Position numbers and translations under genes: made by a program. A DNA stretch of 42,226 nucleotides, taken from Nitrospira sp. Its GTDB lineage: Bacteria; Nitrospirota; Nitrospiria; Nitrospirales; Nitrospiraceae. How positions within the stretch are numbered: the first letter of the stretch is position 1; every line of letters starts with the position of its first letter. The notes below the pieces were generated by a model. It was not told where the DNA came from and made no database searches. It saw only the letters and a program-made list of their open reading frames with translations. Shown in pieces: positions 1 to 42,226 of this stretch. The stretch covers positions 1 through 42,226 of the forward strand of contig JARFPM010000015.1 in the NCBI GenBank assembly GCA_030444405.1, given 5' to 3'.

Positions 1-4
1 CTGT

Positions 5-235
5 TTATTTCCTGAGGCCCATGATGATGAACGCGATGACCAAGCCGTACAACGCGATGGCTTCGACCAGTGCGAACCCGATCCACATGTACTTGCCGAC
101 CCGGCCCTCGGCTTCTGGCTGTCGCGCCACCGCTTCGATCATCTTGCCAAAAATGTAGCCGATCCCGACGCCGGCTCCGGCAAATCCTGCTGCCGCCAAC
201 CCCATGCCCAACAACGCTGCTGCTGCTGAATCCAT
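5..235 (-). CDS. atpE: F0F1 ATP synthase subunit c
   Basis: Forms the proteolipid ring of the membrane F0 motor. The 76-residue product has two hydrophobic hairpin helices joined by the polar loop ARQPEAEGR, as in the family. The ion-carrying carboxylate is Glu58 in the motif FALVEAIALYG. The first helix has no Gln and the Glu is followed by Ala, so the Na+-binding signature is absent and a proton ring is expected. I chose the ATG at 235 rather than the in-frame ATG at 268 because GGGAGGAG lies 7-10 bases upstream and the family begins with a short acidic N-terminus. It is the third gene of a leftward operon after the AtpZ-like protein and subunit a; the rest of the operon would lie left of the window. 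Confidence 0.95.
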   Translation of the reverse strand: MDSAAAALLGMGLAAAGFAGAGVGIGYIFGKMIEAVARQPEAEGRVGKYMWIGFALVEAIALYGLVIAFIIMGLRK

Positions 236-271
236 TGTACCTCGCTCCTCCCTTGTCTGTTCCGGCACACG

Positions 272-1021
272 TCAGTGCGCGTGCTCGTCATGGCCGTGCA
301 GGTGAAATGCGTCGCCCAAATAGACGCATGTCAGCACGGTGAAAATATAGGCCTGAATAAATGCGATGCCGACTTCCAGCCCATTCATGGCGATCGTAAA
401 GGCAAAGGGCAGCCATCCGATCACGAGCCCGCCGCTGATCGCTAGTCCGAACAATACTCCGAGAATCACGTGCCCCGCGGTCATATTCGCAAACAACCGG
501 ACCGCCAGGGAGATCGGACGAGCCAGTTGGCTGATCAATTCGATGGGCACCATGAGGGGCAGAAGCCAGCCGGGTGTTCCCGGTGGCACCAAAATTCCCA
601 GGAACTTCACCCCGTGCAAAACAAAACCCATCACAAGACTGAGTCCGTAGACCACCGTCGCAAAAACCGCCGTGACGACGATTTGACTAGTGACGGTGTA
701 GGAGCCGGGAATCAGTCCGATCAGATTGCAGAACAGGATGAAGAGGAACAGTGTCGCAATGAGAGGAAAAAACTTCATCCCCCCTTCGCCCATTGTGTCT
801 AGAATGATCCCACGAATAAAGTCCACAAGCATTTCCGCCAGGATTTGAAGCTTGCCCGGGACCAGCTTTCGCGCGGACCCGGCCCTCACCATCAACACCG
901 CGACGAGTGCCACGACGACCCACATGATCAGCACGGCTTTGTTGATGGAAATATCCAGACCGCCCAAGTTGATCGGGAAATAGTTGTGGAGTTCAAAGGG
1001 ATGGAGCGGACTTTCTTCCAT
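272..1021 (-). CDS. atpB: F0F1 ATP synthase subunit a
   Basis: Stator subunit that forms the proton half-channels beside the c-ring. The 249-residue product has several membrane helices and the diagnostic stretch ARPISLAVRLFANMTAGH, whose second Arg (in AVRLFAN) is the essential residue facing the c-ring carboxylate. The C-terminus is His-rich (HLHGHDEHAH). Length matches the usual 230-270 residues. It lies between the AtpZ-like gene (9-base gap) and atpE (36-base gap), all leftward, so co-transcription is very likely. Confidence 0.95.
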   Translation of the reverse strand: MEESPLHPFELHNYFPINLGGLDISINKAVLIMWVVVALVAVLMVRAGSARKLVPGKLQILAEMLVDFIRGIILDTMGEGGMKFFPLIATLFLFILFCNLIGLIPGSYTVTSQIVVTAVFATVVYGLSLVMGFVLHGVKFLGILVPPGTPGWLLPLMVPIELISQLARPISLAVRLFANMTAGHVILGVLFGLAISGGLVIGWLPFAFTIAMNGLEVGIAFIQAYIFTVLTCVYLGDAFHLHGHDEHAH

Positions 1022-1030
1022 GAATGATCC

Positions 1031-1273
1031 TTATCGTTGACCCGGCTTATCCGATGAATTCTGCCATCGTTGCGCAGCCCGATAGGCGTTTCTCACCCCT
1101 GCCGCTACCCCCAATATCAGCCCAACGACAAGCCCCCATGGGGTTGATCCCAAAAGATAAGCATCGATGACCCATCCAAGTCCACCTCCGACGATCAGCG
1201 AAGCCAGCAGTTCCGTTCCAATACGAACGGCCTGGCCGAGCCCCGCGTAAAACTGATCTTGTGGAGGGGGCAT
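1031..1273 (-). CDS. AtpZ/AtpI-family ATP synthase accessory protein
   Basis: 80-residue protein with two predicted membrane helices (about residues 22-42 and 46-64) separated by a short loop, and a polar basic tail. Size, topology and position in front of atpB fit the AtpZ (ATPase_gene1) family, which is thought to help ATP synthase assembly or cation supply. It is not a core subunit. No strong ribosome site precedes the ATG at 1273, but the frame has no better start. Identification rests mainly on context plus topology; AtpI is the alternative. Confidence 0.75.
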   Translation of the reverse strand: MPPPQDQFYAGLGQAVRIGTELLASLIVGGGLGWVIDAYLLGSTPWGLVVGLILGVAAGVRNAYRAAQRWQNSSDKPGQR

Positions 1274-1332
1274 CCCAAATCCACGGAAGGCGAGAGCACG
1301 TGAGCGGAACTCTGCCCCTGATGGGGTTCACA

Positions 1333-1362
1333 ATTTAAGCAAAACCATGCTTGGAATGTCAA
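1333..1362 (-). promoter_or_regulatory. Promoter of the atpZ-atpB-atpE operon
   Basis: On the minus strand a perfect TTGACA (1357-1362) is followed after 18 bases by TTAAAT (1333-1338), with TGC directly before the -10. Transcription would begin near 1326, about 50 bases before the atpZ start codon. Predicted from consensus only. Confidence 0.55.
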
Positions 1363-1382
1363 GATGTTAGAAGCCTATGCGC

Positions 1383-1585
1383 GTAGAAATCGCTGCGGTA
1401 TGCGGTATAGTGGAGCTCGTGGCTTGACAGCCGTGGTTCCTGGTGGTTCTTCGGCGACACCTCGACAAAGGGTGTCCTTTTGCACCAGGCTCCGGAGGAC
1501 GCCCGCTGCGCATTCCTCCACGCTTCACAACCGTGGCTTCCTGCGTAGCCAGGTGAACTCTCTTTTCTGTTGTGAAGTGCCGACT
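1383..1585 (+). promoter_or_regulatory. Putative promoter and leader of the pabB-type gene
   Basis: TAGAAA (1383-1388), a 17-base spacer and TATAGT (1406-1411) form a moderate promoter, giving a leader of about 170 bases before the ATG at 1586. The leader holds a small stem, GACACC (1456-1461) with GGTGTC (1471-1476), followed by CTTTT, which resembles a weak terminator. This gene-free stretch is open in the coding frame back to 1364, but its translation is low-complexity and unlike the family, so I read it as untranslated. Confidence 0.35.
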
Positions 1586-3064
1586 ATGCCCAGAACCTTA
1601 TCCTCGTCAATTCCTTTTTTGCACAGTGCTCCTTCGCCTCTCATCCTTACGCTCCCCGCTCCCGCGGCAACCCCATTTGAACTGTACGCGAAGATCGCCT
1701 CAGCTCGATACCCTTCGTTTCTCTTTGAGAGCGGTAACGGTGACGGCACCATGGGACGGTATTCATACTTTGGCGTTGATCCCTATCAAACGGCGTATGG
1801 GAAGGGGGATACGTTTGTGTGCCGATCGATTCAAGGCCGCATGGACCTAGGCACATTTCCGTTTCAATGTTTGGCTCAGATACTGAACCGTCAACGGATC
1901 GTTCGACCTCCCGATGTTCCACCATTTTTCGGCGGCGCGGTCGGCTACTTGAGTTATGATCTCGTGCGCCAGTTCGAGAGGTTGCCGTGCTTGGCCTTCG
2001 ATGACCTTTCCTGTCCCGATCTGGAGTTCGCCTTTTTCGATCTTGTCGCGGCTATCGACCATGAGTTAAACCGGCTGGTGCTCATGTTCTGTCCGCCGCT
2101 TGAACGATTTTTGGGCGAGCCGCGAGAGAAGCTGTTTCGCGAGGGGAAGGATCGACTGGCCGAATTTGAAGCCCGATTGACCAGGCCTGACAAAGTCGAC
2201 ACGCACTGGAGCGATCTCGGTCGCCTTACGTTTACACCCGAGCAGAATCAGATGGCCTATGGTCGGAACGTAAGCCGCTGCCAGGAATACATCGCAGCCG
2301 GAGACATCTATCAAGCCAACCTCTCCCACCGTTTCCATGTGACCTGTGAAGCATTCTCTTCTCTCGGGAACCTTCAAACCGATCTGTCTGCCTATAGTCG
2401 CTTGCGCACATTGAACCCTTCACCCTTTTCAGGAGTACTCCGGTTCGACGCAGTTCGCCTCATCAGTTCCTCACCTGAACGGCTCGTTCGGCTGGAAGGG
2501 CGTCGAGCCGATACGAGGCCGATCGCGGGAACTAGGCCCCGCGGGAGAAACGCCTTCGATGATCGGCGGCTGATCGAGGAATTACACGCAAACGAAAAGG
2601 AACGTGCGGAACATGTCATGTTGGTCGACCTTGAACGGAACGACCTCGGTCGAGTCTGCCGTTTTGGAAGCGTCCATGTGGATGAGTTGATGACGGTGGA
2701 GCAATATTCTCATGTCAACCACCTGGTCTCGCATGTGGCTGGCACCCTCAAGGATCATGCGACTGGTTTCGACCTTCTGAAAGCAATGTTCCCCGGTGGA
2801 ACGATTACCGGCGTACCCAAGATCCGCTGCATGGAGATCATCGAGGAGTTGGAACCCGTGCGCCGCGGTCCGTACACCGGCTCGATGGGCTATCTCAGCT
2901 GGAGCGGAGATCTCGACTTCAACATCCTGATACGCACGCTGGTTATGAGAAACACTATGGGCTATCTTCAAGTCGGAGCAGGAATTGTGGCCGATTCAGA
3001 CCCAACGCGCGAATATGAGGAAACGATCCATAAGGCCCAGGCTTTCTTCAGCGCCTTTCCATAG
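1586..3064 (+). CDS. pabB: Chorismate-utilising synthase component I (aminodeoxychorismate/anthranilate synthase)
   Basis: Aminates chorismate together with a glutaminase subunit; the product is aminodeoxychorismate (folate) or anthranilate (tryptophan). The 492-residue protein has the N-terminal domain with SFLFES and GRYSYFG, then the chorismate-binding domain with PIAGTRPRG, NEKERAEHVMLVDLERNDLG, FPGGTITGVPK and QVGAGIVADSDP. Placement directly before a PabC-type gene (3-base gap) argues for the folate branch. The active-site motif is PIAGT, with Ala where classic PabB has Lys, which is more like TrpE. So the family is certain and the product is not. No pabA/trpG glutaminase gene is in the window. 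The ATG at 1586 is chosen because upstream sequence has no family similarity; it lacks a clear ribosome site. Confidence 0.85.
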   Translation: MPRTLSSSIPFLHSAPSPLILTLPAPAATPFELYAKIASARYPSFLFESGNGDGTMGRYSYFGVDPYQTAYGKGDTFVCRSIQGRMDLGTFPFQCLAQILNRQRIVRPPDVPPFFGGAVGYLSYDLVRQFERLPCLAFDDLSCPDLEFAFFDLVAAIDHELNRLVLMFCPPLERFLGEPREKLFREGKDRLAEFEARLTRPDKVDTHWSDLGRLTFTPEQNQMAYGRNVSRCQEYIAAGDIYQANLSHRFHVTCEAFSSLGNLQTDLSAYSRLRTLNPSPFSGVLRFDAVRLISSSPERLVRLEGRRADTRPIAGTRPRGRNAFDDRRLIEELHANEKERAEHVMLVDLERNDLGRVCRFGSVHVDELMTVEQYSHVNHLVSHVAGTLKDHATGFDLLKAMFPGGTITGVPKIRCMEIIEELEPVRRGPYTGSMGYLSWSGDLDFNILIRTLVMRNTMGYLQVGAGIVADSDPTREYEETIHKAQAFFSAFP

Positions 3065-3067
3065 CCC

Positions 3068-3955
3068 ATGTGGATATACCTGAATAACAAGTTCATCACA
3101 GACGAAGAGGCCATGGTCTCCGTCTTCGACCATGGCTTTCTCTACGGCGACGGGGTCTATGAAACGATTCGCTCGTACGGCCCCCGCATCTTCATGCGAG
3201 ACGAACATTTATCCCGGCTGTTCCGTTCAGCGGCGGAAATCGGGCTTACGATCCCGATTCCGGTGAAAAACTGGGGAGACATTCTGCAGGAGGCGATGAT
3301 ACGCAACGACCTCGGGACTGGTCTGCGGGATGCCTATCTGAGGATCACGGTTTCCCGAGGAGTCGGAGACATCGGACTGGACCCGGGACTCTGTTCGTCG
3401 CCGACCGTTGTCGTGATGGCCAAACCGCTCCTGTCTCCGGCATCCCATCTCTATGAAACGGGCATCAATGTGATCGTGGCTTCCACGAGACGGAACTTAC
3501 CGAGCGCTCTGTCGCCACAGATCAAGAGCACCAACTTCTTAAACAATATTCAGGCTAAACGCGAAGCGATCGCAGCAGGCGCATTTGACAGTATCCTGCT
3601 CAATTGGGAACAGCATCTGACAGAATGCACCGTCAGCAATGTGTTTTTTGCGATGGGCGGCAAGCTGCGAACGCCAGGTCTGGAATGCGGCTTACTCGAC
3701 GGCATCACCAGAATGCTCGTGATTCAGTTGGCCCGTGAACTCAACATCCATGTCGAAGAAGGTCGCTATACCGTTGATCAGTTGTACCGGGCCGATGAAT
3801 GCTTTCTCACGAACACCAGCATGGAGATCATGCCGGTGACTTCCGTCGACCGTAGACCTGTCGGCAACGGAAAACCGGGTCCGCTGGCCCTGAAGCTAAG
3901 AGAACAATTCATCGCAATGCGAGGCCGATATGGGAACACGCTTCTTTCTCGATAA
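3068..3955 (+). CDS. pabC: Class IV PLP aminotransferase / aminodeoxychorismate lyase
   Basis: PLP enzyme of fold type IV, the family shared by 4-amino-4-deoxychorismate lyase, branched-chain aminotransferase and D-amino acid transaminase. Visible motifs are FDHGFLYGDGVYETIR near the N-terminus, the PLP lysine in IKSTNFLNN, the conserved Glu in LTECTVSNVFF, and the late motif FLTNTSMEIMPVTSVD. The 295 residues are slightly longer than E. coli PabC. It begins 3 bases after the pabB-type stop with no ribosome site of its own, suggesting translational coupling. Context favours the lyase that makes p-aminobenzoate plus pyruvate; an aminotransferase role cannot be excluded from sequence alone. Confidence 0.8.
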   Translation: MWIYLNNKFITDEEAMVSVFDHGFLYGDGVYETIRSYGPRIFMRDEHLSRLFRSAAEIGLTIPIPVKNWGDILQEAMIRNDLGTGLRDAYLRITVSRGVGDIGLDPGLCSSPTVVVMAKPLLSPASHLYETGINVIVASTRRNLPSALSPQIKSTNFLNNIQAKREAIAAGAFDSILLNWEQHLTECTVSNVFFAMGGKLRTPGLECGLLDGITRMLVIQLARELNIHVEEGRYTVDQLYRADECFLTNTSMEIMPVTSVDRRPVGNGKPGPLALKLREQFIAMRGRYGNTLLSR

Positions 3956-4020
3956 GTCCTCATCTTCCCGCTTTCCCTCATCATTCTTCTGACCCCCTAA
4001 GGCACAAGATCTGCATTTCC

Positions 4021-4048
4021 TTGACAGGCAGTGACAGACTGCTATCGT
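4021..4048 (+). promoter_or_regulatory. Promoter of the lytic transglycosylase gene
   Basis: Perfect TTGACA (4021-4026), 16-base spacer, TATCGT (4043-4048). The expected start of transcription is at or very near the ATG at 4055, and there is no ribosome site, so the messenger is probably leaderless. This also rules out the in-frame GTG at 4031. Confidence 0.5.
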
Positions 4049-4054
4049 TTGACC

Positions 4055-4756
4055 ATGCCAAAACCAAACACACTGCATCGCTCGTCCATCAGCCGACCTG
4101 TCATGGCCCTGTTCCTCGCATTGAGCGGCGGCGTGCTGCTGACTGTTCCAAGTGATAGTCAGGCGGAGATTTACCAATATGTCGACGCGAAAGGGACGAT
4201 ATCGCTCACCAATGTTCCTTCTGACGTTCGGTACCGCCGGATCGACCTCCACCCGAATCGGCTGCATCCCATTCTCTCGGAGGAAGAGTTGGCACCGGTG
4301 ATCAGCCGATTCTCACGGAAGCATCAACTACACCCTGCCCTGATCCGCGCCATCATCAAGGCCGAATCGGATTTCGACCCTCGCGCGGTATCACGAGCGG
4401 GAGCCGTCGGATTGATGCAATTGATGCCTCAAACGGCGGTGAGACTGGAGGTTCGGGACCTTTACGATCCCGAGGACAATATCGGAGGAGGAACGAAGTA
4501 TTTACGCCAGTTGCTCGACCGATTCCGCGGCAACCTTCCACTGGCGCTCGCTGCCTATAACGCTGGGGAGCGTGTCGTCGATCGTTATCGAACTCTTCCG
4601 CCGATCGACGAAACCCGCCAATATGTCCGCAAGGTCTTACGGTATTATCGACTCTTCCTCGCCCGTGACCTTGCCGTAACCGGCCACGTCATCCCATCTT
4701 CGGAGTACGCAATGCCACGCCCCGCCTCTGTGTCTTCGATTCAGTCCGGGCAGTAG
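4055..4756 (+). CDS. Lytic transglycosylase with N-terminal DUF4124-like segment
   Basis: Periplasmic murein hydrolase of the Slt/MltC (GH23) fold, 233 residues. An N-terminal hydrophobic segment ending near SQAEI acts as a signal peptide. Next comes a DUF4124-like stretch (EIYQYVDAKGTISLTNVP), common on exported Gram-negative proteins. The SLT domain has the catalytic Glu in IIKAESDFDP, then GAVGLMQLMPQTA and LALAAYNAGE. The start at 4055 fits the promoter spacing; ATG 4103 is the alternative and would still keep a signal sequence. Its last 68 bases overlap the 3' end of nadB on the other strand. Confidence 0.88.
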   Translation: MPKPNTLHRSSISRPVMALFLALSGGVLLTVPSDSQAEIYQYVDAKGTISLTNVPSDVRYRRIDLHPNRLHPILSEEELAPVISRFSRKHQLHPALIRAIIKAESDFDPRAVSRAGAVGLMQLMPQTAVRLEVRDLYDPEDNIGGGTKYLRQLLDRFRGNLPLALAAYNAGERVVDRYRTLPPIDETRQYVRKVLRYYRLFLARDLAVTGHVIPSSEYAMPRPASVSSIQSGQ

Positions 4757-6323
4757 CTCGGACTCCCGAGCACAATTGACTATGTTTTGTCCAGCCCGGC
4801 CGTTTGGATTCGGGAAAATCGGATCGGTAATGGGCGCCGACACTGTTTTCTCTCCAGAGCGCAGCTTCCGCCACGCAATGCGCCACTTGAACCATGTTCT
4901 TAACCTCCAGATCGGCTCTGCCCGCAAAGAATCTGGACACCATCTGTTCCCACCGAGCAAGCTGAGCCGTGGCACGAACGAGCGACTCCCGAGAACGGAC
5001 GAGCCCCACTTGTCCCCACATGATCCGTCGAAGCGAGCTGCGTACCTTCTCGGCATCGTCCAATCGTTCCAACCGAGCCCGCCTCAAGCGCTCGACATGG
5101 TGAGTCAAATCGAGCATCGAACGGCGAGAGGCCCAGTCTATAGCGGCTACGCCGGCCCGCATCCCGAATACCAATCCCTCCAACAATGAATTGCTGGCCA
5201 GTCGGTTGGCGCCATGCACACCGCTGCAAGCAACCTCGCCCGCCGCAAAAAGACCAGATAATGTCGTGGCGCCGTTGATGTCGGTCGCCACCCCCCCCAT
5301 CATGTAATGGGCGCTCGGAGAGACCGGAATCCATTCTTCCGTGATATCGATATCATGACGTAGACAGGTCGCATAGATCGTCGGAAATCGTCGTTTGACA
5401 AAATTCGATCCCAAGTGAGTCACATCAAGGTAAACATGCCGCGCACGCGTCGCCGCCATTTCCGCCCAGATAGCCCGCGCGACGATATCCCGCGGAGCCA
5501 AGACGCCGAGCGGATGATACCGTTGCATGAACGTCTCTCCCCTATTGTTGCGCAGCTGACCTCCCTCTCCTCGCATGGCTTCGGACAACAAAAAAGGCGG
5601 GCTCGACGGAAGATACAGCGACGTCGGGTGAAACTGCACGAATTCCATATCCTGGAGTTCCGCCCCCGCACGAAATGCCATGGCCATACCGTCGCCGGTC
5701 GCATTGGGCGGATTGGTGGTGCGAGCAAAAACCTGCCCCGCCCCCCCTGTCGAAAGGACAACGGCCTTCGCGGGAATGATGAAGTGTTCCCCTGAATGTT
5801 CATCAAGCACCACCGCTCCGCAACAGCGGCCTTCCTCAACCACAAGATCGACGGTGAAGTGGTAGTCCAGTCGAACGATCCGCTTTTGTCGCGCGGCCTG
5901 TGCCATCAAAACCCGCACCATCTCGTTTCCTGTCGCATCGCCTCTTGCCCGGAGGATTCGGCTTCGGCTGTGGGCCGCTTCACGAGCGAAGGCAAACTTC
6001 CCACCGGTTTTGTCGAATTTCGCGCCCCAGCGGATGAGCTCTTGAATCCGATCCGGTCCTTCCTCAACCAACACACGCACCGCTTCACGACGACACAGGC
6101 CGTGTCCGGCCTTCACGGTATCCGTCAAATGGATGGAGACATCATCCTCTTCGCTCAAGGCCACGGCTACCCCACCTTGTGCGAAGATGGAATTGCTTTG
6201 CAAGGGATGTCCCTTGGTGAGAACGATCACCCGGCCTACTCGGCAGAGCTCCAAGGCGGCCCGTAGCCCGGCGACTCCGCTACCGATGACGAGAAAATCT
6301 GCTCCCAGCTTACTCCGCGGCAT
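4689..6323 (-). CDS. nadB: L-aspartate oxidase
   Basis: FAD enzyme that oxidises L-aspartate to iminoaspartate, the first step of de novo NAD synthesis. The 544 residues match the usual length of about 540. The dinucleotide-binding motif VIGSGVAGLRAAL is at the N-terminus, followed by HPLQSNSIFAQGGVAVAL, the substrate-loop motif RAAHSRSRIL, TNPPNATGDGMAMAFRAGA, QFHPT and the FAD motif GANRLASNSLLEGLVFG. A start at 6440 would run deep into the upstream lipoprotein gene, so ATG 6323 is chosen, 2 bases after that gene's stop. Neither nadA nor nadC is adjacent. Confidence 0.93.
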   Translation of the reverse strand: MPRSKLGADFLVIGSGVAGLRAALELCRVGRVIVLTKGHPLQSNSIFAQGGVAVALSEEDDVSIHLTDTVKAGHGLCRREAVRVLVEEGPDRIQELIRWGAKFDKTGGKFAFAREAAHSRSRILRARGDATGNEMVRVLMAQAARQKRIVRLDYHFTVDLVVEEGRCCGAVVLDEHSGEHFIIPAKAVVLSTGGAGQVFARTTNPPNATGDGMAMAFRAGAELQDMEFVQFHPTSLYLPSSPPFLLSEAMRGEGGQLRNNRGETFMQRYHPLGVLAPRDIVARAIWAEMAATRARHVYLDVTHLGSNFVKRRFPTIYATCLRHDIDITEEWIPVSPSAHYMMGGVATDINGATTLSGLFAAGEVACSGVHGANRLASNSLLEGLVFGMRAGVAAIDWASRRSMLDLTHHVERLRRARLERLDDAEKVRSSLRRIMWGQVGLVRSRESLVRATAQLARWEQMVSRFFAGRADLEVKNMVQVAHCVAEAALWRENSVGAHYRSDFPESKRPGWTKHSQLCSGVRATARTESKTQRRGVALRTPKMG

Positions 6324-6325
6324 TG

Positions 6326-6841
6326 CTATCGTAGTTGGGTTGGTGGTGAGGGAGATTCCGACAACATCTGTTTCGTCTTCATTCCGAAGGGCAAATCTCC
6401 CTGCGCGCCGCGCAAGAGAATCGAGTGCGTACCCACCCATTGCAACCGTGCGTGGCCTCGTTGCCGAAGACCCATGTCATTGGCATCTCTTTTCCATGTC
6501 CCTTGCCAATGAATGAAGACGTCGATGTCGTCTTTTTCGATCACGACCCGTTCGGTCGTGAACTCGAGAGAGATGGCGGGAAAGGCTTCGAAATCCATTT
6601 CAACCTGCCGTTTCAGTTCGTTCAACTGATCCAACGGCAACAGCATGGAGTGGAACCCGGACCGATCCTTTCGCTCATAGGCACTCCGCAAGGATTCCAA
6701 CGCCTGATCGATACGGAGGAGTCGCTCGTGCTCAGCAGAATATCGGATGGTCTTCGACGGACACCCAACGACCGCCACAGCAAGCACGATAAGCCACACG
6801 ATGGCTAGAGGCCGTAAAAAACCAATCCTTCCGAGGTACAT
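6326..6841 (-). CDS. Small lipoprotein of unknown function
   Basis: 171-residue protein with an N-terminal membrane segment ending in AVVGC, a usable lipobox with Cys27, so it is probably anchored to a membrane on the periplasmic side. The body is alpha/beta with the segment VFIHWQGTWKRD; it resembles small periplasmic NTF2-like or DUF-type proteins but I cannot name a family. It is followed after 2 bases by nadB, so the two are probably one unit. Start 6841 is preferred over ATG 6859 because a TGCTATACT promoter element overlaps the latter. Confidence 0.6.
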   Translation of the reverse strand: MYLGRIGFLRPLAIVWLIVLAVAVVGCPSKTIRYSAEHERLLRIDQALESLRSAYERKDRSGFHSMLLPLDQLNELKRQVEMDFEAFPAISLEFTTERVVIEKDDIDVFIHWQGTWKRDANDMGLRQRGHARLQWVGTHSILLRGAQGDLPFGMKTKQMLSESPSPPTQLR

Positions 6842-6849
6842 GGCGATGC

Positions 6850-6858
6850 AGTATAGCA
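6850..6858 (-). promoter_or_regulatory. Extended -10 of the lipoprotein-nadB unit
   Basis: Minus-strand TGCTATACT (6850-6858) is a strong extended -10. Transcription would start near 6843, leaving essentially no leader before the ATG at 6841, which also has no ribosome site. No convincing -35 is visible. Confidence 0.4.
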
Positions 6859-6881
6859 TAAGGGGAAAAGGCGCCGTGACC

Positions 6882-6910
6882 TTGCATTTTCAGCGGAAAG
6901 CTTTTAGACT
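6882..6910 (+). promoter_or_regulatory. Promoter of the bS22-like gene
   Basis: TTGCAT (6882-6887), 17-base spacer, TAGACT (6905-6910). Predicted start near 6917 gives a leader of about 19 bases containing the ribosome site AGGAG (6922-6926). Confidence 0.5.
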
Positions 6911-6935
6911 CGGCGCTCCTTAGGAGATACAGAAC

Positions 6936-7031
6936 ATGTCAAGCGTCCTGAAGAAACGGCGAAAGAAGATGCGTAAGCACAAGTATAAGAAGCTGCGCCA
7001 GCGCCAGAAGTTTCTTCGCCGAAAAAGCTAA
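6936..7031 (+). CDS. AURKAIP1/COX24-domain small basic ribosomal-type protein (bS22-like)
   Basis: A 31-residue peptide that is nearly half Arg and Lys: it begins MSSVLKKRRKKMRKHKY and ends FLRRKS. The pattern SVLKKRRKKMRKHK is the hallmark of the AURKAIP1/COX24 family, whose mitochondrial member is small-subunit protein mS38 and whose actinobacterial member is bS22. By homology it would bind 16S rRNA in the small subunit. AGGAG lies 9 bases before the ATG and a promoter is just upstream, so the gene is well formed despite its size. It precedes the next small gene by 30 bases. Confidence 0.8.
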   Translation: MSSVLKKRRKKMRKHKYKKLRQRQKFLRRKS

Positions 7032-7061
7032 GGTCTACCGGCGTGGCCGGAGGAGGGAACC

Positions 7062-7280
7062 GTGGCCGAGGGGAAGAAAGTCCGCATCCGCGTGCGAACG
7101 GTCAATTGTACCTACGTGGGAGACTTCCTGGTCCCTCCGATGCGGAACCGTGTCTCCGATGCGATCAACGAAGAAGCGCGTCTCTTCATCAGCCTGACCG
7201 ACGTCGTTGTCGACGATAAGGAGCGATCGGATTTCGTGGCGATCAATAAGAACCTGATCGAGTCGATCGCTCAACTCTAG
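7062..7280 (+). CDS. Small conserved beta-rich protein of unknown function
   Basis: 72-residue protein starting at GTG 7062, with a very strong ribosome site GGAGGAGGG at 7049-7057. It reads as alternating beta strands: VRIRVRTVNCTYVGDF, a loop with VPPMRNRVSDAINE, then LFISLTDVVVDD and FVAINKNLIESI. This layout (short barrel, 'LTDV', 'INKN-I' at the end) resembles DUF6812-type proteins, but I am not certain of the family. No catalytic residues are apparent. It is probably co-transcribed with the preceding bS22-like gene. Confidence 0.7.
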   Translation: MAEGKKVRIRVRTVNCTYVGDFLVPPMRNRVSDAINEEARLFISLTDVVVDDKERSDFVAINKNLIESIAQL

Positions 7281-7331
7281 TCGTTTCCTCTCACCCTCGT
7301 CAGCGGATACTTTCAGCGGCGCCATAAGCGA

Positions 7332-7349
7332 GGACACGATGTAGTGTCC
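7332..7349 (+). terminator. Small intergenic hairpin
   Basis: GGACAC and GTGTCC enclose a 6-base loop between the small conserved gene and the exporter gene. The stem is perfect but short and has no U-run, so it may be a pause site, attenuator or operator rather than a terminator. Confidence 0.25.
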
Positions 7350-7368
7350 GACACACCGCCTGACCACG

Positions 7369-9099
7369 ATGTCGATCTTCAAGCGATTCCTGCCGTTCGT
7401 ACGCCCGTATTTGACACGGCTGATACTGGCCGGGCTCTTGGTGAGCGGGGTTGCGCTCATCAATCTCGCATTGGTTCGGCTGGCCGGCACCCTCTGGGAT
7501 GTCATTACTGTTCAGCACGATGCCGATCAGATGACCCAGTCAATCGGCCTGTTTCTGAGCCTGGTGATTGTACAGGGGCTATGCTCGATGGGGCATAGTT
7601 ATCTGACCGCGTGGGTCTCTCAGGAAGTCGTCGCGGACTTTCGCAAACATGTCTTTGGCCATCTGCAGACGCTGACGGTGAGCTTTTTTGCTCGGCGCCG
7701 TACAGGAGAACTGCTCTCCCGATTGATGACCGATGTGACAGTCATCCAATCCATCGTGACAGAAACCCCCATCGACGGCGTCAAACAACTCGTGACGTTC
7801 CTCGGCGGCATTACGTTCCTCCTCCTGATGAATTGGCGACTCTGCCTCCTGACCCTCATTCTACTCCCATTACTGGTGCTGGTCGCCAAGGTATTCGGCC
7901 GCCGGTTGAAATCCCTTTCCACCTCGATTCAAGACCACACCGCCGCGCTCAGCACCCTCATCGAAGAAGTGATTTCGGGCATTCGCATCGTCAAATCATT
8001 CGTCCAGACACAACGGGAACAGGCTCGTTTCGCGGATCAGGTTGATCAAACGCTGCAACTCACGCTCCGCCGAGCCGGCATCATGGCCGTCTTTATTCCG
8101 GTAATCAGCCTCCTGACGTTCTCATCCGCCACCGCGGTGCTGTGGTACGGGGGCAGACAAGTCATTGATGGGGTCGTCACGCCGGGCGATCTATTCGCCT
8201 TCGTCTTGTTCGCCGGCATCCTGATCGGTCCCTTCAGCTCGGCCGCGCGCGTCTTTGCGCAGATCAAGGAGGCCCAGGGAGCGACACAGCGTGTCTTCGA
8301 AATTCTAGATGCTCAGCCGGACATTCGTGATCAATCCGACGCACAGACCCTTGTGACCGTCGATGGCCATGTGCGGGTGGAAGGCGTCAACTTCGGCTAT
8401 GATGTTCGTCATCCGGTGTTGTCGAACCTGTCGTTCGAGGCCAAGCCAGGCGAACTGGTCGCGCTAGTGGGACCGACGGGCGCCGGCAAGACCACCGTCA
8501 TTAACCTGCTTCACCGCTTCTACGATCCAACGGAAGGCCGCATCACGATCGACGGCAAAGATCTTCGCCATGTGACCGTTGAGAGTTGGTACCGACAGAT
8601 CGCGCTCGTCCCCCAAGAAACGATCCTCTTTGGGGGCACCATCCTCGATAACATTCGCTACGGCAATATGGCAGCGAATGAAGCCTCTGTCATGGAGGTG
8701 AGCAAAGCCGCTCATGCACATGACTTCATCACAGCCTTGCCGGACGGGTATCAAACCCTGGTGGGCGAGAAGGGGGTCAACCTCTCGGGCGGACAACGCC
8801 AACGAATTGCGATCGCTCGGGCCATCTTGAAAAATCCTCGTATCTTGTTGCTGGACGAAGCGACCTCGTCGCTCGACACCGAATCGGAGCGACTAGTTCA
8901 AGACGCACTCCACCGCCTCATGGAAGGTCGCACGACCTTCGTCGTCGCACACCGACTGTCGACCATTCAACGTGCAGACCGAATTCTGGTCCTGGATAAG
9001 GGGAAAATGGTCGAGGAAGGCACCCACGCACAGCTTCTAGAACGCAAGGGTCTGTACCACTACCTCTATACCATCCGCCTGAACGAACCGACCGCTTAA
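7369..9099 (+). CDS. MsbA-like ABC exporter (membrane and ATPase domains fused)
   Basis: Half-transporter of the lipid/multidrug exporter class, working as a homodimer in the inner membrane. The 576 residues comprise a six-helix membrane domain (residues about 1-310) and a nucleotide-binding domain. All ATPase motifs are intact: Walker A GPTGAGKTT, Q-loop VPQETILFGG, signature LSGGQRQR, Walker B ILLLDEATSSLD and the switch His in VAHRLS. Overall it is most like MsbA/LapB-type exporters; the substrate cannot be read from sequence. The start lacks a clear ribosome site, but no earlier in-frame start fits. It contrasts with the motif-less exporter at 25688-27364. Confidence 0.9.
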   Translation: MSIFKRFLPFVRPYLTRLILAGLLVSGVALINLALVRLAGTLWDVITVQHDADQMTQSIGLFLSLVIVQGLCSMGHSYLTAWVSQEVVADFRKHVFGHLQTLTVSFFARRRTGELLSRLMTDVTVIQSIVTETPIDGVKQLVTFLGGITFLLLMNWRLCLLTLILLPLLVLVAKVFGRRLKSLSTSIQDHTAALSTLIEEVISGIRIVKSFVQTQREQARFADQVDQTLQLTLRRAGIMAVFIPVISLLTFSSATAVLWYGGRQVIDGVVTPGDLFAFVLFAGILIGPFSSAARVFAQIKEAQGATQRVFEILDAQPDIRDQSDAQTLVTVDGHVRVEGVNFGYDVRHPVLSNLSFEAKPGELVALVGPTGAGKTTVINLLHRFYDPTEGRITIDGKDLRHVTVESWYRQIALVPQETILFGGTILDNIRYGNMAANEASVMEVSKAAHAHDFITALPDGYQTLVGEKGVNLSGGQRQRIAIARAILKNPRILLLDEATSSLDTESERLVQDALHRLMEGRTTFVVAHRLSTIQRADRILVLDKGKMVEEGTHAQLLERKGLYHYLYTIRLNEPTA

Positions 9100-9121
9100 G
9101 CCCTCGCCTTACTCCCCTCCC

Positions 9122-9337
9122 TAACCCGCATTATTCATGACGATTCATAACGAAACCGCCACGACGCCAGGCGAGACGGGCACGCGGAGCCCTGAAGGAC
9201 CAAGGCATACTTGAAACAGTATGTCGAGGCCACGAAGGGAGAGCCTGCCCGCCTGGCCGCGCAACGCTCGCGGCCAAGCTGGTCGCAGCGGCGTATCGGC
9301 GGTTGCGGTAGAAGCGGTCATGAATAATGCGGGCTAA
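9122..9337. repeat. Palindromic MITE/REP-like element, about 216 bp
   Basis: The ends are a 20-base inverted repeat with one mismatch: TAACCCGCATTATTCATGAC at 9122-9141 against the complement of 9318-9337. Inside are further nested inverted segments: GCCAGGCGAGACGGGC near 9166 against GCCTGCCCGCCTGGC near 9250, and a central CATACT-TGAAAC-AGTATG near 9208-9225. The whole unit would fold into a long imperfect hairpin. It contains no gene. Such features fit a non-autonomous mobile repeat; no flanking target duplication is obvious. Confidence 0.65.
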
Positions 9338-9375
9338 GCATAATTCTTCTCGAATGCACGATAGAATCGGAGAGC

Positions 9376-10014
9376 ATGTACCTCCATCCTCCACACATGC
9401 TCCGATGGGTCCTGCTTCCGCTGATCTGGTCCTCGTGGCTATCCATCGCGCAGACGGTGGAGATGGGAACCGAGGTGACGCTATGGGTGGAATCGGGGCA
9501 GGCCCTTGCCACAAGCCAACTAAGCGGCTGGCGGGAGATTCCTCTCGGCGCTCAGGAGGTTGTGATCAGTTCCGGCACGAACGGGATTAACGGCATCGTG
9601 GTGACATCCCGCCGACTATTGGGTTTTTCAAGCCGTGCCCTGACCTGGAACAAGAAGGATCTGGATATCAATGAAAAGGTTCTCGAGCGAAAGATCCTCC
9701 CAACCTTCAGCCTTATCAGGACTGACCGGCATTTGTACTGATATCGCGGCGTCAACGGGCTGCGGTTCGAAGAAGCGTTAGGCGTACGAGAAAAGGTGAA
9801 TCGCTTCCACAGCAATGACTATGGGGCGGTTTTCATTACCAATGAGCGCTTGGTCGGATTCACGCCACTCCTCGGAGGGTTCGCATCGAAGCCCATAGAT
9901 GTGCACGAGCAGATCGTGGGCGCGGAGAACGACAATGGGCTTATTCTCATTTCTACTACGAAGCGCACCATGGTGTTCGGCAGCCGCTTGAGTGGGTGGG
10001 AGGAATTCGAGTGA
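9376..10014 (+). pseudogene. Broken secreted-protein gene (in-frame TGA)
   Basis: One reading frame runs from ATG 9376 (or 9400) to TGA 10014 and is interrupted by a single TGA at 9739-9741. The upstream half (121 residues) has a signal-like N-terminus (LRWVLLPLIWSSWLSIAQ). The downstream half (90 residues, from 9742) continues the same repetitive pattern. Both parts contain LSGW motifs (SQLSGWREI and SRLSGWEEF) and paired 'VTSRRLLGFS' and 'ITNERLVGFT' segments, suggesting a repeat or propeller-like extracellular protein. No family is recognised. It directly follows the palindromic element. A sequencing error is possible, since one base restores the frame. Confidence 0.6.
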
Positions 10015-10162
10015 TTGCGATGATGTTTACTCCTTAAGACCTATCAAGAGAATCTCCTTATCCCTTCGGATTTTACCGGTTTGTAACGCCCTCCTAACAC
10101 CGGCGCAACAGCACCTTGGTAGGCTGGAGCCAATACAAAAATAATAAAACAGGAGGATCAAT

Positions 10163-10546
10163 ATGGTCACAGTAGGCAACTTAATGCAGAAGGAACCGGT
10201 GACGGTGGATGCAGGAACGTCGGTCGTCGAGGCGGCGAAATTGATGAAGGTCTGCAACGTCGAGAGTGTGCTCGTGGCCCGCCAAGCGCAGATCATCGGC
10301 ATCCTGACGGAATCGGATGTCGTCAAGAAGTTCGTGGGAGCCGAGAGGGTGTCCTACTTCGTGCCGGTGGAGGACATCATGAGCAGCCCGGTGCCAGGAA
10401 TTGAAGAGCGGCGCCCATTAACGGAAGCCGCTGATCTCATGGACAAGCACCGCACGCTCCACCTGGGCGTCACCAAAGGGGGGGCGCTCATCGGCATGGT
10501 GTCGGTTCGGGACTTTCTCCGACCCGTCTCCATCGACGAATTTTAA
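10163..10546 (+). CDS. Stand-alone CBS-domain pair protein
   Basis: 127-residue protein consisting of two CBS motifs (a Bateman module), which usually bind adenosine nucleotides and act as an energy or redox sensor. First repeat: VGNLMQKEPVTVDAG through GILTESDVVKKFV; second: VEDIMSSPVPGIEE through GMVSVRDFLRP. A perfect AGGAGG sits 6 bases before the ATG. There is no attached effector domain, so it may act in trans. A strong hairpin follows the gene, so it appears to be a single-gene unit. Confidence 0.88.
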   Translation: MVTVGNLMQKEPVTVDAGTSVVEAAKLMKVCNVESVLVARQAQIIGILTESDVVKKFVGAERVSYFVPVEDIMSSPVPGIEERRPLTEAADLMDKHRTLHLGVTKGGALIGMVSVRDFLRPVSIDEF

Positions 10547-10565
10547 CGATCGTACCTTCTTGAAC

Positions 10566-10591
10566 CTGCTGCCTACCGGACTAGGCAGCAG
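10566..10591 (+). terminator. Terminator-like hairpin after the CBS gene
   Basis: CTGCTGCCTA (10566-10575) pairs perfectly with TAGGCAGCAG (10582-10591) over a 6-base loop, followed by a pyrimidine-rich stretch (CCTTCTCATCTT). The stem is strong; the U-run is weak. Confidence 0.6.
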
Positions 10592-10729
10592 TAGCCTTCT
10601 CATCTTATCCTATCCCCGCTAGCCTAGGCGTCGTCTCATCCATATGGTTGAATGACTCACCGTGAGTTGCATTTGCCCCCCTTCTGCCCTGACACTCAAA
10701 GGTACCAGTTCTACCGTAAGGATTCTGCA

Positions 10730-12214
10730 ATGACCAAAACCGACAAGGCCTCCGCGCACTGTCACCGTTCTTCCCCGATCACGGCAAAGCCTGAACGGGA
10801 GCTCAAGCTGACCGTCGCACCTGATTTCCGCCTGCCTCGGCTGCCCGGGGTGTCGCTGCCTCGGAAGCTGGTGATCTCCACCTATTACGATACGGCGGCC
10901 TACGATCTGGCCCATGCGAAGATTACCCTTCGCCGTCGAATCGAACGTGGAAAGAAGTCGTGGCAGCTCAAAATTCCATTGGGCGACGACCGCCAGGAGA
11001 TAGAAGTAACCGGCACCCAGGCCGATCCGCCAGACTCCTTGCGCCAGCTGCTGATGCTCCATCTTGGCCATCGCAAACTGGTGCCGGTCGTGACGCTCCG
11101 TGTCTGGCGAAGGGGCTTCCTGGTGCATCACGGCCGAGTGCCCGTGGCGGAGATTGCCCTCGACACGGTGTCGGCACTCAAGAACGGCCGTATCATCCAA
11201 CGCTTTCGCGAACTCGAAATCGAACAGCGGCAGGGCAACGAGGCCTCGCTTCGTTCCCTTGAACGGCAGATGCGCGAGGCCGGGGCGTCCGATCATGACG
11301 GGCGGCCCAAGTTGTTTCGTGCCCTCTCTCTGCCGGCTCCTACCCCAGCCGCGCAGCCTGAACCAAAAGCGCCGATGGTCGCCTATCTAAAGTGGGCGCT
11401 CGCGCAGCACATCGGATGGCTCCTAGCCCATGATCCCGGCACGAGACTCGGCACCGAGCCTGAGAGCCTGCATCAAATGCGCGTCGCGACCAGGCGCCTG
11501 CGCGCGGTACTCCGCACAGCCCGGCCGATCCTCCTTCCCACATGGGTCACGACACTGGAACAAGAGCTCACGTGGCTTAGCGAGCTGCTGGGACCGGCCC
11601 GCGATCTCGACGTCCAGGTCGCCCATTTCACAGAAGAATCTGCCGAATTGGATGCGCGAGATCGCAAGCTGCTGGCACCATTCATCTCCCATCTACGCAC
11701 GCAACGAGAGGCCGTTCAGCAGATGGTGGTCAGCGAGCTCACAAGCGCTCGCTACTTGGAACTTATCCGGCGGCTTCAACAAGCGGCGCAAGCCCCCTCG
11801 GTCGTGGAGTCTCCCCTAACTGTCCGTCAACTTGCCAAGCGAGAGTTCAAGAAGCTGCGCAAGGCGATCAGCCGACTCGCCCCTTCCCCATCGGACGTGC
11901 AATTGCACAAGATCCGCATCAAGGCTAAACGTGCCCGTTATGCGGCGGAACTTGCTCGCAGCTCAGTAGGGAAACCAGCCAGCCGGTTTATCAAGTCCGC
12001 GCGTGCGGTCCAGGATCTACTAGGCATCCATCAGGATGCGATCCAAGCCGAACGTCACGTCCGACAGTTCCTCAATTACTCGACGAGTGTCCGCGCCGGA
12101 TTCGTCGCAGGACGCATGGCCGAACGCCAGCGCCAACGCTGCCGCAACGTCCGAAAGGACATGAAACCGCTGTTCAAAACGCTGCTGAAACGGGGCAAGA
12201 AGGCCTGGGGATGA
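10730..12214 (+). CDS. CYTH-CHAD domain protein (polyphosphate-associated)
   Basis: 494-residue fusion. The N-terminal CYTH domain (about residues 20-205) carries the signature ERELKL and alternating charged strands such as ITLRRRIERGKKSWQLKIP, typical of triphosphate-binding tunnels (triphosphatases). The C-terminal CHAD domain (about 225-490) is helical and rich in Arg, Lys and His, with LHQMRVATRRLRAVLR and LHKIRIKAKRARYA. CHAD domains bind polyphosphate granules, so a role in polyphosphate handling is likely. The start at 10730 is preferred to 10652 because CYTH begins soon after it; the ribosome site is weak. Confidence 0.85.
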   Translation: MTKTDKASAHCHRSSPITAKPERELKLTVAPDFRLPRLPGVSLPRKLVISTYYDTAAYDLAHAKITLRRRIERGKKSWQLKIPLGDDRQEIEVTGTQADPPDSLRQLLMLHLGHRKLVPVVTLRVWRRGFLVHHGRVPVAEIALDTVSALKNGRIIQRFRELEIEQRQGNEASLRSLERQMREAGASDHDGRPKLFRALSLPAPTPAAQPEPKAPMVAYLKWALAQHIGWLLAHDPGTRLGTEPESLHQMRVATRRLRAVLRTARPILLPTWVTTLEQELTWLSELLGPARDLDVQVAHFTEESAELDARDRKLLAPFISHLRTQREAVQQMVVSELTSARYLELIRRLQQAAQAPSVVESPLTVRQLAKREFKKLRKAISRLAPSPSDVQLHKIRIKAKRARYAAELARSSVGKPASRFIKSARAVQDLLGIHQDAIQAERHVRQFLNYSTSVRAGFVAGRMAERQRQRCRNVRKDMKPLFKTLLKRGKKAWG

Positions 12215-12221
12215 ACAAAGC

Positions 12222-12869
12222 TTACTTCACTTTGGAGAAATCGGCAGGAATCCTGATCTCTTTTCCGTCTTGCAGATTGACGACAAACACCGACGAGGCA
12301 TTCGGGTCGAACTGTTCGTATGCGAAAAGCGCCGTGAACCGTGACCTGAAGGCCAGCCCATTGCTTTCATTCTTTCGCCCCCGTTCGGCCTTGCCGATAT
12401 CAATAGGCTTGATCCGCTTCGATCCTTGCTGCAATTCAATCAATGCGCCCTCGGCGAAATATTCGTCATCGCCGCACAACTGCACTTCCATTTCCATGTT
12501 GGGCATGTCCATCACTTTCCGGATGAATTCCTCGGGCATGCGCACATCCGTCTTCCGCTTTTTCGATTCTGCCGCCTCTTGGCGACCAAAGGCTTCCAGC
12601 CGATAACGCTTGGTGCGGAGAATGGCGCTCGCGCCACAGGGATCTTTTTCGGGATCGGCACCGACACGAGTGACCATGGACGCCTGCTGGAGCACCTTCC
12701 TCACGTCTTCCGGAGAGTTGGCTTTTTCCATTGGAATTCGACCGGTCTCGAGCGCCTTGTGAGCCTCTTCCGCCGATAGATTGACGTCAATCGCCCACAC
12801 GCCACTGTTTCCTGCCCCAAGGACTCCGATCAGGCCCAACAGTGACGCGATCTGTTTGCGAGAAGTCAT
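12222..12869 (-). CDS. Exported protein of unknown function
   Basis: 215-residue protein with a signal peptide ending near NSGVWA (residues 1-26). The mature part is charged, with a likely disulfide pair (Cys in DPCGAS and in VQLCGDD). I do not recognise a family. The start at ATG 12869 has GGGAAGG six bases upstream; the longer frame to 12956 adds an unlikely leader. It is convergent with the CYTH-CHAD gene (7-base gap) and lies 97 bases downstream of maf in the same direction. Confidence 0.65.
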   Translation of the reverse strand: MTSRKQIASLLGLIGVLGAGNSGVWAIDVNLSAEEAHKALETGRIPMEKANSPEDVRKVLQQASMVTRVGADPEKDPCGASAILRTKRYRLEAFGRQEAAESKKRKTDVRMPEEFIRKVMDMPNMEMEVQLCGDDEYFAEGALIELQQGSKRIKPIDIGKAERGRKNESNGLAFRSRFTALFAYEQFDPNASSVFVVNLQDGKEIRIPADFSKVK

Positions 12870-12966
12870 ACCTTCCCTTTTATAGCGCCGACATGGCGCG
12901 ATTGAAAGTATCCGGCACACGCAGTTGAATGGCGTGCATTGTAGGTGAACCGTCATACCTTTGCAA

Positions 12967-13599
12967 TTAGGCCGAGAACCGATTCCAATTCACATACGGC
13001 TTGCGTCTATACAGGTCTTCGACGTTCACAAGGACAGGATAACCGGCTGACCGAAGCAGGCTCGCCACAAGCTTCAGCGGTAATCCCACCACGGTCGTGT
13101 AGTCGCCAGCAATTCGCTCCACCAGATCTCCACCGAGTCCTTGGATCGCATAGGCCCCGGCCTTGCCTAACGATTCCTCCGATGCAAGATACCGTTCATA
13201 CGCTTGCTCGAGGTCCGCTTTCATCCGGACTTCCGCCGTGGCAACCTCCACTGATTCAATGTCTCGTTCTCGGTCGCATAAGGCGACGGCAGTATGGACC
13301 TGATGGGAACGGCCGGCCAGACGCGCCAGCATGGAGCGCGCGTCTGCAAGATTCACCGGCTTCCCGAGCAGTCGGCCCTCGAGATCGATTACAGTATCGC
13401 TGCCGAGCACGAGGGCCCGTGGTCTCACAAGCGCCACGGATCTCGCCTTTTCACACGCGAAGCGCTTGACCTGTTCGATAGGCGACAACCCGACCGTGGG
13501 GTGCTCGTGGAACTCCGACGGGCATACCTCGAAGGAAAGACCCAACAGCGCCAGGAGTTCCCTGCGGCGGGGCGAACTCGACGCCAGCACTAGCTGCAT
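12967..13599 (-). CDS. maf: Maf-family nucleotide pyrophosphatase
   Basis: Hydrolyses non-canonical or excess nucleoside triphosphates (dTTP/UTP or m7GTP classes) to monophosphates. The 210-residue protein opens with the Maf signature VLASSSPRRRELL and carries the catalytic-acid motif LVLGSDTVIDLEG, GKPVN and AGAYAIQG. The length is typical. The AGAYAIQG form suggests the dTTP/UTP-type (YhdE-like) class. Its start overlaps the end of dus by 10 bases, indicating translational coupling. Confidence 0.92.
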   Translation of the reverse strand: MQLVLASSSPRRRELLALLGLSFEVCPSEFHEHPTVGLSPIEQVKRFACEKARSVALVRPRALVLGSDTVIDLEGRLLGKPVNLADARSMLARLAGRSHQVHTAVALCDRERDIESVEVATAEVRMKADLEQAYERYLASEESLGKAGAYAIQGLGGDLVERIAGDYTTVVGLPLKLVASLLRSAGYPVLVNVEDLYRRKPYVNWNRFSA

Positions 13600-14765
13600 C
13601 GTGAGACCAACACACTCGACTCATTGGCTGATTCGGCCCGGGGTAGGTCGGTCATTGCTTCTAGCCGATCCTGAAAATCTGCGAGGAGGGCATGAAGTTC
13701 TTCGATGGAAGAGACCCGCACCATCTGTGCGCGAAGCGAGGCGGCATGAGGGAACCCCTTACAATACCATCCTAGATGTTTACGCATACGATAAAATTGC
13801 TTTTTCCCGACCAGCGCCTGGAACTGTTGCGCATGCTCGACCAATACGGCGAAGCGTTCGTTCAGCGAAACCTCACCGCGACCTCGCCCAACGTCGGTAC
13901 CACTCACACCCCGGGCTCGCATGCGGGCCTGCTCTTTTGAGCGAAAGAACCACGGCGCCCCAAGCACACCCCGCCCGACCAACACGCCATCGACCCCGGT
14001 TTCACGAACTCGCACCGCGATGTCGTCAAGGCTCTGAACGTCCCCATTCCCCAATAACAATGATCCGGTTCCCCGCACCAGTGCGGCAGCGCGCCCAATG
14101 GCCGACCAATCCGCCGTACCTCGATACATTTGCCGGAGCGTTCGTCCATGAAGCGAGATCACGGCCGGTTGTTCCAGCAAAAGCTCCTCGATCCATCCCT
14201 CAACCGTCACCGAGTCATAACCAAGCCGGGTCTTCACGGAAAGGGGCAGTTGGCGCCGAGGGGTTGGACCGATTTTGCCGCGCTGTCGATTCAGACGTTC
14301 GAAGATGGCAACACGCGCCGGCTTAAAGCCCGCTTGCTCAAGGGTCTGTCCGCCGGCCCAATCCTCGATTCCACGTTTGGCGGCCTGCATGATCGCGCGA
14401 GCCAGTTCTGGAGTGCGGATCAACCCGGCGCCTGATCCGGACGACGCCACGCTCTTTGACGGACAACCCATGTTGATGTCCAGCCCATCGAAGCCTAGTT
14501 CGCACACCGCCTGTGCCGCCAAATAGAAGAGATCCGGGTCTTTCCCATAGAGCTGTGCCACGATGGGGCGCTCCCTCTCGCTGTACAGAAGCGTCTCCAA
14601 GTGAATCTCCGGTCCGTGGCAGACATCATGGACATGCGTAAATTCTGTAAAGCTGACGTCCGGCTTCCCCTGCTGAGCGATGATAGATCGAAAGCAGGCA
14701 TCGGTCACACCATCCATCGGGGACAACCCTATGAGCGGGCGTGGGAGGCTCAGCCAAAAGTTCAT
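13590..14765 (-). CDS. dus: tRNA-dihydrouridine synthase
   Basis: FMN enzyme that reduces uridine in tRNA D-loops. The 391-residue protein starts PLIGLSPMDGVTDACFRS, has VAQLYGKDPDLF and LDINMGCPSKSV with the catalytic Cys, then SVKTRLGYD, SLHGRTLRQMYRG and GNGDVQS in the TIM barrel. A segment of about 35 residues between the Cys loop and SVKTRLG is longer than in E. coli Dus proteins. The GCPSKSV form is nearer DusC than DusA, but subfamily is not assigned. ATG 14765 follows the preceding gene's stop by one base. Confidence 0.92.
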   Translation of the reverse strand: MNFWLSLPRPLIGLSPMDGVTDACFRSIIAQQGKPDVSFTEFTHVHDVCHGPEIHLETLLYSERERPIVAQLYGKDPDLFYLAAQAVCELGFDGLDINMGCPSKSVASSGSGAGLIRTPELARAIMQAAKRGIEDWAGGQTLEQAGFKPARVAIFERLNRQRGKIGPTPRRQLPLSVKTRLGYDSVTVEGWIEELLLEQPAVISLHGRTLRQMYRGTADWSAIGRAAALVRGTGSLLLGNGDVQSLDDIAVRVRETGVDGVLVGRGVLGAPWFFRSKEQARMRARGVSGTDVGRGRGEVSLNERFAVLVEHAQQFQALVGKKQFYRMRKHLGWYCKGFPHAASLRAQMVRVSSIEELHALLADFQDRLEAMTDLPRAESANESSVLVSRCS

Positions 14766-14766
14766 A

Positions 14767-16257
14767 TCAGCTCTCATACACTGGAACGCCGGGTTCGTTG
14801 GCAAAACGGTAGGCGCGCCGAAGCTCCTCGGCCTCTCTTTCGGCAATTTCTTGTAACTCCGGCGCCACCTCACGGACAAACTCCACGAACCGGTCGACTT
14901 TCAGTAAAAAGAAATCGTAGATTCCGGAGAAAGGCCGAGGTTCTCTGAACCAGAACGCCACAAATTCATCAAGCGACACATCGCGCTGTCTGAGCCGACG
15001 ACAGGACTCCACAAACATGTCCTCCACCTTTCCTCCCCAATGAAGAATCTCATAAGGAAGATAGACGAAGCGATAGAGGTCCAAATCTTGGATACCGGCC
15101 TTGTCTTGGCTCCATTCCGCTCCCACTGGTTCGGTTTTGCCCGCCAGGACGCGTGCATAATGATCGTAAGATTCTTCAAGAGCTTGTGTGTTAGGTGTCA
15201 ACCCCGGTCCTTCCGGCAATGAGCATGCCTCGAAATCCGGCACAACCTGCTCAGTATTGATCAGCCGGTGGAACAGCGGCCCATAACGTCGATAGAATTC
15301 GGCGAATTCATCCACGATCAATTCGACCGGTTTCGTATCCACCTCCAAAGCAAGACCTTTCAGGCTGGTCAGCTGTGGATGGCACAGAATCTGATCGAGC
15401 ATCTCGAACAAGACGGTCGGAATAGGGGCGGCATGGGCATCGATCCAGGCAGGAGGCGCGTCGTCGCCCATACCACCCCTCGATCGTGAAGTGAGGGCTC
15501 GGTGTGATTCATGAATGGCCAGACCCGCCACATGAATCTCAACCACACGATCCATGGGAAACTCGTCGAGAAATACCTCGACAAATCGTGTGAGCGACAT
15601 GGCTCGATGCGCTCCGGAATATCGAAACACCGTCCAGAGGTGACCCACGTCCAATACCAAACCACAGGGGACCTGTTCGCTGACGATCTGAAAAAACCTT
15701 GGGATGGACATCGTTCCTGCGACAAAGTACGTGAGGGGCGGCATTTCAAGCAGCACCAACGGCGTGCTTCCATTGGCCAAACGACACTGTTGATCGAGCA
15801 GATGCTGGATCAATCGTGTATTATCAGCCACTACTTTCGCGCTTAAAGGAGTATAGAGGGGGGGAAGATAGGTCCCATAGTGATAGCCGGCGAGATATTT
15901 TGTCGCACATTCATGATTCAGCCAGGCACTTTGCAAGAGCTGAAGATGTGCCGCAGCCTCGGAGATTCCCTGCCCGAACGCCATCGAATCGGCCATCTCG
16001 GGTTGAGTGACCCACAACCCTTCGCCATGATATGTCAGTAGGCCGTCGTCGGCCTCTTTCCTGGTGGATGCCAAGGCCATCGATGTCGTACGGAACACTT
16101 CAAGGTAGGCAGGCGGCACTTGACGTTCTTGTAGACTTCGCCGCAAGCTAGCAAGGTCCGGAGCATGAACGTCGACGGAAAGCCCCAGCCCATGCACTGG
16201 AATTGTCCCAAGCCGGCGAATGAACTCTCTATGATAAGGCCTACTCGACGCCATCAT
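14767..16257 (-). CDS. DUF692-family (MNIO) putative multinuclear iron oxidase with C-terminal extension
   Basis: The first 300 or so residues match the DUF692 TIM barrel of MbnB, TglH and BufB, iron enzymes that modify Cys residues in peptides. Segments in family order: GLGLSVDVHAPD, YLEVFRT, LTYHGEGLWV, VLLEMPP, GLVLDVGHL, VVEIHVAG, WIDAHAAPIP and LALEVDTKP, which retain His, Glu and Asp at the expected metal positions. The last 180 or so residues are helical and not part of DUF692; they may replace the separate partner protein normally encoded nearby. No DUF2063 partner or Cys-rich precursor peptide gene is adjacent. It is the first gene of a coupled unit with dus and maf. Start 16257 has GAGAG just upstream. 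Confidence 0.72.
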   Translation of the reverse strand: MMASSRPYHREFIRRLGTIPVHGLGLSVDVHAPDLASLRRSLQERQVPPAYLEVFRTTSMALASTRKEADDGLLTYHGEGLWVTQPEMADSMAFGQGISEAAAHLQLLQSAWLNHECATKYLAGYHYGTYLPPLYTPLSAKVVADNTRLIQHLLDQQCRLANGSTPLVLLEMPPLTYFVAGTMSIPRFFQIVSEQVPCGLVLDVGHLWTVFRYSGAHRAMSLTRFVEVFLDEFPMDRVVEIHVAGLAIHESHRALTSRSRGGMGDDAPPAWIDAHAAPIPTVLFEMLDQILCHPQLTSLKGLALEVDTKPVELIVDEFAEFYRRYGPLFHRLINTEQVVPDFEACSLPEGPGLTPNTQALEESYDHYARVLAGKTEPVGAEWSQDKAGIQDLDLYRFVYLPYEILHWGGKVEDMFVESCRRLRQRDVSLDEFVAFWFREPRPFSGIYDFFLLKVDRFVEFVREVAPELQEIAEREAEELRRAYRFANEPGVPVYES

Positions 16258-16356
16258 TTCTCTCTTGCCGACGGTCAAAATGTATTCCTAGTGTATGCCG
16301 CCAAACCATTGGATGACAAGGTTTTCAACCTCTCATGGCCCCCATGGACCTTCTGC

Positions 16357-16362
16357 TATACT
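16357..16362 (+). promoter_or_regulatory. Extended -10 of the CBS-PilZ gene
   Basis: TGCTATACT, with TATACT at 16357-16362, has the TGn extension and would start transcription near 16369, leaving a leader of about 54 bases. No clear -35 is seen. Confidence 0.4.
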
Positions 16363-16422
16363 TGCCATACATTGCGGCCAGGAGGGGGGCAGATTCGTGA
16401 GAAAAAAGGACCTCGCTGAGGA

Positions 16423-17199
16423 ATGGCAGACCAGGCCGATCAAGAGCCAAAAGCCACGGACCACCAGACCATACTGGTGGCACACATGATGATGCCCGGC
16501 GTAGTCCAGATTCCGGGAGACGTCTCGGTCACTGAAGCGGCATCGCTTTTGGAACGCGAGCGCATGCCCTGCCTCCTCGTCAAGGACACCGAATCTCGCT
16601 TCGGACTCATGACGCCCACCGACATCGTCAAAAAGGTCGTCGCGCAGGGCCTCGAACCGGATGATATCGAAGTCCGGACCATCATGACACGACCGGTCCA
16701 ATTTATTGAGTACGATCGAGCGATGGACGAAGCCTCGGCGCTCATGATGTCCACCGGGACACCGATCCTCATCGTCACGAAACAGGATCAACCGGTCGGC
16801 GTCCTCACCGCAAGAGACCTGATCCTTTCTCCAAAGCGATGCGCGACGAATATCTCAGCCACCATCAGTGTCATCGAGGGAGAGGGCGTAGGAGATGAGC
16901 ATCAGGTCGCCATCTCACAACTCAGTCATGCCGGCGCCTCGGTGGAGTCTCCCGCGCTCTTGCTGTCCGGAACCAAAGTCCTATTGAGCTTTTGTCTCTC
17001 TGAGATGATGAGTCCCTTGACCATTCGAGGAACCGTCTTGAATAACGCGAGAGTTGTGCCGGTGCCCGGCACGACCGGTTCCCCCATGGCGACACCTCAG
17101 AGTGTAGAGATACAATTCGTCGATCTCTCTCCCGCAGACCAGTCCAGAATCAAAGCCTGGGTACTGAACAATCTCCCTAAGGCGTTCGACCCCTCCTAG
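16423..17199 (+). CDS. CBS-pair and PilZ-like fusion protein
   Basis: 258 residues. Two CBS motifs span about 20-140 (VAHMMMPGVVQIPGD to GLMTPTDIVKKV, then VRTIMTRPVQFI to GVLTARDLIL). The C-terminal 110 residues resemble a PilZ barrel: the (D/N)xSxxG element appears as QLSHAG, strands carry VLLSFCLSE and RGTVLNNAR, and it closes with VEIQFVDLSPADQSRIKAWV, a typical PilZ ending. The RxxxR motif used for cyclic di-GMP contact is not visible, so ligand binding is doubtful. It would link nucleotide sensing (CBS) to a PilZ output. The assignment of the PilZ part is by pattern and is less sure than the CBS part. Confidence 0.72.
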   Translation: MADQADQEPKATDHQTILVAHMMMPGVVQIPGDVSVTEAASLLERERMPCLLVKDTESRFGLMTPTDIVKKVVAQGLEPDDIEVRTIMTRPVQFIEYDRAMDEASALMMSTGTPILIVTKQDQPVGVLTARDLILSPKRCATNISATISVIEGEGVGDEHQVAISQLSHAGASVESPALLLSGTKVLLSFCLSEMMSPLTIRGTVLNNARVVPVPGTTGSPMATPQSVEIQFVDLSPADQSRIKAWVLNNLPKAFDPS

Positions 17200-17222
17200 A
17201 CCGCACCGGATTGCGGCAATCT

Positions 17223-17251
17223 TTGACCAACCTCCGATCCATTGGTACAAT
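17223..17251 (+). promoter_or_regulatory. Promoter of the LOG-family gene
   Basis: TTGACC (17223-17228), 17-base spacer, TACAAT (17246-17251): a near-consensus promoter. Predicted start near 17258 gives a 25-base leader with AGAGGA before ATG 17283. Confidence 0.6.
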
Positions 17252-17282
17252 TTCTTGTCTTACTTATCGTAAGAGGACAACC

Positions 17283-18338
17283 ATGAATTCAACCGGCAGA
17301 TCTCCGCAGATTCGACCCCGTCCCGTCTTGTCACGAGATGAGATCCTGCATCAAATCAGCGCCCTTCTCGACAGCCGTGAGGACGACCTGCATGCCGGCC
17401 TCATGACAGAACTCCTGACGGGGCTGCTGAAGCTTCACGACGCGCACTTAGACCTCCTGGATTTGAAAATCGTGAATCGTGCCGTCAAAGAACTGCGTCA
17501 TGCATTTGGCGTCTTCCGCGGATATCGCAATCGCCAGAAAGTCAGCATCTTCGGCTCGGCACGAACACTCGCCGACGATCCCAATTATCAGCTCGCCTAC
17601 CAGTTCGCCCAAGGCATCGTACGGGAAGGGTTCATGGTCATCACCGGGGGGGCAGATGGAATCATGCGTGCCGCTCAAGAGGGTGCCGGACGCGAGAACA
17701 GCTTCGGGGTCAACATCATGCTGCCGTTCGAGCAAGGCCCGAACTCCACGATCGCCGATGACCCGAAGCTCATTACCTTCAAGTATTTTTTTACCCGCAA
17801 GCTGATGTTTCAAAAGGAAGCCAACGCCATCGCGCTCTTCCCTGGCGGGTTCGGCACACACGACGAAGGTTTTGAAATCCTCACGCTCGCCCAGACCGGC
17901 AAGAGTGATCCGCAACCGATCATCTGCCTTCAGGCCCCCGGCTGCGACTATTGGGACGATTGGTCGGCCTTTGTGACGAGGCAACTGCTGAATCGTAAGC
18001 TCATCAATGAAGAAGACATGAGTCTCTTCACAATCGTCAATTCCGCGGACGCAGCTGTGAGCCAGATCCTCAGATTCTACCGCCGCTACCATTCCATGCG
18101 CTTTGTGGGACGAGAGCTCGCAATGCGACTCAAGCAGACCATTACGCCTGAGCAACTCGAGCAGCTTCGGGACCGATTCGCCGATCTCCTATCAGACGGC
18201 ACATTCGAACTTCGTAGCCCACTCACGGAAGAATTGGATGAGCCGACCCTGCGCGATCTCCCTCGACTCGTGTTCAATTTTAACCGACGCAGCGCAGGCC
18301 GACTTCGCCAACTGATCAATCACCTGAACGAGCTGTGA
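17283..18338 (+). CDS. LOG-family Rossmann-fold protein (nucleotide nucleosidase-like)
   Basis: 351-residue protein of the LOG / 'lysine decarboxylase-like' family, whose tested members cleave the N-glycosidic bond of nucleotide 5'-monophosphates. The core has VSIFGSAR, TGGADGIMRAAQEGAG and the PGGxGT signature as PGGFGTHDEGFE. The segments before and after the core are longer than in plant LOG and recall the larger PpnN-like proteins. The old annotation 'lysine decarboxylase' is not supported. Start 17283 is chosen from its ribosome site and promoter spacing. Confidence 0.83.
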   Translation: MNSTGRSPQIRPRPVLSRDEILHQISALLDSREDDLHAGLMTELLTGLLKLHDAHLDLLDLKIVNRAVKELRHAFGVFRGYRNRQKVSIFGSARTLADDPNYQLAYQFAQGIVREGFMVITGGADGIMRAAQEGAGRENSFGVNIMLPFEQGPNSTIADDPKLITFKYFFTRKLMFQKEANAIALFPGGFGTHDEGFEILTLAQTGKSDPQPIICLQAPGCDYWDDWSAFVTRQLLNRKLINEEDMSLFTIVNSADAAVSQILRFYRRYHSMRFVGRELAMRLKQTITPEQLEQLRDRFADLLSDGTFELRSPLTEELDEPTLRDLPRLVFNFNRRSAGRLRQLINHLNEL

Positions 18339-18399
18339 GCCATACAGTAATAGTAGGCATGGACACGGCAGACGCCTTTTAGTCCTGACCCGGGCATGC

Positions 18400-18405
18400 T
18401 ATTCT
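18400..18405 (+). promoter_or_regulatory. Extended -10 of the DHH phosphoesterase gene
   Basis: TGCTATTCT, with TATTCT at 18400-18405, ends 11 bases before ATG 18417, so the transcript would have a leader of about 5 bases. No -35 or ribosome site is evident. Confidence 0.35.
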
Positions 18406-18416
18406 CTGCCAACTCT

Positions 18417-19289
18417 ATGAGTAACAGAACCTTCGCACCGCCATTCCATGGTTCTCCGGACATTGTCCTGTACCATGCCGAATGTTCCGACGGGTTCGGA
18501 GCGGCCTGGGCTCTCTGGAAGAAGTTTCCGAGTGCGAGCTTTTTGCCCGTAAAACACGGTCACCCTCCTCCTCCCGACCTCAAAGATCGCCGTGTCGTGA
18601 TCGTCGACTTCAGCTACGCCCGGTCGATCCTGGAAGCCATGGCCTCCGAGACCAAGGAACTTCTCGTCCTGGATCACCATATCACCGCCGAGCGGACCCT
18701 GGACGGCTTTTCAAACGCGTACTTCGACCAAACAAAGTCCGGTGCCGTCATGAGCTGGGAATGGGCTCACGGCACGGCGGCTCCATGGCTGCTTCAGTAT
18801 ATTCAGGACAAGGATTTATGGACCTGGGCTTTGCCAGGGAGTCGCGAAATCAATGCGGCTTTGGCCTCCTACCCGTTTGACTTCATCGTATGGGACAGCT
18901 TTACTCAGTCGACACTCGAGCAGGAGGGTCGAGCCATCTTGCGCTACGAACATGAGCTCGTCGGAAAGCTCGCAGCACAAGCCTCGATGATGGAATTCCA
19001 GGGTGTCGTCGTTCCTGCTGTGCAAAGCTCAATTTTGACCAGCCAAATCGGCGAGCGCCTATCGCCCCATCATCCCTTTTGCCTGATCTGGCATGACCGC
19101 GATGGTCGTCGTTATTTCAGCATGCGTTCTCGATCTGATGGTACGGATGTCGGTAGAATCGCCGCCTCATTCGGAGGCGGAGGCCATACTCATGCTGCTG
19201 GATTTTCCGTTCCACTCGAGATCGACGGGATACCTCCGGCCAACCCAAAACTGCCCCGTGCGGTCACGAATCGCCGTCGAACTCCATAG
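18417..19289 (+). CDS. DHH/DHHA1 phosphoesterase
   Basis: 290-residue metal-dependent phosphoesterase of the DHH superfamily. Motif I is LYHAECSDGFGAAWALW, motif II VVIVDFSY, and the family triad is VLDHHIT. The C-terminal DHHA1 nucleic-acid-binding motif is GGGGHTHAAGF. Members include oligoribonuclease NrnA/NrnB, pAp phosphatase and cyclic-dinucleotide hydrolases; the single-domain size and HAECSDG motif are nearest the NrnB type, but the substrate is not certain. ATG 18396 is in frame but overlaps the predicted -10, so 18417 is preferred. Confidence 0.85.
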   Translation: MSNRTFAPPFHGSPDIVLYHAECSDGFGAAWALWKKFPSASFLPVKHGHPPPPDLKDRRVVIVDFSYARSILEAMASETKELLVLDHHITAERTLDGFSNAYFDQTKSGAVMSWEWAHGTAAPWLLQYIQDKDLWTWALPGSREINAALASYPFDFIVWDSFTQSTLEQEGRAILRYEHELVGKLAAQASMMEFQGVVVPAVQSSILTSQIGERLSPHHPFCLIWHDRDGRRYFSMRSRSDGTDVGRIAASFGGGGHTHAAGFSVPLEIDGIPPANPKLPRAVTNRRRTP

Positions 19290-19301
19290 TGTCGGACCAC
19301 C

Positions 19302-20003
19302 GTGATTCCACTTCACGACGATAATCCCACTCAACAAACTCCCATCGTTACGATGATCTTCATCGGCATCTGCATCGCTGTATTTCTCTATCAAGCGAAT
19401 CTTTCTCAGGAGGCCGCCGAGCTTTTCGCATTTCAATACGGTGCCATCCCTGCCATTATCTTCGGTCAAGCTTCGCTTCCTGAGGAAGCCGTTGTGTTTC
19501 CGGCGGCCTTCACCCTGGTGACCAGCATGTTTCTTCACGGTGGCTGGATGCATCTACTCGGCAACATGCTTTACCTCTGGATTTTCGGCAATAACATAGA
19601 AGATGCGATGGGTCACGCGAAATTCGTCGTCTTCTATATTTTATCCGGTATCCTCGCCGCTCTGAGCCATGCCTCAACCGACCCTTCCTCCCAAATTCCG
19701 ATGGTTGGGGCAAGCGGGGCCATTTCGGCTGTGCTCGGCGCTTATCTGCTGTTATTTCCACGCGCTCACGTGCTGGTCTTGCTTCCGGCGATCGGGATGA
19801 CACGAGTGGCAGCGGGCGTCGTCCTCGGCATGTGGTTTATCACGCAGTTGATCAGTGGAGGCATGAGCGTAGGAGCCATCGGGGGAGGCGTCGCCTTTTT
19901 CGCTCATATCGGTGGCTTTATTGCTGGTATGACACTGATCGGACTCTTCAAACGGAAAGACGTGCGTTTTTTTTCGCCGGGCCGGTCGACGTGGTCTTCA
20001 TGA
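19302..20003 (+). CDS. Rhomboid-family intramembrane serine protease
   Basis: 233 residues with six membrane helices. The family features are HGGWMHLLGNMLYLWIFG in loop 1 and helix 2, the catalytic Ser in GASGAISAVLGAY, and the catalytic His in AHIGGFIAGM. Both catalytic residues are intact, so activity is expected. It starts at GTG 19302, 12 bases after the DHH gene, so the two may be co-transcribed. It converges on the histidine-kinase gene with a 29-base gap containing a small imperfect hairpin. Confidence 0.9.
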   Translation: MIPLHDDNPTQQTPIVTMIFIGICIAVFLYQANLSQEAAELFAFQYGAIPAIIFGQASLPEEAVVFPAAFTLVTSMFLHGGWMHLLGNMLYLWIFGNNIEDAMGHAKFVVFYILSGILAALSHASTDPSSQIPMVGASGAISAVLGAYLLLFPRAHVLVLLPAIGMTRVAAGVVLGMWFITQLISGGMSVGAIGGGVAFFAHIGGFIAGMTLIGLFKRKDVRFFSPGRSTWSS

Positions 20004-20032
20004 GGACGTACCTCCCAGAATCGGGAAGGTGC

Positions 20033-21880
20033 TCACGCGGCATCCAACATCTCTCTGACCTTCTGTATCAATCCGGACTGGCGGTAGGGTTGCTGCAAGA
20101 CAAACCGCTGATTAATTCGGTGGTGTTGAATCGTTTCGTCATCGTAACTCGAGACAAATAGTGTCTTCATCGTGGGATGCTGCATCAAGAGTCGGCGGGC
20201 AAGTTCCCGTCCCCCGATTTCGGACGTGACCAGAGGACTCACAGTGAGATGAACAATTCCATGATATTGCTGTGTGAGCATAAGCGCCTCGACGGAGGAG
20301 GCGGCCTCCAGGACTCGATAGCGATGCCGCTGTAAGGTCGACAGCGCCAGCTTCCGTTCGATCTCGTTTTCCTCGACAAGCAGAATCGTTTCATCTCCTT
20401 TGGCCAGCATGGCTTTCGGCACGGTTTCCTCCCGTTTCTCTGCAGCCGGGACCGCAGGGAGGATTACCCGGACGACGGTTCCTTGTCCTGGCCGACTGTC
20501 AACTTCCAGCGTTCCTCCGTTCCGTTTGACGATTCCGAAGACTGCGGTGAGGCCAAGGCCGATGTTGGTTTCCTTTGTCGAAAACAACGGCTCGAACATA
20601 TGGGCCTGGGTATCCAGGTTCATCCCGGTCCCGGTGTCACTGATTTGAATTACGATCCGAGGGGATGCCGACTCGATCGACAATGGTCGGACAGATGTGG
20701 AGAAATCCATAATGGTTTTGACTTCGATGGTAAGCCGACCTCCATTCGGCATTGCATCACGTGCATTGACAACCAACTGATAAAGGACTGCTTCCAACCC
20801 TTCCCGATCCACCTCGGCATAGGCCACTTGTTTGTCCAGCTGGATGGTCAGTTCAATGTGATTCGGTAAAAAACTCGCGATCATACTGTGTATATCCGCT
20901 AAGACAGCGTGAACGGACAGTGTGTTTCGATCGGGTCGGCCATCAAGATTCAGGGCAATGAGCTGTGCCGTAAGGGTGGCTGCCTTTTCCCCGACTGTAA
21001 AGAGCTCATCGGCCGATGACCTGAGGGGATCATTCTGCGGCAGCCGCGATAACATGATTCCCGTTTGTTTCCCGACAACGGCAAACAACGCCCCGAATTC
21101 CCCTGCAATTCTCGCCGCGACTCGGCCGATGGCTTCGATCTTCTGTGCCTCATGAAGTTGTCTCTCAAGCCCCTGCCGGACAACCTGGCCCTCACGGAGG
21201 TCGGCATTCGCTTTCGTGAGATTATCTTTCAGCCCTTTGATTCTCGCTTCAAGTTGCGTTTTGGCCGTCTCCAATTCCTCTTCGGTCTTCTTCAGCTCCT
21301 CTACATCTTTCAATAGCGAGGCCTTTTCTTCCTGGGCAACGGCCGTGCTTTCTAGTGCGACCCCATAGAACACCGCCATGACGAGAAGAACCGGGATCCC
21401 CAGGAGCTGTCCTGTAGCCAAGACCCCGGTGTGTAAAATCCCTTCATACAGGACCACCGCGTACCCGGCACTCAGGAGCAGAGAGAGCGCGAGCAGATGG
21501 CCCAATCGTCTGACCGACGCCGCCACCAACATCAGCACAAAATAGGCAATATACAGATCGGAACGGGCGTTTCCGGAAAGGTAGATAACGGCGGTCACTA
21601 GAAGCGTATCGATGGTAACGAGTCCGGCACTAAACCACGTGGCTCCTAGGACAGCCTGAGGCAGCATCGCGATAACGAAGATCGCCAGCCATAGCCCCAT
21701 CACCAGACTGTTGCTCATCACTCGACTAATGACCGACTCTCCACCGAAGAGCAATTCGTACGACAAGATGATTGTGACAAGGCCCTGAAGAACAAGGTAG
21801 CGGGAGCCTGGAGCAGTCAGCAACCGGTAGAGTCTGTCTGATGCTGGGCGGGAATCGCTTTGGGCAGAATTTTGTCCCAT
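20033..21880 (-). CDS. Degenerate membrane hybrid histidine kinase (both phosphoacceptors lost)
   Basis: 615 residues: six N-terminal membrane helices (about 29-180), a coiled coil (about 185-250), a kinase core and a receiver domain. The H-box, normally 'GIAHDFNN', reads RIAGEFGALF, with Gly260 in place of the phosphoacceptor His. The ATP-binding motifs look intact: N box VVNARDAMPNGG, DTGTGM, MFEPLFSTKE and IGLGLTAVFGIVKRNGG. In the receiver, the segment that should be 'LLLTDVVMP' reads LTVSPLV, so the Asp is replaced (Ser548-Pro549). It cannot autophosphorylate in the usual way and may act as an ATP-binding scaffold or partner of another kinase. The start has AGGAGG ten bases upstream. No response regulator gene is adjacent. 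Confidence 0.82.
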   Translation of the reverse strand: MGQNSAQSDSRPASDRLYRLLTAPGSRYLVLQGLVTIILSYELLFGGESVISRVMSNSLVMGLWLAIFVIAMLPQAVLGATWFSAGLVTIDTLLVTAVIYLSGNARSDLYIAYFVLMLVAASVRRLGHLLALSLLLSAGYAVVLYEGILHTGVLATGQLLGIPVLLVMAVFYGVALESTAVAQEEKASLLKDVEELKKTEEELETAKTQLEARIKGLKDNLTKANADLREGQVVRQGLERQLHEAQKIEAIGRVAARIAGEFGALFAVVGKQTGIMLSRLPQNDPLRSSADELFTVGEKAATLTAQLIALNLDGRPDRNTLSVHAVLADIHSMIASFLPNHIELTIQLDKQVAYAEVDREGLEAVLYQLVVNARDAMPNGGRLTIEVKTIMDFSTSVRPLSIESASPRIVIQISDTGTGMNLDTQAHMFEPLFSTKETNIGLGLTAVFGIVKRNGGTLEVDSRPGQGTVVRVILPAVPAAEKREETVPKAMLAKGDETILLVEENEIERKLALSTLQRHRYRVLEAASSVEALMLTQQYHGIVHLTVSPLVTSEIGGRELARRLLMQHPTMKTLFVSSYDDETIQHHRINQRFVLQQPYRQSGLIQKVREMLDAA

Positions 21881-22021
21881 GCCTTTGGTGCCTCCTCTGC
21901 AATACCATTGGAGAGACAGCAAATTGTATGCCTCTCGAATCAATGATCGGTCGCGTCATTTACCGGGGCTTTTGTCTTCCTTCTGATCTCTTCCGAACCA
22001 AATGTTGACAAAAGCGAACGG

Positions 22022-22041
22022 CGGCAGAGTGCTTGCTGCCG
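22022..22041 (-). terminator. Putative terminator downstream of purK
   Basis: CGGCAG and CTGCCG form a 6-pair stem over an 8-base loop between purK and the kinase gene. On the minus strand it is followed by a CTTTTG tract, fitting weak termination of the purE-purK transcript. Confidence 0.35.
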
Positions 22042-22083
22042 AAGAGTCTGTTTCGCTCGGTATACGGAAAGTATTGAGCGACC

Positions 22084-23247
22084 TTAGGCGGGCCTTCGGA
22101 CGCGCTTCATGAACCGGTGAGCCAATTCTTCTGCTGTCAGAGCTTCGGGAGCAGTAAATGTCACATGTCCCATCTTTCTACCAGGACGAATCATCCGCTT
22201 ACCGTACAGATGAAGCACAGCGCCTGCGGTTGAATGGAGTGCATAGGCCCCTTCGCGGGAGGTCACAGATCTTACTTCCTCACCAATGAGATTCACCATG
22301 ATCGCAGGGCTCAAGAGCCTTGTTTCTCCCAAGGGGAGCCCACAGGTCACTCGTACCTGCTGCTCGAATTGAGATACCGTACAGACGTCCAGTGTATAGT
22401 GACCCGAGTTGTGAGGACGGGGTGCAATCTCGTTAATAAGGAGGGAACCATCTCTGTCCTGAAAGAGTTCGACGCAGAAAACCCCCACACCCTGTAACGC
22501 CGTGACGGCTTGTCTCGAGAGTTCCGTTGCCTTCTCAGCGACGTCACGAGGAATAGAAGCGGGCACGCGTGTTTCTCGTAAGATGCCCAGCTCGTGCCGA
22601 TTCTCGACCACTGGATACACACAGCATGCTCCTCCCTCGCTTCGCACGACGAGAACCGAGAGTTCTCGGACATATTCAATGAACTGTTCAAGAATCCATC
22701 GATGACCGGACTTGGCTGTTTCCAGGATTTGCTCTATCTCCCGGACATCGGATGGCTCTCGGAGTAGCCACTGACCTTTCCCGTCGTACCCACTCTTCGC
22801 GGTCTTACAGACAGCGGGAAGGCCGAGAAGGTCGACCGCTGAAATCAGTTGAGGTGCCGATTGGACGATAGCGAACGCGGGAACAGAGAGGTGTCGTGAC
22901 GACAAGTATTGTTTCTGTTCAATCCGGTCTTGGAGGATCCCGAGCACAGCTCCGGAAGGTCGCATCGGGCAACGCGCTTCCAGCCATTCACAAAGCTCAG
23001 CGGGCACATTTTCCCATTCCAGAGTCACGGCATCGACAGTACATGCGAACTGGTCGCGGACGCCTAGATCTGAGAATGGGGTTGCAAATGAGTGGGTGGC
23101 AATCCGATGGGCGGGGGCGTCGGCATCTGGATCCCAGACAGCCACGCGATAGCCCATGCGGTGGGCAGCTGTGGCGAACATCGCCCCCAATTGTCCCCCA
23201 CCCAATACTCCCAGAGTGGAGCCAGGCTCAAGGATTCGCTCGCTCAC
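22084..23247 (-). CDS. purK: N5-carboxyaminoimidazole ribonucleotide synthase
   Basis: ATP-grasp enzyme of de novo purine synthesis, converting AIR, bicarbonate and ATP to N5-CAIR. The 387-residue protein has the N-terminal [14 protein letters not shown], the ATP-grasp elements [16 protein letters not shown] and WILEQFIEY, and the metal-binding [17 protein letters not shown]. It overlaps purE by 4 bases (ATGA type), so the two are translationally coupled and supply consecutive reactions. Confidence 0.95.
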
Positions 23248-23834
23248 AGCCGCCGGCTCGCCTCATCGGTGCGGCTGCCCAGGCGCGTACCCTTGGCCTC
23301 TGGAGAATTGAGAACGCGCTCCGTTTGAGCCGCCCGATAGCTCTTAATGCGTTCAGCGATTTCAGGATAGCTTCCTGCGAGAATTTGTCCTGCGAGCAGA
23401 CCCGCATTCTCGGATCCGCCGATCGCTACGGTGGCAACGGGAATGCCTTTGGGCATTTGGACGATTGATAATAAGGAATCGAGGCCACGAAGGTTTTCGG
23501 TCGGTATCGGCACACCGATCACCGGCAGGTGGGTCTTGGCAGCCAACATGCCGGGCAGATGAGCCGCTCCTCCAGCCCCGGCAATGATGACTTTGATCCC
23601 GCGGGCAGGAGCACTGGTGGCGTACGCGAAGAGGCGGTCGGGCGTTCGATGAGCGGAAACGACGAGAAGTTCATAAGGAATGCCGAGCTCATCCAAGATT
23701 GCTCCTGATTTCTCTAAAACGGGGAAATCTGATTTACTGCCCCCCAAGATCCCGACAAGCAGCGTACGGCTCTTGATCTCTCGGCTCGCCTTTTGCCGAG
23801 ACCGGCTCGCTGCCCGCTGTATTCTGGCCATCAT
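23244..23834 (-). CDS. purE: N5-CAIR mutase
   Basis: Converts N5-CAIR to CAIR. 196 residues with the class I signature [12 protein letters not shown], the active-site [26 protein letters not shown] and [20 protein letters not shown]. An N-terminal basic extension of about 25 residues is unusual for bacterial PurE; an ATG at 23831 is also possible. AAGGAG precedes the start. Purine control is plausible but no purine riboswitch is evident. Confidence 0.95.
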
Positions 23835-23888
23835 CTACCTCTCCTTCAATCTCTACCAGCCCCGCTCTTCATACGTATAAATAGCGGC

Positions 23889-23917
23889 ACCTTAACGAGT
23901 CTGTCCAATGGGGTCAA
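23889..23917 (-). promoter_or_regulatory. Promoter of purE-purK
   Basis: Minus-strand TTGACC (23912-23917), 17-base spacer and TAAGGT (23889-23894). Predicted start near 23882, about 48 bases before purE. Confidence 0.45.
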
Positions 23918-24119
23918 GGAAATTGGAGTCGCAGGATGCCATTGTTTACTCACTCTGTGACCCTTGCTTTGCCCAGTCCAGCAAGATAAGGCGTCACTAC
24001 CAATTCGCGGGTTTGCAAAAGCCCGCGCAGCACGTGAGACAGCAATAAGCTCTGCGTTGGAGAATGCAGCTGAACCGAACAATTGACGGGGATAAATCGG
24101 GAAGCTATCGGCTAGCTGC
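23918..24119. other. Intergenic stretch with a stem-loop, no gene
   Basis: Between the purE promoter and the HlyD operon end. It holds one clear stem at 24006-24027 (CGCGGG pairing with CCCGCG, with further weak pairs and a GCAA-type loop). A minus-strand open stretch of about 78 codons spans 23846-24082 but has no ribosome site and overlaps the promoter, so I do not call it. Function unknown. Confidence 0.3.
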
Positions 24120-24196
24120 GAAGATGGCCCAGGGCATTCCCTGAGCCATCTTCAAGAAGGAGAACGATGTGCCCTATCGATTGTACGGCACCATCG
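24120..24196 (-). terminator. Two hairpins after the TolC-ABC-HlyD operon
   Basis: A bulged stem at 24165-24196 (CGATGTGCC against GGCACCATCG) begins one base after the HlyD stop. A longer stem follows at 24120-24153: GAAGATGGC-CAGGG against CCCTG-GCCATCTTC around CATT. Neither has a U-run on the minus strand, so they may end the transcript with Rho or protect its 3' end. Confidence 0.5.
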
Positions 24197-24197
24197 A

Positions 24198-25643
24198 CTA
24201 CTTAGCGCCTGGTGCCGCTACCTTGGGCGCGAACATCTCAAACAAACTGGGTTCCCGCTCAATATAGTCCGGCGGGAAGAAGTTAAAGCGCCGCCACAGT
24301 TCGTACCAAAGAGGGACACGATTCATGATCACCCAACCCAGTACCTTTGTGCCCTGCCTGACCTGAGCCTGCTCAGGCCATGGTTGAGGATCATCCGGAT
24401 CAGGAACGACCCAGAACCGATAGTTGCCTTTTCCATCGTCGATCTGGTCAACCACTTTGATGACACCGCCACGAGTACCCGCCATCAACGAAGGCCAGGC
24501 AGGCAACGGGATGGCCGGGACTCCGAAGAAGAGGATCCGAACCTTTCGCCCAGGTTTCAAAAGTGGAGAATCCAGACCCTCAGCCCTCATTTCGATGGCC
24601 GGATCGGAAGCATGAGGAGAAATAGTGACCAGAGTATCTCCTTGCTTGACCGTCTCATTGACACCGACCTTCGCCATCTTGACGACGGTTCCATCCATCG
24701 GCGATATGAGTTTAGCGGCCTCGATTCGTTGTTGGACGCCCTGTTGCCGGTACTGAATATCCGCCAACGCCTCCGTCGCCCTGGCTGCTTCCGCCACCGC
24801 CGCATCGCGCTGTGCCATTGCCTCCATAAGCCGTTGTTGCACATCCGCGGTGATTTGATCACGTCCGAAGCTCAAGGCGGACCGACCCTGCTCGGCCGCC
24901 AACAGACCAGCCTGTGCTGCTTGCAATCCTGCCTTTGTGCTGATTTCCGTCTGAATCGTTAACTCGAGTTCCCGTTGTGAAACCAACCCGTCCCTGACGA
25001 GTTGTCGATGTCGGTCGACATTGAGTTGCGCTGTGACCACATCGATCTTTAGCTGTTCGACCTTCTGTTGCGCCTCCCGCACTTTATTATCAGCTTCCAC
25101 CACTCTGGCTTCAGCCGAGGGGACGGCAGCCTGGACCAGCTTCTTCATTTCCCCGATCCGCTTGTTGAGCTGATCCGCCCTCGCCAATGCCGCTTGGCGC
25201 GTTTGTTCCTGGGCTACCTTACGCTGTTCGAAGAGAGGGAGGATCTCCGGCGCCATGAAGGTCGGATCGTAATCCTCGAGTTCGCCGACGAGCTCGCCTT
25301 TTTTAACCTTGACGCCTTCATAAATATGCCACACCTTGATACGACCCGTAATCCGGGACTCGATGTTCTGCGGCCGGTCGTAGGGAGTATAAGCAGAAAC
25401 TTTCCCATTTACTGAGATGGTCTGCGTCCAGGGGACGAACTCAAGGACGATCAAAAACAGCAGAAGAATCGTCAGAATCGCACGCGACGCCGTGAACATG
25501 CCACTCGGAATCTGAACCGCCTCCCAGCATGGCAGCTTGGCCAATGTGGCCCCCTGTTCGATCGTGATCGCTTCCAAGCCTACCCCTCGCTTGACCAGTG
25601 CCCGTTCCCCGCTGCCTTCGACACCGCGACCTAGGCTAGCCAT
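24198..25643 (-). CDS. HlyD-family membrane fusion protein
   Basis: Periplasmic adaptor linking an inner-membrane transporter to a TolC channel. 481 residues: cytoplasmic N-terminus, one membrane helix near residues 55-75 (RAILTILLLFLIVLEFVPW), the biotinyl-lipoyl half-motif GRIKVWHIYEGVKVKKGELV, a long coiled coil (about 140-310, many Ala, Gln, Glu), the second lipoyl half ISPMDGTVVKMAKVGVNETVKQGD, and a beta-barrel part. The C-terminal tail (about 60 residues with RFNFFPPDYIEREP) is longer than usual. GGAGG six bases upstream selects ATG 25643. Last gene of the five-gene operon. Confidence 0.9.
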   Translation of the reverse strand: MASLGRGVEGSGERALVKRGVGLEAITIEQGATLAKLPCWEAVQIPSGMFTASRAILTILLLFLIVLEFVPWTQTISVNGKVSAYTPYDRPQNIESRITGRIKVWHIYEGVKVKKGELVGELEDYDPTFMAPEILPLFEQRKVAQEQTRQAALARADQLNKRIGEMKKLVQAAVPSAEARVVEADNKVREAQQKVEQLKIDVVTAQLNVDRHRQLVRDGLVSQRELELTIQTEISTKAGLQAAQAGLLAAEQGRSALSFGRDQITADVQQRLMEAMAQRDAAVAEAARATEALADIQYRQQGVQQRIEAAKLISPMDGTVVKMAKVGVNETVKQGDTLVTISPHASDPAIEMRAEGLDSPLLKPGRKVRILFFGVPAIPLPAWPSLMAGTRGGVIKVVDQIDDGKGNYRFWVVPDPDDPQPWPEQAQVRQGTKVLGWVIMNRVPLWYELWRRFNFFPPDYIEREPSLFEMFAPKVAAPGAK

Positions 25644-25687
25644 GGAGCCTCCATTCATTTACCGGTGTTAATTGCCATTCCAACGGT

Positions 25688-27364
25688 TTACGCATGAGCA
25701 TGATGCAACATGATGCGACGATCGGCATGATCCGTAAGATTGGGATCCGTCGACACGAAGATCACGGACCATGCTTCATCTTTAGAGCACAGTCGACGCA
25801 GTATACGCTCTCGCAACGACGGCTCGAGCGAGTGAATCAAGCCGTCGAATATGAGGACTTGTGGATGTCCGAGAATGGCTCGAGCCAGGAGGATCTGCAC
25901 AATGTGAGTCGGCGAAACAGATTCTCCCAACGCGGAGATATCGGATTTTACGCCACGGGCCAAGCCTTCGACATCTTCTTCAAGTTCCGTGAAACGGAGA
26001 GCCCAGTTGAGATCATCATAGGTGACATAGGAACGCCCCACGACGATATTTTCTTCGATCGTTCCCTTGATCAAGGATAGCTGAGAGTCGATCATGACAC
26101 TGCGGCATTGGTTGATGGCATTGGGTTCAATATATCGAAGATCAACACCATTGTACTGGACAACACCATTGGTCGGCATTTCGAGGCCACCCAACACTCT
26201 GGCCAAAGCCGTTTTGGCCCCCGTTGTTCGAGCGTAGATACCAAGTTTCTCACCTGGTGCTACATCCAGGTTGAAGCCATCGAACACGGACACGCCGCCG
26301 TGAATCAAACTGACGCCTTTGCATGTGACACGAACCCCTTGGGTCAAATGCTTCGGGAGTGCCACGACTGATTCGGTGGCGACGTACTCCTGCTCCTGGC
26401 TAAAGACCTCATCGAGGTGTGTCAGGGACGTGAAGAAATAGTACACATATCCCATGTTCTTAATGAGAGAGTCGAAATTGATGATGAGTGCGCTGACCAC
26501 CGCCTGAACAGCAACCAATTGCCCAAGGGTCAACTGCCCTGATGCCATGAGCCAGGCTGCAATGCCGAGAGCTCCAGCTTGTGCGATTGCTTGTCCACCC
26601 ACTGAACCAATATATTGCCGCACAAGAACGGCAAATCGCGCCTTCCGAGTTTCAACGTACCGACTGACGAGATCGTTCGTCTTCTGGAGGAGAAACGGGC
26701 GGCTGTCAGTGGCCTTCAACTGCAGCGCATTCCTTGACACCTCTTGAATAAAATTGAACATGTCATACTTCGCGTGAGACATGGCGAGGGTCGTCTTCAA
26801 CGCACCACGAGAAAGCACGAAAAACGTGAGGCCGAACCCTGCCAGGAGCGTAAGGTTGTACAGGAGGAAATAGGGATGGTAGACCACCAGCATGATCATA
26901 CCGACCGTTCCACCCACCACTACATTGATAAGGTCGATGAGCAACGTGGACAAAGCCCGTTGCATAAAGACCGCTTCGATAAAGTAGTTCGCAAGTTGGT
27001 GCTGCCCGCCTTTAAATCGATTCCGAGGAATCTGTTCAACCATCGCAACCGCGACTCTGGCAAAGATCCGGCGTTGCACGACATCCACGCTGTAAAAATG
27101 GAATGTCTTGAAGAGGCCGACAAACAAGAGAACAACAAACATGACAGCTGTCAACGTCCAGATCATGACCGGCTGAACCGCATAGGAAAAGGTGCTGACC
27201 AACTCCTGTACGGTCAACGGGATGATCAGAGAAAAGAACCCAACGGCCAGGGCATAAGAAAAAAGAAGACTCATGATTTTTTTCTCAGCCCGCACAGCCA
27301 CGTTAAGCTGCTTCATCAGTGCTTCGAACAGGCCCCGATAACTTTCGCCCTGAGGTTCTTTCAT
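25688..27364 (-). CDS. ABC exporter with degenerate, probably inactive ATPase domain
   Basis: 558 residues: a six-helix exporter membrane domain (about 25-310) and a nucleotide-binding domain in which every catalytic motif is altered. Walker A is ARTTGAKT (residues 378-385; Lys384 remains). The Q-loop Gln is replaced (MIDSQLS). The signature LSGGQ is VSPTH (483-487). Walker B reads VLIFDGLIHSLEP, with Gly508 for the catalytic Glu. The switch His is replaced by Thr539 in FVSTDP. The fold is otherwise preserved and the frame is intact, so this is not a decaying gene. There is no C39 peptidase domain. It sits between TolC and HlyD genes, so it should be the inner-membrane part of a type I secretion or efflux assembly. 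It may pair with another ABC subunit or work without hydrolysis. Confidence 0.85.
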   Translation of the reverse strand: MKEPQGESYRGLFEALMKQLNVAVRAEKKIMSLLFSYALAVGFFSLIIPLTVQELVSTFSYAVQPVMIWTLTAVMFVVLLFVGLFKTFHFYSVDVVQRRIFARVAVAMVEQIPRNRFKGGQHQLANYFIEAVFMQRALSTLLIDLINVVVGGTVGMIMLVVYHPYFLLYNLTLLAGFGLTFFVLSRGALKTTLAMSHAKYDMFNFIQEVSRNALQLKATDSRPFLLQKTNDLVSRYVETRKARFAVLVRQYIGSVGGQAIAQAGALGIAAWLMASGQLTLGQLVAVQAVVSALIINFDSLIKNMGYVYYFFTSLTHLDEVFSQEQEYVATESVVALPKHLTQGVRVTCKGVSLIHGGVSVFDGFNLDVAPGEKLGIYARTTGAKTALARVLGGLEMPTNGVVQYNGVDLRYIEPNAINQCRSVMIDSQLSLIKGTIEENIVVGRSYVTYDDLNWALRFTELEEDVEGLARGVKSDISALGESVSPTHIVQILLARAILGHPQVLIFDGLIHSLEPSLRERILRRLCSKDEAWSVIFVSTDPNLTDHADRRIMLHHAHA

Positions 27365-27513
27365 GAGCACCCCCAGTAATAATTCAGAATGTGAATCATT
27401 CGCCCCTTGCTCAACTCACTTATTCCTGCACTTAATCACGTTTGAGAACCTACATCCAAGCCCACCAAATGAACTATGTACTAGCACCGAGCACTTGATG
27501 TTCAGTCACGACG

Positions 27514-29106
27514 TCAATCGCGGCCCGGCAGTTTGCGTCCGGACGAACCGGCTGCGTGCAGTGAATCTCCATACTTGGCCAATATGTTATCAGGAATGGG
27601 CTTTGACAATGCCCCCTTGGCCCACAACATTCCTCCACGCGACACGGCGTAGTCGGCCTGGGCTCGGTACAGCTCATAGGCTGCATTGACGACATTGCGC
27701 TCGCGTACATTGACGAAGAGCACGCTGGTCGCCCCCATGTTGAAGCGAGCCCGTTCCCCCTCTTCCAAGGTCTTGGCAGAACGGAGCGCCTCTGTGGCGG
27801 CCCTCACTCGATCTCGGGCCCGCACTTGAGCCGACAGCCAGTTATCGACATCGACCGTGACCTGTCGCTCAGTGAAGGCTTGTTTCCATGCCAGCCGTTC
27901 CTGTTGAGCTTCTGCGTGAGCGACTTTGCCACGGGCTTCCCGATTGAACAACGGCACACTGAAGACAGCACCCACTCGGTAGGCGAACCCTCCAATCCAA
28001 TAGATAGCGCCCGTCACCGGCCCCCCCTCAACCGTGAACTTTGGAAGCAGACTATTCTTCGCCAGTTTCAGTTCGATGTTGTTCAATCTGGCTTCAATGT
28101 AGAGATCGCGCACTTCTGGGCGATCCTCCGTGGCATCCACCTTGAAGACCGCCACATCCTCTTCGCTCGGCAACGGCGTTTCCCCTTGAAATTCCGGGGC
28201 CCATTCAGGGCGAGGTGTCACAGGTCGGCCGTCTTCCCAGAGAAAGAGCGCCAGCTTATATTGCTCATACTCGACCTTCCGTTGCGCGGCAATGGCAGCC
28301 TCTCGACGCCGCTGAACTTCTTCTCGGGCCTCGACCACGTCGATCGGAGCGACCGCGCCGGCCTTGGCTCTCCCCTCAACCATGTGATAGCGCTCTTCCG
28401 CGACGTCCAGCGAACGCTTCACCATGTCGGCTTGCTTGACAGCGACCTGCCAATCCCAGTATTGCACGGCCCCGGCGAGATAGAGATCTTGCCGTTTCTG
28501 GGCCACCTTCACCTCGGCTTGCGGCGCGGCGAGCTCCGCCTGTTGAAACCCCGCATACGCTTCGTTGATCATGAATCCCCGCAGGAGATTAAACGCTCCG
28601 CCCAGCATGAGCATTTGCTGCGGATAGAAACCTTGCATGTCTTGAGGGATCGCCACCCCGGGACTCTGTATGGTTCCGAATGCTACGCCATTGAAACCAC
28701 CGAGAGTAGCTCGATCGCCAAAGCCGTTACGGAGACCGGCGTAGATCTCCCACCCCCAGGGGTGCCCGACCCTGAGAAAGGTATCGTTATAGCCAGCACT
28801 CAATACATTCGGCGCGCCAAAAACGTTCGTCAGATTATACGTTTGATACCGGTCGAACTCGAGCTCGTTCCGAAGCTTCGGCTCCCACGCACCCAACGCT
28901 TTCAGGATTTTCGCCCGGGCCTGCGCCCGCTCGAGTCCGGTTGCCTGGAGCAGCGGATGGGTCAACTCAATCCTGGCCAACACCTCTTCAATGGTCAGGG
29001 GAGCGGTGCGAGTCGACTGAGCCTGCACGGCACTCGAGTCGATCACCGATTCCGCCACTGCGGTCGCCGGGACAATCATCAGCCAGAACAGCAAGAGAGG
29101 GATCAA
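27514..29106 (-). CDS. TolC-family outer membrane channel, copy 1
   Basis: 530-residue outer-membrane efflux protein with a signal peptide ending near TAVAE. It starts at TTG 29106; AAAGGAGCATCC lies just upstream, the same ribosome-site sequence as in copies 2 and 3, which fixes the start. Helical repeats include LTIEEVLARIELTHPLL near the N-terminus, REAAIAAQRKVEYEQYKL in the middle and ERARFNMGATSVLFVNVRERNV near the C-terminus. The region of about residues 75-150 differs strongly from its neighbours. It ends 149 bases before the ABC gene, the largest gap in the operon. Confidence 0.9.
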   Translation of the reverse strand: MIPLLLFWLMIVPATAVAESVIDSSAVQAQSTRTAPLTIEEVLARIELTHPLLQATGLERAQARAKILKALGAWEPKLRNELEFDRYQTYNLTNVFGAPNVLSAGYNDTFLRVGHPWGWEIYAGLRNGFGDRATLGGFNGVAFGTIQSPGVAIPQDMQGFYPQQMLMLGGAFNLLRGFMINEAYAGFQQAELAAPQAEVKVAQKRQDLYLAGAVQYWDWQVAVKQADMVKRSLDVAEERYHMVEGRAKAGAVAPIDVVEAREEVQRRREAAIAAQRKVEYEQYKLALFLWEDGRPVTPRPEWAPEFQGETPLPSEEDVAVFKVDATEDRPEVRDLYIEARLNNIELKLAKNSLLPKFTVEGGPVTGAIYWIGGFAYRVGAVFSVPLFNREARGKVAHAEAQQERLAWKQAFTERQVTVDVDNWLSAQVRARDRVRAATEALRSAKTLEEGERARFNMGATSVLFVNVRERNVVNAAYELYRAQADYAVSRGGMLWAKGALSKPIPDNILAKYGDSLHAAGSSGRKLPGRD

Positions 29107-29131
29107 GGAAGGATGCTCCTTTGTTGCTGAC

Positions 29132-30679
29132 TTAATCGCGTCCCACCCCTGGCTTGGAGCCGTGCATGCCCGCCGCCGTCAGAGGGTTCCCGTACTTGGC
29201 CAACTCGCTTTGAGGCCACGGCTTAGCCAAGGCGCCCTTGGCATACAACATGCCTCCACGCGCCACGGCGTAGTCGGCTTGCGCCCGATACAGCTGGTAC
29301 GCCGACTCCACCACGTTGCGCTCACGGACGTTCACAAAGAGGACCGTGGTCGCGCCCATATTGAATCGGGTCCGTTCGCCCTCCTCCAGCGTCTTAGCCA
29401 ACCGCAGCGCTTCCGTCGCCGCCTTCACCCGGTCTCTGGACCGCACTTGGGCCGAGAGCCAGTTGTCCACGTCGATGCTGACTTGTTGCTCGGTGTACAG
29501 CTGTTTGAAGGCCAATTGTTGCTGGTCCGCTTCTGCGTACATGACCTTCCCACGCCCTTCCCGCTGGAACAGCGGCACGGCAAGCGTCGAATCGATCCTA
29601 TACCCGATTCCCACAATCCAGTCCGCGGCGCTCTCCATTCGTCCCCCGGTAACATCAAACTTTGGGAGCAGGTAGTTCTTGGCGAGCTTGATGTCGATAT
29701 TGTTCAGCTTGGCTTCGATGTAGAGGTCCTGCACTTCCGGCCGATCTTCTTTCGCCGCCACTTTATTGGCCGCGATCTCCTCTTTGGTCGGGAGCGGCGT
29801 TTCGCCCTGGAATTCCGGCGCCCATTCCGGTCGCGGCGTCACCGGCTCGCCGTTCTCCCAGAGAAAGAGGGACAGTTTGTACTGCTCATACTCCACCTTC
29901 CGTTGTGCGGCGATCGCAGCCTCCCGCCGATTCTGAACCTCTTGGTTCACCTCGATCACATCGAGCGGAGCGACTCTCCCGCCCTTGGCCAGTCCTTGCA
30001 CCTGAATGAGGCGTTCTTCCGCGACGGCGAGGGTCCGTTTTTGCATCTCGGCCTGCTTGACGGCGACCTGCCAATCCCAGTACTGCACGGCCCCGGCGAG
30101 ATAGAGGTCTTGCCGTTTCTGCGCCACCGCGATCTCCGCCTGCGGCCCCGCGAGTTCGGCCTTTTGAAACTCGGCATATTCGTCGTTCATCATGAGGCCG
30201 CGCAGCAGATGGAACGACCCGCCGAAGATCATTTGCTGCTGAGGATAGAACATCAGTGCATCAGGGATGACGGCATGGACGTTTAGCGTGTAGTTATCCC
30301 CAAAGCCGTTGCGGATCCCGCCAACGACCCGGAAGCCCCAGGGATGTCCGACCTCGAGCTTGGTGTCGTTAAATCCCCCCGTATTCTCATTAAGGGTGCT
30401 CAGGAAATTCCAACTCTGATAACGAGCGGCCTCTGTCGTGTTTTTGAACGTCGGTTCCCAGGCCCCGAGCGCCTTCAGGATCTTTGCCCGGGCCTTAATC
30501 CGGTCAACCCCGGTCGCCCGAAGCAGCGGATGCGTCAGCTCAATACGAGCGAGCACTTCGCTGATGGTCAGGGGCTCGGTGCGGGCGGACTGCGCTTTCA
30601 ACGCGCTTGAATCGTGCACCGGTTCCGCCAGTGTCGTCACGGGAAGCAAGATCAGAATGACCAGTAATAGAGCGGCCAT
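29132..30679 (-). CDS. TolC-family outer membrane channel, copy 2
   Basis: 515 residues, signal peptide ending near TLAEP. It shares with copy 3 long near-identical segments (for example GRVAPLDVIEVNQEVQ and PVTPRPEWAPEFQGETPLPT), but has its own sequence around residues 70-150 and 345-380. AAGGAG nine bases upstream selects ATG 30679; the open frame to 30814 runs into copy 3. The 25-base gap to copy 1 again carries the AAAGGAGCATCC site. Confidence 0.9.
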   Translation of the reverse strand: MAALLLVILILLPVTTLAEPVHDSSALKAQSARTEPLTISEVLARIELTHPLLRATGVDRIKARAKILKALGAWEPTFKNTTEAARYQSWNFLSTLNENTGGFNDTKLEVGHPWGFRVVGGIRNGFGDNYTLNVHAVIPDALMFYPQQQMIFGGSFHLLRGLMMNDEYAEFQKAELAGPQAEIAVAQKRQDLYLAGAVQYWDWQVAVKQAEMQKRTLAVAEERLIQVQGLAKGGRVAPLDVIEVNQEVQNRREAAIAAQRKVEYEQYKLSLFLWENGEPVTPRPEWAPEFQGETPLPTKEEIAANKVAAKEDRPEVQDLYIEAKLNNIDIKLAKNYLLPKFDVTGGRMESAADWIVGIGYRIDSTLAVPLFQREGRGKVMYAEADQQQLAFKQLYTEQQVSIDVDNWLSAQVRSRDRVKAATEALRLAKTLEEGERTRFNMGATTVLFVNVRERNVVESAYQLYRAQADYAVARGGMLYAKGALAKPWPQSELAKYGNPLTAAGMHGSKPGVGRD

Positions 30680-30702
30680 CGAAGGATGCTCCTTGTACCG
30701 GA

Positions 30703-32256
30703 TTAATCGCGGCCCGGTTGTTTGTAGCCGTTCAAGCCCGCCGCCGTCAGCGGATCTCCATACTTCGCCAAGGACTCCGTCGGCCAGGGCTTCGACAAGG
30801 CGCCCTTGGCCCACAACATGCCTCCACGCGCCACGGCATAGTCGGCCTGCGCCCGATACAGCTGGTACGCCGACTCCACCACGGCGCGCTCACGGAGGTT
30901 CACGAATAACACGGTGCTGGCCCCCATGTTAAACCTCCTGCGCTCACCTTCTTCCAACGTCTTGGCCAACCGCAGCGCTTCCGTCCCCGCCGTCACCCGG
31001 TCTCTGGCCCGCACTTGGGCCGAGAGCCAGTTGTCCACGTCGAAGCTGACTTGTTGCTCTGTATAGTGCTGCTTCAACGCCAATTGTTGCTGGCTCACTT
31101 CCGCGGCCATGACCTTCCCACGCGCTTCCCGCTGGAACAACGGCATCTCAGCGTGCAGGCCGACCCGATACCCGATTCCCACAATCCAGTCCGCGGCGCC
31201 AGGGGTCGGCCCCCCTTCAAGATCCAACGTCGGGAGCAGTTTGTTCTTGGCGAGCTTGATGTCGATATTGTTCAGCTTGGCTTCGATGTAGAGGTCCCGC
31301 ACTTCCGGCCGATCTTCTTTCGCCGCCACTTTATTGGCCGCGACCTCTTCGTTGGTCGGGAGCGGCGTTTCGCCCTGGAATTCCGGCGCCCATTCCGGTC
31401 GCGGCGTCACCGGCTCGCCGTTCTCCCAGAGAAAGAGCGACAGTTTGTACTGCTCATACTCCACCTTCCGTTGCGCGGCGATCGCAGCCTCCCGCCGCTT
31501 CTGAACCTCTTGGTTCACCTCGATCACATCGAGCGGAGCGACTCTCCCGCCCTTGGCCAACCCTTCAACCTGGACCAAGCGCTCTTCGGCCACGGCCAAG
31601 GCGCGCTTCACCATCTCGGCTTGTTTGACGGCGACCTGCCAATCCCAGTACTGCACGGCCCCGGCGAGATAGAGATCTTGTCGCTTCTGCGCCACCTTGA
31701 TCTCCGCTTGCGGCCCCGCGAGTTCGGCCTGTTGAAACTGGGCGTTCTCGTCATTGACCATGAGGCCTCGCAGCAGATGGAACGACCCGCCTAAGTAGAA
31801 TTGCTGCGTATGATGGAAGCCCAGCATCTCAGGGGGAAAAGCAACGAAGCCTTGATTGGTGCCATCCCCGAAGCCGGTGCGGAGCCCGCTAGCGACCCGG
31901 AAGCCCCAAGGATGCCCGACCTCGAGAGTGGTGTCGACAAATCCCGCCGTAAGTCCATCCTGTATCTTGGGAGCCGTCGTGAGATTCCAAGTTTGATAAC
32001 GTTCGGTCATTGTATGGTTCACGAACGTCGGTTCCCAGGCCGCGAGCGCCTTCAGGATCTTCGCCCGGGCCTTCGCTCGCTCGGCTCCCATCGCCCGAAG
32101 CAGCGGATGCGACAACTCGATGCGAGCCAGCACTTCATCGATGGTCAGTGGAGCGGTGCGAGTCGACTGTGCTTTCAGTGCACTCGAGTCGATCACCGGT
32201 TCCGCCAGTGCGGTCATCGGCAGAAAAGTCACGATGGCCAATACCAGAGCAATCAT
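30703..32256 (-). CDS. TolC-family outer membrane channel, copy 3
   Basis: 517 residues; first gene of the operon, divergent from the LysR gene. Signal peptide ends near ALAEP. It is closest to copy 2 in the central helices and again diverges in the 70-150 segment (GFVDTTLEVGHPWGFR onward). AAAGGAGCATCC before ATG 32256 matches the other copies. A promoter lies 40 bases upstream. Confidence 0.9.
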   Translation of the reverse strand: MIALVLAIVTFLPMTALAEPVIDSSALKAQSTRTAPLTIDEVLARIELSHPLLRAMGAERAKARAKILKALAAWEPTFVNHTMTERYQTWNLTTAPKIQDGLTAGFVDTTLEVGHPWGFRVASGLRTGFGDGTNQGFVAFPPEMLGFHHTQQFYLGGSFHLLRGLMVNDENAQFQQAELAGPQAEIKVAQKRQDLYLAGAVQYWDWQVAVKQAEMVKRALAVAEERLVQVEGLAKGGRVAPLDVIEVNQEVQKRREAAIAAQRKVEYEQYKLSLFLWENGEPVTPRPEWAPEFQGETPLPTNEEVAANKVAAKEDRPEVRDLYIEAKLNNIDIKLAKNKLLPTLDLEGGPTPGAADWIVGIGYRVGLHAEMPLFQREARGKVMAAEVSQQQLALKQHYTEQQVSFDVDNWLSAQVRARDRVTAGTEALRLAKTLEEGERRRFNMGASTVLFVNLRERAVVESAYQLYRAQADYAVARGGMLWAKGALSKPWPTESLAKYGDPLTAAGLNGYKQPGRD

Positions 32257-32295
32257 GAGGGATGCTCCTTTCACATCATGCGGCGGACGGCGCAC

Positions 32296-32324
32296 ACAGT
32301 AGCAACCTCTGGATCTTTTTTCAA
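32296..32324 (-). promoter_or_regulatory. Promoter of the TolC-ABC-HlyD operon
   Basis: Minus-strand TTGAAA (32319-32324), 17-base spacer, TACTGT (32296-32301). Start expected near 32289, giving a leader of about 33 bases before TolC copy 3. Confidence 0.45.
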
Positions 32325-32339
32325 AATAGATAAAACAGA

Positions 32340-32369
32340 TTGGTTATATCGTTTAATTCGATGTATAGT
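32340..32369 (+). promoter_or_regulatory. LysR-gene promoter with T-N11-A operator
   Basis: TTGGTT (32340-32345), 18-base spacer and TATAGT (32364-32369). Within the spacer, 32349-32361 is a T-N11-A box with TCG/CGA half-sites (inside ATCG-N7-CGAT, 32348-32362), the classic LysR-type binding pattern. Its place between -35 and -10 suggests autorepression, and it is 24 bases from the divergent operon's -35. Confidence 0.5.
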
Positions 32370-32402
32370 GGTCTCTCTCATTAAGTCTGCGACTAGGTCC
32401 GT

Positions 32403-33308
32403 ATGGATTGGCTGAACTATCACCACCTGCTGTATTTCTGGTCCGTCGCCAAGCACGGGACCATGACGAAAGCGTGCGAGGAGCTCCGCCTGGCCCAGCC
32501 CACGATCAGCGGGCAGATCCATCTCTTAGAAAATACGTTGGGGGAGAAGTTATTCATACGAACGGGCCGCCGCCTGGCGCTGACGGAGATGGGCCGGCTG
32601 GTGTTCAAGTACGCAGAAGACATCTTCGCGACGGGTCAAGAGCTGATGAACACCGTGAAGGGGCAAGGCAATGGACATCCGACGCAGCTGGTCGTCGGCA
32701 TCGCGGACGCGGTGCCGAAACCATTGGCAACCCAACTCCTCAAGTCGGCCCTGAAGCTCTATCGGCCGACGCGCCTGATCTGCCAGGAAGATAAATTGCG
32801 CCAACTCCTGACCGATCTGGCGGCACATCGGTCGGATCTGGTGATCGCCGACAGACCGGCCCCCGCGAGCATCAATGAGCATACGTACAACCACCCGCTG
32901 GGCGAATCGGGAGTGACGCTGTTTGCCACGGCGAAGCTGGCCACACAGTATCGTCGCGGCTTTCCCCAATCGCTCCGCGGCGCACCATTACTCCTCCCCA
33001 CCTCCAATGCCATGCTTCGGCGGCTCTTGGACCAATGGCTGGTCAACCATGGGGTGCAGCCCAACGTCGTCGGCGAGTTCGACGACAGTGCCACCTTGAA
33101 AGCGTTCGGACAGGACGGCCATGGGATCTTTCCCGGTGCATCGGTGATCGAGAAGGAAATCTGTCGCCAATATCGGGTGCAGGTGGTCGGACAACTGGAC
33201 GCGCTCAAGCAGCACTTCTACGCCATCACCGTGGAACGGCGGCTGAAGCACCCAGCCGTGCTCGCTCTCGTCCGAACCGCCCGACGCGAGCTGCTCAGCT
33301 CAGCGTGA
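32403..33308 (+). CDS. nhaR: LysR-family transcriptional regulator, NhaR-like
   Basis: 301-residue DNA-binding regulator. The N-terminal winged helix begins MDWLNYHHLLYFWSVAKHGT, the NhaR-type opening, with the recognition helix LAQPTISGQIHLLENTLGEKLF. The C-terminal two-lobed effector domain covers about residues 95-290. It is transcribed away from the three-TolC operon and is its most likely local regulator. E. coli NhaR responds to Na+ and alkaline stress; whether that applies here is inference. It is convergent with the pseudouridine synthase gene. Confidence 0.85.
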   Translation: MDWLNYHHLLYFWSVAKHGTMTKACEELRLAQPTISGQIHLLENTLGEKLFIRTGRRLALTEMGRLVFKYAEDIFATGQELMNTVKGQGNGHPTQLVVGIADAVPKPLATQLLKSALKLYRPTRLICQEDKLRQLLTDLAAHRSDLVIADRPAPASINEHTYNHPLGESGVTLFATAKLATQYRRGFPQSLRGAPLLLPTSNAMLRRLLDQWLVNHGVQPNVVGEFDDSATLKAFGQDGHGIFPGASVIEKEICRQYRVQVVGQLDALKQHFYAITVERRLKHPAVLALVRTARRELLSSA

Positions 33309-33339
33309 CTGGGCTTGGACCGCAAGAAGGCGATCAATT

Positions 33340-34047
33340 CTAAGGACGCCCTACGGCTTTCAGCAGTTGCTCTCGCTCGTGAGTCGTGAGTTCTTTCCAC
33401 CTGCCGACACCCAGCCTGTCGACGGTGATGTGCATGATCCTCGTTCGGTGAAGCGCGATCACCTGATAGCCAAGTGCCCGACACATGCGCCTGATCTGCC
33501 GGTTGCGCCCCTCCGTCAGGATGATGCGAAACTGATCACGCCCGACGCGCATCGTCCGGCAGGGCCTGGTCTTGCTTCCCAGAATAACCACGCCCCGCGA
33601 CAGATGATCCAAGAAAGATTGGTCGAACGGACGATCAACCTGCACGAGATACTCTCGTTCGTGTCCGAATTCGGCACGGAGAATCTCATTCACGATGTTG
33701 CCGTCGTTCGTCAGCAAGATGAGACCGGACGAATCTTTGTCCAGCCGCCCGATCGGAAAAATCCGCTCCTGGTGCCCGATCTCCGCAATAATATTGCGAG
33801 GGACATGCGACTCGCTGGTTGTCGTGACGCCGACCGGCTTATGGTACTTGATATAAAGATTCGCTCTGCTCCAGGGAATCACATGGCCCTCGCGGGCAAT
33901 GACGTCTGACGGCTCTACCTGGTCGCCGAGTTTGGCCACCCGGCCGTTGATGGTGACGACACCCGATTCGATTAAACGGTCGGCCTCGCGCCGGGAACAG
34001 ATCCCGTGCTCTGTGAAGAACTTATTGATGCGAATGGTTTGCGCCAC
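33340..34047 (-). CDS. RluF/RsuA-type pseudouridine synthase
   Basis: Isomerises uridine in rRNA. 235 residues: S4 RNA-binding domain first (IRINKFFTEHGICSRREADRLI), then the catalytic domain with YIKYHKPVGVTTT, the catalytic Asp in FPIGRLDKDSSGLILLTNDG, EGRNRQIRRM and the late motif RTRIMHITVDRLGVGRW. The KPVGVTTT and DKDSSGLILLTNDG forms are nearest RluF (23S position 2604). It starts at GTG 34047 without a good ribosome site. It follows the agmatinase gene, separated by a palindromic element. Confidence 0.85.
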   Translation of the reverse strand: MAQTIRINKFFTEHGICSRREADRLIESGVVTINGRVAKLGDQVEPSDVIAREGHVIPWSRANLYIKYHKPVGVTTTSESHVPRNIIAEIGHQERIFPIGRLDKDSSGLILLTNDGNIVNEILRAEFGHEREYLVQVDRPFDQSFLDHLSRGVVILGSKTRPCRTMRVGRDQFRIILTEGRNRQIRRMCRALGYQVIALHRTRIMHITVDRLGVGRWKELTTHEREQLLKAVGRP

Positions 34048-34067
34048 GGGAAAATGGTTTCATCGAC

Positions 34068-34232
34068 GGATACTCAAACAGGTTCCTCTTCTCACCCGCC
34101 CAACCCCCCGCGCGCCGAGACGCGCCCTTCCCGAGGTCGGCCGCAGCGAGCGAAGGCGCGAGTCGTACGTTCTAGTGTACGTCGAGCGTCTGAGCGAGGC
34201 GAGAACGATGCGGGCGGCCTGTTTCAGCATCC
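34068..34232. repeat. Palindromic MITE-like element, about 165 bp
   Basis: Ends are a 16-base inverted repeat with three mismatches: GGATACTCAAACAGGT (34068-34083) against the complement of 34217-34232. Internal arms rich in GCGAG/CTCGC and a central TCGTACG-TTCTAGTG-TACGTCGA give a long hairpin. It lies exactly between the agmatinase stop and the pseudouridine-synthase start, holds no gene, and is different from the element at 9122-9337. Confidence 0.6.
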
Positions 34233-34235
34233 GGC

Positions 34236-35168
34236 TTAATGCACACGACGGCCGGCCCTGATGCGACCGAGTATACGATAGATCAACCGCGCGATGGAAA
34301 ATTGCGGCGCCACGAATCCTTCGATGGGGGCAATCTCGCTGACATCCATGCCGACGATGCCAGGCCCCTTGGCCAGCGCCGTAATGAGATTGAGGGTATC
34401 GTACCACCCGAGCCCACCCGGCTCGGGCGTGCCCAAGGCCGGCACGATTGACGCATCCAGCCCGTCGCAATCGAATGTGAGGTACACCGGCGTTCGGCAG
34501 GCCGCAACCACGTCAGGGATCCAGTTCGACGCTTGGCCTTCGTACGGGCCGGATGGATCGAGAAGGGTCGCCGCAAAAAACGTCTTGATGCGAGCCGTGG
34601 CGTCGATACGAGCGACCTCTTCCTGGCTGATCGACCGAATACCCACTTGCACCAAGGGTAAGCCGTCCTCCACCACTCGCGCCATGACGCTGGCATGGCT
34701 GAACGGATTGCCTTGATAGGCATCCCGCAGATCTCCGTGGGCATCGATCTGCACCACGGTCATCTGCGGGTATCGTTTCGCATGGGCCCGAATCGCTCCC
34801 AATGCCCCGGTGTGTTCGCCCGTCAGCGTGATGAGAAACCGTCCGGTTCCTACGTGCGGGGAGACAAACGCTTCGATGGCGTCGACTGCGGCGCGGTCGA
34901 CATCCCCTTTAAGATCCAAGGACGAAGCCGTCGCAATCCCGCCCCATTCTCGAAACGGCTCGCACCCGAGCTGCTCGTCGTAGAATTCAACCTGGCACGA
35001 TGCTTCCAGGATAGCGGATGGGCCATGGTCTGACCCGCGAATATAACTGGAGGTGTGTTCGTAGGGAGCCGGCAGAACGTAGACGCCCGCGTGGTCCGGA
35101 TGGCACCAGGGTTCGTCGATTCCGAGGAAATTGTGGTCGGGCCCCTCCCAACCGGCGGGAAGTGTCAT
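34236..35168 (-). CDS. speB: Agmatinase (ureohydrolase family)
   Basis: Hydrolyses agmatine to putrescine and urea. 310 residues with the binuclear Mn ligands in TGEHTGALG, QIDAHGDLRDAYQG and TFDCDGLDASIVPALGTPEPGG, and MDVSEIAPIEG near the end. The preceding gene encodes pyruvoyl arginine decarboxylase, which makes agmatine, so agmatinase is preferred over arginase or guanidinobutyrase. Gap between the two genes is 66 bases; AGGGAAG lies before the ATG. Confidence 0.9.
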   Translation of the reverse strand: MTLPAGWEGPDHNFLGIDEPWCHPDHAGVYVLPAPYEHTSSYIRGSDHGPSAILEASCQVEFYDEQLGCEPFREWGGIATASSLDLKGDVDRAAVDAIEAFVSPHVGTGRFLITLTGEHTGALGAIRAHAKRYPQMTVVQIDAHGDLRDAYQGNPFSHASVMARVVEDGLPLVQVGIRSISQEEVARIDATARIKTFFAATLLDPSGPYEGQASNWIPDVVAACRTPVYLTFDCDGLDASIVPALGTPEPGGLGWYDTLNLITALAKGPGIVGMDVSEIAPIEGFVAPQFSIARLIYRILGRIRAGRRVH

Positions 35169-35234
35169 GGGCGTTCTTCCCTTGATGAGACCGGCGGCTG
35201 AGGCGGTATGAGTACAGCCAAGACCGACAAGCCT

Positions 35235-35804
35235 CTACTTGCGAGAGCGGGCAGGTACATTCTCCGGCGGGATGAAGACCGCCAGTGCGATGACCGTCGT
35301 CCACTTCCCCTTCTTTCCGACTGCCGATTGGGTGATGTTCAGGGTCCTCACGATTTTTCCACCCATCTTAAAGACCTGCTCTCGTTCTTTCCAGGCCACG
35401 TTCGGATCGAATTCGACACCTAAGGTCGTCGCGAGCATCTGCGCGGCGAGATCTTCCGTATACTCTCCGGTCTCCTCATCCGTTTCACCATGGGCATGGT
35501 GTTCCGATAGATAGCCGTATGTACCGAGGTCTGTAGGCTTCGCAAGGCCGACTGACGCCGAGATGAGCCGATTCCGTTCATTCGTTTCCGAACGCGCCAT
35601 GACGCAAAACGTGATTTCACCCGGTTTCAGCAGCTTCTCGCCGCGCTTGCGGGGGATGATCTTACAATGGGGAGGAAGGATGGACGAGACGCTGACGAGG
35701 TTGCAATAGGCCACACCGGCGCTGCGCAACGCCTCTTCGAAGGAGGCCAGCTTTTCCTTGTGGACCCCCACTCCTCTCGTTAAAAACATATGCGTAGGTA
35801 CCAT
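35235..35804 (-). CDS. pdaD: Pyruvoyl-dependent arginine decarboxylase
   Basis: Decarboxylates arginine to agmatine using a pyruvoyl group made by self-cleavage. 189 residues with the cleavage site between Ser40 and Ser41 in [10 protein letters not shown], the motifs SEHHAHGE and ATTLGVEFD, and the start [19 protein letters not shown] typical of the family. Length is a little above the archaeal enzymes. The start at 35804 has GGGGAG close upstream; an open frame to 35888 adds no conserved sequence. It gives the organism a PLP-independent route to agmatine. Confidence 0.93.
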
Positions 35805-35960
35805 TCTCTCCCCTTTCGTCTGGTAGTCGGCCTGTCTGGTTGTTCGGAGGTTGTTTGGTGACGTGTTCCAAAGCGGCCAGCCGGACAAACAAATCGGACC
35901 GGTTCAACGACAGCATCGGGCGCCTGTTGTAACAAGATTGGACCGGCTTCGCAATATCTT

Positions 35961-37427
35961 CTAGACACTTTTTTCGGGTAAGTGGGGCGGTTCCTTCAGG
36001 TTCATGATGAGCATGCGGGGTTCCGTCATATCTTCAATCGCGGCACGAACGCCCTCGCGTCCCAACCCGGAATCTTTCACGCCGCCGTACGGCATATGGT
36101 CGGCCCGGAACGTGGGAATTTCATTTGCCAACACCGCTCCGACTTCCAGGTGACGAAAGGCGTAGAAGATCTTGTTGATGTCCTGCGTGAAGATGCCGGC
36201 CTGTAATCCATAATCCGATTGATTGAGCAGCGCCACGGCCTCGCTGAGCTGCCGATACGGCGTGACGGTGACAACCGGTCCAAACACCTCCTTGCAGGAG
36301 ACTTTCATGTCGGGCTTCACATTCGACAGGACCGTAGCCTCGACAAGCGATCCCCTCCGCTTCCCGCCCAACAGCACATGCGCTCCGTCCGCGACGGCCT
36401 CGCCGATCCAACTCTCCACCCGCTGAGCGGCTGCCTGATCGATGAGGGGACCGATGCTCGTCGTCTCGTCAGCAGGATCTCCCACTTTCAACCGAGCGAC
36501 ATGCATGAGCAACTTGGTCGTAAACACATCGGCGACCGAATGGTGCACGAAGACCCGCTGCACCGAAATGCAGGTCTGGCCGGCATACCCAAATCCGCCC
36601 GCCGCGCAACGCTGAGCCGCCAACTCAAGATCCGCATCAGGTTCGATCACCACGCCGGCGTTGCCCCCGAGTTCGAGCGTGACTTTTTTCTTTCCGCACT
36701 TTGCCTTCAACATCCATCCCACCGACGCACTTCCGGTGAAACTGAGCAATTTGAATCGCGGATCGACGACCATCCGTTCGGCAAGGGCGTTGTCGCAGGG
36801 CACCACGTTGAGCCCACCCGGAGGAACTCCCGCCTCGAGAGCGATCTCTCCAAGGAGCAGCGCCGTCAACGGCGTTTGAGGGGCCGGTTTGATGAGAATC
36901 GGATTGCCGGAAGCAAGCGCAGGCGCCACTTTGTGTACCACGAGATTCAGCGGAAAGTTGAAGGGGGTGATGCCGAGAATCGGACCGATCGGGAAGCGGC
37001 GAAGCAGGCCCAGATGCGTATCGAAGCCGGGCGTCCAATCGAGCGGGACCACTTCCCCCGGAATCCGTCGTGCTTCTTCAGCAGCCACCGTAAAGGTTTG
37101 AATGGCCCGACTGACCTCCCGCTTTGCGTCAGTGATCGGCTTACCCGCCTCGGCCGTGATGGCCTGGGCAAATTCATCTCGGCGCCGATAGAGCAGGGCG
37201 GCGACCTGTTGGAGCATATTGTATCTGGCATGCGCCGGAAGTTGCTCCATCGTCGCGGCCGCACCGGACGTGGACGCGATGGCCTCCTCGACATCAGATT
37301 CAGTCGCTTGGGTAACCTGGGCGACGAGTTTTCCGGTGAAGGGATCGACGACGGGGGCCGACAGCTCACCCGACTTCCATTGGCCATGAACGAGAAACGG
37401 ACGGGATTCCTGCACGGGAAGACTCAC
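35961..37427 (-). CDS. NAD(P)-dependent aldehyde dehydrogenase
   Basis: 488-residue ALDH with TPFNFPLNLVVHKVAPALASG, the motif FTGSASVGW, the general base Glu in LELGGNAG and the catalytic Cys in GYAGQTCISVQR. The closing motif is PYGGVKDSGLGREG. Sequence type recalls lactaldehyde, succinate-semialdehyde or GapN-like enzymes; the substrate cannot be fixed. Its position within a polyamine-like operon makes an aminoaldehyde substrate possible (inference). It starts at GTG 37427, 23 bases after the zinc-ribbon gene. Confidence 0.85.
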   Translation of the reverse strand: MSLPVQESRPFLVHGQWKSGELSAPVVDPFTGKLVAQVTQATESDVEEAIASTSGAAATMEQLPAHARYNMLQQVAALLYRRRDEFAQAITAEAGKPITDAKREVSRAIQTFTVAAEEARRIPGEVVPLDWTPGFDTHLGLLRRFPIGPILGITPFNFPLNLVVHKVAPALASGNPILIKPAPQTPLTALLLGEIALEAGVPPGGLNVVPCDNALAERMVVDPRFKLLSFTGSASVGWMLKAKCGKKKVTLELGGNAGVVIEPDADLELAAQRCAAGGFGYAGQTCISVQRVFVHHSVADVFTTKLLMHVARLKVGDPADETTSIGPLIDQAAAQRVESWIGEAVADGAHVLLGGKRRGSLVEATVLSNVKPDMKVSCKEVFGPVVTVTPYRQLSEAVALLNQSDYGLQAGIFTQDINKIFYAFRHLEVGAVLANEIPTFRADHMPYGGVKDSGLGREGVRAAIEDMTEPRMLIMNLKEPPHLPEKSV

Positions 37428-37450
37428 TGGAGCCTGTGATGAGGTTGGTA

Positions 37451-37723
37451 TTAGTCCGTCGCTTCGACCGGCGCAGTCGCTTCAGCGGCGGGTTGCGCAA
37501 CCGCGGCCGCCTCTTGTGCGGCGACGGCCTTGGCAATCAGTTCTTCCGTGCCCCAATCGCGAATCGCCTCCAAGGTAAATCCTTCGTAGGTCGAGACGCC
37601 ATGACAGGACGGACAGTCCGGCATCGGCACTTTTCTGTAGAAGACTTCCGTGAGGCAAGACATACAGACCCAGAAGTCGTCGTCGCGATGGGAGACGGGC
37701 CAGAACGACTGCATCGAAGCCAT
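37451..37723 (-). CDS. Small zinc-ribbon protein of unknown function
   Basis: 90 residues. Two Cys pairs (CMSC and CPSC, about 16 residues apart) form a likely zinc ribbon in the first half. The second half is helical and ends in an Ala/Glu-rich tail (AEATAPVEATD). GAGGT precedes ATG 37723. A minus-strand TTGACA (37777-37782) with GATAGT (37756-37761) may be an internal promoter, but its 15-base spacer is short. Not a family I can name. Confidence 0.6.
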   Translation of the reverse strand: MASMQSFWPVSHRDDDFWVCMSCLTEVFYRKVPMPDCPSCHGVSTYEGFTLEAIRDWGTEELIAKAVAAQEAAAVAQPAAEATAPVEATD

Positions 37724-37820
37724 AGGGATACCTCTTACCTTGAATGACAGAGAGGACTATCGCACCTGAGTACTGATGTCAACATCACGCGCGAAGGCTC
37801 ATCGCTCCGGCGCAATTCAG

Positions 37821-38462
37821 CTATTTTTTGTCGCTCGCCAAAAGTCGATCGATTTCTTCTGCGAACATCTCGAACGGAAACGCTCCGGGGATCGCAACGG
37901 CCGGCTCTTTTTCCGTCGGCTCAGCGGCCGTTCGCACGAGGATGAAGCCGGGGGTTCCGTGAAACCCCCACTGATTGGCTTCTTGGCGATCTTCGAAAAT
38001 CGCCTTCGTGTACCGCCCGTCGTTCATACACCGCTCAAACGCGGGCTGGTCTAAGCCGAGCGCCACCGCATGCCGGAGATAGACCTGCTTCTCCAACCGA
38101 CCCCCTGCGGCAAACAACCGATCATGCATCGCCCAATACTTCCCTTGGGCACCCGCACATCGCGCCGCTGAGGCAGCATCCAATCCAGGGCCCTGATCAG
38201 CTCGCGGATAGTCCTTGTAGAAAAACCGGACTTTTCCTGTATCGACGTAACGAGCCTGAATCCGTGGCCACGTATCCTTGAAAAACTTCACGCAATAGCC
38301 GCACGTAAAATCAGAATATTCGATGACCGTGACCGGGGCGGTGGCCAGACCCCTCATACGAGCATCGGCTTCAAGCGCATCTCCTGCCGAGGCGTAAGAG
38401 CCCCACGCAAGTCCACCGAAGACAAACAGCTGAACGAGAACTTGCCGGACCGTTTTCCTCAT
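37821..38462 (-). CDS. DsbA-family periplasmic thiol oxidoreductase
   Basis: 213 residues with an N-terminal signal segment ending near SYASAG and a thioredoxin/DsbA fold. Active site is C54-GY-C57 in YSDFTCGYCVKFF; the cis-Pro motif is GFHGTPGFIL. It resembles the DsbA/DsbG-like 'thioredoxin_4' group that oxidises or isomerises disulfides. The ATG at 38462 overlaps the stop of the DHS-like gene by 4 bases (ATGA), so it is translationally coupled to it. Confidence 0.85.
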   Translation of the reverse strand: MRKTVRQVLVQLFVFGGLAWGSYASAGDALEADARMRGLATAPVTVIEYSDFTCGYCVKFFKDTWPRIQARYVDTGKVRFFYKDYPRADQGPGLDAASAARCAGAQGKYWAMHDRLFAAGGRLEKQVYLRHAVALGLDQPAFERCMNDGRYTKAIFEDRQEANQWGFHGTPGFILVRTAAEPTEKEPAVAIPGAFPFEMFAEEIDRLLASDKK

Positions 38463-39565
38463 GACCGATGCGCAGCACCAGCTTTCTTTCGCTCCAGAAT
38501 CCCCATCATTAACAAGGGCCAGACGACCGTCGCATCGCTCAACACTTCGGCGAATCGCCCACCGTCCTTCGGTGTCACAAATTTCCCCCAGGAAAGTCCT
38601 TCTTGATATGTACAGCCGCTGAGCCCCCCCCAATAGTCTGGTTCGGGGCAAATTCTCACCCCATAGTGAAATCGAGGCGGCTTCACGTTCAGACCCAGCC
38701 GAAGATTACCGATTTCAATGTATGGGCCGACCTGTTGCGCCCAGTTCCGTGGGACACCCCCTCCGATCGTGAAAATGCCGAGTCGTTTAGCGGAGAGGAC
38801 ATGGTCGGCATAGCTGTTGAGATCGAGGTACGGATTGAATGAAGGATACGATTGATGGATCGCTCGTAAAATCTCCAGATCTCTCCCCTCCCCGGTCTGA
38901 GATCGGACGTGATCGATCTCCCGAGCCATCGCCCAGGTTCCCATGTCCAGTCCCACTTCTGAATCAGTGAAAGCCGGGATATAGACCGGTACCTTTTTCA
39001 GGTAAGCACTTTTCAGAATTCCGTCGCCGTCTAATTCCTCCGCCAACGTCTTTCCCAGCTCTCTCGTGAGGATTTCCGACGAAAGCGGCCAATCATGGTT
39101 GAGGCGCTTCAACGTGTGCGCGACGACGTGCTCGACATAATTCAAATTCGCTTCCATCTCGAGTGTGTCGTAGACGCGGTTGTACCCTTTCCGAAAGAGC
39201 TCTTCATCGCTCATCGACGGGTCGTGCCGATAATGCGTCTTGCCGACCGATTCGCTGAGGCCATGGGCCATCAACGCCCCGGTCGAGACGATGCATTGCA
39301 CCATCCCTTCATCGATCATCTTCGTGATGATCTTGCCCATTTTGGCGATCGTCATCGCGCCGGACAACGTCATCACAACGTGGCAGTCAGGGTCCTGGAT
39401 CATCGCCCAGAGCACATCGAACGCCTTGCCGACATGTCGGCCCCCGAACGCAGTCTTGCCCATGGCCTCCAGCAAATCGCTGAACGAGGTAATCTTGTCG
39501 GGATCAAGCGGTTCGAGCGCTTCTAATCCATCTTTTGCACCGTCACGAAACTCGCGTGCGTACAT
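38459..39565 (-). CDS. Deoxyhypusine-synthase-family protein
   Basis: 368-residue homologue of eukaryotic and archaeal deoxyhypusine synthase. Conserved pieces include GKAFDVLWAMI, VVMTLSGAMTIAKMG, VPVYIPAFTDSEVGLD, LGIFTIGGGVPRNW and the catalytic Lys328 in EGLSWGKF, equivalent to the lysine that carries the aminobutyl intermediate in DHS. Bacteria lack eIF5A, and bacterial DHS homologues are known or suspected to make homospermidine or other polyamines from spermidine or putrescine. Arginine decarboxylase and agmatinase downstream fit that. ATG 39565 has AGAGGA upstream and a strong promoter. First gene of the polyamine-like run. Confidence 0.85.
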   Translation of the reverse strand: MYAREFRDGAKDGLEALEPLDPDKITSFSDLLEAMGKTAFGGRHVGKAFDVLWAMIQDPDCHVVMTLSGAMTIAKMGKIITKMIDEGMVQCIVSTGALMAHGLSESVGKTHYRHDPSMSDEELFRKGYNRVYDTLEMEANLNYVEHVVAHTLKRLNHDWPLSSEILTRELGKTLAEELDGDGILKSAYLKKVPVYIPAFTDSEVGLDMGTWAMAREIDHVRSQTGEGRDLEILRAIHQSYPSFNPYLDLNSYADHVLSAKRLGIFTIGGGVPRNWAQQVGPYIEIGNLRLGLNVKPPRFHYGVRICPEPDYWGGLSGCTYQEGLSWGKFVTPKDGGRFAEVLSDATVVWPLLMMGILERKKAGAAHRS

Positions 39566-39596
39566 ACGATCCTCTGAGAAATTCACAAGCGCTTTG

Positions 39597-39626
39597 GTTA
39601 TACACAACCACGAATAGGGGCGTCAA
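39597..39626 (-). promoter_or_regulatory. Promoter of the DHS-like/DsbA/polyamine run
   Basis: Minus-strand TTGACG (39621-39626), 18-base spacer and TATAAC (39597-39602), close to consensus. Start near 39590 gives a leader of about 25 bases before the DHS-like ATG. Confidence 0.6.
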
Positions 39627-40158
39627 TGAAAGGTTCTCTCGTGCGGCAGGTCTCACAAGCTCGCTGGAGTTGCTCGCGTAGCCTCTCTGCATTCCGAATG
39701 TCGAATTGATTGTTCTGCCGCATCAGCAGGACGAGGATTGGCAACGGGCGCGAAGGGCGGTATTCAAACCGAAATACCGGAGACTTTTTTCCGCAGCCAC
39801 TTAGAGAAGTCGATTCTTCTTGGGCTTTGACGTGCCCTTACCGGCGGTTCAAAAACAAATAATTATGATGGCAGTCCGGATCGCTAGCAGAGCACTACCA
39901 GAAGAGGTGGTGCAAGAACCCCAGCCAATCAAGGGGCCAGGTTACTATTATAAAGACGCAGGGCGGGATCTAGCCCATCACGCTACATGTGCTCTGCACA
40001 AGGAAACGAAACTCCGTGAGGAGAAGAGGTTTGCCATCACGTGCAGCTTCTGCCGAGCTATGACTCCCACGTCTACCTCGTTGAGCGGAGGAATCAGAAA
40101 AATGATGGCATTGACGTCAGGTTGGAGCGAAGTCCCCTACCCTCGTGCCGTCACACCT
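39627..40158. other. 532-base intergenic stretch without a convincing gene
   Basis: Nothing in it has both a start and a ribosome site. Two minus-strand open stretches read like protein but have no start codon: one ending at 39598 (with LREQLQRACETCRTREPF) and one near 39990-40150 (with DVNAIIFLIPPLNEVD). They may be remnants of decayed genes. A plus-strand frame at 39820-40170 looks random. Confidence 0.3.
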
Positions 40159-40635
40159 CTACCTTATTGATGGGTCACGGTTCAATTCCCTGACCAATGG
40201 ATCAGCACTCGGCGTCGTCGGAACCCCTCCATACATGGCTCCAGGGTAGGGCGAACTCCGGGATCCAGACGATTCTTTCGGCGGGGATCCAGACGATTCT
40301 TTCTGAAAGTAGTTATTAGATGGACCGACCCTGGAGTCTGTCTTGTGGCCGGATCGTGTGTCCTGTGGAGCCCCGTGCTCCGGTTGCCGCCACTGGGACT
40401 CATACGAATACTGATCATTGAGGGGGATACCTGAGCCTTCCCTGTCCACAGTGTGGATGAACGGATCCCCCACCGGCTGGCCTAGATCCATTAAACGGTG
40501 GTCGATCCAAGGTTTGGGGTCAGCCAGCGACTGGATGCCGTCCACCCACCAGGCCCCGGCAGAGCGACTGGGAAAGTTGAGTGCTCCGGTTACTGCGAAG
40601 ATCGCCAAGGCTGTCAATATGTGTTTCTGCCTCAT
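40159..40635 (-). CDS. Exported low-complexity protein of unknown function
   Basis: 158 residues; signal peptide MRQKHILTALAIFAVTG followed by a polar body rich in Ser, Pro and Gly, probably unstructured. A 24-base tandem duplication gives the repeated peptide KESSGS (see 40260-40303). GGAGG five bases before ATG 40635 supports expression. No family recognised; no neighbour suggests a role. Confidence 0.5.
   Translation of the reverse strand: MRQKHILTALAIFAVTGALNFPSRSAGAWWVDGIQSLADPKPWIDHRLMDLGQPVGDPFIHTVDREGSGIPLNDQYSYESQWRQPEHGAPQDTRSGHKTDSRVGPSNNYFQKESSGSPPKESSGSRSSPYPGAMYGGVPTTPSADPLVRELNRDPSIR
40260..40303. repeat. Tandem 24-base duplication
   Basis: Two identical 20-base copies (GGGATCCAGACGATTCTTTC) start 24 bases apart, at 40260 and 40284. 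The period is 8 codons, so the reading frame of the surrounding gene is kept. Confidence 0.8.
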
Positions 40636-40806
40636 GACATCCTCCCTATCCACGTATCGTGAAACTGCCTGCTTCTACCATGACATCAATCGTTTGCTCA
40701 TACACCTTCGTCATAGTGAGCCTCTTCTACAGCGATAAGCCTACATCCCTCTAAACTAAAGATCAATTGTTTCCCTACAGCGAATATGGCCTCCACCGAA
40801 CCTTCG

Positions 40807-41013
40807 TCACCGGTCATTCTTCTCCCGCACGTCCGTCTTGAACATTCCCCTCAGCGCTCCCTTGAGCGATACGAACGGGAGTTCCGGCACCAGCTTGGTG
40901 ATCCCGCTCTTTTCGATGACCTGTAGCCGTTGCCGAGGTTTCAGGTGCAGCCTTTCTCGTACCTGCTTGGGAGTCACAATTTGAAACTTTGGCGAAATGG
41001 TAGCCGTGGCCAT
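40807..41013 (-). CDS. AbrB/SpoVT-type antitoxin (VapB- or MazE-like), toxin missing
   Basis: 68 residues with the swapped-hairpin AbrB domain: ISPKFQIVTPKQVRERLHLK followed by QRLQVIEKSG, and a short tail (LKGALRGMF) that in relatives binds a PIN toxin. AGGAG precedes the ATG. No PIN or MazF gene follows on the same strand: the next frame (40698-40817) encodes 39 residues without PIN motifs. It therefore looks like an orphan antitoxin, possibly kept as a repressor or as debris. Confidence 0.78.
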   Translation of the reverse strand: MATATISPKFQIVTPKQVRERLHLKPRQRLQVIEKSGITKLVPELPFVSLKGALRGMFKTDVREKNDR

Positions 41014-41072
41014 ATCGGAGCACTCCTACCAACCGTCCAATGTGTAGCCTCACCTAAGCCAGGACGACAACG

Positions 41073-41162
41073 CTACAGTTCGAGCGCGAAGCGAAGAGCG
41101 TCTTTGACCTTGGCCATCGTAGCAGTGGACAGCTGACTCACCTTGTGTTCAAGCCGCGGGAT
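41073..41162 (-). pseudogene. C-terminal remnant of a MazF/PemK-type toxin
   Basis: Thirty codons open from a stop at 41163-41165 to TAG 41073-41075, with no start codon in a proper place. The translation ends MAKVKDALRFALEL, the typical C-terminus of MazF/PemK ribonucleases (a 'V..AL..AL.L' helix), preceded by RLEHKVSQLSTAT. It lies upstream of the orphan AbrB antitoxin. Assigned from a short pattern only. Confidence 0.5.
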
Positions 41163-41276
41163 TCATAAGTAGTTAGACCCGCTTGTCTCTGCGATGAAGG
41201 TGTGCCTTTCTCCGTTTCCTTTTCCACGAATTTAGGATGGCATTGCCTTATCGACTTTCTTGCGAGGGTGATAACT

Positions 41277-41513
41277 ATGCGCCAAACTATCAAAGCGCGG
41301 TATCACGATGGTGTACTGCAGCCGCTGGAACCATTAGTCCTCGCTGACGAGGCTGAGGTGCAGGTGACAGTGGACACTGAAGTTGCAGTAAGTGCGGACG
41401 AGGTTCTACGGCGAGCCGCACAGGTCTATCAAGGCCTGACAGCCGACCAGGTCGCGGAAGTGGAAACCATTGCTCTGGATCGCCGACAGTTCTTCCGTGA
41501 GCCCGCAGCCTGA
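41277..41513 (+). CDS. DUF104 / AF2212-like antitoxin
   Basis: 78 residues starting MRQTIKARYHDGVLQPLEPL, the signature of AF2212-type (DUF104) antitoxins: a short beta hairpin followed by a helical toxin-binding tail. ATG 41277 is chosen because this motif normally opens the protein; GAGGG lies about 9 bases upstream. It overlaps the next frame by one base (TGATG), the usual arrangement for a toxin partner. Confidence 0.8.
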   Translation: MRQTIKARYHDGVLQPLEPLVLADEAEVQVTVDTEVAVSADEVLRRAAQVYQGLTADQVAEVETIALDRRQFFREPAA

Positions 41514-41668
41514 TGTCTCAGGCTGCCGCCCTGCTCGATACCGATATCCTCTCCGAGCTGCTCAAACAACACCCCCAGGTCACACACCGGACACGTGTCT
41601 ATCTAGCCGAACACAACCGGCTCGCGTTCTGCTTGCCCATTTTCAACGGATTCCCGAGTTGGTCGTAG
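41513..41668 (+). pseudogene. Truncated PIN-domain (VapC-type) toxin
   Basis: 51 codons. The start LLDTDILSELLKQHP is a PIN-domain N-terminus with the first catalytic Asp, and continues RVYLAEHNRLAF. After that the normal continuation is lost and the frame ends at TAG 41668. A complete PIN toxin has about 130 residues, and the other acidic residues are absent. The toxin should be inactive, leaving the DUF104 antitoxin as an orphan. Confidence 0.6.
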
Positions 41669-41700
41669 GGAAGGAGCGGCAGTGGGACAGGCAACCGCCG

Positions 41701-41934
41701 TTACAGCGTGCGCGCGCAGAGGACTTCGTCTTGGCGGAGGGCTTCGAGGGAGGAGGCAGGGACGCTGGTGACAGCAATTGTGTCGCCCAGCGCGTTGAAG
41801 ACTTCGATGGAATATCCCTCCGTACCGTCAGAAGCCACGTGATGGTCGACCAGTTTGACGATGTCCCCGCGGCGGAGACGATGCTCCGGCACATCGGACC
41901 TCAGAGCCACATCTGTGTAGAGTTGAAACTTCAT
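41701..41934 (-). CDS. DUF4926-family small protein
   Basis: 77 residues, MKFQLYTDVALRSDVPEHRLRRGD opening a small SH3-like barrel, then GYSIEVFNALGDTIAVTSVPASSLEAL. This layout (short hydrophobic start, 'D-PEHGL--GD-G', 'YEVEF-D--G-T') is the DUF4926 pattern. Its ATG overlaps the stop of the upstream DUF6883-like gene by 4 bases. Possibly the second member of a two-gene toxin-antitoxin-like unit; function unproven. Confidence 0.7.
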   Translation of the reverse strand: MKFQLYTDVALRSDVPEHRLRRGDIVKLVDHHVASDGTEGYSIEVFNALGDTIAVTSVPASSLEALRQDEVLCARTL

Positions 41935-42226
41935 CCGGTCCTCCGCGTGTCTGGAATGAGTGTAACGAACTTCGTGACGCCCGACAAGTGTTCGGTCATC
42001 CAGATGGTGCGTACCGGCAGTCCCACAGCGTTTGGGCCAGTCAGCGTGCCTCGTATTTCGTAGTACTGGCCGAACTTGTTTGATTCCAGTCGTTGTGCCT
42101 CCAACGGTAGAATCTGTGTGCGCAAGTCGCGCAGCAAGTGCCGCATGTTTTCCTGTCCATACCCCGCCTGTGCCAAGAAAGCCGATTTGTCGCCTCGTGC
42201 TTGCGGCAAGAGCAAGTACCGCGTCA
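41931..42226 (-). CDS. DUF6883-family protein, N-terminus cut by the window edge
   Basis: About 95 codons read in frame up to the last bases; a TTG at 42215 is the first usable internal start, but the true start is probably beyond the window. Family-like pieces are FLAQAGYGQENMRHLLRDL, NKFGQYYEIRGTLTGPNAVG, VRTIWMTEH and TKFVTLIPD, the DUF6883 pattern. Pairing with DUF4926 in an overlapping order suggests a linked function. Biochemical role unknown. Confidence 0.62.
   Translation of the reverse strand, partial: TRYLLLPQARGDKSAFLAQAGYGQENMRHLLRDLRTQILPLEAQRLESNKFGQYYEIRGTLTGPNAVGLPVRTIWMTEHLSGVTKFVTLIPDTRRTG

Follow-up and report, generated by a model that had tools for sequence, protein, structure and literature searches.

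A conserved ABC–HlyD–TolC cassette of Nitrospira whose ABC exporter subunit has lost its catalytic ATPase motifs

The cassette and its ABC protein

Pfam searches of the window, the whole 42,226-nucleotide stretch of Nitrospira sp. DNA analysed here, delineated an operon on the minus strand in which three OEP/TolC genes are followed by an ABC exporter gene and an HlyD gene (Table 1). The initial annotation had described a complete operon with three TolC genes and HlyD but no partner ABC gene, and was borne out on both points. The ABC reading frame is unbroken and extends from 25688 to a GTG at 27370 or to an ATG at 27364, the latter being the preferred start. Residue numbers given here are counted from GTG 27370 and are therefore 2 higher than those of the initial annotation, which were counted from ATG 27364. 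The match of the ABC protein to Pfam ABC_tran lay barely above the cut-off and that of its membrane domain under it. The top NCBIfam families were bacteriocin and type I exporters, all far under their thresholds, and the curated T1SS family cut-off was missed by a wide margin (best NCBIfam scores 111 bits vs 853 and 102 vs 693).

The tandem TolC paralogues T1–T3 (27514–32295) share 69–77% mutual identity. T2 and T3 represent lineages of their own over 33 loci, T1 clusters with T2, and copies are nearest to their own kind; a heterotrimeric outer-membrane channel assembled from T1–T3 is conceivable. The mechanical open reading frame of T2 starts at 30814, but Met46, which lies ahead of the signal peptide, is likely the true start. 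A LysR-type regulator gene adjoins the cassette in many loci, including those of the second family, and its product probably governs the operon. Promoter and terminator scans gave signals no higher than the shuffled expectation. An intact MsbA-like ABC exporter encoded about 18 kb away (window 7369–9099) served as internal motif control.

Table 1 Features of the cassette in the window
Feature	Position	Strand	Remarks
HlyD-type periplasmic adaptor	24198–25658	–	Pfam HlyD_3
ABC exporter half-transporter, ATPase-dead	25688–27364	–	558 aa from ATG 27364; 560 aa from GTG 27370
Switch-His position	25745–25750	–	T541, then near-invariant D542; His in intact exporters
Degenerate Walker B and D-loop	25820–25861	–	Residues 504–517, QVLIFDGLIHSLEP
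Degenerate ABC signature	25904–25918	–	LSGGQ replaced by VSPTH, residues 485–489 (V485–H489)
Q-loop position	26084–26086	–	Gln replaced by S429
Degenerate Walker A	26210–26233	–	Residues 380–387, ARTTGAKT
Six-helix transmembrane domain	26399–27283	–	Residues about 30–324; helices from model; family-specific H165, R105, W/F207, Q252 and position 289
TolC paralogue T3	27514–29106	–	Pfam OEP; separate lineage kept in 33 loci
TolC paralogue T2	29132–30679	–	Pfam OEP and reading of the ORF
TolC paralogue T1	30703–32295	–	Pfam OEP
LysR-type regulator, NhaR-like, divergent	32403–33308	+	NCBIfam NF008284, 236 bits vs cut-off 219

The ATPase motifs were read against ten intact exporters, four from the organism's own genome and six from plasmids. 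In Walker A (consensus GxxGxGK[ST], here A380-R-T-T383-G-A385-K386-T387) all three glycines are lost, while Lys and Thr are retained. Walker B reads LIFDG, with D509 in place and the catalytic Glu replaced by G510, and the D-loop Ser is replaced by H513. K386, T387 and D509 are the sole consensus ATPase residues remaining in the protein. This comparison corroborated the claim that motif residues had been replaced within an intact frame. The stronger statement that every ATPase motif was lost held for the Walker A glycines, the Q-loop, LSGGQ, the Glu and the His, but not for K386/T387 and D509, and the Q-loop replacement, previously placed at about residue 409, actually lies at S429. An alignment slip masking intact motifs was ruled out by the alignment to the ten intact exporters and by a structural match. 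The AlphaFold2 monomer model from which this match was obtained is of mid-confidence (pLDDT 75, pTM 0.55) and displays an ABC exporter fold of type IV, with six TM helices fused to the nucleotide-binding domain (NBD). Its best solved counterpart is HlyB of the HlyB/HlyD complex (8dck; 545 residues, Z 26.9, rmsd 3.6; Foldseek, VIA-align). From sequence and fold, the ancestor of the ABC protein is thus to be sought among type I secretion-like exporters.

Conservation within Nitrospirales and relatives in other phyla

Motif counts were obtained from 128 distinct Nitrospirales homologues, the lowest identity being 39%. The position of the catalytic Glu is occupied by G510 in 125 of the 128 and that of the D-loop Ser by H513 in every one. 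Position 541 of the switch holds T, N, I, S or P in 127/128, with one gap and no His, and D542 is present in 126/128. The Walker A Lys (K386) is retained in 107/128 and the Walker B Asp (D509) in 102/128, with Glu in a further 14. All 128 homologues are degenerate and none carries normal motifs; this answers the question, raised by the initial annotation, whether Nitrospira orthologues share the substitutions, and supports its view that the protein is not a normal ATP-driven exporter. A close homologue was present in 74/79 genomes of the genus and homologues in 141/196 genomes sampled from the order, and none was found outside the order at E 1e-25 in a phylum sample of 395 genomes. The organism's own genome encodes a second dead paralogue (G000:C96; 58% identical), and some genomes, N. 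defluvii among them, harbour tandem ABC pairs in which both copies are dead. Several paralogues retain GKTT together with the A-loop Tyr. Within subfamily A, where dS is saturated (median 1.4–1.7), pN/pS was 0.083 for the NBD vs 0.142 for the transmembrane domain (TMD). The NBD is therefore the more constrained domain, the opposite of what decay would produce. With replacements near-invariant in 128 homologues and a low NBD pN/pS at saturated dS, the replacement pattern is far beyond chance.

Synteny analysis showed that the TolC, ABC and HlyD genes remain linked throughout both families of the order; within the window's family, most genomes have the cassette between purEK and rsuA/agmatinase. 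In subfamily B, where the order is HlyD–TolC–ABC, a second dead ABC frequently comes next, along with a membrane protein that carries a four-helix-bundle sensory domain. In N. defluvii (L149 8001–12345) and at similar loci, two tandem dead ABC genes precede a gene for a two-TM 4HB_MCP_1 protein that lacks an output domain. At L064 3528–6713, L046 4780–8361 and L175 6678–11207, orphan dead-ABC genes lacking TolC/HlyD precede genes for a histidine kinase with a PAS domain and for a regulator of the NtrC type, an arrangement that suggests sensing as the task of some members of the dead-ABC family. Other copies of the cassette (L035, corresponding to own-genome contig C96, and L147) adjoin an SthA-like gene, named from its sequence as a soluble pyridine nucleotide transhydrogenase; such a gene also lies beside the cassette in the second family (L170, L174). 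In one genome of the latter family (L170 8239–10744), subunits I and II of a cytochrome bd oxidase are encoded directly after the cassette.

Beyond Nitrospirota, the breadth of the class is that seen in plasmid records. A tblastn search of these yielded relatives at 23–27% identity in Persicobacter, Aureibacter and Riemerella (Bacteroidota) and in Novosphingobium (Alphaproteobacteria), and further plasmid searches added Sphingomonas, Sphingobium and Croceicoccus. In Novosphingobium aromaticivorans DSM 12444 the dead ABC is encoded by SARO_RS19820. All Bacteroidota and Sphingomonadales relatives that were read are ATPase-dead, with replacements that differ by lineage, and every one with annotated neighbours lies within an ABC–HlyD–TolC cassette. 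In the second family, as in the own-genome paralogue, the Walker A Lys is missing or has given way to Arg, and Sphingomonadales have a deletion at this position. The dead ABCs formed one clade in each of the TMD, NBD and full-length trees (support 71, 59 and 75, respectively), so that the clade joining three phyla has moderate support (UFboot 59–75). The dead-ABC class reaches past Nitrospira into other phyla and comprises three phyla in all. In Persicobacter (L182, L183) the dead ABC is longer at its N-terminus by roughly 150 residues. Sphingomonad and Riemerella members are publicly annotated as 'ABC transporter ATP-binding protein' or 'ABC transporter transmembrane domain-containing protein', names that mask the loss of the ATPase.

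The adaptor provides evidence for the class that is independent of the ABC protein. The window HlyD matched the cassette adaptors of Bacteroidota and sphingomonads with E values of 1e-26 to 1e-75, and canonical T1SS adaptors, those of its own genome included, with 7e-5 or worse. A search of 72,556 plasmid records with the window HlyD returned 13 matches, all 13 of which belong to dead-ABC cassettes. As judged by sequence comparison, the cassette HlyD represents a subfamily of its own; the collections searched contain it in dead-ABC cassettes and nowhere else.

Possible modes of action

ABC exporters are the defining case of ATP-driven export, and in descriptions of type I secretion the ABC protein supplies the energy. 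We consider it probable (about 0.6) that the cassette specifies a conserved tripartite system resembling a T1SS, with an ABC subunit that works without hydrolysing ATP and has been selected to do so. Instead of a broken gene, the locus appears to represent a genuine pump or channel of a type so far unrecognised, one that its own ATPase does not power. An ABC-fold dimer in the inner membrane would then combine with the dedicated HlyD adaptor and a TolC duct into a type-I-secretion-like envelope system. Its membrane domain may act as a gate or secondary transporter that feeds the HlyD–TolC duct, and the NBD might be kept for dimerisation, coupling or regulation, possibly with nucleotide bound. 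ATP hydrolysis would be absent, transport would presumably proceed in the direction of export, and the driving force would be something other than the protein's own ATPase.

By analogy to SbmA, an ion gradient would be our single favourite for this driving force, though at clearly less than even odds. A slightly more tentative proposal extends this to a cross-phylum secondary-active T1SS, in which an ABC exporter would have become ion-gradient-driven and the dead NBD would persist as a structural or regulatory domain. It is the class-specific conserved residues of the membrane domain that make the ion-gradient option the most interesting one. E29, R105, H165, W207, Q252 and E289 are conserved in Nitrospirales, Bacteroidota and Sphingomonadales and are absent or rare in the ten intact exporters; E56 and D300 are conserved in part of the class only. 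At position 289, however, the Glu conserved between phyla gives way to Gln in the subfamily to which the window protein belongs, which argues against a single universal proton carrier there. The pairs D300/K304 and D96/R101 may be no more than salt bridges.

The dead ABC might alternatively be an inert platform that only anchors and gates the HlyD–TolC duct, with substrates arriving from the periplasm or by diffusion and no coupling to energy. We regard this as possible at rather lower odds. It would account for a full conduit with a dedicated adaptor, and NBD motif erosion that differs by phylum is what would be expected if structure alone were kept; the orphan dead ABCs that neighbour a histidine kinase and an NtrC regulator likewise suggest a sensor or gate role in some members. 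On the other hand, buried polar TMD residues conserved across phyla suggest more than anchoring, and the NBD is under strong selection in Nitrospira.

It is unlikely, in our view, that an unlinked active ABC pairs with the dead subunit, as a heterodimer or in a mixed trimer of dimers, and supplies the ATPase activity. One degenerate site is common in heterodimeric exporters (PMC7756269), and mixed complexes are conceivable since HlyB/HlyD holds three HlyB dimers (PMC11026475). Candidates exist: the own genome encodes four intact exporters by Pfam, one of them an MsbA among lipid A-type genes and another HlyB-type with its own HlyD. Yet no active partner ABC gene was found in the cassette of any phylum, and the tandem ABC pairs are dead in both copies. 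An orthologue of the HlyB-type exporter is absent from several cassette-bearing genomes (G150, G148, G182, G104, G141, G102, G131, f3 members and others), of which G150 is 98% complete at 1.7 Mb, and is present in two genomes that lack the cassette (G115, G132). Because its co-occurrence with the cassette breaks both ways, an obligate HlyB-type partner is argued against, while an MsbA-type exporter is a possible partner. The earlier suggestion that a distant partner supplies ATPase activity is weakened accordingly: the HlyB-type ABC has an HlyD of its own and is missing where a partner should be found, and the second members of tandem pairs are dead as well. A secondary SecA as motor (cf. PMC4452313) was ruled out, as the SecA_DEAD matches lie on other contigs and none in the cassette. 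Two open frames at G000:C8:38325–39396 between them encode a second SecA_DEAD protein; its locus may be of the secondary SecA type that has been reported alongside HlyD/M50 proteins (PMC4452313).

Still more doubtful is a nucleotide-gated, non-hydrolytic channel or switch in which ATP, bound via Lys-Thr and Asp, would toggle the NBD dimer. Nucleotide binding is possible because the Walker A Lys-Thr and the Walker B Asp are kept in most members; the counts given above for K386 and D509 (or Glu), the paralogues with GKTT and A-loop Tyr, and the strong selection on the NBD are consistent with such a switch. Against it stand the loss, replacement or deletion of the Lys in the second family, the own-genome paralogue and Sphingomonadales, and the loss everywhere of LSGGQ, which is needed for dimer closure on ATP. 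Finally, local decay (a pseudogene, an error of sequencing or an exporter that broke recently) would explain missing motifs but can be dismissed in view of replacements shared by 128 homologues with intact frames, purifying selection and conserved synteny, and found also in the complete genomes of N. defluvii (L149) and N. moscoviensis (L168).

If the favoured reading of a selected, non-hydrolysing tripartite system is true, a class with a dedicated adaptor and an outer-membrane duct but no catalytic site, spread over three phyla, would break the rule of ATP-driven export and offer a natural test of NBD roles beyond hydrolysis. The order that bears the cassette includes the nitrite-oxidising Nitrospira.

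Comparison with known systems

We found no description of an inactive ABC/HlyD/TolC class in the open-access literature searched, in line with the proposal of the initial annotation that this could be an undescribed class of tripartite export system. The available portion of the description of the 'HlyBD2-OMP2' pump of Blastomonas fulva presents it as a usual HlyB pump powered by ATP and says that it resembles Novosphingobium aromaticivorans DSM 12444 (PMC9505733). With the same gene order and lengths, it is probably a sphingomonad member of the dead-ABC class.

The ABC proteins of type I secretion that act with HlyD and TolC (HlyB, PrtD, PCAT1, ComA) share with the window protein the fold, the gene set and a 'P-L-x-x-Q' stretch in TM1, and co-encoding with an HlyD adaptor and a TolC-type channel, a trait of T1SS, was found for the window ABC by Pfam and synteny. 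Unlike them, the window protein lacks the catalytic Glu, switch His, LSGGQ and Walker A glycines, has no C39-like domain and is accompanied by a separate adaptor subfamily. Secondary SecA_DEAD/HlyD/M50 loci, which are reported from Nitrospirae as well, also have T1SS-like adaptors without a normal ABC ATPase (PMC4452313); the window cassette differs from these in having a dead ABC and neither a SecA-like ATPase nor M50. In heterodimeric exporters (TM287/288, TmrAB, TAP) a degenerate NBD is held by selection, as in the dead-ABC class. These, however, keep one consensus site, and in the open-access papers searched degenerate ABC sites are described only alongside an active partner (PMC7756269), whereas the dead-ABC cassette encodes none. 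SbmA has an ABC-exporter-like membrane domain that is proton-driven via conserved glutamates (PMC13316013). Operation of such a membrane domain without ATP hydrolysis is proven for SbmA and would, we infer, apply to the window class too, and acidic residues gained by the membrane domain may be a further parallel between SbmA/BacA and the dead-ABC class. In the SLiPTs, to which SbmA/BacA belong, the NBD and the coupling helices are gone and a TM0 is present, whereas the window class keeps its NBD and sits with HlyD and TolC.
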